Source: Coffea arabica (taxonomy: Eukaryota; Streptophyta; Magnoliopsida; Gentianales; Rubiaceae). Taken from it: a stretch of 64,000 bases of DNA. The notes below the pieces were generated by a model that saw nothing but the letters and a program-made list of their open reading frames with translations, did not search any database and was not told where the DNA came from. Numbering within the stretch: position 1 is the stretch's first letter; each line of letters opens with the position of its first letter. The DNA is taken from contig NC_092317.1 of NCBI RefSeq assembly GCF_036785885.1, positions 746,501-810,500 of the forward strand, written 5' to 3'. A program made the translations under genes and the position numbers. This document shows, one piece after another, positions 1 through 64,000 of this stretch.

Positions 1-1099
1 GACACAATAATATAACTTATGAAATATTTTATGAGACGAATTTGCCCCTTCATGAATTCATCACTATCTCTCTCTATTTTGTCTCTTTAATCCACTTAGT
101 TCTCCTCACTCTTAACTTAATGTTAAATTATTGTACAACAAATGATGGAAGAAATAAAAGACCGTTCAATTATGAACTGTTTGGTAATCCTCGACTAAAA
201 TACTAGATTTTGTGAGTTGCTTATTGCTTTTTTAGTTTGTTCATTATTTTTTATGTTAATTTCTATAACTTTGAACAATTTCATACTTTTCCTTTTTTCT
301 TTTCTAATATTTAAGACTTTGTCATCAAGAGTGTAAAAGTCTCCACAAAAATAATACAAAATGATCATTAAATTATGCATCGAGGGCAATTTTGACATTT
401 AATTTGTCAGAGAATGTAATGCATAGGTATTTATGTCATTTTCAATAATAATAGGTAAGAGCGGAGTGCTAGAAACTTTTTTTTTTTTTAGAATGTAAGT
501 ATCATTTGCCTATTATTTTTTGGTTAATTCACTTTGCATTTTTCACATATACTCGAATGTCTACTTTGAACCTTGAAACTTAATTTGCACTAATTAAATT
601 CATAATATATAAAATTTTTGTCTCGCCTAATTAGAATTATCGACATAAGCGAGACAACTTTTTACATTTAGGTGGAACAAATTTTATATTATAAAGACTA
701 ATTAAAGTGGATATCTTTATATTTTAGGAACTAAAATGTGGTATAGTTTATGCTTTAGGAATTGAAGTGTTCTATTTTAAAGTTCGTCCCACCCTAAAGT
801 TTAGAAAAATAATCATCATAATTAAGCAGAAGCGCCATGTGGATAGTTTGGACGAATCCAACAAACCCATTTGGATCAATGTATATGGTGCCCGAGCTGC
901 ATCATGCGCCTAATTTTACAACACTCCTTTGATGGTTTCAAACGAAATATTCCACCGGGTAGATCCATCAGAGCATGAAATTTACACAAATTTAAAGGCA
1001 ACTTGATCTGAAAACACGGCGGAGATATACTACTACTACTACTAAAAGCATATACTGCCAAAGTCGCCGGAAAGCTTAACTGGCCACAGATCAATAATG
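1..1099. other. AT-rich intergenic DNA
   Basis: No coding exon is supported here. The stretch is strongly AT-rich and short ORFs lack family motifs. It contains the imperfect hairpin at 591-704 listed separately. The - strand ORF at 876-1094 lies just downstream of the SAUR remnant and shows no recognisable domain. Confidence 0.5.
591..704. repeat. imperfect hairpin, MITE-like
   Basis: The arm at 591-630 is roughly the reverse complement of 667-704. The apex contains a shorter exact pair, TTGTCTCGC at about 617-625 and GCGAGACAA at about 649-657. Flanking DNA at 505-590 and 720-790 shows weaker mirrored similarity, so the hairpin may be the core of a larger MITE. No target duplication was found. 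Confidence 0.45.
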
Positions 1100-1422
1100 C
1101 TAATAATGTTTAGCTGCGGGTGGAATCTTGAGCACCTTTGGATTGTTGGCTCTTTTAGGAGTAACAGTCATCCGTTCCGCGAAAGCTTTAGCTTCACAAG
1201 AAGGGATCTTGAGAACGCCTTGACTAGTGAATCCGTACTCCTCAGCTGATCTACGCAACAACTCCAAGAAAAAGCTGCGCTTCACCATTCATACCCACTG
1301 AAACTGGAATTAATATAACCTCTTGGCGTTAGAGCAGGTGGTGATCTTAATCTTCTCAGCCGTCTTATATTTGCTCCGAAACTATTCATCATCCTGCATA
1401 ACATGCAAGTTTTAACTCCCAT
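1100..1422 (-). pseudogene. SAUR-family auxin-responsive gene remnant (two frameshifts)
   Basis: Read on the - strand from an ATG at 1422, the frame gives a basic N-terminus ending in PRGYI. The expected continuation PVSVGMNGEAQ lies in another frame, as if about four bases were added. A second shift leads to FFLELLRRSAEEYGF and GVLKIP, which resemble the SAUR core (LFxELLxxAEEEYGF, GxLxIPC). The stop is at 1100. The segment between the glycine-rich turn and FLELL is shorter than normal in SAURs. SAUR proteins are small, intronless, auxin-induced regulators that inhibit PP2C.D phosphatases. Two frame breaks plus a shortened core argue for a decayed copy, although assembly errors could mimic the shifts. 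The assignment rests mainly on the ELLRRSAEEYGF block. Confidence 0.6.
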
Positions 1423-1512
1423 ATCATATCCTCCTGCCTGCAACTGTCTCTCTGAGGTCTGATCTGAATTAAGCAAATATTCTCTGGAGCGCTTAATCTT
1501 ACTCACAAACAC

Positions 1513-2090
1513 ATGCCCCCGGCCCTATTAAGAGTGAGTTTGAGGTTGATTAGCTATATCTTTAATTTACTAGCGTGGCATAGATATTACTTATAAGCTA
1601 GCTTCCTCCTGTTAGGAATTAGGATTAGGATTAGGATTAGGAGGTAGATATTCCATGCCCTTGCCACAAAAGATGACCAGCCTATGCTTTCAATATTCTA
1701 ATCCCGTCATTATTGTCTCATCTTGATTTTGTTGTATTCATTTTGAATCTATCATAAATTTTAACATGTTTCAAATTTGGAGGCAATCTGTGCCCTTATA
1801 TTCCATCTAGAAGACTAGAGCCGTCGGGAGGGAGATCCTTTTATCAACAGGTGCATCTGAGTATTTCCATGACTGCATCCAATAGGTTAATGACCAATAG
1901 GAGAGAAAGCCATTAATCATTTCGGACTTGCATGGGATGGTTCAATAATAAATTTCAAATTTTATATAGTATACACGTATCCACTATCCAGATTACAAGT
2001 TGAGGTTGTTTTGCAAAATATTAAAAGTTGAGGGTAAGTTTTGTAATTTTCTGAAATTTGATAGTTCACTCTTCCCTTCCTTTGCTCCCT
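1513..2090. other. intergenic / promoter side of the CIA30 gene
   Basis: No ORF is supported. A TTAGGA hexamer is repeated about five times at 1612-1642; this is not the usual plant telomere unit TTTAGGG. A pyrimidine-rich stretch at 2068-2110 precedes the likely untranslated first exon of the CIA30 gene, whose probable donor is at 2217. Confidence 0.4.
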
Positions 2091-3431
2091 CTCCTCCTCC
2101 TCCTCGCACCTTCTGTGTGGCAGTAACGAAATCCTAACTATTCAGTTTTTCGCCGCTTCTGCTAAGAGCACCGCCCGGTTGACGGCGATGCCAACACCTG
2201 GACGTCTCCAATACAGGTATTACCTCTTTTCCCTCAGCTCTCCAAATTTCCCTCACCGTTTCCTAATTCATGTTGGATTGAAAAAAATTAGAAAAATTGA
2301 TGCTTTTTTTTTTTTAACTCAAGGTGAGGTGCCTGTTCATCTGCTGACGTAGTCCAGTCTCCTCAATTCTTTCGCACAAAATAACAGTTTTTAGTTCTAT
2401 TGTGAATCTAAAAAGTCTTGGTTTCTCTGTATTTTGATGTTTGAGAGTTCAAGTGATCTAAAAGCTATCTTATTACCCTCATTTTCAGTTAGTAGCTTTC
2501 AAGGCTGCAACATTACCAATATCCCTTGATTTTCTTTGATTAAGCTCAAAGATTGCATCTTTTTTGTTATTTCTATGATGGGCTATACAGTTTGTCATTG
2601 CTCATTTGAGTTCTTTTTTCACGTTGTTCTTTTTAGGGAATTTACTCCTTATCGTATGCAGCTGATAAAGCTGGCATTTTTATACTAGCATTAAGGGCGG
2701 TGAAATATGTATACATCTCTCAAACTGATATCAGAGTTTCTTTCATGTCCACAAATTCATTTTTCTTTTTATTTTGTCCCGAACAAATTACAAGCCCACG
2801 AACATATGTTAAAAGTTGACTTATCAGACAGATAAATGCTGATACTGCCATATAATTAGTTGTAAGTTTTCAATCAGCCAGAGTTGGAGGCTAGTTTGCA
2901 TGTATTTCTTCCAGTTTGTTAGTGATGTATTAGCAAAAAAATTTCATCATTAACACTTATCCATGGGAAATTTACTCCTGACAAACAGCTGTGAGAGAGT
3001 TTTTGGTAAATGAAACATCATTGGACCTTATGTGCATTTTCTCCTGCAACGATTTATTTCCTAGTGTATGTATGCTTTGTGCAATGTCGTTCTTTCAGAA
3101 TTCTTTTTTGTCAAAACTGCTATCCGTTCTTAACAACAAATGCATATATTCTCAACTTCCTCTTCAGTTTTATTCTCATTTTATATTAAAGGTATTGTTA
3201 TGATGGAAGTATGATAGACCTAGTTCAATTGCTTCTCAGGATAATCTACCACTTGTGTGCTTCATTTGTCCAACCTTCATAATCTAAACTATCTCTTCTT
3301 TTATGATGCTTCTATTCTTTCTGTTATCTGGCTTTCTCTTTTGGTGTCTGCACCTGGAAATATGAAACTTTTTTTTTTTTTTTTTTTTTTTATCTTCATG
3401 TCATAGGGCATCTTGAAGGACCAGTAGAGAG

Positions 3432-6015
3432 ATGTCAAGGTTCCGTGGATTATGGCAGGCTTCTGTTAATGCTACTAAAAAAGGTACGAGATAACTTTCA
3501 ACTACTGTTCGGATTGTGGTGTCAATATCTAAGTACAAAAATTCCTCTTTGTTTGCTCTTTTAGAGAGCAATTGCTTTCACATGTCTGTTGTTAGTTACC
3601 ATGAATACTATGCATCATGAGGCATCTTCAGTGCTACCACATAGTTTGTTGTATTCAGGAAGTTTCTTATCTGTTTTCCTATTCGTCCTCCGTCAGACTG
3701 ACAGTCCATGTGATTTTTAATTGCTGCTGGTAAGTATATCTAAGATATGTTGCATGTGCGTTCCATTCAGATCTTCAACTCGGGTATGTTTGTCCAGTAC
3801 TTTGACGTCTCAAGGCCAGTTGGTCATTCTATTAATCTTACTGATTAAAAGGTTAAGTATGTTGTTGGATGCCAGAATAATTTGGAGCTTCCACTTTTAA
3901 GTTTTTGTCAATGATTCATGAGTTTAAGCATGTCTGTGTATGACCTTGTTCCGCTCATAGGTCGTCGCTGCATTTCTCTTTGCAAAGTGATGCCTTAGTA
4001 TTCTTGTATGCTCCTCCCGAGAGACTCTCTCCGCTTATTTCTGCCATCATGGTTGTCTTTTTGCTTTAGCTTTCACTATGATATAACTGATCACGGGTTT
4101 TATCATTATATGGTTATGTATTTGCTTGGAGTAAATCATGTTTTTTACATGGTTCATTTGAATATCTCTTCATGTTCTCTATCTGGTTCACTTATTTGCC
4201 CTGTTCGCATCTTGCAGCTCTAACTTGGAACGTCGATGACTGGATTCCACCAAGTGAAAAATACATATTTAGCTTTAATTCAAAGGATGAGCTTAAAAAG
4301 TGGCATCTCTATTCCGATTCCGAGTATGGAGGTGTGTATTGACAGTTATAGGTGTGAGTGCCAGAATTTTCTTATACAAGATTCTTTATGGTTCTTGTTT
4401 TTGTCAGTTAATCTAACTGCTCTTTTGGGTTCATATTTCATGTACTTTGTTCTAAAAAAAATCTGTGATACATACATGGGGCTACATAGATCTCTAGAAC
4501 ATCGTGAAAGAAGAAAGTGCACTAATGTTTCTCAGAGTTGAAGCATGATATTTTACTGAATTTACCAGTTTTTCCCATTTGTCAATTTTTTTGCTTAATG
4601 AAGACAGTTTGCTTTGTTACATGCTGTACTTGTGGAATTTGTCAGGGAACTCATGTATTTGTTGTTTATAATGTGCCAGGTCTGTCTACAGCATCTCTAG
4701 AAATCAAAAATGTTGGAAATGCATCAAGTGTTACTACCGGTCTGTAAAATTTTACAGCCTCTTGCCACACTGCAGCTTGAATTTGCTTTTCCTTCAGTTG
4801 CCCATTTTGTACACATTGTTGTACTTAGATACTTTCATTGTAGGGTAATTAAGTAATGACTAATATAAGGCCTCATCAGCTAAATTAAAAACTTCCTGTG
4901 GTTTACATTAAATGTGTTAAATGTCTTGTTGAGCTACTGAAAATTGAAAATCTAGTTCATTAAGCATTCAGAAAATGAGGCTAGTGATACAACATCTCAT
5001 CGGCTATTACGAGTCTGCATTATAAGTATATATTTTGGTTTCTTAATTTATGCCTTTATTTTGTGTAGGAATATTTTCTGGGAACCTTTCTTCTGATCTT
5101 TCTGAGGGTTCAAGGTGGAACATCAGTCGAAGTGGCTTCTGTGGCATGCGTTCTAGAAAGGTAACGGCTATCCCAACATGCTTAGGCATCCAGAAACATA
5201 GATTAATAAGACTGCAATGAGTGTAATCCACATGCATCTTTTCCAAATTTTATTCATATTCCATGGCTTTGCTTGTGTAATTATTTTTCGCTCTCTCCTT
5301 TCCCAGTTTGATGGCTTTATTGACTTGGAATCATATGACACAATAGCTCTAAAACTTAAAGGAGATGGGAGATGCTATATTTCTACTGTGAGTTCCACAC
5401 TTCATTTCTGACTTGCAATTATCTTTAGTGGCATTCGTTTTGTATGCTGGGCCGGTTGTGGTATTCATTTCTGTGGGGAACTGTGCATGCATAAACCAAT
5501 CAAAATGGGTGCATAGAAGCAATAGGGAGGTGATTACCATCCCTTAATTGACTATGAGGTTGGAAAGAGATTGCTGAGCCTTATTTCAATGTAAGTGCAG
5601 ATTTATACGGAGAATTGGGTGAATTCTCCAGCACAACATGAAGATAACTCGTGGCAAGCATTTGTCTTTGTGCCTAAAGACAACTGGTATATAGCTAAGG
5701 TAAGTGTCCTTCGGCTCTTTTCCTTCTTGCATTAAGAAATCAGGACCACATTAACTGAATAAATATATTTCCTTGAATATGGTTTACTTCTTAGTTGCTG
5801 AATTTAGGTTACGTTGTGCTTTACAGATACCCATTGCTCGGTATTTGCCAACGTGGAGAGGGAATGTTATTGACGCAAATTTGGAGATGAATCCTTCTCG
5901 AGTTGTTGGCATGTCGTTTTCTGTTAACGCAGAAGGTGGAGTTCCAGGTGCTAGGACTGGTCCAGGTGATTTTCGAGTGGAAATCGATTGGATCAAAGCC
6001 TTTAGAACGCAGTGA
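3432..6015 (+). CDS. CIA30: CIA30-family complex I intermediate-associated protein 30 (NDUFAF1 homologue)
   Basis: Seven coding exons join in frame: 3432-3483, 4218-4331, 4680-4739, 5069-5160, 5307-5387, 5601-5699 and 5827-6015, giving 228 residues. An untranslated exon probably ends at 2216 and splices to 3407. The protein starts [20 protein letters not shown] and continues with the CIA30 domain: [19 protein letters not shown], a GIFSGNLSS block, [47 protein letters not shown] and a closing [15 protein letters not shown]. Length and motif order fit plant CIA30-like proteins. In animals and fungi the family helps assemble the membrane arm of mitochondrial complex I; the same role here is inferred. 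All borders are GT/AG. I chose the ATG at 3432 because it opens the frame in the exon that carries the conserved N-terminal block. Confidence 0.88.
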
Positions 6016-8175
6016 TTCCCTATGAAGAATGTTTGTGGCACTAAATATGAGACTCGTGTATATGGATGATCTTGTTTGTCTTTTAACAAAACACAGCTTA
6101 GTATTCTGCTCACCATTCACAACAAATTTTGTCGCAGAGCTTCTTCTTCTTCTTTTTTCCTTTCTTTTGTTATAGCTTTGATGAATAGTAGTGATGGGAA
6201 TGATACACACACAGGACTTCTTCTGTGTGTCATCATGTCTTGTGGCCGCACTATCTTCTGAGTTGCTACTCTACGTGAATGGTTCGTTATTATTTGCAAA
6301 TCAAGTCTGTAAAGGGGTTTTCATCGTTAAGAGTTACCCTACTTGAAACAATTTAAGTCCAGAACAGGACTTCTTGAGCAGCAGCAGATAGGAGCGAGCG
6401 ATTGCAATGACAAATGCTGCGAACATTAGAATCGAATCCGAGCGACTTTGAGTACATTAGGTAGGGTGCAACGTTGTAACATTTAGGCTGCATTGGCTGA
6501 AGGATTTTTTTTTGTTTTGTTTTGTTTTTGTTTCATTGGTTCTGCAGGATACTCTCTCGCTGGAATGATGCTGATCAATTGTGGAGTATCTCTGCTCTTT
6601 TGGTGACTCTTCGTCAGATGAAGATCTTTTTTCAGTTTCACTGTTCTGTTGTTGCGTGAGCATATGATCAATCAATGGGTACACACTTGTAGTAGTAGCA
6701 GCAGCAGCAGTGGAAGATCAATATTGATTTTGATGCGTTAAGGAGAGTGGACGTTTTGTTTGTGGCTGTAGCGGAGCATATTTGACAACTGAGAAAAAAT
6801 ATCTTTGGCTACATTGATTGATTTCATCCAAAGAAAAGGCATCGGACACGTGAGAATCCAGCAGTTTCCAACACTTTTGGGCTGAAAATCACGTGGGCAT
6901 TTCTCATCTTAAACAATACTATGTGTCGGTCCCCCTTGAGGGCTCTCCGCTCAGCTGTCATGGATCGACGGAACAGCAGGGATCAGCCAACCAAACAACC
7001 AGAAAAAGTCCTTAGCCTTTTTCATTCTAGGCTGAATCTAATTTTTGGTACGTGCAAAATGCTGCCCCCCGCCCGGTCCCACCACGGGTTATCAAATCCA
7101 ACTTAAGCAACTAAGCAAGGACAGGGCCATTCATTATTGTCGCCGTCCCGGTTCAATTCAATCTGTTTCTTCTTTTTCCCCTTTTTTTAAAAATTTTTTT
7201 TTTTTTTATTTGTTTTCCTTAACTCTTTTTACTAATTAGATAGTTGCATCCACTTCCTGCTCGAAAATGGAGGAACAAAATGAGCAAGTTGGATGAAGGG
7301 GACAATGCACGGTAGGTACAATACGAAAATTGGGGATTGGGAGGATCTCATCATCAGAAGAGATGAATCCTTGCCCAGTTGCATCATGCATGGCCATTCC
7401 CCTACTTAATTAGCATTTTCTTTCCATCAGCTGCTCGTCCACCACTCGCCTTTCTTTCTTTCTTTTTTTTTTTCCCTTTTTTACATATTTATTTTTTCTG
7501 CAATTAGCGCATTCTCCACCAGGCAGGTTTTTTTGTCGTCTTCGTAGAATTAATTTAAGACCACATTGGCGTAGTCGTCGGCTATAAGCTTTTGTCTGTT
7601 CAGCAGGTGACTTCGATCGAGCAGCAGCTGTGAGTCATGACTACTTTTTGTTAGCATATTTTTTAATCAAACTACTTGCGCGTTGCTCATTTCTAAAAAC
7701 ACGCACACAGTTAGAGGTACTCTTGGCGTTTAACCTGTTGGCTTATTCGTCATTTTTTTCCTTTTTTGTTTCACTTTCTTTTATTTTTATTTTTATTTAA
7801 AAAAAAAAAAAAGCATGCACACATTTAGAGGTTCTCTGCCCATCATGAACTTCCGCCTTTTTAGGAAAAAGAAGAAAAAAAAAAAAACTTTTTTAGTTCA
7901 TGAACTTACGCTTGAACCAACCACATTTTCATCTCTGATATTTCGTGCACCTAATCATATCATATCATCTTTAACAACGTTGTCAGCACCCATCAATCTT
8001 GGCGGTTGATCGTCGCCACTGACTAATCCTGGTATTATTATCTTTCGTGTCGGATCCCCTGCCATGCCCCCACTACCTCAACTGGTCATGTGATGCTTTT
8101 TCTTGGTCGTTTTTGAGGTTATATAACAAATGTTTTATGATATGACGAAGAAAGATTTCTTGTTTGTTTTCTTAT

Positions 8176-8216
<41 letters not shown>

Positions 8217-8590
8217 GCTAGCAGCAACTGAGAACATACGTAAACATGCAGATTGTCATCAATCAATAGGTTAATACATGCATATTAGTATATTTTATTC
8301 AATGCTGTCAATGAAGCTTCGAGATAATTATATATGATTAGTGGACGAAGAAGCGCATGGGAGTTTTGCGTAGATGGTAAGTGACAAATAACCATCTCAA
8401 ATGATTCAAAGTTGATTAATGAAACGAAAACACATTCAATCAAACATGCAATGTAATGACTCACGTGAACAGTACTCGAGCATACAGGGAATTGCAACCT
8501 ATTCCAGAATTATTGCTGCCTGGTTTACAGCCTGATAGGTGCACTTACTCACTTACTTGATCAAACAAGGAAGTACTTCTGCAAATTGGG
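6016..8590. other. 3' UTR of CIA30 gene and intergenic DNA
   Basis: The first few hundred bases are probably 3' UTR of the CIA30 gene. Beyond that I see only short ORFs without family motifs, A/T homopolymers (around 7190-7210, 7795-7812 and 7876-7888) and an (AT)n tract at 8178-8212. No RNA gene or coding exon is recognisable. Confidence 0.5.
8178..8212. repeat. (AT)n microsatellite
   Basis: About 17 uninterrupted AT dinucleotides, intergenic. Confidence 0.95.
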
Positions 8591-9645
8591 GGCCTGTTTG
8601 GAACCTGAGTTTTTTGGAAGTTTATCTAAAACTTTACTGTAGTGCACCGTAGAAGTTTCTGAAAAATTTTTGTAAGGTGAAAAATTTTTTTATAAAAGTT
8701 TTTTTAATGTGAAAAATTTTGTAGAAGTTTTTGTAAGGTGAAATTTTTTTTTTTCCCTTTTGTTTTCTTTCTTTTTCTCTTTCTCTTTTCTTGCCTCTCT
8801 TCTTCTTATTTTTCTTCCTTCCCCCTCCCCCTTCCCTGTTACCTCTGCCTCCCACCTCCAGCACCTCCGCTAACACCACCTCTCTTTTTTTTTCTCTTCT
8901 CCTCTCCCCCCTCCCTCTCCCTCCCCCGCCACCCCTTTCCTCCCCTCTGCCCGCCACCCCCCTTGGGCCGCCACCCCTCCCACTCCCTCCCCCGCCACCT
9001 CCCTATGCCCACCATCCCTTTCCTCCCCTCTCCCCCGCCACCCTCTCTGCCCCTTCCCCTTCCCCTGTTCCTCTTCTCGCTTCTCACCTTCCCTCTGCCC
9101 CTTTCTTTTTTTCACATTTTCCCTCTCTCTCTCTTCTCCCGTCTCTTTTCCTTGCTCTTGCCGGCAGATGAAGCAACGAAATGAATTTTTTTTTTTGGGG
9201 CAATTTTCCTTTTCCCCCTCCTCCCCTTCCCCCGCCACGCTCACCCTCCCCTGTGCGATCTGGTCTAGCGACCAGATCGGCCAGAGGGGAAGGGGAAGGG
9301 TGGTGGGGGAGGAGTGGGGCAGACGCAGAGAGAAAAAAAAAGATAGAGGGGAGGATGGCAGGGGAGGAAGAGGGGGAGAGGGAAAAAGAGCAAAAAAAAA
9401 AAGAAGACCGGCACCGGAAGAGGTGATCGGTGCCGGATCCGACGGCGGAGGTGGTGGCCGGCGACGAAGGTAGTGGTCGGTTGGGGTGGGGGAGGAAGAA
9501 GAAGAAGAGAAGGGAAAGGGAATTTTTTTTTTTTTTTTATGTTTTGGATATTTTAAGTGTGTAGGTGGGGTTCATGTAGCAAAAGTTATTAAAAAACTAA
9601 TAGGTAAAAAACTTGTCCAAAAACCTGGCTTCCAAACAGGGATTT
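8591..9645. mobile_element. foldback element with terminal inverted repeats and long pyrimidine/purine arms
   Basis: The left end begins GCCTGTTTGGAACC and goes on to a TTTTTTGGAAGTTT-type block. The reverse complement of the right end reads CCCTGTTTGGAAGCCAGG followed by TTTTTGGACAAG, so the ends are imperfect TIRs of about 50 bp. Inside, the left arm (8737-9175) is almost pure pyrimidine on the + strand and the right arm (9280-9525) almost pure purine, so the two can pair. The apex is a perfect palindrome at 9256-9279, CGATCTGGTC-TAGC-GACCAGATCG. Long open frames over these tracts are low-complexity Pro/Ser/Leu or Gly/Arg/Glu strings and are not genes. No clear target duplication was seen, so the superfamily is unassigned. 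Confidence 0.65.
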
Positions 9646-10476
9646 GAGTGGGCTTGCAAAGGGCTTTAATACTGTGGGGCCTACTGCCTTTTCGTGTTTA
9701 ACGTAAAACAGCCCCCACCCAAATATCCTGCAACATGTCGGATGAAAACTCAAAAGGGCCTTTGGGCTATCATCGTTTGCATCCTTTAATTTATCGTCCT
9801 CCTCCTCCCCACTCACTTGTCACCCCTCACTAGTAGCTTTAGCAGTAGTATATCAGTAGCCATCAAAACAAAAAACAACATTATGAAAACAGTTAATACA
9901 GAACTTTCTGGAGGCAGAGTACGATAAAAATATCTATCCTCCTAATCAAATCATAGCCGTTCAACCGAGACCATCCTCATCCAGGTCACACGAACAAACA
10001 AGTATGTTACACAATTCCTTACCTTGCCTTTTTTTCCTTGTTCTTTGTTAAAGCTTTTAAGGTTTTTTAATCTCCCCACCTAGCAGCCTAACTCCATATA
10101 AATAAACCCTTTTCTGGAGCCTTCGTTTGCCTTAGCGTGAAGGAATAGTCTGCCTGACTGACTCAAGAGACATTTGTATTGCACAGTTCATCTCGCCCCC
10201 CACCGCCGCCCCAAATCAACCAAGACTCTGTTCTCCTCTTCTCTCTCTCTCTCTCTCTCTCAACAATGCTATGGCTCCCTGTTACATTCAAAAAAAAGCC
10301 CAAACAACCCATAATTACGTGAAAAGATATTCTAATCTTTACGCTGGGTTTTAAGGGTCATACATTTGCCCAGAAAATTTGTCGACAAGAAACAGCAGAG
10401 GAGGGATTGTGGCTTGTGGGGGGTTGGGGGCAGGTCTCTTTTGTCTCAGTTTTTGCTTTTGTTTGGGTGTCCGGAA
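9646..10476. other. intergenic / promoter and 5' UTR of the J-domain gene
   Basis: No coding exon is seen. A (CT)n run at about 10237-10260 lies about 220 bp before the J-domain start codon and may be a pyrimidine patch of the core promoter or 5' UTR. The open frame continues upstream of 10477 to 10366 but has no conserved content. Confidence 0.45.
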
Positions 10477-12879
10477 ATGGCTGCAGCAGATGATAAAAGA
10501 AGTGATTTTTATGCTGTTTTGGGGCTGAAGAAGGAATGCAGTGCTGCAGAGCTCAAGAATGCTTACAAGAAACTCGCACTGGTCAGCATTTGAACCTCTT
10601 AATTCTGTGAATTTAAATAACCAAATCAGAAATAAATTACGATAAACAGATTGTCGATTGTCGATCAATGCCATAGGCGTGTAAAGAAGGCATCTTTGTT
10701 TTATTTTATTCTTTAGGTGGTGTGGGGTGGCGAGGGCGAAGGAGCTAGTATTTTGATCTTCGAGTATTTTTTCCAAAACTGAATTGGGTGATGAGTGGTA
10801 TCCGAGCGCAAAGTTAGAAAATTTTTGGACTTTTCAAAAAATTGTTAGGCTTATGCGGATGGTGCGAAAGCATTGAAGATGATGATTGTTCTGCTTCAAA
10901 TGTCTTGACCAGAATAAATTTTGGGCTGAATTTTTTCCTTTTCCTGAAATGGGGAATCTGGTTTTTGATATAGAAATGGCATCCAGATCGTTGCTCGACA
11001 TCCGGGAATCCGAAGCGCGTGGAGGAGGCCAAGAAGAAATTTCAGGCAATTCAAGAAGCCTATTCTGGTAGGACGCTATCGCTCTCTCTTTTCTTTTCTT
11101 TTTTTTTTTCCCCTAAAATTTGAAAAATTTGTAGTTCAAATTTTACTACTAGTATTTGTTTGTTCAATGGTATATTCAGCTGTCATATTTGTTTATTTAT
11201 CAACACATATAATCGGTGTTGTTAGTAGTCATAAATCATAATGCTAAGGTCAGTAGTCCTATAATTCTTAGTTATAAATGCTGGACTCACGAGATTCTTG
11301 GGTTGACACCTGACAGTACTTTCGGACGCCAACAAAAGGTTTCTGTACGACGTAGGAGTTTACGACTGTGACGATGAGGACGACGAAAATGTACGTCCCC
11401 CCTTTCTTTCTTTCTTTACATTTTTCCTCTTTGTATTTATTGTACTCCATCCGCATTTAGCAGTGCCTTTTCTTTTATATTTATTAGTAACTGCTACTGC
11501 ATTCTGTAGTAGTAGTAATAATCTCTTTGGCACGTGTACACACGCTCCTTCAATAAGCTCCACAAAAGTTGTGTAGACGCTTCAATGCGGATGACAAAAC
11601 TAATAATCCCAATTCATCATTTTATTGTCCTCGATACGATAGCAGATTTGTCTACCAAGGAAATTTTGAGTGGGTTCAGGGTGTTCAATTTAAAGAATAA
11701 TTGATTGTCTTGAATAAGTACTCCAATTGGGATACCTAAATGATATTATGGATTTTCATGGTCAAGAAATCTTCTTCCTCCTTTTTTTGAAAGGAACACC
11801 AAATCTTGAGTTGTTTTTTCAAATGAATCTGCTGAACTTATTTAACGGTTCCATGGAAACTGTGCAATTGTGTTTGGCAATTATATATTGGTCTTTCTTT
11901 TGTGGCTGAAGTTCCCCATATATTTTCCAATAATGCAATGCAGGGAATGGGAGACTTTCTCAACGAAATGGCGGCCATGATGAGCCAAAACAAGTCCAAG
12001 GTGAGTTGCTGTTCCCTTGTAGTAGTTTTTATTCTATTTTATGTATATGTATTCGTGGTGTAGCTTGAATTGAAGATTCTTGTTTTCCATTGTTGTCTGG
12101 GGGGGAAGGGGATTGGATGGATCTAGGGATTTGAACTTCAGTTTTCTTTGTTGGGTCTCTTTTTCTCTTCTTAAACCATACAAACAGCAAGTTACACAAG
12201 GCGGGACAAACTTTTTTTGTCTGGCTGGATAGTTACCAACAAAGTGCCGCGTTTAATGGTTATCCGTTGTCAAGTTTATCTCATGAAAGCCTGCTGGTTG
12301 GCGGATCCGATGTTTGGTTTGAGGATTCATACAAAGTTTATCATCTTGTCAAGGTTTTACTAAGGAGTTGTACGGTGTTCAAATGTAGTGCTTGAATTGA
12401 CAGGAAAATCAGGAAGAGAGCTTTGAGGAATTGCAAGAGCTGTTTGAGGAGATGTTCCAAAGTGATGTCGAGGCATTTGCTTCCTGTTCTTCGCAAAGTA
12501 CGACGCCTAAACCACCATTTGCATCGTGCAGTGGGACTTACAATGCTAAAAACAAGAGAAATTCCTCAGAAATGAGCCCAAGTAGTTCTCAGGTGGAGGG
12601 TACTCAGTTCAATGGATTTTGTATAGGGGTATGTTGTTTTTATCTGCGTCTCAACTAGTCTTTCCTGAGTATCCGTTTCCTATTGCAAATCTGACATCTT
12701 CTAGCTAAATTAACGATGTCTAAAGACAGGTGGAACATCAGGGAGAAACCAGGATGGGAAGAGGAACCGGGGCAAGAACGCGGGGAAGTATTGGAGGCAG
12801 TAGGAGAAACGGCAGGAAGCAGAAAATTTGTTTTGGTGATGACGTCTCCTTCAATAAGTATCCTAGTAATTTCTTCTAG
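10477..12879 (+). CDS. J-domain (DnaJ/Hsp40) protein, short type III-like
   Basis: Six exons join in phase: 10477-10581, 10974-11067, 11317-11390, 11944-12000, 12404-12628 and 12730-12879, giving 234 residues. The J domain covers about residues 9-80: DFYAVLGLKKECSAAELKNA, helix II KKLALKW, the HPD tripeptide at 38-40 needed to stimulate Hsp70 ATPase, FQAIQEAYSVLSD and the closing RFLYDVGVYD. There is no Gly/Phe region or zinc finger, so it is not a type I or II protein. After the J domain come GMGDFLNEMAAMMSQ and a leucine/glutamate-rich helix (FEELQELFEEMFQ), a layout shared by a group of small plant J proteins. The C-terminus is Ser/Arg/Gly-rich and basic (RRNGRKQK). It probably acts as an Hsp70 co-chaperone; client and location are unknown. 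The last exon could be read from a slightly different acceptor, so the final 50 residues are less certain. Confidence 0.85.
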
Positions 12880-13115
12880 ATGTTGACGATAATTTCACCT
12901 AATGCTGGATTTGGTTCAAAGTTTGTGCATGATTTTTACAGCTGGATTTATGACCACATGAATGGAAGAGCCTTTTTGTTGGCTCACGATCGAAAAAGAC
13001 ACACAGAATATTGGCCTAGGAGCGTAAGATTATAGGCATTTAATAGCAGGAGAGGTGTGGAAATTCGAAAGTTTCATCCCACACTCGAGAGCTGAGGCAG
13101 GACTCAATAAGTGTT

Positions 13116-13464
13116 TCAGTTTTCATCCGGTGATGGTGGGACAAGAAAGTTGTAGCCTTGTAATAATGCTCTAATTCCGGATGGGTAGTACTTAGCTGGT
13201 ATTTGTATTCCTTCATAACGAGGCGGCAGATGAGTCACTTCACTGCCTATGTAGGCCACACGGGCATTGGCTTTTTTCATTGGAAAACCTGTGAAAAATC
13301 GGTGATCCTCCCCATTTTTCAGTATTCTTTCGATCAATCCCCCGTGATTCAGTTCAGGTTTGTGGCGTTGAAGAGTTTCACAGAGCGGGCGTCGGGTGCG
13401 GCGGTGTCTAGGATTCCGATGTCATGGTAGGGGTGGCCTTCAATTTCTATTTTCAAGCATTCAG
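13116..13464 (-). pseudogene. unrecognised reading frame broken by one frameshift
   Basis: Two - strand frames meet at about 13350. The upstream one reads EGHPYHDIGILDTAAPDARS and KLFNATNLN then stops. One base out of frame the text continues NHGGLIERILKNGEDHRFF, VAYIGSEVTHLPPRYEGIQ and ends GYNFLVPPSPDEN at a TGA. Composition and absence of stops look protein-like. An AG with a long pyrimidine tract upstream (the A run at 13469-13490 on the + strand) could be a 3' splice site at about 13464. I do not recognise the family and no further exons were found upstream on this strand. It may be the last exon of a gene fragment, or chance. Confidence 0.3.
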
Positions 13465-13807
13465 CATTGCAAAAAAAAAAAAAAAAAAAAATTGAAATGA
13501 GAGAAGATCCGCGGCTACTGCTTTGAAATGCAAATTCGTAGCCGAGGAAGTAAAATTCCAACCTACTGGTCACCAAAAAGGAAAAGGAATTTAAAACTTT
13601 CTTCTGGCTCTGTAAGTGGGTAGAGGAGATCGAAATTTCGTCGTTACAAGTATTATCTTACTCACATTGAGCTGTCGTCTAATTTCTTGAATGCCACAAC
13701 GTTCTTCAAGAAACATTTATGTCAATTTAAAATATCTTTTTCTTGCTTTACGTGCATCAAGTAGTGGCATATTTACATCTTCAAGAGTCTTTTTGCGCCT
13801 GCCTGCT

Positions 13808-14632
13808 GCCAGTGTTGTTAGACTCGAATCAGATCGGTTGCTTCGATATCGGTCTGATTGTGAATTGGCTTTCTTTTCAAGTTGATTTGGAGAAAAAAAA
13901 ATGTTTTGGTTAAAAATCAGTTAAAACAGTCAAAATTTGGTTAAATTAGTGATTTCAGTTCGACTGATTGATCTTATTCTCAAATTTTTCTTTCTTCTCT
14001 CTTTCAAACATAATTTGAATTATCGAAATTGTAACACATTCATTTATTAATAGGAATAAGAAAACGTCACTCACTTAGTGTAAGTATCAAAATCACTCGC
14101 TTTTATGAATGATCTTTAAATCAATATGTTTTCGTTCCTATGATCTTATTAATTTAGAATTAGTGATTTTAACTTGCATTAATTTATTTTAATTTAGTTT
14201 TTCAAGCAGTTTTGGTGAATGGACATATTTTAGTCTTGAATTTACATTTTTATATACAATCATTAGGTGTATATTTAGGCCTTGTTTGGATTGCCGGTTT
14301 CCGTCGAAAAATTACGTCGTTTTCTTTGATCACATTTCCCTATTACCTTTTTCCCTCACATACATCAAATCGCTACAGTAATTTTTCCATGAAAAATCAC
14401 GGAAAATGCAATCCAAACACAACCTTAATTGCTAGTCTAATATTTTTGAAACATTTTTTTATAATTGACCAAATATACTAAAGAACTTAATTTCAATATT
14501 TTTGAAACTTATAAAAATATATAAATAATTATAACATCATATTGATGTCAACAAATTTTTAAAAACGGTTCAACCGATTCTACCAGTTGACCTCTGATGT
14601 AATAGTTTGGCAAATTTAATAACATTAGCCGC
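13808..14632. repeat. possible decayed transposon with short inverted ends
   Basis: The left side begins GTGTTGTTAGACTC and is followed by ATCGGTT-type blocks. The right side has matching blocks in opposite orientation (AACCGATTC, then TAACATTA). This resembles a common plant repeat with such ends. The match is short and no target duplication is visible. Confidence 0.3.
14278..14424. mobile_element. Tourist-like MITE copy 1 (PIF/Harbinger), TSD TTA
   Basis: The element is 147 bp, flanked by TTA at 14275-14277 and 14425-14427. It begins GGCCTTGTTTGGATTGC and ends in the near reverse complement GCAATCCAAACACAACC. The TTA duplication and this type of TIR are typical of PIF/Harbinger Tourist MITEs. 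It is non-coding and very similar to the copy at 16653-16799. Confidence 0.85.
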
Positions 14633-15810
14633 CGCCGGTGGTGGCATATAATGGGATGAGACTTGAGAGATTAGGATGGTAAATAATTATTTAAGAAGTT
14701 GCAAGTGAAGGGCCCACAAGGAACTGAACAGGTGGGTAAAGGGAAAAGCCAAGTTGCGGAACTGTCTTACTGTAGCGGAACTAAACTGACTTGACCAACT
14801 GCTGCTTCAGTCGCCACTGACACTAGTCGTACAAAAGGAAGGCAACCCTCAACCTTATCGGTCTGATGACAAACCATAACAGAGTGGCGTGGGTCCCGAT
14901 GACCATCCCTCCGTTGTTCTCTTTTTTTTTTTAATTAGTTTTTTATGAATTTATTCGTGAGAGGAGACGGCGTCCATGCAATTTGCAAAGTAAATGCAAC
15001 ACACAATTCACCCAAGGTTTCCAGAGGTCCAGCAGCAGCAGCCCCCAAAAAAAAAAGTGCATGTGCGAGCAACTTCTGGCTGCACATATGACGACAGACG
15101 TCGGCTTGTACCGCTACTGTTCTGTTTGGCGGATGATACCAGCAATTTATGAGTACTAGTACATTTTATCGGTTGAAAAAAAAAAAGCACGAGTATTAAT
15201 TAAGTCCCGAAAGATTAAACATTACTTGCAGTTTTGGCAAATTTCCAGCTTTGCCAGTTTTCCTGCAGCAAGGTTCAAAGGCTTGTTGCGTGCCGTGGAC
15301 ATTTACCAACCAAATACTAACAGAAATCACACTAATCAGGAGGGAGAGCGAGTCACAAAATCCCCCTTATAAAATGATGGCGGTAGATGGTGATTGATTA
15401 AGTTTCCAGAAATGGTCAAGTCATAATATCAGTAGGGCTGGTTGATTCAGGCTTACTGCTTCAGTAGTAATTGCATGTAGTAATTTCTCTAAGAAGATAA
15501 AGCGGTAAAAAAAAAAAAAAAAAGAATGAAAAGTTTCGCCTCCCTAAAAGCAATAATTGGAAGGATTGATGGAAATTTGGGGGGACAACGATCCGTAAAA
15601 AGACAAAGGGAGGGTACGTATGTTCAAATGTTCAATGCAATCAATTGGTTACAGGCAGAGCAGCGTCTCGACAAAGTTGAGTTGGGAATTGGGATTTCTG
15701 CAAAATGGGCTCTCAAATTTGGTTCAATGCAGTCAAATTCGCTATGATAGGTTTCATGTTGCATATTTGAGGACAAAACACTGACAGTTGTACGATTGAA
15801 GTTGGACTGT

Positions 15811-15881
15811 CTTGCAGGGGATTAGTCGGATCGACTTCGGGTCTTGACCCGCACACCCTGTGATGACAAAAAAAAAAAAAA
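15811..15881 (+). repeat. 5'-truncated SINE-like tail
   Basis: GGATTAGTCGGATCGA, then a CTTGACCCGCACACCC block, then a run of about 14 A. The GATTAGTC motif near a poly-A tail also occurs in the intact SINE at 40514-40688. A possible short duplication GGACTG lies on both sides. Too short for a firm call. Confidence 0.4.
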
Positions 15882-16652
15882 GGACTGATTGATACTCTGA
15901 TAGCCTAAGTAGAGGATGGCGGAATGTAAACTTGGGCTAATTTAGATTTGGGCCGGCCACCAATGGGTTGGCCCCGAAGAAATCACGTCTCACCGACTGT
16001 GCTGATTCTTGATATAACCCATTTGGCTCACCCTTTTAATAGCTCATCTATGCCATCCTTTACGCACGCACAAATGGGGAATGGAAACGCACGAGCCCGT
16101 ACGGAATGAAGACCGGTTGTTAACTGGAACATGGGATCCGTCTCAATTGCTTCAAAATAATTCTGCAAATCGAATTTGTTAATAGTTCGCATATCCATGC
16201 GTACACCCATATTTGTTTGCTTGTTAAAAAAAATAATAATAAAAAAAACTAGGGGACATGCGCTTTGATTTTGTCACAAAATGCAGAGATATAATCGAGG
16301 GTGATTATTTAAAGAAGAGAAAGCAGCAGAAAAAAAATGGCGTGTAATCAAACTCTTTATCGCATCTAAATGCGCGGCTAAAGAGTGATAACTTGATCTT
16401 GATATGTGTTTAGCAGTGCGTATTTAGGAAACTTTTTTTTTTTTCAAATGTTAGTGCAAATGGAAGGAGATTACATCCATTAATCACGAGGCTTCGACTT
16501 TGAAATCCATGAAAACAAAAAGAAGTACATTGGGAGAGAAAAACTTCTCAATCGTAAGAAAATCAAAACAATTCAAGCAAGATTAATCGCAAACATAAAA
16601 TAAATGATGCGAGGACTTGTGATTTATATCAAACACGTACTTGGAAAACTTA

Positions 16653-16799
16653 GGCCTTGCTTGGATTGCTGTTTTCCGTAGAAAAATTTCGTCATTTTTC
16701 GTGAACACATTTCCCTATTAACTTTTTTCCTCACATACATCAAATCGCTACAGTAATTTTTTCATGAAAAATGACGGAAAATACAATCCAAACGGGACC
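16653..16799. mobile_element. Tourist-like MITE copy 2, TSD TTA
   Basis: Again 147 bp, with TTA at 16650-16652 and 16800-16802. It begins GGCCTTGCTTGGATTGC and ends ACAATCCAAACGGGACC. The internal core (ACATACATCAAATCGCTACA) is shared with the copy at 14278, as is the terminal GACGGAAAAT-type sequence. No coding capacity. Confidence 0.85.
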
Positions 16800-18968
16800 T
16801 TACTCGTATAACAGACAGAAAGAGGTCGAAGGAAAGGAAAATTGATTGAGGATGCACAAATCCTTATGAATGAAATAGACTAGTACGTTACTATCTACGA
16901 AGTGACCATCAAGCATGGGATGGGCCGGGTCCCATGGAGCTCAAATTTCTCAAGGAAAAATGGAAAAGTAGGTAATTTACACTTGGAACCGAACCCAACC
17001 TTATCTGATGATGAGTGATGACGAGATTGACGTGTTGAAGTGAAGAAGTTAAAAAAGATGGAAGAAAGAAAATGGCGGGGCCAGCCTGTCGAATTTGGAA
17101 GGATATGACCGAGTCACCGTCCCCTGTCTCCATCTTTTGCTCCGAAAATCGGTTGAATGAATGACTCAAAGAACCACCCCCGCCTGCTTATTACCTCTCA
17201 TCTCGATTCTCATCTGGCTACACTACACCTAGTACACTACACTATACTACTCGTGGCTTCTAACTGACTCGTTCCCCATAGCTCCACTAGCGGCTAAACA
17301 GCTGAATTTCCCTCAATACTCACTAGTACTACTAAAATTTTCACTAGCTCTTATTTCTTACCCACTCCATATTTCACATTTTTGCTACTACCCTATTTCT
17401 ATTATTGAATATGAAAGTCTAATGCAAACATATACAAAATACTTAAAAAAATTTTTAAAAAAATTATATCCACCCAAATGGCTTCTAATTCCTAAGTTTG
17501 AACACAGACTGAATATTAATCTGCACTTCATTTCCTCGTGTCAATACTAAAGTCACCAATATTATTGTTGTTAAGGTACTTTCTAATTGACATTTATATG
17601 TATGAAATGAATGATTCAAATAATATCTAGTTCTTTTCCTAATGAAATAAAGTACCCAAATTAGAATAAACATGCAATAATTAAAAATTGATATTGAGGA
17701 ATTAATATCGCTTGCATTCATAAACTTTGTATTGACACTTAATGCTATATTTGATGCTTAATAGCTAAACCAATGATTGGTGTCACTACTCTCGCACTTA
17801 AACTTCACATGCAAGGAGTCTATTTAACGTCTAATTTAAGTAATCTCTTATTAATTTTCACACTAGTCATTCTATTTTCTCTACAATTAGGTTTGCATAT
17901 TAAATCAAGACTCAAAAAAAAATAAATATTTTCATATTATTATATAGCAGTGTGCTAATTAAGTTAAAGTATCAGTAATTCTATTAGAATCAAGTTATGA
18001 TAATTTATTATTTAGGAATTAGTATTTTATTAAAAAATTTCATATTATTGATGCATTTTTTCACATATAATTTTATGTGTGTAATTTGGCTCCGCATATA
18101 TATTGATTTTATGAAATTTTTTCCTACTATAATTTTTTGATATATATTTTGGTTCTACAAGTTATCATTGCCTTTGTTTGTGTGGATTACATTCTTCTGA
18201 GGCTGAGCTTCAAAAGAAAAATATGATAAAGAACAATAAAATATATGAACTTGTGATTTTAAACATTCATAAATATTATGAGCACCGACTACATATTTAT
18301 GTCCTAAAAGAACCTATGAACAAAGTATTGATTGCCTCGAAGCAGTTGAGATTTGAATGATGGACAGAGAATCTTATTATTATTATCATTTGTTATTAAA
18401 GGTAAGCGGAGAGCCTGAATTTTATCGCTCGACTGAGCCTGAATTTTGGTTAATAGTGATCGAATCTTAAAGAAACAAAAAAGAACTAAAACATGATGTT
18501 TGTGTAAGAAAAATAATAATATAATAAAAAATAAGATAAAGAATGATACAGAATGTGGGACAGAAGATCCGTTGCGCTTGATAATTAGCTACCGTACCTC
18601 ATTCGGCTTCACATTGGAGCTCAGACCTCCATTAAGAAATCAATGGCTTCAAACCAAGCCATATTAGCCGGAGCCACCCACTTACCCAAAGCCATACCAG
18701 CCAATCTTATCCAACTTTCTCTGTTACACTCTCCTCCTCTTCTCTTCTCTTCTCTTCCATAAGAAGCCTAAGAACTTCCTAACAGTTCCTTCCTGCTTTT
18801 AAGCATAAAAAAAAATTCTAAAGAAAACACACCATTTTCTTTCCTCTTTGTAACAGTCGTATATCGTTTGGTGTCACCAACGTATTAGTGCTGCTAAACC
18901 CAGGAGATAGCATCACCCTATTTCGGTTGTTACAAAAGAAACAGTACTAAAAATATCCGTAAAAGCAC

Positions 18969-19502
18969 ATGGGTTTCCTCCACAAGCTCTGGGACGAAAC
19001 GCTTGCCGGGCCAACACCTGAATCCGGGCTTGGCAAACTCCGCAAGTACAATTCCTTTTCTGGCGCTCGTCCATCTGCACCAGCTGCTCCAGCTACCATG
19101 ATGATGGGATCAGTGGATGATCATCTGATCCCTGTTTCACGGAGCATTACTATCCTCCGTGGCAACTCTCCTACCATGCGATATGCCTCTGCTACCCCTG
19201 ATTCCGGCTCAGTCCCTTCTTCTCCCGCTGCTTCTGCTTCTACCACCCCAACTTCTCCACTTTCACGTAAGTCTTTTGCATGCGACTCGGGATTCAGAGG
19301 TGTTTTTCTTTAAACGATTTGTGTTGTCTCGTCTTGAAACCTTTCTGCTGCTTCTTTTCTTTTTTTTGGGCCTCCGGTTGGGTGTGGTGTAGCGACTGCT
19401 CCTGGTCATGGTGGAAATTTTAAGAAGTTGACGAGGAGAAAATCCAATTCGGCAGCCTTACAACCAGGGGAGCCAAAAAGCCCGACGGGCTACGATTGGT
19501 GA
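18969..19502 (+). CDS. DRM1: dormancy/auxin-associated protein (DRM1 / auxin-repressed 12.5 kDa type)
   Basis: Two exons, 18969-19266 and 19393-19502, give 135 residues. The N-terminus MGFLHKLWDETLAGPTPESG and the following GLGKLRKYNSFS are hallmarks of the family. The middle contains VSRSITILRG and a Ser/Thr/Pro-rich, probably disordered stretch. The C-terminus reads GNFKKLTRRKSNSAALQPGE and ends SPTGYDW. In other plants these genes are markers of bud dormancy and growth arrest, repressed by auxin or sugar; the biochemical role is not established. Many family members have a further intron right after YDW and a short last exon (LYSG...). Here TGA follows YDW directly, matching the intron-retained form. 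Splicing at 19499 to an AG near 19945 would replace the end with another short tail, but that tail lacks the family LYSG motif. Confidence 0.88.
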
Positions 19503-21196
19503 TTTTCTTCTCCGTCACCTTTTTGGTTTTTCATTTGATTTTAGTTATGCATAATCTCGTTGCAACAATTTTGTTATTGTTTCAAACTCCCTCCTCCTTC
19601 TCCCCCCCCCCCCCCTTCCCCCCACCCCCACAAAAAAAACAACAAAAAAAGGAATACACGGAGAGGTATATTTTGTCTTCTTCTGTGGTACGATCGAATA
19701 TCGATCACACGATGCTAATATAGTGATAATTCTTTAGTGCGGTTAAAGAAATGGGATAATAATTTTCTGGTATCAATTTATCTGTATTGCAATCAACATC
19801 AAAGCTGGATTCATTTGAGAAAAAAAAAAAGAAGAAGAAAAAGAGGGGGGTGGCCAAACGTTTTTGTTAACGTTACTTGGTATGCTAATGTAATTACCTG
19901 TAAGGTTTCAGGATTCTCACGCGTGGTGTAATGATACAATTGCAGGATTGTACTAACCGCTTTGGATCGTTAATAGAGAAGCGAGAGGTGACCATTTTTG
20001 TCTGGGAAATTAGATGCCAGCTACACCCGCCAAGGCAAATTCCTTTTTGTACATACGTCCCCCCAAAAGTATATACTACTAAAATAAACCAAGTTTCTTT
20101 TATCATATCTCATGGTGTGTGTGTATATATCTGATTGTAAATATAGGACAGCCGCATGGTTAAAGCGAGCTGCATATTGAAAAAAAAAAGAGAGAGAGAG
20201 AGGGTTAGGGCAAATAAAACTGCAGAGGTTGAAGCAGAAGAAGTAAACCTGGCCTTGTGTGGCCATGAATATGATTTGCCCCCTTGCTTCCGCTTCTCAA
20301 GTCTGGGATGAGTAGTAACCTATATGATGATCAGTAGTAGTAGGAGAGAGTGTACTTGGCATGCACTGACAGGACCGCTGCCATATCAAGTGGATAGAAT
20401 AGATGGACACTTGATTTTTTGGTCCTTTTTTCTTCGTTTTGTGTTTGTGGTGGGGGTTTGGTTGGTTTTCTACTAGTGTTTTTGTTGAGTCTTCTGTACA
20501 TAGAGCATGGCTCTAGTTTACGTATGTATCTTGTTTGAGTTGTGTTCGCTAATTAATGAAATTTCTGTATATGTGTGGTGCGGATGATACGGATGCAGCT
20601 ATTTGCCTGTTTTACAAACACTTTGGATGGGTGTTATCGATCTAGAGACGAGCATATTTTGATGTCACCGGATATTTAGGTTGAATCAAAATAAAAGAGA
20701 AAAAAATGGAAAGCTTCCCAATTTTAAAAGAATTAAGGTACGACACAAGCTGAACTTATTCACTCTCTGGTGATGGCAGCTGCTGCAATTGCATATCTTC
20801 GATCGAGAGAAAGTCTCGAAATGCAATAGTTAAAGTTCTTCTGTTATTTAGATTTGTCAAGGTTATCATCAATAACTCGCTAGATTGATGCGTATGTATT
20901 AAATTTGACCCGACCGTCATCAGAATGTCTGCTCTTGAGAGATCGGCAAAAGAAAATGTCAGGATCAAATCACTGTCCGTACATGTTACGTGTTGGATTC
21001 ATAAAAATTTGTTCTATATAGCTACTTTCAATATTGAAAGTGAGAGTTATATCACGGAGAAATTAAAGCGTGACGAACGCATGCATGTCCTGTCTTTGTT
21101 ACTGGGATCCTAAACATTTTTGCCAACGAGGCCGTGGAAGAAGCTGTATGCCTTCCAGTAACACGAAACATACGTACACACATCTTTCGGTCAACG
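19503..21196. other. DRM1 3' region and intergenic DNA
   Basis: This probably includes DRM1 3' UTR. A C-rich run (19601-19628) and several purine or A tracts are present. None of the short ORFs shows a domain. Nothing else was recognised before the SINE target duplication at 21197. Confidence 0.45.
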
Positions 21197-21257
21197 AAGA
21201 AGGTTTAATTGCCCTCGCGGGGTGATCCAGCGATAAGCGGGTTCTTAAAAACTCTTT

Positions 21258-24200
21258 GGGTACGTTTGGTTCCCCATAGAATTGGAGTGTAGAATTGGAA
21301 TTGGAGCTCCAATTTCAATTCTTGTGTTTGGGTACTATCTTTCCTGTAGAATTAGAATCGAATTACAATTCCAAATTGATCGAATTCCATGGTTCCAATT
21401 CTTTGGCTGGACCAAAGAATTCCAATTCCAATTCCACAACTAAACGGGTCCACACGCGGATCTAGTATGGGTCAAAAATTAAAATCGGGTCAAAGGATAT
21501 TGGCACCCCTTTCTTCCTGTCTAACTCACCATTTTCCTCAGCCGCTAGGGCTCTGCTCTCCACCATCACTTCCACCTGCAATCCTAATATCTTACCTTTC
21601 CCACCACCGTCTCCCCCCTGCCTTCCATTTCTCTGGCCACTTCCTCCATTCTTCGCCACTCTCGCCACTGTCCACCCCAAATTTCAGACACATTTAGGGC
21701 TTGTGAGACACCCAGGAAGGATAATGCGAACGCAACACAGCAGAGGAGCACCTTTTGGTCTCTGAGATTTTGCCGCTACTATTGTCCCGAATTGAAATGG
21801 CCTGTGCGGAACTTTGAGCCTAAAGATGTACTAACACATGGCAACCTCGAATAGGGTACCGGTGGTTCGCGCTAAACACCCATCATATTAGGGAAATTAC
21901 AAGCCAAGTTGGTAAGAGTTGTTTCTTAATTTTTCCAGCATCAAAATAATCTACTATCAGAATAATCTCTTAATCTTTCCAGCATCTTTCTAGCACAAAA
22001 TTATTTTTTTGCTTCAAAAAAAAAAGAAAATTATGATTAATTTTTTCAATTAATCATTGGTTATGGGCTTTATTACATAGCTTTTTTTTCATTGGATACA
22101 TTGCAATGGTTTGTTTTGTTTTGTGAAGGTAAATTTGTCTAAATTTTTGCCAATCAAACAACATTTTTTTTTTTTGTATTTTCTGATATTTTGCTCTAGT
22201 ATTTTTGGCTTCTAGATTTATGCTGTTAATAAGGATTAAAAAAAAAAGCACAAGTTGATCGTTTGTTTCCTTTTTCTTATTTTGGGTTTGAGTTCAATTA
22301 GTTAAATCGAGTCCAAGTTTTAGCTTGTTGGAATATATAATGTTAGTTTAAAATCATATTGGTGATGAAGATGAAAGGGGTAATCTCGTATGTCTTCCTT
22401 AAAATGGTTTTTTGAGATCTATTAGAAGCTTTTGCATTGTGGAACCACAAATTGATACTGCATTTGGATTCTACACTGAAAGATGAGATATTTAGCTGTG
22501 TTATGTAGAATTTCAGCTGATTATCCATCCATAATTTTAAGGATGCCACTCCATTAGAGCTTCCCTCTAAATGAGACTCTACTAAATCTTTCCTTTTGAT
22601 GAGACTCATAGAAGGCTTTAGAAGGATTTTGATGTTTCTCGTAGCCAATTAGTCTTGTTTCTAGAAAGAAAGCTTTGTGCACATAAGTGATGATCTTAGC
22701 AACATCTCCAAATTGCTTTTGCAAAAAGGTTCCGTCCAAATAAGTCAGCATAAGTTCTTCATTTAACATATGTATGGATTTTTCTGGTGCATATTTGCCT
22801 CTCACTTTTAGTTCTATAATGCAGTGGCTGTTGAATCTATTCTTAAGATAGTGTCAGATTAAAAAATCTTCTTAAAACCAGTTCTACTCTTCTTAACTTA
22901 GTATCTAGAATCATAGAAGGAATCACAAATTTACTTTGACAGAGCGAATTTTTAGTTCTATACTACAGTTGTCCTGCAGTTCTTTGGTGTATGTTTCTGT
23001 ATATAATCAATTGTTACGCATATTTTAAAGCTTATGTGGTGTAACAGTTGGGCCTTCCCTGCAATTCATTGCTAGTTAGGAAATTGTAAATAGCTATCTT
23101 TATCTCACACACACACATATATAGAGGAGTTTCAAGGGGAAGATAATTAATCTTTTGTTCTGTAACTCACAGAATTGAGTGTAATAGTTTCCCAAGCTTG
23201 TTTTTCAAGGCAAAATGGGCAGTACCAAATTGAAACACTAACCTGATCATAGCAATGAATCACAGAAGCTAATAATTATGTTTACCAACAACTTGCACAA
23301 ACTAATGAATTACAAAATTGTAGCTATTTCCTAAGCGATCTCTAAAGTATTAAAGGTGTATAAGCCAATATATTTGTTTCTGTCAATAGTTGTATTCACA
23401 AGCTGTAAATGTAATATTTCAGGAAAGGCAAAAATATTATTGCAGATTATTATGTCAGAGGTTTCATTAGCTATCATTTTAGCTTCAATTGACTATGTAG
23501 AATTTAACACTCACTTTTTAAAATTTGGTCTTTTGACTTACCTTTTCTTATTGTTGTCGTGATTTTGAATTGCAGAATTTGGATATTGACATGGATAAGG
23601 AAGGAGACGAGCAAAAAACAAAAAAGAGAAAAGTGGTAGTTGCAAATTATATGGTAACAGTAGCCACATTAGTAGTTTGGTGGCATGAGAAACATATAGT
23701 AAAGGAGCCTTACTTGGACTTTAAAGTAACACGTGAAATATATCTAAGGCGTCTTTACTATGGAAACAATAGAGTTTGTGTAGAGCAACTTAGACTCAAT
23801 AAACATTGTTTTACTGTTTTATGTACAAATTTAAGAGAGCATTGTGGGTTGAGGGATACAAGAAATATTACTGTTGAAGAAGCAGTTGCAATGTTTCTCT
23901 ATGTTCTTGCTCATAACTTTAAGAATCGCACTGTCAATTTTAATTTCATAAGATCAGGTGAGACAGTTAGTCGATACTTTAATATAGTTCTATGTGCTAT
24001 CATAAAATTGGGGAGACACTATCTTATCCAGCCTGAAACGGAAATGGAAGGTTACGAGCATGAAAAGTGGGAATGGTTTCAGGTAATCAATAATTTTTTA
24101 TATTTGTTAATGAAGATAATATCTACAAGATTCATCAACTTATGATATTTTGTTTATAATACAGGATTGTCTTGGAGCGTTAGACGGTACTTATGTTAAA

Positions 24201-24767
24201 GTACATGTTCTTCTTAGAGATCAAGGAAGATATAGGAATAGGAAGAATGAGATAGCAACAAATGTTTTAGGTGTATGCTCCCGTGACATGAGATTTACAT
24301 ATGTATTGCCTGGATGGGAAGGTTCTGCAGCAGATAGTAGAGTTCTACGGGATGCGTTAGATTAGATCAGATCCTTTTTTATTTTTGCAAAAAAGGAACT
24401 AATTTTTTTTTCTTTTAAAGCTTTATTAACAATTAGTTAAATGCAAGAAAAAATAAATTATTAAAGGTACTAATTGATTTTTTCCTTAAAGCTTTAGTAA
24501 CAATTAGCTAAATGTTAAAAAATTATTATATAGTAAAAAAAAGAAATTTTTTATGTAAGGAAATATTAGTTGGAAACAATTCTAATTCCTAATGAATTCT
24601 TCTCTCATACAAACAAAGAATTTGGAATTTCAAATAAATTCCATATCAATTCTATGCATTTCCCAAACGAAAGAATTGAAATGATTTGGAATTCCAATTC
24701 ATAGAATTCCAATTCTATAGAATTTCAATTCTAATTCAATTATAATTCTGTAGAACCAAACGTACCC
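21258..24767 (+). mobile_element. PIF/Harbinger element copy A, internally deleted, TSD TTT
   Basis: The left end begins GGGTACGTTTGGTTCC and the right end finishes ACCAAACGTACCC, flanked by TTT at 21255-21257 and 24768-24770. The 3-bp duplication and the transposase identify PIF/Harbinger. The subterminal regions are full of AATTGGAATTC-type motifs arranged in both directions. The 3' half matches copy B in inverse orientation, but about 1 kb is missing at about 24375, which removes the last transposase exon. The segment from about 21700 to 23540 is unlike copy B. It holds two overlapping - strand ORFs (22343-22648 and 22554-22805) that I do not recognise. Confidence 0.9.
23591..24365 (+). 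pseudogene. truncated PIF/Harbinger transposase (copy A)
   Basis: The first exon, 23591-24082, is the same length (164 codons) as in copy B and almost identical in sequence, including the KKRKVVV nuclear-localisation-like run and the WWHEKHIVKEP block. The second exon begins at 24165 and keeps the first catalytic Asp ([11 protein letters not shown]) and [18 protein letters not shown]. It then stops at a TAG directly after RDALD, at 24365. The downstream exon with the second Asp and the Glu is deleted. The predicted 230-residue product keeps the helical N-terminal region and half of the catalytic fold. It cannot be an active nuclease but might still bind DNA or partners. Confidence 0.88.
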
Positions 24768-25827
24768 TTTGTAATTTTGGGTTAGAATCTTATCCTGAAC
24801 TTGAATTCTCGTGATTTGTCCGAGATAGCTGCGTGGGGTCGTAGCGCACTTCTCCGGTTTGGTCTGCCGGTTCGGATCTTAAATGTTCGAATCAGGGCAT
24901 GTTCCAGGTTATGAAAAAAGAAAAAAGAAGGTTTAATTGCAAATATTAACGTACGTTAAGGCTGAACATGAATGAATTTCTTCCGGACCCAGAAAACGCA
25001 CTAGAGCCGTTGTACTTACATATGAAATCAAACTTACCCTATTCTTTCTGATCTTAGGGTACGTTTGGTTCTACAGAATTAGAATTGAATTAGAATTGAA
25101 ATTCTATAGAATTGGAATTCTATGAATTGGAATTCCAAGTCATTTCAATTCTTTCGTTTGGGAAATGCATAGAATTGATACGGAATTTATTTGAAATTCC
25201 AAATTCTTTGTTTGTATGGGAGAAGAATTCATTAGGAATTAGAATTGTTTCCAACTAATATTTTCTTACATAAAAAATTTCTTTTTTTTACTATATAATA
25301 ATTTTTTAACATTTAGCTAATTGTTACTAAAGCTTTAAGGAAAAAACCAATTAGTACCTTTAATAATTTATTTTTTCTTGCATTTAACTAATTGTTAATA
25401 AAGCTTTAAAAGAAAAAAAATTAGTTCCTTTTTTGCAAAAATAAAAAATTCTTTTTTTAAAAAAAATTAAATTATATTAAATAAAAAATAATTGTATATT
25501 CTAACTTAAAAAGTAGTTAATATTTATCGAGTTAAAACCTTGATACGTTTTTAAAGTTAAGAACTTTAAATTTTAGAAAATCAAAAGCCTACTCTATGAT
25601 ATGAATTGGGAGGAAGGTCATAACTTGTACCTATTATAAATATTTGAGTTTTGTATCTTACAAGAAATTTCAATATAGGAATACAAGAAATAGAGGAATA
25701 CGCAAACAAAGTGTTTTTAGCCAAAAAAAAAAAAAGAGAAAGAAAAGCACAATTATACATTGCTACTATTTTTCAATAAATGGCCATTCTAATATGAAAT
25801 TAAGTTCGAATAAATTCCTATCAAATT

Positions 25828-27262
25828 TCAACTTCCATGATGGCCTTGTCTAATTTGATAGTCAATAAACATTGCTCGTGCTAAAGCATTCCTAAATTGT
25901 GTCCACTCGCTAGTTGGTTGTACTGTTCGAATTCGATTCTCGTTAACATCATTTACACCACCATCATTATTTGGACCATCATCTTCCATTCCATTTTCCT
26001 CATCTTCATCTTCCATTTCATCTTCATCATCAACCTCATGTTGTACTCTTCGCATCTCAGCATCAACTTCATCCAAGTAAGGGTCATTTGGTTGTTCTAC
26101 TCGAATAAGGTTATGAAGGATGGCACATGCATTAATTATCATGACATGAGTCTTAACATCAAAAAAAGATGCATCTCTCAAAATGGCCCACCGCTTCTTG
26201 AACAAACCAAATGTCCTTTCAATCACATTTCGAGCAATTGAATGTCGAAGGTTGAATAACTCTTTAAAATTTTGAGGCTTGCTCCCACTAGCAGACCACT
26301 CGCTAAGATGATATCTAACTCCCCTATATGGAGCTAAGAAACCGGAGCTATTTGCATAACCCGCATCAACAAGAAAGTACTTGCCTGTAATGTTAGACAA
26401 CAAATTATTACTCATTTATAGTTAAAAGAAAAAAAAACACTTGATATCTAATTGTCACATACCCTTGGGAACAATTAATGGATCTGATCTAACTAACGCA
26501 TCCCGTAGAACTCTACCATCTGCTGCAGAACCTTCCCATCCAGGCAATACATATGTAAATCTCATGTCACGGGAGCATACACCTAAAACATTTGTTGCTA
26601 TCTCATTCTTCCTATTCCTATATCTTCCTTGATCTCTAAGAAGAACATGTACTTTAACATAAGTACCGTCTAACGCTCCAAGAGAATCCTGTATTATAAA
26701 CAAAATATCATAAGTTGATGAATCTTGTAAATATTATCTTCATTAATAAACATCAAAAAATATTGATTACCTGAAACCATTCCCACTTTTCATGCTCGTA
26801 ACCTTCCATTTCCGATTCAGGCTGGATAAGATAGTGTCTCCCCAATTTTATGATAGCACGTAGAACTATATTAAAGTATCGACTAACTGTCTCACCTGAT
26901 CTTATGAAATTAAAATTGACAGTGCGATTCTTAAAATTATGAGCAAGAACATAGAGAAACATTGCAATTGCCTCTTCAACAGTAATATTTCTAGTATCCA
27001 TCAACCCACAATGCTCTCTTAAATTTGTACATAAAACAGTAAAACAATGTTTATTGAGTCTAAGTTGCTCTACACAAACTCTATTGTTTCCATAGTAAAG
27101 ACGCCTTAGATATATTTCACGTGCTACTTTAAAGTCCAAGTAAGGCTCCTTTACTATATGTTTCTCATGCCACCAAACTACTAATGTAGCTATTGTTACC
27201 ATATAATTTGCAACTACCACTTTTCTCTTTTTTGCTTTTTGCTCGTCTCCTTCTTTATCCAT
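25828..27262 (-). CDS. PIF/Harbinger-type DDE transposase, apparently intact
   Basis: On the - strand three exons, 27262-26771, 26688-26463 and 26384-25828, join in frame to 424 residues. Residues 1-160 form a helical N-terminal region rich in aromatic and basic residues, starting MDKEGDEQ with a KKRKVVV basic run. The catalytic core of the DDE_Tnp_4 / HARBI1-like fold follows: Asp171 in [17 protein letters not shown], Asp246 in YFLVDAGYANSSGFLAPYRG and Glu295 in RNVIERTFGLFKKRW. The Asp246-Glu295 spacing of 48 residues is usual for the family. The C-terminus is highly acidic (EDEMEDEDEENG). No internal stop or frameshift was found. Family members cut at 3-bp TWA-like sites, usually with a Myb/SANT-like partner protein; no such partner gene is visible here. 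The ATG at 27262 matches the start used in copy A. Confidence 0.9.
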
Positions 27263-27350
27263 GTCAATATCCAATTCTGCAATTCAAAATCATGACAACA
27301 ATAAGAAAAGGTAAGTCAAAAGACCAAATCATGCCAAACTAGCTATTAAT

Positions 27351-28180
27351 TCAAAAGACCAAATTAGCTATTGGAAAACTCGTACATGATGTATTAGGAT
27401 CAAAGCGCAAAGTTTTAGGTATCTGCCCGCTCTTATAAGGCCACGTTCTTGCACAATCTATCTCCAGCAAGCCTGTAAAACCAAGGGCATAATTAGATGT
27501 CACAATGGTGATTAAAATGAGACCCAAGTGATTCACAGTAACTAAACCAGCTTCTGGATACTCGGCTTCTAGTCTAGAATTCGGATGATGCCATAACTCA
27601 AGATTCACACCTCAGTTTGACAAGAAAAATGAAAAGTCTGGCACCCATTTTAAAACTCTACAACTAGCACCTCCAACAATCAACATTGTCCCATCAATTT
27701 CTATCATTTCTACAAACTCTGTAATGGATTAACTTGATTTGATTATCTTTATCACATACAGAAGTTAAAGAATCTAATCTGGTCGTTCAGTAATATAACA
27801 ACACATGAACCAACTACTAGCAGATATACTAAAGCTATAACAAGAAGAATAAGCGCTTCAAATTTTCATTGACCAGAGTACTAACACTTTCTCAAGCCAG
27901 AATAATATGTTAAGCAAGAGCATCAAAAACTGCACTAGAAGGCTTACCAGCAGATTTGTTTTGAGAAAGGAATTTCTCGACCACACCTTCATTCTGGGAA
28001 CAGTTAAACTGTTCCATCATAAAACGAAAAAGTATACTAATTAGTTGTACATCTTTACCCAGACACAAGATACAAGGCATTGTAATTTACTGAGAAATAC
28101 GGGAATATGCACCTGCAAGTGCTGTACACAAGAGATCCACCTACTTTGAGCAATCTGAAACCGTTGGATAGAAGTTGAAG
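27351..28180 (-). pseudogene. captured 3' exons of a NOP2/SUN-type RNA (cytosine-5) methyltransferase gene
   Basis: Three exons are readable on the - strand. Exon 28180-28113 encodes LQLLSNGFRLLKVGGSLVYS then TC, the NOL1/NOP2/SUN motif containing a catalytic cysteine. Exon 28008-27948 encodes QNEGVVEKFLSQNKSA, normally preceded by SLTVA; joining to the previous exon puts SLTV in a frame one base away from QNEG, so one base appears lost. Exon 27472-27351 encodes GLLEIDCARTWPYKSGQIPK then TLRFDPNTS and stops after IANLVF. This order matches the C-terminus of plant NSUN proteins. The rest of the enzyme, including the SAM-binding part, was not found. The fragment lies inside Harbinger copy B, in the same orientation as the transposase. 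Confidence 0.75.
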
Positions 28181-31100
28181 CTGAAACATATAGACAAGAG
28201 TAACGTGATGACCATATGGAATTATAAGATCCTTAGGATGGACAGAAGTTGAAATTGCAACTTATTGACAAGTAGCCCATATAAAATCAAGATATTGACC
28301 ATGGAACATAATTTTTTTCTCCATACAATGTATAAAAAACAGCTATTCAGTGGGATAATAGACAGAGAAGAGCATCTGACATCTCTTTGGAAGGTATCAA
28401 AAGCTGCCTAAAGCCCCTTTTGTCAATCCCTTTTTCTCTAGCAGCAATAGCTGTCCGAAGATGCAGGAATTAGATGATTTCTGCAGAGTGCTCTCTGATC
28501 AATGGGGTACTCTGGACATAAGTACACTATCACCAAGAGTACCAATGGTGGAAGATGTGGAATGCAGTGAAAAACATACTAGAGCGACAGTGAAAAACCC
28601 ACTTAATTTTTTAAAGTGATTATTATATTAATTTTTACAGTTAAGATAAACTGAACTTTGTTGTATAACCATCTACTGCAAACTTTTCCATACCTCAGAG
28701 AACTCTGTCCCAGGGATTTTCAATTGATTCATTCTTTACAGTCATAACTAAGCCTTCCAATCTGAAAAGGTTGTCATTAGTATCCCTGGGCAACAACCTA
28801 GTACGTATCAATCTTAGGAGCATGGCTTTGAGATCCCAAATTCCTCCAGATTTCATTCTAATTCTATCATTTCACACCCAAAATTTTTATGTCCAAATCG
28901 ATTAAAATATTTTATAACTTTAAAAAAATCCCCTGAAAATCATTTTTCATATGGGGTTCCACGTCTTTTTGTTGTAGTGCATTCCCGAGCAATTGTTGCA
29001 TCCGTGAGGCAAAAATATCATCTAAAACCTGCAAATCCGAATCTTTGTTGTCATGGTAGTATTTATCATATTACTGGATCTTATTAGACTCTCATCTTTA
29101 CTTCCATAAATCAAGGTCAAATCAGTTGGAAACCATTCAATTACTGGAATAAAAATTGTGAAATTTCTCCTCAAAACAACAAAGAAAATCATCACAACCA
29201 CTCTAATGTGAAACACTGACGATTTGGCCAGCAAAAGTATAACTCGAGCCAAGTTACCAAGTCAGCCTGCATTTTTCACTACCTTGCAAACATCTATAAC
29301 TATTTCAAGGATGAAAGACTTGCATCACATAGAAGATTCAAAGGATGATCAGATTATCCCTCTTTCCTTCTTAACACTCAACTTCGTATAGGGTGAATTT
29401 CAGTTAAAAACGTCATGCTTTTAATCTTTTAAACATTTGCAAATAATGGCTACTGCTTAAAGTGACTATCTGAATCCTGGAAGAATTAGCTCAACTTACT
29501 CGGAGCAGTCTTGCGATTGGTAAGGGATAGCTGGAGAAGCAAAAAGCGATGCCGGAGACGGTGGTGGAAGAGGCAAAATGTTAGGGTGGAGGTGAAGGCG
29601 ATGACGCAGAGCAGAAGCAGTTGCGGTTGAGGAAAAGTGATCGAGAGAGAGGGCTGCTTACCTAGTTGACCCGATTTTAATTTTTTACCCACAAGATCCG
29701 CGTGTAGACCCGTTTCGCAGGGTTTAGTTGTGGAATTGGAATTAGAATTCTTTTGGTCCAATAAAGAATTCAAATCATGGAATTGGACCCCTATAGAATT
29801 CAGATTCAATTCTAATTCTTTGACGGAAGCAGTATCCAAACAACAGATTTGGAATTGGGGCCCCAATTCCAATTCTAAATCTCAATTCCATGGGAAACCA
29901 AACATACCCTTAGAAGAATCGAAGTGGAAATGGTGGGGAAGACTCTTGGATTTCTCTCAGCTTTTGCAAGCGCTTTTAAACTTGAAGCCCAAAGCCATGA
30001 GCCCATTACTCTCACCTGAGGAATGCAGTACTGCTTGTTAACGGCGCCTTGTAAAAAATGACGTCTGCTAAGCCACCAACATATCCACGCCAGTACTTCT
30101 TTGGTTGCATCCATTTTACGTGAGAAGAGGTCCGTCCTCTTTTGTTTCTAGACTCCTGCTGACATCATCATCGCCATCGTCTGATCCCCAAAAGCCAGCA
30201 CCGCCACGTTTTTATCCCCTTCGGCTTCAGACAGTCGCTCTGTGCGACCCGCTAATATCAGCATCCCATTTTATAAATGCACTTTTTAGAAAAAGAAAAA
30301 AAAAAACAGTAGATCGCATCAATTTGATTTCGCTCCAACCCTAACACGAACCTTCCGGTTACTGAAAACGAAACTCGTATTTCACAAGTTCAAATCTCGA
30401 TGTTGATACTTAAGTTTGTATTGCGAAAAATTAAAGACCTTTCTAATTTTCGCATTTGCGAACATGTTGATACGTTGATTTAAACGCTTAAAATTAATTC
30501 TAAAGTATTGGAGAAAAGTTTTCAATAAAACCAAGAGAAAGCTCTCATTATTATTTGCTGAAATTTGTCTATCTAACTATTATTACAAGGTTATTTATAA
30601 TCAAAATAGCTAAACTAGTCTAAATTCGGATCAAACGTGAATTACATCACTTATTCCATTAAAATTACTAATCTAATGGTCCAAATAACTTATACAGCTA
30701 GCCATTTATTTCTAATAACCAACAATTAAGTAACTAAATAAAATATCCTAATTAATAGAACGACAATTAGAAAGAAAAAACCCTAAAAGTTAGTTATTTG
30801 AATCGAATCCGTGAAGGGATTGTGGGCAGAGATTGAACTAAGAAAATTGAAATGAAACGCGCTGCGACCCAATCTATGGGGCGGATCTATTAAGTCCCTT
30901 CTTCTTCAGCTTGGATCAACATGCAATGCTCAACCTCCTTCTATGTATTTGTAAGGTCCAAATTAATATTGAACGGAATGTTGATACTTGAATCGTTTGG
31001 CCCTTCGACAGCTTGCACTTCATCATCAAACCCCATTCGAGAATTGTTCAGTCTTAAACCAACTTGCATTTTCACAATGTCAAATTGATTGCTTTACTAT

Positions 31101-31384
31101 TTTTATCCCAAGGAATGCGCGAAACAAAAAAAGAAGAAGAAGAAAGAGTTAACAATTATGGCTTTACTGGCCTCTTTTTTATTTTTCTCAATAAAAAATA
31201 TTAAAGATTAATATTTTATACGCTGCTAGCAAAATTGGATAGACGTTGCATGGTAAAATTTAAATTTTAAGTAATGTTTATGTATCCAAATTCGCTATCG
31301 TCAACAACACCTGTAAGCGAGATTAATTATCGTCCCCAATTTTTACTCACCAATTTGTGGTACCAAGCCATGCTACATCAGCAG

Positions 31385-31475
31385 ACGCGGTAGCAGAGCA
31401 CCGGGGTCGTTGCCCGCCAGGTAAGCCGTCAAGCTCTGTTTAGACAGAACGGTGAGAGGGTTCGAGTCCGGCCAA
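31385..31475 (+). repeat. tRNA-like segment, possible SINE head
   Basis: GCGGTAGCAGAGCACCGGGG and, about 60 bp later, GGGTTCGAGTCCGGCC resemble the A-box/B-box spacing of a tRNA or tRNA-derived SINE. I could not fold a convincing cloverleaf and there is no poly-A tail or clear target duplication. Confidence 0.25.
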
Positions 31476-31976
31476 TAATTTTCTCCTCAATTGTTTCTTG
31501 GCAGGTTTATTATGGTAATTATCATCCATACTTCCACTCTATCCTAATCTAACTACAAGGAGACTCAATTAGACCTACGGAGACAGAATCACCACCAGAC
31601 CAGACGAGTACACTAAGCATCCGTTTGAATTTTTTCGAAGAACCACATAATGTGTGAATTTATTATGATACTCGAGCACGTGAATTTGAGTGAAATTAAT
31701 GTGTCCTTAGGCCAAAAATATATAGTAGTAATAATAATAATAATTGCTACTAACCAAATAGTACTACGTGAGTAGATGCTAAGGATTTATAGCGAGATGT
31801 GTCTGGTATTAGCATTGAATTGGCTTGCATTTAGATTTTGGTGCTCAATGAAAGCTGATGTAGCGAACCTATCCACTTTTCCCTACAAAGCCTTGATTGA
31901 TTAATCGAATTCATCCGAATGGCCGCTGGTATCATCACTTGCCGGGATTTTACCATTTGTAGTTGTTCTAGTCTTG

Positions 31977-31980
<4 letters not shown>

Positions 31981-32010
<30 letters not shown>
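31981..32010. repeat. (GA)n microsatellite
   Basis: Fifteen GA units, intergenic, about 940 bp upstream of the trihelix start codon. Confidence 0.95.
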
Positions 32011-32017
<7 letters not shown>

Positions 32018-32823
32018 CCCTTTGGCTTCCAAGTATTCTCCACAGACAGCTTCCACCAACCAAGAACAACTCTGTCCTGTAAAACGGACACAAAGATGAA
32101 GAAGCAAAGTCCAGTTGGTGAAAGAAAAAGAGAAGCGTATTAGTAGTAGTAGTACTTAAGTGCCTGCAACCGATTAACGTCGTGCCTGCCTTCAGAAAAA
32201 AGAAAAAGAAAGGAAAAAAGGAAAAAAATCAGAAATGGCAGAGGGAGGATAGCGATAAGCAGACAAAAACAGGGAAAAGGTCCACCAAGCCAGCCGGCAG
32301 TAGTAGTTGCCAAGACTAAGAGAGGAGGCGAAGGGCTCTAGTGGTCGTCGTAGTAGTAATAATAGTACGACTATGATGGCGCTGGCTGTGGAGGAGACTG
32401 ATGAGGCATCATTTCATCACGCCGATGACCGATTTCCCAGTAACCAACCCAATAACATCCGAACAAGTATTCGGACCATCCCCTTTTTCTCGCTCCACGT
32501 GTCCCACCCCCTTCCTTCATTCATTTTACCGACGCCGTCACCCACCTCCCCTTCCAACTCGTTCTTTTCCGTCAACCGATAAAATCCCAAAACACTTAAA
32601 AAAAAAAAAAAAAGAAGCCCAATTTGCGTGCTTGCAATTTTTTTGCTTCCCCCGTTCCCGGTCATCTTTTCCTGCAATTTTTAACCTACTCCTACATCCG
32701 TTGCAAAGTCGTCAGCCTTAAAATAACGCCCCCCCTCCCCGGTCATTAATTTCCGCCGGTCAACCTCTCTCTAAAACCTACAATAAGCCCTAAATAACCA
32801 AACCCCCTCTTTCTCCTTTCCGT

Positions 32824-32917
32824 TCTCTCTCTCTCTCTCTCTCGCACAGTCACGCACTAGTTCCCCTCCCTCTGACTCCTTCGCCCACACACACACACTC
32901 TCTCTCTCTCTCTCTCC
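32824..32917 (+). promoter_or_regulatory. pyrimidine-rich leader of the trihelix gene
   Basis: Two (CT)n/(TC)n runs (32824-32842 and 32899-32916) with an (AC)n run between them lie within 130 bp upstream of the ATG at 32950. CT-rich stretches at this position are common in plant core promoters and 5' UTRs. The transcription start is not determined. Confidence 0.4.
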
Positions 32918-32949
32918 CTCTAGATCGCTGCGAGATTTCGACCTCCGGC

Positions 32950-34137
32950 ATGGAAGACGACGAAGAAACTCAGTCACATCCATCGGGAGGTACCGGATCT
33001 CCGGTGTCACCGCGTCCCAACGGCAGGATAACGGTGACGGTGGCTGCTGTTCCGCCTTCTCAGAACACGCTAACTCTGGCGTTACCCATACAACATCATC
33101 AGCAGCAGACGAGGCCTACTGGAAATAGTGGAGGTGGTGGGAGGGAGGATTGCTGGAGCGAAGGGGCCACCGGGGTGCTAATTGACGCCTGGGGAGAAAG
33201 GTATCTAGAGCTCAGCCGGGGGAATCTTAAGCAGAAGCACTGGAAGGATGTCGCCGATATCGTCAGCAGCCGCGAAGACTACACCAAAGCCCCTAAAACT
33301 GATATTCAGTGTAAGAACCGGATTGATACCGTCAAGAAGAAGTACAAGCTGGAGAAGGCCAAGATCGCCGCCGGTGGTGGCCCCAGTAAGTGGCCCTTCT
33401 TTGAGAGGCTTGATCAGCTTATTGGACCTTCTGCTAAGCTTAACTCCTCCGTACTGGCTTCCGGGGGTGGCGCGGGGGCAGGGCCGTCCTACTCCGGAAG
33501 CCAAAGGGTAGTTCCTATGGGAATCCCGATGGGAGTTAGATCAGCTCCTCAGCTGAGGCAGCAGCAAGAGAAATTTCCACAACAGCACCTTCAGAAGCAG
33601 AAGCAGCAGTTCCGGAAACGGCCTCCCCCTCCTCCTGCGGTGGATTCGGATGAGGAGTCCGAGCCCGATGGTTCGCCTGACTCGGCTGATGATTTTCCAC
33701 CTGCAACGTACGAAAGGAAGAGGCCGAGGAATCAGCGGGAGCCGATGAATTTGGGAGGAGGAGTAAAGCCTGCTGGGCCTGGAACGAACAGGGGGAGAGA
33801 GGGAGGTGCAGATAAAGCAAGTGTTGTTGTGGGGAAGAATTGGGGGAATTCAGTGAGGGAGCTGACTCGAGCTATACTTAAATTTGGGGAAGCTTACGAG
33901 CAAGCTGAGAGCTCGAAGCTGCAGCAGCTGGTGGACATGGAAAAGCAGAGGATGAAGTTTGCCAAAGAGCTGGAATTGCAGAGAATGCAGTTCTTCATGA
34001 AAACGCAATTGGAGCTCTCACAGCTCAAGACCAGTAGTAGTAGGAGAGTTGGGAACAATAACCACCACCATCACAGCAGTAATAACATCAATGCCACCAC
34101 CCACACTAACAACCACCATAGTGATAGCAGTAACTAG
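32950..34137 (+). CDS. trihelix transcription factor, SIP1 clade (ASR3/ENAP/ASIL-like)
   Basis: A single uninterrupted frame of 395 residues; no intron is needed. After a low-complexity leader the trihelix domain starts at Trp69 ([20 protein letters not shown]), with the second helix at [17 protein letters not shown] and the third at [20 protein letters not shown], then [13 protein letters not shown] at about 147-159. The C-terminal 50 or so residues before the tail form the coiled-coil block typical of this clade: [36 protein letters not shown]. The centre has Gln-rich and acidic runs ([14 protein letters not shown]) and a basic [10 protein letters not shown] segment that could be a nuclear localisation signal. 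The extreme C-terminus is Asn/His/Thr-rich. Family members bind GT-type elements and act mainly as repressors, some with histone-modifying complexes. The exact orthologue is not resolved. Confidence 0.9.
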
Positions 34138-34699
34138 AAGAATATATAACTTAGATTTACTCAAGTTAGATTGGGTTGAATCTCCGGGTGAAGCACCCAT
34201 GTTGTTGAATAGAAATTTGTGTCTGTATCAAGGCAATTGCTAGTTTCCATCCTCATTTCTTTCTTTCCTCTGTGTAACCAGTTTCAAGAATTCACTCTAT
34301 GATACAGCACAATGCTCCATTACACAAGTTATTAAATGCCCAACTGAAGATTCATCAATCGCTTTTCTTTCCTGCATTTGCCAGCTCAAAAAAAATGCAT
34401 TTCGTGTTTCTGAACGGTCATTGCAATGAACATATGGGGTAAATTAGAAAAAACATTCTGTCGATCTTTTCTTTTAACATATGAGAGATTAGCCTTCTTA
34501 GCAACTAGTTCAATCATGCCAGATGTATACAGTTAGGAAGGCCGCCTCCGGTAACATTTGCAAGTTCATCTAACCTGGGACTAGAACTACTCATTGCAAC
34601 AGATGGGCTTTTATCCAGTACATACCTTTCTTCCCTGCTAGGGGAAGCTATTCATATCCGTGACTCTCACATTCTTCAACTCGAGTACTAGTTGTACAA

Positions 34700-34826
34700 C
34701 CTCTGCGAGCGCATCTTAGAAGTCCATAGTTTCTTCCCAAAGCAATGGTTCAGCAGTCCTCATTTCGATGGAAAAGCTTTTTACTAAAATGGTTCAGCAG
34801 TCCTCTGCGAGCACATCTTAGAAGCG
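34700..34826. repeat. two interleaved direct duplications
   Basis: CCTCTGCGAGC(G/A)CATCTTAGAAG occurs near 34700 and again near 34803. AATGGTTCAGCAGTCCT occurs near 34744 and 34789. The second copies are fused to each other, as expected from template switching during repair. Confidence 0.6.
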
Positions 34827-37800
34827 AGTATCCCGGCAGCTCCTTGACCATGCTCAATCATCTATTGAAACTCGGACTCATCAGAAGAAGCTTTGCAAAG
34901 GGAGCAGCTCCGGCGGCAATGAGGGTCACTCGTCATGCTGGCAGCATCAAAAGATGATCTTGATTCAGAAACATCAATGAAAAATTAATTCTTTCAGGGC
35001 ATCCATCTTTTTTCCTTCTCTATCTCAGGAAGCCTCTGCTTCAAACTTTTATTGAGATCATCTTGCGATAAACTATGAAGCTTCTTTCAACAAGTTTGGA
35101 ACAATATTCCACGACCTCCACTCATTTCATATGAGGAAGTTGGCCCCTTTGTTGATTTAATTGTGTGATAAAATAGCTACAGCTTTTAAAGAGGTACATC
35201 AGCTCAATAGAGGAAGTTAAATCAAGCAGAGGCAAGAACAAGGCATCATTCCAGTACTGGATTTTCAAGTGATGTCATCAACAATCTCTGCAAGCCATGA
35301 ACAGCTTCTGAATGTACGTACTCAAACCAAACCCCTGGAAAGCTGTAAGTTTTGTCCATCAATCACCTGCAATTTGCAAACATGGAAAATTGGGCGAGTT
35401 GAAGCACATAATCGCAATCAAAATTGGCCTATGTTAACTACCATATCCTAGTGCTGTAGAAGTGCGGGGCAGTCTGGTGTTACAAGTTAACGCTTAAAAT
35501 AAACCTCTCTGGGTTGGGTTCCAGAATCCTACTTAATGTGTGGACATGTAAAATTATGCTTTATAAGCAAGAGAAAAGCACTTAGACTTATGCTGTGACG
35601 TTATGCTTAATATGGTTTGTGCCTAAGCCATAAAGATGTACATCAGACTCTAAATTCTGAAGGTATCCCAAAAGAAGCGCAGTAATACTAAAAGATCAAC
35701 ACCATCTACAACAGAGGAAGATCAATAGGGAAAAGAGCTCTTCAGACGAATTTAGCACTTATTTAATCTACCAAATACTCCAATGCAAATCAACTAGAAA
35801 CTAGAAATCAGAAACCAGCAAGGGATTGATACGTTTCTATTGTGTTTAGTTTATCTGCTAAGATTGATAACAAAGGAACCAGTACATCAGTGATTGCGAG
35901 GATTCATATGCTTTTTTTGTTCCTTAAGTTACGTGGAGATACTAGAGAAATTAGGAAAAAGCAGCTAAAGATAACATGTTCGCATTACCAAAACCAACCA
36001 TCAAACCCAAACCACAGTAGAAGTACAAGGAGTCCACGAGCAATTCAAGATCTCTCTAACTTCCTCTATCCAATTTTCAGCTTAACGGGAAAAGAACTCC
36101 ATCTTTGGACTGTCATCTAATATGTCAAGCCAAGAATCTAATTATCATTTCTTGAAGCTCCAAAGCCACCTTAAGCCACTGCTTTAGATAAAATTCAGCA
36201 ATTCTATGACATTTTGATGTAAGGCACAAAGTTAGAAACAGGTCTTCTTTATTCTAGTTCGCATAATACACCAAATTTCAGACTAATTCGTCCCAAAATT
36301 ATGTCAAATGGCCTGTGCAATTTAATTTTTTTTTTAAAGTGCAATCTTCATCTAAGAGTGGGGCCACAAAAAAAGGAGAAGGAGAAGAAGACTCATCGCA
36401 TTGATACACTGGGGGGAAAGTAAATTCAAAGATGTAAAGACAAAGTAGTGACACAGTACATCAGGAATCTTTAAGATTTACCAAAGGAAGAAAAGAAGGC
36501 CCTAAAAAAAGGTACTTCTTCCCTGGAAATCAGGGCTAGAATTACTAATAAGGTAGTACAGTGGTAGGCATATCAAGTAATGTCTCCCACAGTTCAGCAA
36601 GGATAATTCCAATCCTTTGACAAGCCAAAACATTACTAGTTGACTTATGATATGCACTCATCATTTATTTTAATCCCCTTTTGGAATATTTCAAATGGTG
36701 TAAAGCATTTCTTTTACCTGTTTCTAGAAGAGACTTCATGCATTAATCAAGGTATAGAGTTTGTGACAAGAACTCCTAACAGCTTCACTGAATTTGAGGT
36801 TGTAAAGTTTAAAAAACTGAATTGGAAACCAATCAATGGAAATTAATCAAATGATAATGAAGTATACTGCTTCTTTAATGGTGCAAAAAGTCAAATGGGG
36901 TCAACATGATGAGGAAATAAAAACAAATAATAATAGGAATTTCAAATCTTTAATCGTCTAAAAAGATATCAAATCTGTCTGAGTTGGTGATCTCCACAGT
37001 TCACCAGAGCAACAATCCATGTATGATACTCAGGAAAGGAACATCCAACACAAACTTCGGTGAGTAGATATCACCACACACAAAAACAATGGAGAAAAGC
37101 ATAACGACCAATTAGTACAAATCATAATTTGCATGCCGACTCATTGAATGACATAATTGGAGAAAAGTTCAACATCCAACTTGCTGCAGAAAAAGTTCAT
37201 GACTTAAACCTTTAACCAATGCCCTTAGCCTTATTTACATCCCACACTATTCTTACTGTTATCTAACACCAAAAGCCGTGTAAGCAACAAAAAATAAGTA
37301 ACCTATCAAAAAGAACTGCGATCTTGAATAAGCAAGTCGTTTTATTGATGAAACTTTTTTGTTCGATAGATATATTGATGAAACTGATTCAAGATGGGCA
37401 CTGAATCAATAAAAAAACGCTATTGAAAAAATAACCGCCCAAACAAAAGAAATCAGTCTTGCACTATTAAACAGATGGACATTACTTTACACTGTATTTA
37501 CGGGATGGTCGTGTGTTTGATATCAACAAGTTCAGCTGCATTAACTTTTATGAAAATGCAAAGTGAACAAGTTCAAAATAACGATCAGAAAAAGTATGCC
37601 CCCATTCCTCCAGGCTTCTTCCCCTTCCTCTCCCCTAAACATTTTTTATTTAATAGAAAACCAGGCATATAGCTATACGAATGAGCTTAACAGTACTTGA
37701 GAAGTTCTACTGTTGACATTTTCTTTTTCAATTAGTAGTACAGCATATTGAAAGGGACGTTCTTTAACGGGCAATAGATGCTATTAGAAAATGTATTAAG

Positions 37801-38089
37801 TACAACAAAGGGGTATCATAACGAGCGTGATTTTAGGCTAAGCAACCTAGTATTGCAGTTACTCATAACCTGAAAACAATATGAAATTTGGCGCAATTAA
37901 AATCACCGACATGGAAGCGTGAATTTTTGGCAATGCTAACAACTCTTACGTTCCAAATGGAGGTGCAGGGGAAAAAGGGAAAATCATAATTAATTGCAGA
38001 ATTTAATGACGAAACCATTCCAAACAGAAGAAATGCATTGTTCAAATAACTATTTTTATGAGAGACAGGAGGAAAGGGGGGGAGCGTAC

Positions 38090-38250
38090 CTGGGAAAACG
38101 AAGAAGTATAATGCCGTAAGAATTTGTATCCGATGTCTTCAGGAAGATTTCGGAGGTAACCAAGGCCCTAGAAATAGATTCAAATTGTTTCCGTTTAGTT
38201 TCCGGCTGGAGTCAGGGGCCGGAGAAGACTTAAGAGCAGTAATTACTAAT
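38090..38250 (-). other. possible untranslated first exon of a - strand transcript
   Basis: On the - strand, text resembling a 5' UTR (CTTCTTCGTTTTCCCAG) ends in a consensus donor (CAG then GTACGC) with the boundary at 38090. No coding exon could be linked to it downstream, so a non-coding transcript or a lost gene is equally possible. Confidence 0.2.
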
Positions 38251-38334
38251 AGCGCTTGTGATGGTATAAGCCTATAAGGATAAAGATACGGATAATACAA
38301 GTAGCAAGTATTTTACGAACACCACAAATTATAT

Positions 38335-39735
38335 GGAAAATCACGAAAAATCCCCTTAAGATTTGTGGTGTTTTTTACTTTACCCTATAATATATTAGTA
38401 TTTTTTTGGCACTTTATCCTATACAATCCAGCTCAGCAAAAGACCCGTTGAAATTAGGGTTGCAAATGAGCCGAGTCGAGTTGAGATTTGAGCTAATCGA
38501 GCCGAGTCTCGACTGAATTTTACCAAGTTCGAGCTCGACGAGCTGGCAATTTTCAAGCTCGAGCTCGAGCTCGAAAAAAATAAAAAATAATTATTTTATT
38601 TTTTAAAAAATAAATAAAATAAATTTTTTTGTTAATAAATAATAAAATATTAAGGATATATACGTAAATTTACTATGAAAATAAAAACTAAAAAATATAT
38701 ATATAATATACGTAATTTTATTATTAAATAAAAATAAAAATAAAAAATATATATATATACTCAAGCTCGCGAGCAACGAACTTAATATTCTGAACTCGAG
38801 TTCGAGCCGCTCGCGAGCGGCTCGATTCGTTTGCAACCCTAGTTGAAATATCATGGTAGATGAAAATGACCCATTTAAAATGTTCAAATTTTTTGACGAA
38901 AATGCCCCTTTCCATTGTATATAAAGAAAAGTCTCCTCCCAAGACCAAAAATATTTTTGTTATAATTTCATCATTCAACAAAGCTTTTAAACTTTCAAGT
39001 CTTATATTTGCAGCAAAAAAGGGGGAAAAAAGTCCCAGATGTTTTCAAATTCATTTTGTTGTTTTCTTTTAGATGTTATCCATCATAGCATCTATAAGAA
39101 CCAAATTAAAAAACTTGTGGATGCGGTCAATTAGCACCTTGAGAAGGCCATGGACACCTTCCTTTGAAAGGAAATTTCTTGGATGATCAAATTATAAGGT
39201 ATGATTTGTATGATAAATTAATGTCTTTTTTAACTTTTAGATAAAATAATTTTAAAAAATTTATGTTTTGCTTTGTTATGGGATCATTAAGCATGTGATT
39301 ATTTTAAGTGGATAGACCTCGAACTTTGAGACAACGGAAGAGAAATTTATGCTATACTATAATCAAGAATTGTGAAAACAAAAAAAGAGAAGCTAAAATA
39401 TTTACAAAGGGAGTATGAAGAATTAGAAGTGAGACATGCAAGACTGAAGCAAAAAAATGAAGGGGACAAAAATACACTAGCAAGAGCAGGCTTTTTCCCT
39501 CCATGAAGGGTATTTTTTGAGAAAAAAATATTTCCTGACTAGGATTCATTGGCAAATTTTGTCTATCCGTTATTTTATCAAGAACACTATTGTTATTTAG
39601 CTTATAACCTTCATCGCTATTACTAATTCAATGTTTTGACTATTAGTTAAGGGGATAACGTGTCAAAAGGATAATATTAGAGGATAAAGTAAAAAACACC
39701 ACAAATGTTAGTGTGAGTTTTCGTGACTTTGCCCA
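38335..39735. mobile_element. MULE-like non-autonomous element, TSD AAATTATAT
   Basis: The two ends are long inverted repeats. The left reads GGAAAATCACGAAAA then GATTTGTGGTGTTTTTTAC; the reverse complement of the right reads GGGCAAAGTCACGAAAA then CATTTGTGGTGTTTTTTAC. Each end is about 70 bp. The 9-bp sequence AAATTATAT occurs at 38326-38334 and 39736-39744, fitting the 9-bp duplication of Mutator-like elements. It is about 1.4 kb with no transposase. An hAT MITE is nested inside it at 38455-38841. Confidence 0.78.
38455..38841. mobile_element. hAT-type MITE, TSD GTTGAAAT
   Basis: The 387-bp element begins TAGGGTTGCAAATGAGCCGA and ends in CGTTTGCAACCCTA. Exact 8-bp copies of GTTGAAAT flank it at 38447-38454 and 38842-38849. 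TAGGGTTGCAAA ends with an 8-bp duplication are characteristic of hAT elements. Subterminal regions are rich in CTCGAGCTCGA-type motifs; the middle is pure AT. Non-coding. Confidence 0.88.
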
Positions 39736-39744
39736 AAATTATAT

Positions 39745-40328
39745 ACTTAGATTGGCTTTGTTAGTAGTCCGAACAACCCTTGTATTTTCTGGAATTTATA
39801 TTTTTTGTCCGCAAGAAATTCAGCCAATCAAAACCATTGAATATATGCCAAAGTAGTTGGTTTGATACTACGCATGAGCTTGGTGGCGTAATATTCATAC
39901 GATATGAATGTCAGATGGGTTCAAGTGTTAGTGTATAGAAAAAGTAAAGTTAGACGCGTGAAGTGTATAAGTATAAAATAGAATAATAATTGTTAATAAA
40001 TAATAAAATAGATACAATTCAAATGTACTAATCAACATATACTGCATTTTTTATTTATAGCAACCAAAGTTCACATATTGTGATATATAAAATAGTTATA
40101 AATAACCAAAGGAACTAATAAATATTTTTTTAAAATTTTTATAGAGGGCTGTGTTTTAGCCTTTTAGGGTTTTATTTATGGATAATAGCAATTGAAAAGG
40201 AAAAATGATGTTCCTACTCATAACATATTTTCCAGTAAGCCCATGAATAAACTAAACTCTCAAGACTGCATGATGAAATGAAAAAATGGTACCTTTAGAC
40301 AACAATTTTCCATCCAGTCTCTCTAAGT
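39745..40328. other. intergenic, AT-rich
   Basis: No gene, RNA or complete transposon is recognised in this stretch. Confidence 0.5.
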
Positions 40329-40466
40329 GGCTTTATTTGGATTGCATTTTTATGGATTTTTTGTAGAAAAATTATTGTAACTATTTAATATATATGAGAT
40401 AAAAAAATAATTAAAAAATATATAAAAAAAAAGTAACAATTTTTCAAAGGCAATCCAAACACACCC
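40329..40466. mobile_element. diverged Tourist-like MITE
   Basis: It starts GGCTTTATTTGGATTGC and ends GCAATCCAAACACACCC, the same TIR design as the two 147-bp copies at 14278 and 16653, but the AT-rich middle differs and no clear 3-bp duplication remains. About 138 bp. Confidence 0.55.
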
Positions 40467-40495
40467 GAGGGTTGTCAGAAAACTATGATTGCCTT

Positions 40496-40706
40496 AACTA
40501 TATCACAGTACGTACCCCTAGGGGTTAGCTCAACCGGTGAATCTTCGAGGGTATTCCTCGTGGTGGGACGCGGTTCGAGTCTGGCTTCACATATCGCCGG
40601 GATGCTCTTGGGGGGCGGGGTACTCCAGGTTCAGGGAGATTAGTCTGGCAAAACTGAGATATTCCCTGGGTTTGAAAAAAAAAAAAAAAACTATATCACA
40701 GTACGT
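40496..40706 (+). mobile_element. tRNA-derived SINE with 18-bp target duplication
   Basis: The body, 40514-40688, begins ACCCCTAGGGGTTAGCTCAA, contains an A-box-like GTTAGCTCAACCGGTG and a B-box GGTTCGAGTCTGGC about 45 bp later, and ends in GGGTTTG plus a run of A. AACTATATCACAGTACGT is repeated exactly at 40496-40513 and 40689-40706. The exact duplication indicates a fairly recent insertion. It lies 30 bp from the MITE at 40329-40466. Confidence 0.88.
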
Positions 40707-43700
40707 CAATGTCAAAGCAGCATCACAGAAGTTTCTCGAAAAGAGTCTTGTGTTGATGGGATTGTTTCACTTGCTTGCTTCATTGGCATGAAGCACATGG
40801 CGGTGACTCGTTCAACCTCCAAATAGCAGCGGTAATCTGGTAGCCAAACTAAGCTGTCCTAAAAATAATTGCCAACCCATGTCAAGCTCTTTCTCATAGT
40901 AAAACTTTTAACGCAAGACCTGATGGATGAAATCTAGGATGTTGAGACATCTATAACGACTTTTCAATTGTCTTCGCTATCACAAGTCAAGAATTGCAGT
41001 CACGTGCCCCACCGACTGCACGGATGGGGAGCTGTCTCTGGCTCTGCCTGCCTTTAAATTCAAATCTAAGTTCAATTGCTGGAATGAAGAATGTAGTAAG
41101 TCCACTCCACTCCACATTTGTGATCCAACCATCCTTCGGGGCCCTATGCAACCCCAGGAACTTCCTTTTTTTGAGTTTCTTATGCTCGTCTCGTGCATGC
41201 ACATCGTGCAGGCTTTTACTTCTATTTTGCGCCAAGAAAAAATAACCTTAAATCCTACGACGCCTCCTATGTTTTTGAAAACTCGCATGAATGATTAATC
41301 CAAAGTCCTGGGATTAAAAGGCAATGACAATATTAGAAAAATTAATAAAAAGATTGCACTTGAAAATTAGTAGGTTTCATCGTGAATATAATTAAGTGAG
41401 ATCTTGACAACCCAACCCAATATGCATTTTTTTTTTCTGACCGGATTTAACCAAATAAAAAAGCTCACACTATAAATAACTTCTTCGCACAATTTGTAAA
41501 AATTTATTTATTTGTATCATCAATTTTTAATTTCACGTACAATATATTTAAAAAGTGATACAGTAGTGTGTTTTTTCAAAAAAAAAAAAAAAGAATAAAG
41601 AATAAAAACCTGGCTCGCGTCCAGGAACGGGGACGCTCATCCCGTCGTTTTCAAACGGACCTCAATTTTAAAATCAGAATCTACAGCAGATCTTGTCAAA
41701 GTTCCTTGTATCACCTACACGGCATTCTTTTTTCTGAAGCGCGCGCCGTCCATCTTTTGGGCGATTCATAGTGCTCAATGCTCAGCATGCCAAATGCCAA
41801 TCCACAGATGGAACTAATTTTTTGCTTGGAAAAAGATAACAAAAAAAAAAGAAACTGACGTTTTGATCAAGTAATTCGACCAATAACCCTTTATTGGTTG
41901 AACTTTTTTTTAAAAAAAAAAATATTTATGTAATGCTTTCGGAGGGGGCTCTACAAATCAAATCTGAATTCTGTAAAAAAAAAAATAATAATAATTTTTT
42001 TTTATAGACTAAAGCCAGATGAGAACTATAAACCGGTCCTGGTGTTTGTTGGGTGTGTCTGTATGACAAATGACAAAAAGGTTTGATGGGAGTAGGCGAC
42101 AATGTTGGCTAGTTATGTTTGAATTTGGCATGCGGGAATTGGTACTAGTGATTCAAATCCAAGGCAAATGTTTTCTACTTTATGGGGGAAAAAAAAAAAA
42201 CCTTTTTCTTTGTTTATTTGTGAGAAACGTTAACTCAAGGGGGGATATCTGTAACTAAAATATGTGTACGAAGGTATATTACTGATACGAGTGTAGGGTA
42301 TTTACATATAAAAAAAGATAATTTAGTTATTAAACTTGTCGTCGTGCAAGATGTTCTTATTACATGTTAAAAAAAAAAAAAAAAAAAAAGCTTCTGTCAA
42401 CATTACCAAGTTGGGATGTGTAGTGTGTTGGCTAAGAAAGTTGACAATGCCCATAATCAATTATCATTTCCGTTGCCTTTTTATACCCGGCAATACCTGC
42501 TGCCCCCCCCCCCCCCCCCCCACAAAAAAAACCCGATAAATAAACAGCAATTAATTAATATTTGGTATGAGAAGAGTGACCAAAATAAAATTTCAGACTA
42601 TGACGTCGACTAAAAGATTATTCGCGGAAGTTGTAAATAATTTTTTTTAATACGTGTAAATGAGATGGTTTGGATTTGGGACTCTTACAATTACCCGATC
42701 CATTTCTCCTTCGGCGTAGATAACTTGATGATATATGAGAACTATATAATCGATTTCTAAGAAAAAAGAAAAATTCACGGTGTGATCTTTAGTTCACAAA
42801 AAGGATATACATGTGCACTAGGACGTGCAAAAATTGTTTGGATAATGAATTACTTATAAAAATTTATTTACTTATATTATGAGCACATTTTTAATTATTA
42901 TTTTTTATATACATCAAAAAGTGTCACGGACTACTACTGAGTACTGATTGATGTTTCAAAGAACGTTGATTGGCAGGCAGCTAAAAAAAAGGTTAGAACA
43001 TGGTTATTAGTGAAGTGTTTTGCTGTTTACATCTCGATTTTAGGAACAGGAAATGATGATTCACCATGCACTGCAGTACTTACCATCATCCCCCTCTCTC
43101 TCTTTTAAGTTTTTTTTGGGGTAGAAATGAAGATAAGGATTGACGGCGGATTATGCATGTATGATGAAATTGCCTCGGGTAGCAGTAGTGCATCCAAAGA
43201 AAGAATAATTACCCTATTCTATTTGGGTCGGATATTATTTTAATATATTACTTTTTTTTTAATATATTACATTTATTTTAATATATTACATTACTTTTTG
43301 AGTTTTTGGGATTCGATGATGTGACGTACGTGTTTGTTAGTAATAAACAGTTAGTTAAAAACTAAAAAGATATGTAATTGATTTTGATTTATTTAAAAAA
43401 TACCAAAAAAAAATTGCCAAATAAATAATAATAATAATAATAAGCTATCGAAAAGAGACAAAATGGTAACTGGTGGTACGTGAACTGGAGAAGGGAGAAA
43501 AAAAGAAGAGAAAAGTGAAAATCCATCCAACAGCGGTGTCTGTCTCCGGCAACGGCAGTGTCGTTTAAATCGAAAGTGTTTCAATTTCACCCCCCGTTAA
43601 GGATGTATTTATTATAAGATGAAAGAAGAAAAGAGGTGATTTAGAAAAAGAGGGATGGGTTTAATTGCAGAGTGGAGTGGAGAGTAAAAATGAAAGTAGG

Positions 43701-44811
43701 ACGAGGTGGTTGTAAGTTTTGTCTGAAGGAGGAGCACTTTCATTCATCAAACGACAAACAGCAGTAGTCTCTCTACGTTTCCCTCCCACTCTCCATTCTT
43801 CCTCCCCACAAATGACAAACCCCACCTCCTCCTCAAACTCAAAGAATTAGAGAGAGAAAGAAAAAGATACTCAGTGGTACTACATCTACAACATTTGAGT
43901 TTCAACTTTCAAGGAGGAGTAAAGCTACCTACACCCCCTCCGCCCCAACCCAAAAAACACCGCAAAAACAACTATCTTACTACTCCCCTTCTAGGGCTTC
44001 CTTCCAGTTCCAGCCCAGAGTAAACCCACCAAAACCTTCTCCCTCTCCCTCCCCTCCGCAAAAACCCACGCACACATATCCCCAACCCCCCCCCCCCCCC
44101 CTCTTCCAAAAAAAAAAGGATAAAGTTTATCTTTACTGCCACATTTCTGTTACGGTAACGGAAATGCGGGCTTCGATGCGAACCGCAATTGGATGATCCG
44201 GCACCGGAATTTGAAGATCTCTTCATCCCAGTTTCCATGGTAGGCTTCGATTGTCACGATCGTCCCGCATTTTTCTCTATTTATCCTTCTTCATTTTCTT
44301 AATTGTGCTTCCATTTTTGTTTTTACTTGATGATTTTTTTTTTTTTTGAATTGATTCTCCTGTGAACTAAGTTTCAGCCAACTATAGTGGCACTGTTTTT
44401 AAGTTTAGTTGTAGGTTTAGCTACCTGCTTTGGTTGGCATTTGAATTTTTTTTGGGTCTACAATCAGATCTGAAGGAATTCTTAGTTTAATTCTACTGTA
44501 GGCTAAATGCTCCAATTTTAGGTACATTTGACGAAGCCAGGATTTTGAACTATAGGATCTGTCATTTACATAACCAGTGTTTTGATTTTACACTTTGGAG
44601 TATCAAATTTCAGGTGCCGAAACTTTTTCGTTTAACAACGGGGTTTCCTTTCGTGGACCTATTCGGCAGAATGAGGAGGAGATAGTAATGGGTTAAGATT
44701 TTTGAGGAAAGGTAATTGAATGATCTAACTCTGGGATTTAATTGGCGGCGCTGAGTCTTTATATGAAAGAAGAGCAACAAAGGTTGTGAGTTTTCTAATT
44801 AAGGCCCAGCG
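40707..44811. other. intergenic region and CIP7-like promoter/5' UTR
   Basis: No coding gene is supported before 44812. Homopolymers include a C run at about 42505-42521, A runs near 42368 and 41578, and C runs near 44088-44101. TAATATATTAC is repeated three times near 43240-43290. The CIP7-like gene probably has untranslated exons, one ending at about 44239 (ATG then GTAGGC) and one starting near 44614 (TTTCAG then GTGCCG). Confidence 0.45.
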
Positions 44812-47800
44812 ATGAAGTCTGACACCCCTCTTGATTATGCTGCCTTCCAGCTGTCACCGAAGCGGTCTCGGTGAGATGCTCCCTTTCTCATGTCTGATTA
44901 TTAAGGTTTTAGCTCCTCAATTTATTCATTGCTGAAGTTCCCTTTTGCAGATGTGAGTTGGTTGTATCCAGTGGTGGAAACACGGAGAAATTGGCCTCAG
45001 GATTGGTGAAGCCATTTGTTGCCAATTTAAGGGTTGCAGAAGAGCAGGTGGCTATGTCAGTTCACTCTATAAAGCTCGAAGTTGAGCGGCAGAAAAATGC
45101 TGAAATGTGGTTCACCAAGGGAACACTCGAGAGGTACTAATGCACCTTGCAGATGAATACTTCATTTCACCAGACAGATGCACTTTAACAATGCTGGGGG
45201 TCCCTCATTCCAGGTTTGTGCGGTTTGTTAGCACGCCAGAGATTTTGGAACTGGCCAATACCTTTGATACAGAGATGTCCCAGTTGGAATCAGCTCGAAG
45301 AATATATTCGCAGGTAGTAACTCTTTCATGCTTCTAGATAAGTACATTGAGGATTTTACTTGCCAGCTTTCCCACCAAGTTAGAAAGGTCTCATGATTTG
45401 CTCCCTAAAATGTCAGGGTACTGGACAACAGCTCTCTGGTTCTGGTAAGCTTTGTTGCCTACTGTTTGGTTTTGTCTGTCAAGTTTATTGTTAGTTGTAG
45501 ATATGCATTCTCCCTGCAAGCTGTTCTTAGCTTTCCTCTCAAGTATGGGGCAAGTTTCCTCTTTGGTCACTTTTGCAAATATAGATTATAAGAGTTCACT
45601 TATGCGCAATGAAAGAGCATTTAATTTTTGTGGCCATTTCCTGGTGAAGAATTAGTTAATAGATCAACTAATTCTTGCCTAATACTTCCTGTACATTCTC
45701 TTCTGTCTTAAGGTTGAATCTGGCTGTAATTCGACGGATATAGAAAATTGAGATTGGAAAGATATTGCACCTTATGCATGTCTGTCCACCTGCACTAAGG
45801 GTTATCTGGGTGTAATTTGACACGTATAGGTGATTGAGACTTGAAATATTGCGCCATATGCATGATTGCCCACCTGCATTAAGGATTCTGTGTAGCAAGA
45901 ACTATGTAAATAGGCATTTTAGTGCAACAAGACAAGCAAATGGAGTCCTATCTACATGGAAGCTTCACTATCTTGGCTTTCACACTGATATTGCTGTAAT
46001 ATCCTATCTGCTGTGTTGACTTTGTGCTTAGCTTCATGGACTTCTGCCACAAGGCATATATATTTCTAAGAGTTTAGCTGTAAATCAGAAGCATTAATTG
46101 CCCTCAGATTTTTTTTTGAGGGATTGTTTTCAAAACTCTATTGGATTGATAATGCATTTGGGGGTTGATGCAGGTGGGCTTGGATCTGGAGCCGCAGCAG
46201 CAGCTGATGCAACAAAGTAATGAGTCTCTCTCTCTCTCTCCATTGATTCTTCTCTGTCTTGCAGTGTTTCGATTCCATTTCTTTATTTGGCTCTTAGTTT
46301 CCTTTTCAATAGTACGGATTTGTGCCTTAGTTGCTTTTTGTTGAGCTAAAGTAACACCACCAAGAGTGGTTTCACTAATATGGTTACTGGTATCACTAAT
46401 GTATTTTAGAAGTGAAGAAAGCTTCTTAAATAAGGCTCAAGCCTTGACCTCCGTCTTCTTTTGTTGCAAAACGGAGAGGTTTCTTTGGCCTACTTTTAAA
46501 TGGCTTATATAAGCCTAAAATGTGTCTGTAGTGTTGGAAACTTGTGGCTAATGATGCTACAAAACTTATGATATTGGTTGAAAATTAATCATCCGTGCAT
46601 GCGACATATGCAGCATGTGCAAGAACTCTATTAAAGGTTTATTTAGCTGGTTTACTAAATCAAATTAGTCCATAATCCTAAGAGAGAAATGGCTCATTTG
46701 GCACCTTTGCCATGCATAAGATATACAGATATTAATGTACATTAACTAGCATACACATTTGCCAGAGGATAGTGGATAGAAAAACCAAAAAGAAAGCAGT
46801 AGATTCATATCTCATATCAGCCTTTTGCTTCTTCTGTTCCCTAATTAGGTCTGTGCTTCTTGTTTCTAAAACATTTATCTAGAAAATGACAGGATAATTG
46901 GGAGAAAAAGAGAACTACAATGGCAGAATGGAGAAATTAGAAGCATATGTCATCTGAAGGTTTTTCCAGGAATATTAAATTCATAGACTGCATCTGTGTT
47001 GAATGTGTTCTACCTCCTATTGTAACATATTAAAATTGTCTGCAATCCTATTACTGATATTCCTTTGGCTAGCATGTATTGCTCCTTTAACTCCTAGGTC
47101 TTACTTGTGTGTGTAGAACGCGAAAATGAGATGCAATGAATTATTGAGGTTTCATCTCAAAGACTTGGAAACATTTTGGTTCTAAAGGCTTTATCAATTT
47201 ACTAGAAATAACTTGCCTATTAGTTTACTTACTAAAGCATTAGTTTATGTTACTCCTCCATAGCATATTATATGTACCATTCAGTTTTGTGCACTGGCTA
47301 CCTTGTAAAGCCAGCTCAAGACAACTGGCATACAATGTTAACTGGGCCTTGTGAACTGCCCTTCAATGTTTAAGATTATGAGATAACTTATGGGTTTACA
47401 TGTAATCCTTCAGTCACCCATATAAATTCCCATAATCTCAATTCATCTTGGAATATCATACACCTCAATTCTCATCTAAAACTCATTTAATGCATCGACA
47501 ATGAGATATTATGTTGTCGAAAATTGAAAGGGAGAAATGCTACTTTGCTAGTTATAGCAGTGTGATGAATGTCTTCATATTAGGCAATTTTACGTATTTA
47601 ACAAACTGATAATGGGCTGCCGTATGGTTAAACCTGTTATCTAACAGACCATTCCTGTTGCCAGTTTGCCTCCATGGCTAGGTCAAAAATTAGAAATGAA
47701 AGTATAGAAGAGCATCTTTTTGTCTACAAGATTTGTCAAGTGGTATTTGACTTGAACTTAGATGATTGATCTAATGAATAGAACCTGTGAGGTCACTCTA

Positions 47801-50800
47801 CCGGTTATATGGTGAATGGACTAGTGAATAGGTGGCATTGCATCTAAATCTTAGTGTGATAGACGGCAAAAGAAGAAAGATTACATTGTACTAATCGACT
47901 AGATTAAAATGCTAACACAAATGTATGATATCCAGCTAGTAGAAATGATGGTTGTTGCTTGAAACACTCACAGATCTTGTGCCTTGTGTGTAAAGATATA
48001 TGTGTCTCTTTTTATTTACTTTCCACCAATAAAATGCTAAATTGTAGCTTGTGGTTTTGGCTTTAGGAGTATGTAATTATTGACTTTGATTTGAACATGT
48101 TCCTGTTTAAACAGGAAAGAATTGTTGAGAGCCATTGATGTGCGGCTTCTTGCAGTCCAGCAGGATCTAACAACAGCCTGTGCTCGGGCTACTGCTGCCG
48201 GTTTCAATCCAGACACAGTCTTGGACCTTCAAATGTTTGCAGATCATTTTGGTGCCCTACGCTTAAAGTAAGATCTTGATTACCTTTCATTTTTTTTTAT
48301 TGCTCTCCTTACCAACTTCTTCCGTCTGTGCCCACATTGCACATGCCTGCAGAGATGTGCTTGTGTTTAGATGTAGGCATGTGCTTATTTCCAGATAACA
48401 AATGTGAAGCATTTAAAGTAAGGCAAAATTAAGGAAAAAGGTTCTTTGTAGACTTTTTAAGACATTGAAGCTGAAGCTTGTTTTTGTGTCTAAACTGCTG
48501 CAAGATCATCAGGTATAGCTTACAGTTCTCAGCTTGCTTATTTAATTTCTTCTGCATAATTGGAGAAAAGGGGGGGGGGGGGGGCTAGTACTGTTTTGAT
48601 CTCATGTTTCACAATTGCTTAGTTAAAGAAATGGTGGAAAATGCCAAGTTAGAGTAAGCTGTACACTGAATTTATTGGAAAATCTTTATAACTTTCTCTG
48701 AAATGAAAAGCTGCGTAGACCAAAGCTTCAATGAGGATCGGATGTTTGGTTATGCTGTATATAAAGATGGATAGAAAATGCTCTGCATGGTCGTCTTTTG
48801 CCATGGTCGTCTTTTTCCAGTTCTAGGATTTGGTTTAAAATGTTTTCAGACCACTGACTACTGATGTCTATGACGTGTCTTGACAAGTAAAATTTAACCG
48901 GAGAAAGAGATTTTGAGGGTTAGATCAAAATGAGAAATAGATCAAAGGCAATGCTTTATTGAAGGACATCTCGTGCAATTCCCTGTTTGCTTGGTTAGAA
49001 AATAAGATGTGTCTTGGCCTAATTTATGTGGTCAGTGGCTTTATGTATGATGGTACATGAACAAGTCAACTGCCAAATTTTGGTGTATGCGCTCTGTCAG
49101 ATATTTATTGTATTAATTGCCTTTGCTCCTCTAGTTTTTTTTCTTTTTTTTTGTAATTGTTTGGGAGAGAGGTGGAGGTGCAGACTGCAGTGTTTCAAAA
49201 TGTTAAAACCATGCAAAAGAGAAGCTCTGGCTCTTGTGGTGGAATGAAACTTGGTGGGGTTTTATTTCTCAAAAGAAGTTTGTAAAGACAGGTTTTCTGC
49301 TGTGAATTTAGCAAGTTTGCTAATGTGGCTTTGGTCCTGGAGGAAGATGAAGACCTGTGATTGGAGGGTTATCTTGGTTTCTCGAAACGAAAGGGTCGTA
49401 GGTTGTGTAAGCAGAATTGCACGTTATAGTAACAGAGTTAATACCTTAAGCTGGTTTGCTCTTCTTTCAGGCTTCTACTCCTCATTAGCATGGCATGGTG
49501 AAAGACAAGCTGCAGTTGAATTGATGTCAGTATGTTTTATTGGGCTGGTGAACTAGCTGAAAAAGTCTACTGTGAATGGGCTCGTATAGAATTTTTCTCT
49601 ACAGGGCCAGATGAAAAGCTCCAATTTCCCTGGATGCCATTGGTCCCAGCACCCTGAGTAGTGCTGCAGTCGACATCATCTACCCGACGATTTGGACTTA
49701 AATGTCTTTACTCGAACAAATATTGATTGTGCACCTTAAAAACTTAAAAATTTAAAAATAAAGAGAAGAAAAAAATTCAAATTAATAAGCAAAGGAGGAA
49801 ATTGAATTTTACAAGCTAAACAACATAATGTCATACAAAGCTTATCCTTAGGTACTAACTCCAAAAAAAAAAATATCATTATGTAATATTTGGTCAAGTA
49901 TTTACTATGAATTCAATTAACTGCTAATATTGTTCAACTACAATTTCATTGCAGCGAAGCATGCGGTAAATTCATATCCTTGTGCGAGAGACGGCCGGAC
50001 TTGATCCTTACATGGAAGGCCGGAGGGGACGACCCAGCCATCCGATCCTCGTATGGGTCGGATATGTCCATAGATGACGAGCCCACTTCTCCAGACAGCC
50101 TTCGCTTTGGGTCCTGCCAACCCCCGAGGCATGAGCAGCAGCATACCGGCCAACAACAAGAAACAGACACATCCCAAAAGTATCAACATCCCAATCTTGC
50201 CACCACATTGAAACCATCCTTTTCTCTACGAAAGAGTGGAGAAGCAAGCACAGAACCAGAAGAAGGAAGCAAACAAAACGACCCTCTCGCTACTGAGAAA
50301 GAGAAGAAACAAGAGAGTAGCTGTGATGCTCCTCCTTCTGCTCTTGATCAAGCCCCGTCAATTGCAGTGAGTCAACCATCTAGGCGGCTCAGCGTGCAGG
50401 ATCGTATTAACTTGTTTGAGAATAAGCAGAAGGAGAATTCTGGTGGGAAGCCTGCAGTAGGAAAATCAATCGAGATCAAGAGACTTTCTTCTGATGTGTC
50501 ATCATCTGCATCTGCAGCTGCTGTAGAGAAGGCGGTGTTGAGGAGATGGAGTGGTGCTAGTGACATGAGCATTGATTTGAGTGGTGAAAAGAGGGATACT
50601 GAGAGCCCTCTTTGCACCCCTTCGTCTTCTGTTTCACATTCCAAGTCTGAGGATCAGAAAGATATGGCAGGTTCTGGTAAGCCGGAGTTTAGGAGCATTC
50701 CTCAGCGGGTAGATGATAGTGCAGGTTCTGGGAGAGAGGAGATTGTTGAGGAGAGGCAATCTACAGTTTCCTCTGATAAGTCAGGGGAGGCTTCTGAAGG

Positions 50801-53800
50801 AGGAAAGTCAAATTCTACTGTAGGCGTTATTGGTGTCACTGCTTGGAAAGATCAAACACGTGGGAAGACTCAGTCAAGGTCATTTCTTAACAGGGCTGAG
50901 GATAGCAGATTAGATGATCTAGCAAATTCTGAACCAAAGTTCAGGTCTTTGCCAAGTGGAAAAGCTGAGGAAGGTCGTTCGGACAATCAACCCAAGTTCA
51001 AGGGTCCTGAAAAGAGGGATGACCTTGTCAAAACAGAAGGGCAAGTACTTTCTGAGGCACAGGTTGCTGGCCACAAGGAGAAGGGTACTTCTCAGGCCCA
51101 ATTTGGATATTTTGCTGGAAAAGGCAGTGACACAAGGTCAGCTATTGGTCCATACCAACCTAGTCAAGTTGAACTTTCAGATCAAAAGGAAGTTGGAATA
51201 AGAGATGGTTCTTTAGCACAAACTTATTCGAGGGCCCCCCAGAGGCCAGTGGGTGAATATGCACCACAAGAAGGTGGTTCAGGATCAAGAATACGTGATG
51301 CTTTTGCTGCTCAGCACAAAGGAGTTGCAGGTAAAGTATCATCTTCTCATCCGAGGTTTGAGTCCTTTTTGGAGACTGAGGATATTCAAAAGAAAGAATT
51401 GGCTTCAGCTGAGAAGAACGGTGGTGTTACTGCAATAAAACTTGAAGGAACTGGATCCGAGAGGATGAAGTTCGACAAGCAAATTACTGCCTCTGAACTG
51501 ATCAAGAAAACCCAGGGCAGGAAGGATGATAGTGTTCCTGTTTATGGAAGTAATATGGCATCTTTCCATAGTAAAGTAGCTACTGAGAATCAGGATGGGT
51601 TTGATTCTTTTTCAACGCCACCTCCAGAACATGTTAGGGTTAGGCAATCAAAAGGAAACCAGGAGCTGAATGATGAGCTGAAAATGAAAGCTAATGAACT
51701 TGAAAAGCTCTTTGCTGAGCACAAACTGCGGGCTCCTGGAGATCAATCTAATACTACATGGAGGACCAGGCCTATTGACAGGCAAAATGACTCACCTGCA
51801 AAACCTTGTAGGAAATCATCTGCAGATACCGATACTGCCCATTTGTCTCATGATGGCACATTATCTGAGCCTGCTGAGAGTTCAAAAAACTTGGCCAAAT
51901 TCAGTGATGTTCCTGTGGTGAAAGTGGTTGGTGGCCAGGATCATAATGATGTTGAAAATATGAAATTTTCTGAGCTTAATTTTCCAGATGGTTCTCGAGG
52001 GAAATTCTATGAGAGATATATGCAGAAAAGGGATGCAAAGCTTAGGGAAGATTGGAGTTCCAATAGAGCAGAGAAGGAAGCCAAGTTGAAGGCAATGCAG
52101 GATAGCCTGGAGCGTAGTAAATCTGAGATGAAGGCTAAATTTTCAGTATCTTCTGATAGACAGGATTCAGTATTCAGTGCTTGTAGACGTGCAGAGAGGC
52201 TCAGATCGTTTAATACGCGATCAATTATGAGAAGGGAGCAGGTATAGTTTTACTTTTAATTGGTTATAAATGGTACTAAAACATTTAGTTTTGTTCTAGG
52301 TGTTGATTGGAGTTTTTCCTGTCATTTATTACCAACCATCAAAAAGTTTCCATTTGGCAGCAGCAGTTAGATTTTGGGCAAAGCGACGATGAAGGTGCAT
52401 CTGATTTTCCAGAGAAGAAATTGTATCGTGAGGATGGGTCCTTCACTGAGACATCCATTGTAGATGGTTTACCTAAGAGTAAGAAGAGTTTACCTACAAA
52501 AAGTTTGTCTTCATCCACACCTCGGATGACTGCAGCACCTGTTCCAAGATCTGCAACTCGAGCTTCCAGTATTTCTGGCCGGCGTAAGATGCAGTCGGAA
52601 AATCCTGTTGCACAATCCGTTCCCAATTTCTCTGATCTGAGGAAAGAAAACACGAAACCTTCTTTCACAGCCAGTAGAACAACTCGGCCACAACTGAGAA
52701 ATTATACCCGCAGCAAAAGTGCCAATGAAGACACTTCATTTGTCAAGGAGGAAAAGTCACGTAGATCACAATCCCTGAGAAAGAGCCTAGCAAATTCAGC
52801 TGAGTGCAGAGAGCCTTCTCCATTGAACTCCGAGGGCATTTCTTTGACAACACAAAACTTTTACAAGGACGAGACTGAGCAAAATTCTTCTTTCAAGTAT
52901 TCAAAGACTTCAGAGTCTAAATCTTTCCTTAAGAAGGCCAGTGGCATGGATCTTGGAGCCAGAACAACTTTTGCTTTGCAGAATACCAAAATGGCATCCG
53001 ATATCACTAATGATGAGGATGACTTTGATGACTTGGCCTTTGAGGGAGAAGACTCAGCGGATCTAGTCAAAGATGAAGAGGAGGAGGAGTTTGAGACAGC
53101 GGTAACTAAACATCAGGGTGAACCAGAGCTGGAGCAGGAGTCGCTGAAGTTGAATTTTGGATCAGAAAATGGTATTGTGAGATCCTTTGCGCAAGTGGAC
53201 TCATCATTAGTGGCTGAATTAGCTGCTGCAGTTCCTTCTGGTTTTCATCCTTCTGAAAATGTACAGGATTCACCAGGAGAGAGCCCTGTGTCGTGGAATT
53301 CACGGACTCATCATTCATTTGCTTATTCTCATGAGACGTCTGACGTTGATGCCTCTGTTGATTCCCCTGTTGGGAGTCCTGCATCTTGGAATTCGCATTC
53401 TCTGAGTCAAACTGAGACTGATGCAGCTCGGATGAGGAAGAAATGGGGAGCAGCTCAGAAACCAATGCTGGTTGGTAATTCTTCCAATAATCAGTCACGC
53501 AAGGATATGACTAGAGGCTTTAAAAGGTTACTAAAATTTGGAAGGAAAAGCCGTGGCGCAGAAACTCTTGTTGACTGGATTTCTGCTACCACATCTGAGG
53601 GAGATGATGACACAGAAGATGGGCGTGATACTGCCAATCGGTCATCAGAAGACCTTAGGAAGTCAAGAATGGGATCATCGCAGGGACATCCTTCAGATGA
53701 TAGCTTCAATGAGAGCGAATTTTTCAACGAACAAGGTTAACATACAGACATAGACACGCACACACACACTCACACATGTAGTTTTTAATTATTTGTTGAT

Positions 53801-55446
53801 ATCTTCATTTTTGTTTGTTGGATTAACTGTAGCAGAGTCCTTTGTTGTTTGAGTTGACAGTTGTTCGCCTAGATATTGTTTATTTGATTAAATACTGTTA
53901 GTTACTAGTTTAGCTTAGTTTTTTTTTCTTCTGCCTATATCAATTTTATTTGTGATTGGTGCATATGATGGTTTCCACAAATTTACTGTTCTATATTGAA
54001 ATTTTACAAATGCATGCCAGTAGAAATTTTGGATGATTGAGATGTTTCATTAGAAAATTTATTCTAGAGATTCGGTTTAATAGCTACTCTACTAGCTATA
54101 AGGACTCTAGTCATCAAAACTTCAATTCCTAAGTTCTGCAGTACAGGATCATATATGGACTTTTGGAATGGCTTGTTATTTTCATTTCTATGAGTTTCTT
54201 TCTGATCTATCAAGTAGCTTCTTCTTTAAATATCTTTGGCATTTTGCCCCTATTTCTTTAATATGTATATTTGTTTATCAAGTTTCTTATGTGCATGCTC
54301 TTAATTAAAACAGTTCAATCCTTGCGGAGCTCTATCCCAGCACCTCCAGCAAACTTTAAACTGAGAGAGGACCATGTGTCTGGGAGCTCAATTAAAGGTG
54401 ACTCTTTACAACATAATGTTGCTTCTTTGTCATTTTCTTTGCCAGTAAGTGGATTGAAGTCATGAGATGGTGGAGTACGTGTCTACTGAATTCTGTGTAC
54501 TGGCATGATATTGAACACTTGAATAGAATGGTTTAGATTTTTGACAAGTTGTCTTAGACGTTTAGGTGCTTGGAAATATTAGACTTACATAGTGCCGATT
54601 TAGATCAGCATTGAGTGAAGAGGCCTCTGTTTTAACTTCTCAGTGACTACAGTATAAGTTGATGATCAAACAGCTGTTCTGTGATCTGAAGTCCCACTCT
54701 GTTTGTCAAATAGGTTTTCCTGTTACTTTACAAATGAGGGTACTTTCTGTTGATATTATGTGGTGAGGTTTCAGAATTCATATTTCTTCAAAGTCTCACT
54801 AGGTACTCGTTTGTGCTGCATTTTCGGCAACATTCTGACTTCATACTTTGGCTGCTTATGGGTCCAAACTCATGGTGTTGTAAAGTAGGGAAATGATAAC
54901 TGAATTTGCATTGATTCTAGTGTTGTTGTATGTAAAAAAAAAAATCTATTGTTGTTGCACTCATAGATGTATGTAGATGGATTTGATTATTAACTGGGAA
55001 GATTTTCGATGCCTATTTGCATAGATTGGTTGACCTGTGCTCTGAAGCACTAGTGGCTTCTCTTTTGATCACTTTTTTTAGTTTAACTAATTTGATGAAG
55101 AAAGGGGCCTAAATAAGAAAGAAAAAGGTCTCGTGTGTGATAGTTTTGCTTCTGAGAAGTTGCTTGCTGCAAGCATGAAAAAATTTTGGAAACTTCGGCA
55201 TTGAGGAAGGAGATTGGTGTTCATCCTTAACAACTAAAGCAAATGTTTTATAGTATCATTGAATTTAAATGAATTCTATGTAGCTGCCTTTAGTCAGATT
55301 TCTTAGCAAAGATTATTGCGTACAGCTTTCTAAGAAATGATTTCTTGTTTAACTTGACTAAAACATCCCATGAATTTACAGCACCAAGATCATTTTTCTC
55401 CTTATCATCATTCCGGAGCAAAGGAAGTGAGTCAAAACCTAGATGA
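44812..55446 (+). CDS. CIP7: CIP7-like protein (COP1-interacting protein 7 family)
   Basis: Ten coding exons join without a phase error: 44812-44870, 44951-45133, 45214-45313, 45417-45444, 46174-46216, 48115-48267, 49955-52241, 52361-53735, 54314-54397 and 55382-55446, giving 1458 residues. The N-terminus [20 protein letters not shown] is diagnostic, followed by [20 protein letters not shown] and [20 protein letters not shown]. The rest is largely disordered with conserved islands: [33 protein letters not shown], a charged coiled coil ([15 protein letters not shown] to [10 protein letters not shown]), [17 protein letters not shown] and the C-terminus [20 protein letters not shown] ending SKGSESKPR. 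Arabidopsis CIP7 is a nuclear protein that binds COP1 and promotes light-regulated gene expression; the same role is inferred. Exons 4 and 5 are only 28 and 43 nt. If the intron after 54397 is retained, the frame ends at 54465 with another tail. Confidence 0.9.
45722..45884. repeat. imperfect tandem duplication in an intron of the CIP7-like gene
   Basis: Two adjacent units of about 80 bp share the order GTAATT(C/T)GAC, ATTGAGA(T/C)T, ATATTGC(A/G)CC and CACCTGCA(C/T)TAAGG. They lie in the intron between 45445 and 46173. Confidence 0.6.
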
Positions 55447-58319
55447 TTGAGTCTCTGTGAGAAAGTCCCTTCCATAAAATCTTTGTGATTTCCATGATCG
55501 ACAATGTGATGTTTGAACAAACGAGCAATTGTCAAGGAGGTGCCATGCAATGAAAGGTCTGTTTGGTTTTTCAAACACTTGATGGAGCTAGTGAACTTTG
55601 ATTGGGCCTGCCCAACTTTCAGGTCGTAGTGCTTAAATACATGTATATCTTTGAGAGTACAGTTCCAATTGGCGGAATGCTAATGTGATTTTGGTAGTAA
55701 AAGCATTCTTTATAATCTTGTCATTTGTATCACACCTGTCCGAATGTATATCAGAAGTTATATTCTTGTTGGAATCATATGGGACAGCTTTAAAGGAGAA
55801 CTATGTGATTATGCGATGCAACAGCTTGTATAAGATGCCTATAGCACAAAAATGTCTATACATCTTCGTTGACTATTTGTTGCTGATGCCATACCAAATG
55901 TAACTCTTCTGGAGTCTTGATATGAGAACATTTGCTATTTGCAATTTTTACATTCTTGTAAACCACACAAATGTACAGGGAGAGACAAAGAGGGACCTAT
56001 TTACAGATCCAGATAACTTAAGAACATTACATTGAATTCGCATGATTGGACATATTGCATATTAAGATAATCCAAAGCAAGAACATCACTTTATTCATGG
56101 ATTGTGATATGCTGTAGATGATGCCTGTTTTGTATGTTTCTGTATTTTTGCCTAGTTTTTGCATCCAAATATATGGATAAGGAAGCCACAAAGCTGATTT
56201 CAGCCGTGAAGATTGTGTTAACGTCTGGAAACAGATGTTAGGCATTCTAAGTTTGACGTCCATAGTGATGCTTGTGGAAACAGATTTATGATTACTAACT
56301 GGCTGTTTTCTAGCTTGAGAATTTTTAGAATGAAAACACAAATTCAAATACTTGGAGAGGTGACGTTTTGGTACATGTAATGTAGGGATTATCCATGAAC
56401 TTGATGATAGCATGATTGGGTCATATGGATCAGGAAGCTTTTGTATTACTGTCATAATTAGCAATGTTTTAAGCCAAAAATGGAGGCCACGTGTATTTTC
56501 TTTCATTTTGATAGTTTAATGTGGGAATTATGAGGCTGTTTCAGAATTTTTGTGTTAACTCCTCGGAACTTAAAAGATAACTTGTGCTATATATACGTAT
56601 ACAGAAATAGGATCTAGTCAATAATTACGGAAATGGTATTGTACATCTATAGAAATAGGATCTAGGCAAGGATTTTGGAAATGGTAAGCCACTTTCCAGA
56701 GAAAAGAGGGAGAACAAAACGGCAAATGTGTTTTTATTCCGCTTCATTTGAATCCAGTCGCCAAGGAGACAATGGACTTTGTTTGACTAATTTCTTGAAA
56801 TCTTGCATGTTGGACATGGGCGCGTCATTTTTGGGTTATGCTTTGTGATAAAACAGAGAGGGATGATTGTAGTAGTGTTGGACTCTGTACTTAGCCACTT
56901 GTTTGTGTGGTTACATGACTTGTTAGTAGTCGTAGACCCGTTCTGCTGCTCATATTCATTATTCTTGATAGTTTGATAGTGGACGTTCTTCTGATCAATA
57001 ATCCCAGCAAGCAATGGACTTTTGTCTTTCCACATTCAGCTTTTCACTCTCTCTCTCTCTCTTTAATATATAGACCTTTCTATATCGATTTTGTTTTGAC
57101 TGTTAAAGCCGGGGCACTTCCCCTTGGACAAATGACACAAAAACATGACAAATCCATCATCCGCTAATACCAGAGACTTGCGACCAGAAGACTTGCACGC
57201 CTGTTGTTGCAAAAAGTGACATTTGGAAGGAGTCGTGCCCTAGAGAAGGGCCGACAGCAGGTGAACATATTCTATACAGATCATATTCAAACCAGTCGTA
57301 GTCAGAGTTCTGGCCCTCCGGTTAGAGGGTTCGTGATATGTAGATGGTCAGGTTTTTAGAAAGTGAAGGTGTAGACAGGACAAAGGTCTCTGGTTTCGTT
57401 ATTCTTTTTAGACAGAATAATTTCTCGTATCAAAATGACAAACGGAAACTGTTACAGACGAGAACAGCAAAGTTTAACCACCGGATTGTACCCTATTCTT
57501 GACACCCCGGTATCCTGAGTTGAAGTTAGCTATAATCATTCGCAGCCGGGTACCTCATAGGAGAATGACTGACGTTCTTGACATTTCGGACTGCAATCAA
57601 AATTAAAAGTCCACCTGAAGGTGCACGTCATACTTTATTTGTCTTAACTAAATGTGATTCTCCGACTATGCAGCACCGCGTCAAACTTAATCTTAGCATT
57701 GGTTTATTTGTCTTTTTGGTTTGAATCTTAACTTGTCCTTCGGAGGACAAGATGCTTACTGGGCAAAGTCATTCTCAAAATCTCACAGTAGGCAGGCATA
57801 AGAGTATCGCCATTGAGAGGATGATGATGGCCGATGGCCAATATATAAACGAATGAAGAAGAAGAAGATGATCAGGGCTAGCACTGCAAGGGCAGGGACA
57901 AGCAAGCTGCAACAACACGTACCCCAGCCGTTGTAACTTAAGAAGCAACAAACTATTCATTAAAGCTACTATTTAAGATCTCTAAAAAGATTAATCAACC
58001 AGAAGTGTCATGCCGGCAATCCTAGTTTTCACTTTTCAAATGCACGGTGCCGGCTTCCAGCAATCAGCCAGTAGCATCTTTTGAACCCCAATGCTACACA
58101 TTCACATGCAACCAAACTTTGTGACGTGAAAGAACTTTGGATTTGCATCGAGAAACACGCGTAACAGCTTTTCCTAGGAGCAAATCCAGTCACGATGGAT
58201 TAGCAACCCTCATTCTATTCTAGAAACCTTCGCGTGGTACTCAACTTGTAGCATAGTGAAATTTTAAATTTGCATACCTTCTATTCCTGCTTGTAGCCTT
58301 GTACAGTAGTCTTCCATTC
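55447..58319. other. CIP7-like 3' UTR and intergenic DNA up to the ABCB gene
   Basis: No gene is supported. The 159-codon - strand ORF at 56027-56506 has no recognisable domain. A 38-bp direct repeat (AGAAATAGGATCTA(G)...GGAAATGGTA) occurs at about 56602 and 56650. The ABCB promoter lies in the last kilobase. Confidence 0.45.
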
Positions 58320-61300
58320 ATGGATATTGCATACTCCTCCGAAATTGAGCACTCAACACCTGCTACCCCACGTAATTCTCACCGGCAATACCACACTACC
58401 CCTGCGAGATCTCAACCTCAATCCGCCTCATTTTCAGTTTCCACTTCGTACGACTTTCCTTTTGGCTCACGCAGGCCTCGAAACCCCACTCCAGCCAGCC
58501 CTTTTGCAGCTGATGATGACAGGTCATGGCAAGGTGAGCTGTCATGGCAGTTCAACCCTACTGGATGGCGTGACAATCGCGATTTTAGTGCTGCACTGAG
58601 CCCAGTAGGATATTCAAGTGGCAGTAGGATATTCAGGAGATCAGCAAAGGACTATTTTCTTTCACGTACTACTGCTGCTGCTGGTTTACGTAGCTTTACC
58701 AATCCATACTATGATCATTCTTCCGGACATTATGAAGCATTACCGTCTGGAAGGCTTGAGCTACAGAGCTATGTTGCCAGAGATGGAGAAGACGCGTTCT
58801 CTGCAAGAAGGTTTGCTCCCCGTGAACCAACTATGCCGCATGGAGCTCATCGTCACTTGTCAGCTGCTACTAAAAGGAGTGCTGCAAGTAGTGGGCCTTT
58901 GGCTGACAAAGACGAGCTGAGCTTAGTTGATTATGATGCACCGGAGGATTTAGATCATCAAATCAACTTGTTAGAGACTGATCCAGGTCACCTCCAACGC
59001 CAGAACCCTAGTTGGTTATCAATATCAAACGCTTATAAGCACAAAGGAACAGAAGATGACCTGTATAGCGGTGCTCATGGTCCTCGCAATCCTGGTCACA
59101 CCACCCACCATATTCATGGCGGCGATGCACAAAGCCATCGGAAGTTAAACTGTCAGTATGGACTGAATCATCGTCATTATCATCACACGACATCATTGGC
59201 TACAGCGCCATATCGTCTTGGGGACTACGATCATACAGCGCATGCCCTGGAAAACATCAATGATGACTTGTATTCTTTTAATAATGATCATAAGACTCCA
59301 AATCACCGAGTTCATGAAGCTACAAGTCATCAGTACCGCACTCACAGTCACAGTGGGTATGATGTTGACCAGGAATTGGCATACGATGTACAAGATTTTG
59401 ATGACGATGATGTTGGGGCGCCCAAGTCAGTCGGACTGTTTGGTTTGTTCAAGTACTCAACCAAATTTGATTTGTTACTTGTGCTGTTAGGTTGTTTGGG
59501 ATCTTTGATAAATGGGGGATCTCTTCCTTGGTATTCCTATCTTTTCGGACGGTTTGTAAATAAAATTGCGAAGGAATCAAAAACTGATTTACAAAAGATG
59601 ACGAAGGATGTGGAAAAGGTACGCGCTTTGTCACTACAGTATCTGGTAATGTGATGGGCACTCAGAAGTAGGATGTTGTTCTAACGTAAGGTTGCCAATT
59701 TTTAATTACTGGTTAGAAGAAAAAATGTTGTATGACCAAGTTTACTTGGCATTCCTCCGTCAATATTCTAGCTGCAAATACAATACAACTATGCTGTTAT
59801 GCATTATGCATAACACCAGATACATAGGTGAGCATACATCAATATGAGAATGCAACGATGGGCTGATAATATGTTCTCTTATTTCAGATTTGTTTGCTTA
59901 TGACTGGATTGGCTGCAGTCGTGGTAGTTGGAGCATATATGGGTAGGCTAGATACTTTCTTCTCCATTTTCTGTACGCTTCAATTTGCAATAGTATTCGC
60001 TATTGATGCAATTTTTTTTTCTAATGGTAGAAATTACTTGTTGGAGAATGGTTGGGGAACGATCTGCCCTCAGAATTAGAACTCAGTATCTAAGAGCAGT
60101 TTTGCGACAGGATATAGGCTTTTTTGACACTGATATCAGTACCAGTGACATTATGCACGGAATTTCAAGTGATGTTGCACAAATCCAGGAAGTGATGGGA
60201 GAGAAGGTGACGATAGGTTTAGGTTATTGTTCTAATGACTTGCATTGACTAACACCAATTTGCATCAATAAAAGCAATCTAAGGAGAGTTGCAACATAAT
60301 GAGGTGAATTAGTTAAGTTCTAGATGGTTTGCCACATACTGAGATATTCAGAGATGTAGCGACGTGAATGTAGGTATGAATGAGTTGAATTTCAAATACT
60401 GACCTTAACATTCCTGGATCAGCTGACAGTGACCATTTGTGTGGTAGTATACTTGTACAGTAGCCATATCATGCATTAAGTTTTCCAGGGTTGGTTTCAA
60501 TTAATTTCTTTTGTTTAATGCAGATGGCACATTTTGTGCATCACATCTTCACATTCATATGTGGTTACACTGTTGGATTCTTAAGATCATGGAAGATTTC
60601 CCTGGCAATCTTTGCAGTCACACCATTGACTATGTTCTGTGGCATTGCCTATAAGGCAATATATGGTGGTTTAGCTGCAAAAGAAGAGGTAAAGAACAAA
60701 AAATTTCCGGTGACAATTCTATAAGTTCTGAGAAGCTTAGTTTTCTTTGCTGACTTTTTCTTTGATGGTGTATTTAAGGACTCTTACCGTAGAGCAGGCA
60801 GCATAGCAGAGCAAGCCATATCATCAATTAGAACTGTATTCTCATTTGTAGCAGAGGATCTTTTAGCTGAAAAATACGTTGATGTGCTTGATAAGTCGGT
60901 GCCATTAGGGATAAAGATTGGGTTTGCCAAGGGAGCAGGGATTGGAGTTATCTATTTGGTCACATATGCTACATGGGCATTGGCTTTCTGGTATGGATCA
61001 ATCTTAGTTGCAAGGAAAGAGATAAAGGGAGGTGAAGCCATTGCATGTTTCTTTGGCGTTACTGTAGGGGGAAGGTAGACTCCTCTCTCTCTTTCTCTGA
61101 TGAAAGAATGAAAGCATTCTGCTGTTATGGAAACTAGTAAACTTGACTTCTCCAGAACTTTAAAATCACATTTGTTTACCTTACCATGTCTAACCAGAAT
61201 TTAAATCCTGTAAACAAATAAACCATTTGTGCAGGGGCTTGGCTTTGTCCTTGTCATATTTTGCTCAATTTGCACAAGGAACCGTAGCAGCAAGCAGAGT

Positions 61301-64000
61301 ATTTGAAGTTATAGACAGAGTTCCAGATATTGATCCCTATAGTGCTGAGGGGAAGAGGCTTTCCAACCCACGAGGGAAGATAGAGTTCAAGGGTGTTACC
61401 TTTGCCTACCCTTCTCGCCCTACAATCCAGATTCTCCAGTCTCTCAACTTGGTTATTCCAGCTTCAAAGACTTCGGCATTAGTTGGTACCAGTGGAGGCG
61501 GCAAGTCAACAATTTTTGCTCTCATAGAGAGATTTTATGATCCTACCCAAGGTTGGTCTGTTATAAATACTTGTTTCTTTCTATAACAAAGAAAAAGGTT
61601 TACACTCAGTGATAAGCGATCACAAATGAAGGTTCTTGGTTTTGGTGTACAGAAAAAAATTGGTAACTTTGCTGTAATTTGACAGGTATTGTTACCCTTG
61701 ATGGTAACGATTTGAGGACATTACAAGTTAAATGGTTGAGAAGTCAGATTGGTATGGTTGGTCAGGAACCAGTTCTTTTCTCAACAACCATACTAGAAAA
61801 CGTGATGATGGGAAAGGAGAATGCCACCAAGAAAGAGGCAATTAAAGCCTGCATTGCTGCAAATGCTCACAGTTTCATCTCTGGACTTCCACAAGGCTAT
61901 GAAACCATGGTAAAATGTTTTGATTTTTTTACATATCCAATTAGGCCAATTTATATAGGAGCAAATGTTACATCTACAACAATATATTTTGCCCTCTTCA
62001 GATTCTAATCCCACCCTCATGGGCAGGTAGGAGATCGGGGAACCTTACTGTCTGGTGGTCAGAAGCAGCGTATTGCCCTTGCTCGAGCAATGATCAAGGA
62101 CCCTAAGATCCTTCTCCTAGATGAGCCTACAAGTGCGCTAGATCCTGAATCTGAGACAGTGGTTCAAAAAGCCATAGATAAAATTTCAATGGGTAGAACC
62201 ACCATTGTCATTGCTCATAGGCTAGCAACAATCAAACATGCGGATGCCATAGTTGTGCTTGATAGAGGTTCTGTTGTGGAGATTGGAAATCATCATGAAC
62301 TCATGGAAAATTCTGGATCCTACTATAACCTGGTTAAGCTTGCTTTGGAAGCTGTCTCAAAACCAACGTTGCAACAATCCGATATTGCAATTGGTTTCCA
62401 TACCAAATTGAATCAGGATCCCTCACAAGCAGAGAATGTATATGAGATATCAAGATCAAAGTACTTGAAATCCAATCAAGATGTGGGCCAAGTTGAAGAG
62501 GCAGAAGATAAACAATCCGAGTTGAGGAAATATAAACTTTCAGAGGTATGGAATCTACAGAAACCAGAACTCATGATACTGTTATTGGGGCTTCTTTTGG
62601 GTATGCATGCAGGTGCTATTCTATCAGTCTTTCCCCTGGTTCTTGGCCAAGCACTTAATGTCTACTTTGATCCAAACACCAAAAATTTGAAAAGAGAAAT
62701 TAGAAAGCTCTGCTTGATTCTGGTTGGACTTGGCTTTGGGTGTATAGGATTCATGACAGGCCAACAAGGTCTCTGTGGTTGGGCTGGTACCAAACTCACA
62801 AAGAGAGTCAGAGATTTCTTGTTCAGAGCTATACTAAAACAAGAACCTGGCTGGTTTGACATTAATGAGAATTCCACTGGGATACTTGTGTCAAGGCTCT
62901 CAAGTGATTGTGTTAGTTTCCGATCAATTTTGGGCGATAAGATTTCAGTGCTGTTAATGGGGTTGAGTTCTGCAGCAGTTGGCCTCGGTTTTTCATTTTT
63001 TCTTGAATGGAGATTGACTCTCTTGGCCGCTGCTCTTACACCATTCACTCTTGGTGCAAGCTATTTCAGCTTGATAATTAATGTTGGACCAAAACTAGAT
63101 AATAGTTCTTATGCCAAAGCTAGCAATATTGCTGCAGATGCTGTGTCCAATATCAGAACAGTGGCCACTTTCTCAACTCATGAACGCATAGTTCAATCTT
63201 TTGATCAAGCTTTGTCTAAGCCAAAAAAATTATCAGTCAAAAGAACACAAATTCTTGGTTTAGCTCTTGGGTTTTCTCAAGGTGCTATGTATGGAGCTTA
63301 TACCTTAACTTTATTCTTTGGTGCTTATCTTGTGAAAGAAGGCTATACCAACTTCGGGGATGTGTACAAGATTTTTCTGATACTTGTTTTGAGTTCATTT
63401 TCAGTAGGACAACTTGCAGGACTTGCACCGGACACTTACTTGGCCCCAACTGCAGTTCCAGCTGTTCTTAATATACTAAGTCGTAGGCCATTAATACAAG
63501 ATGAAAGCCAGAAAGGCAGCAAGATAGAAATGTTGAAGCCATTTGATGTTGAGTTCAGAATGGTGACATTTGCATACCCTTCTAGGCCTGATGTGATCGT
63601 GTTGAGAGATTTTGGTCTGAAGATAAAAGGTGGGACAATGGTTGCTTTGGTTGGAGGAAGTGGATCTGGAAAATCAACAGTAATATGGATGGTCCAGAGG
63701 TTTTATGATCCAATTCGGGGGAAGATTTTGATGGGAGGGGTTAATCTTAGGGAGCTTGACTTGAAATGGTTGAGAAGGCAGACGGCATTAGTTGGTCAAG
63801 AGCCTGCCTTATTTGCTGGAAGCATAAGAGAGAATATTGCATTTGGCAATCCTAACGCTTCATGGGCCGAAATTGAAGATGCTGCCAAGGAAGCTTACAT
63901 TCACAAATTCATCAGTGGCCTTCCTGAAGGCTACGAGACAGAGGTATGTCTACTATTATATGACCTCTCTTACACTAAACCGAAACACTTTAGAAAGTGA
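58320..64000 (+). CDS. ABCB: full-size ABC transporter, subfamily B (P-glycoprotein type), 3' end beyond the window
   Basis: Eight exons join in phase: 58320-59618, 59888-59942, 60031-60206, 60524-60688, 60779-61074, 61235-61551, 61686-61909 and 62027-63943 (then GTATGT), giving 1483 codons so far. Residues 1-368 are a low-complexity, His/Ser/Asp-rich extension. TM1 follows at about 383-409 ([16 protein letters not shown]), then the first membrane domain. NBD1 has Walker [10 protein letters not shown] (about 748-756), Q-loop [10 protein letters not shown], signature LSGGQKQR (about 852), Walker B ILLLDEP and H-loop [12 protein letters not shown]. The second membrane domain and NBD2 Walker [10 protein letters not shown] (about 1387) follow; the NBD2 signature lies past the window. 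Plant ABCB pumps export auxin, other organic anions or xenobiotics at the plasma membrane; the substrate cannot be told from sequence. The start ATG at 58320 gives the whole extension in the same exon as TM1. Confidence 0.9.

Follow-up and report, generated by a model that had tools for sequence, protein, structure and literature searches.

RESULTS

The window, a stretch of 64,000 nucleotides (C8:746501-810500), was compared with the plant assembly searched as the genome (1.198 Gb, 131 contigs). It contains a PIF/Harbinger element, here called B, in which a transposase gene lies together with host gene DNA between the terminal inverted repeats (TIRs). A preliminary description of this DNA had announced a 4.85-kb element with TIRs and TTA duplications, and this is borne out with the following limits and 5' parts.

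25057..29909, minus strand: PIF/Harbinger element B, 4853 bp from TIR to TIR, with TIRs GGGTAYGTTTGGTT and 3-bp target site duplications (TSDs)
25054..25056: target site duplication TTA, low-coordinate side of B
29910..29912: target site duplication TTA, high-coordinate side of B
29498..29909, minus strand: 5' end of B, of the 'type I' subfamily, 98% identical to two C7 copies and 76% to copy A
28382..28592, minus strand: 'type II' sequence of the element that precedes capture 1 and is also present in relatives that lack NOP2/SUN (NSUN) sequence
26771..27262, minus strand: transposase exon 1, from the first ATG (MDKEGDEQ); there may be another exon further upstream
26463..26688, minus strand: transposase exon 2, with the first catalytic D, read by eye
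25828..26384, minus strand: transposase exon 3, with the second D and the E, read by eye

With regard to superfamily features, the three exons encode a DDE_Tnp_4-type transposase of 424 aa without internal stop (PF13359, E 4.3e-22), and 3-bp TSDs (usually TTA/TAA in the superfamily) with short TIRs are found at four NSUN-bearing copies. The third feature, the Myb/SANT protein ORF1, gave no match in B by tblastn at E up to 1, and B is therefore classed as a defective, probably non-autonomous member. Among 19 element sequences, the 143-residue ORF1 frame (PF12776, 1.6e-8) is complete in two (L029 and L033), present in part in L031, L035 and L048, represented by 14-15 residues in the C16 copy, L026, L032, L034 and L040, and without a match in B, the C21 and C19 copies, A, L027, L036, L037, L038 and L039. 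The exon-1 splice border of the transposase was looked for in L029 and L033 and was absent, and none of the element sequences examined has both genes clearly intact. Relatives with an open transposase frame lack a full ORF1, and among these sequences the two proteins seem to be split over different copies. Members of the superfamily need both ORF1 and transposase for movement (PMC2836001, in excerpt), and B, having no match to ORF1, is predicted to need help in trans; it probably moves with ORF1 protein from other copies, which perhaps also supply it with transposase.

Selection on the transposase was compared over seven frames of 1275 bases (21 pairs, small numbers; C16, L029, L033 and A left out). 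All six pairs that include L036 had dN/dS values of 0.23-0.52, which hints at past constraint. The 15 pairs without L036 gave 0.62-3.92 or had no silent change, and the open frame in B is for this reason weak evidence of function; B differs from L027 by one silent and six replacement changes, and from L031 by seven replacement changes and no silent one.

Upstream of the transposase lies a fragment of a NOP2/SUN methyltransferase gene.

27378..28385, minus strand: capture 1, intron-containing fragment of a NOP2/SUN methyltransferase gene; donor C13:7683376-7684219, homeolog at C14:9529816
28113..28180, minus strand: NSUN exon with the STCS motif; acceptor ..TTTCAG, donor GTGCAT
27948..28008, minus strand: NSUN exon 2, QNEGVVEKFL; borders ..GAACAG / GTAAGC; 1-nt deletion
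27378..27472, minus strand: last NSUN exon; acceptor ..TTACAG; the junction cuts it before the donor's GLFVAKF..stop
28240..28290, minus strand: 51-bp filler within capture 1, in neither genomic NSUN gene
28382..28385: 4-bp microhomology GAGA, element to capture 1
27378..27381: 4-bp microhomology GAGT where capture 1 gives way to element sequence, the actual 3' junction

Three minus-strand NOP2/SUN exons with GT/AG borders had been described from the letters alone, inside the element and in sense with an intact transposase; their coordinates proved exact, and the transposase frame has no internal stop. The hand-spliced NSUN peptide matches PF01189 (E 4.8e-11) and, in the PDB, methyltransferase chains (best MJ0026, E 2.7e-6; human NSUN4, 0.0016), while raw, unspliced 27351-28180 had no match in Pfam. 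The parental gene that was to be sought in the same genome is present at C13:7.683 Mb (98.7%; L024), with a homeolog on C14 (95.6%; L025). The element is 96.8% identical to the C13 donor over 28385-28291 and 98.7% over 28239-27378, as against 95.8% and 95.6% to the C14 homeolog over the same two stretches. In the C13 gene, further NSUN exon frames lie upstream in order (hand-joined, best PDB match 1ixk, 3.1e-17; human NSUN4, 5.6e-16), and the last exon continues to GLFVAKFTKLEI, followed by a stop. Of 954 ungapped capture 1 sites, 906 are identical, 32 separate C14 alone, seven are common to the B and C16 elements only, and private sites number four in C13, three in C16 and two in B; by this pattern the element groups with C13 and not with C14. 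A genome-wide PF01189 scan listed 10 matches, none of which falls at either genomic gene, both being split into short exons; the NSUN identity rests on the DNA match together with the PF01189 and PDB matches of hand-joined peptides. An NSUN6-like label was dropped, the PDB matches supporting no subfamily, and we use NOP2/SUN only. The intron alignment that had been proposed showed the introns of the C13 donor copied into the element, and capture therefore took place at the DNA level.

A translatable NSUN piece is not supported. Exon 2 has a 1-nt deletion relative to both genomic NSUN genes, and the resulting frameshift brings a stop after splicing, the spliced frame being STCSLTVPRMKVWSRNSFLKTNLLACWR followed by that stop. 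The deletion is present in all four element copies (B and C16 aligned; C21 and C19 identical to B). Two coding substitutions read off the alignment of the last exon of B with C13, S to C and C to Y, are both replacements. Since the frame is broken in all four copies, the cargo is regarded as a frameshifted passenger, presumably without function.

Two more host fragments lie between capture 1 and the 5' end of B.

28955..29499, minus strand: capture 2, a 545-bp piece of a host gene with several exons; donor C13:10566292-10566836 (99%), homeolog C14:12467050 (96%)
28593..28959, plus strand: antisense LRR-like host fragment in two pieces, common to element-like loci on C7 (two), C6 and C5

Capture 2, as read, runs from a splice-donor GT (GTAAGT, 29499) across an intron into the last coding exon, contains an acceptor before 29028, and differs from C13 at 4 of 538 sites. 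The splice donor near 29499 that had been attributed to the leader of the element does exist, but it belongs to this second captured host intron. A protein search shows no more than that the donor gene has several exons, with relatives of these on C19/C20 and C9/C10; DUF810/UNC-13 homolog would be a putative name for it. A PATROL1/UNC-13-like origin was not confirmed: a 60-aa piece had no match in Pfam, for a 248-aa piece the matches were limited to Lar_N (0.022) and Apolipoprotein (0.071) and did not reach the cut-off, none among the 25 genome matches listed for PF25761 (TPR_PATROL1) lies on C13 or C14, and a PDB search gave two unrelated chains (E 0.27).

The two sense donors are 2.9 Mb apart on C13 (7.68 Mb and 10.57 Mb), and their order and orientation there agree with those of the captures in the element. 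Independent captures need not give such an arrangement, which counts against two separate captures; the shared C13 origin may be chance or the trace of a former element site on C13.

The four loci sharing the LRR fragment (two on C7, one each on C6 and C5) carry neither capture 1 nor capture 2 in the 3.2 kb of each examined, and the fragment is therefore taken as older; some genome counts are lower bounds, for instance that for the capture 2/LRR region, in which 40 of 91 candidates were scored. A longer version in L048 matches LRR_1 (1.2e-11, for the L048 version; the piece in B is shorter). Matching DNA at C16:33.74 Mb and C15:39.49 Mb (260 bp at 97% and further collinear pieces), in genes or in elements, is only a lead as to its source. 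Internal deletions in the 28593-28959 part differ between B and the C16 copy, so neither simply descends from the other. In three transposase-bearing relatives, L027 (C15), L031 (C8) and L035 (C1), the sequence near the 5' end includes a host fragment with ankyrin repeats (a hand-joined peptide matches PF00023 at 1.4e-10), presumably akin to the ankyrin repeats of plant K+ channels. Gene capture thus recurs in this element family.

The ends of capture 2 overlap with the flanking element by 2 bp (GT) and 5 bp (GAACC). Microhomology of 4-5 bp is therefore present at three of the four sense-capture junctions (GAGA, GAGT, GAACC), the fourth being GT. Simulated random junctions had at least 4 bp in 2.1-2.2%, at least 5 bp in 0.7% and at least 2 bp in 18-19% of cases, and the 2-bp junction among the four is unremarkable. 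In the NSUN-less relatives L029, L032, L033 and L040, the 'type II' stretch is 211 bp long, and element sequence runs up to 28382 and again from 27381; between the equivalent points L029 has 624 bp of other sequence. The block ATTTGGTCTTTTGA, found at 27351-27364 and 27316-27329, had been proposed to mark the 3' junction by its repetition. It lies outside capture 1 and is ordinary element sequence: in a count that leaves out L028 and L030 (no TIR pair given), L047, L049 and L050, 15 of the 19 element sequences have it in two copies (four with NSUN, 11 without), three have a single copy, and it is absent from one partial sequence. Its doubling in the 11 sequences without NSUN led us to reject it as a capture footprint.

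Further copies with the same insert, another prediction to be checked, were found. The region 27330-28220 has 28 matches in the genome, of which four are full-length (B and the copies on C21, C19 and C16), two are the donors, with coverage of 1-843, and 22 extend over just 51-52 bp at the element border (loci examined, 15 of these 22). On C21 and C19, the element agrees with B at 4853/4853 bases. The C16 relative is 5349 bp long and matches B at 99.4% over 1122 and 98.9% over 3548 by BLAST pieces; a divergence of 115/4850 from a global alignment was dropped, as the aligner forces unrelated middle pieces together. All four carry both captures, each with its own TSD (TTA for B on C8, TCA on C21, TTA on C19, TAA on C16), which indicates that B moved after capture. 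Similarity to B stops at the element borders, except for a related Harbinger piece beside the C21 copy. This copy sits inside another Harbinger relative (L021 1310-1403 and 6257-6503), which is 98.9% identical over 94 bp on one side and 86.2% over 247 bp on the other. As the TSDs and flanks differ between copies, segmental duplication is unlikely to be their cause.

Empty sites, known from match coordinates, were obtained for two copies. The joined flanks of A and B match the homeologous C7:765024-765675 in one stretch (640/640 query bases, 82%), and for the C16 copy, C15 matches positions 1-528 of a 660-base query and so spans its junction at 330 (86%). The case that would have spoken against capture, an NSUN gene native to this locus, was looked for in this way and not found; given the continuous match to C7, the transposon was not inserted into an NSUN gene.

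B has a neighbor of the same family.

21258..24767, plus strand: element A, 3510-bp relative, TSD TTT, inverted to B, with a truncated transposase and no NSUN

A and B lie tail to tail and are 97% identical in the transposase region, 98% at the 3' end and 76% at the 5' end. Together they form a long inverted repeat over 23579-27274, with 782-nt arms that are 98% and 393-nt arms that are 96% complementary, the latter 287 nt apart. Judged by its sequence, a read-through transcript of A and B would fold into long transposase dsRNA and might silence the family; Mu killer is a comparable case for such dsRNA. The window also has a 144-bp direct repeat (14275-14418 and 16650-16793, 89.6% identical) and, near the elements, a 395-aa open frame on the plus strand (32950-34137) that looks, we assume, like a trihelix-type transcription factor.

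DISCUSSION

In this study, we find that B is a PIF/Harbinger transposon into which pieces of host genes were copied, that the composite then moved, and that its cargo is a passenger, a reading to which we give a probability of about 0.88. The earlier proposal that a transposase-bearing Harbinger captured host NSUN exons is supported by the donor gene, the other copies and the empty C7 site. The structure, the donors and junctions, the empty sites for two copies, the four individual TSDs, the frameshift and the lack of an ORF1 match are matters of observation, and the capture event is seen solely as its product. Gap repair or replication with template switching at short matches fits this product best. 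Repair synthesis at a gap inside the element would have switched template at 2-5 bp matches into the C13 NOP2/SUN gene, and in a separate switch into the second C13 gene and back to the element; the copied products would have replaced element sequence with loss of the ORF1 (Myb/SANT) region. The 5' half of one element subfamily is joined to the transposase half of another, and the composite would later have moved to C8, C19 and C21 as identical copies, and in a related version to C16. Several steps, for which more than one order is conceivable, are evident from the 51-bp filler and the mosaic 5' half. Gap repair is thus what we infer as mechanism; end joining or replication-fork switching would also fit the junction microhomology. 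By identity, the divergence of C13 and C14 would come first, followed by capture, the split from the C16 copy and finally the identical C8, C19 and C21 copies.

It is conceivable, though in our judgment improbable, that splicing into element transcripts, with a chimeric protein or a regulated transposase message as the outcome, is the reason why the captured sense exons and their splice sites persisted. In favor of this, the first bases of capture 2 form a 5' splice site and an acceptor comes with it, the NSUN exons retain their AG/GT borders, the transposase and the two captures share one orientation, and the L036 pairs hint at past constraint; against this role stand the 1-nt deletion that breaks the NSUN frame in all four copies, the two replacement substitutions in the last exon of B, and the 15 transposase pairs without L036, small as those numbers are. 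Similarly doubtful is a broader version, in which the lineage would have traded ORF1 for a stack of sense host introns and exons with working splice sites, and these captured sites would shape transcripts or shield the element, thereby aiding the recent spread of the three identical copies. That the captured 1 kb might act through small RNAs, by silencing NSUN in trans or by shielding the element from silencing, seems to us improbable as well, even though four copies closely match a host gene over about 0.95 kb and epigenetic conflict after gene capture is a topic in the literature sampled. There is next to no chance that the transposon inserted in or beside a resident NSUN gene, as exons with good splice sites adjoining a transposase in the same sense might suggest, given that the exons lie inside both TIRs, that the same 4853-bp NSUN element is on C19 and C21, that the homeologous C7 site is continuous with the joined flanks, and that the gene proper is on C13 and C14.

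The capture reading, which we prefer, provides a base-resolved record of serial PIF/Harbinger gene capture within one genome, joining donors, homeologs, junction microhomologies, NSUN-free relatives, two empty sites and recent identical copies. Should the element be transcribed, chimeric messages that use the captured splice sites could be tested for directly. B has host gene DNA between its TIRs, is multicopy and shows short breakpoint microhomology, as do Pack-TYPE and Pack-TIR elements (PMC8903248, PMC8277862, both in excerpt); for animal Pack-TIRs, template switching has been proposed, with a median microhomology of 2 bp (PMC8277862, in excerpt). However, Pack-TYPE elements are described as non-autonomous (PMC8903248, in excerpt), whereas B bears its own 424-aa transposase frame; it acts like a Pack-TYPE element yet falls outside that class. 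Moreover, packFinder calls any element with a transposase match 'autonomous', so elements like B escape Pack listing, and a pipeline that equates the two would have a blind spot for such captures (PMC8903248, in excerpt). In the sections available of a 2026 review of plant gene capture (PMC13317346), the word Harbinger is absent.

B also resembles KI-MULE and CACTA elements, transposase-bearing plant elements that carry a host-derived domain, there ULP; in contrast, these belong to other superfamilies and their protease domain recurs across families, while the NSUN frame of B is broken (PMC2528002, in excerpt). The closest architecture is that of the grapevine Pifvine-3 PIF elements, whose 5' region contains exons and introns of host genes (Benjak et al., 2008, PMC2528002, in excerpt) and which, like B, are present in several copies, a likeness drawn from the architecture as described. 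The first view, that a copy which keeps its transposase beside captured host DNA is unusual, is therefore not supported. Unlike what the same excerpt gives for Pifvine-3, B has no ORF1, its donors and junctions are resolved at single-base level, and it belongs to another plant and contains a stack of three host fragments. The architecture of B is not new, and what this study adds to it is the full dissection and the three stacked sources.
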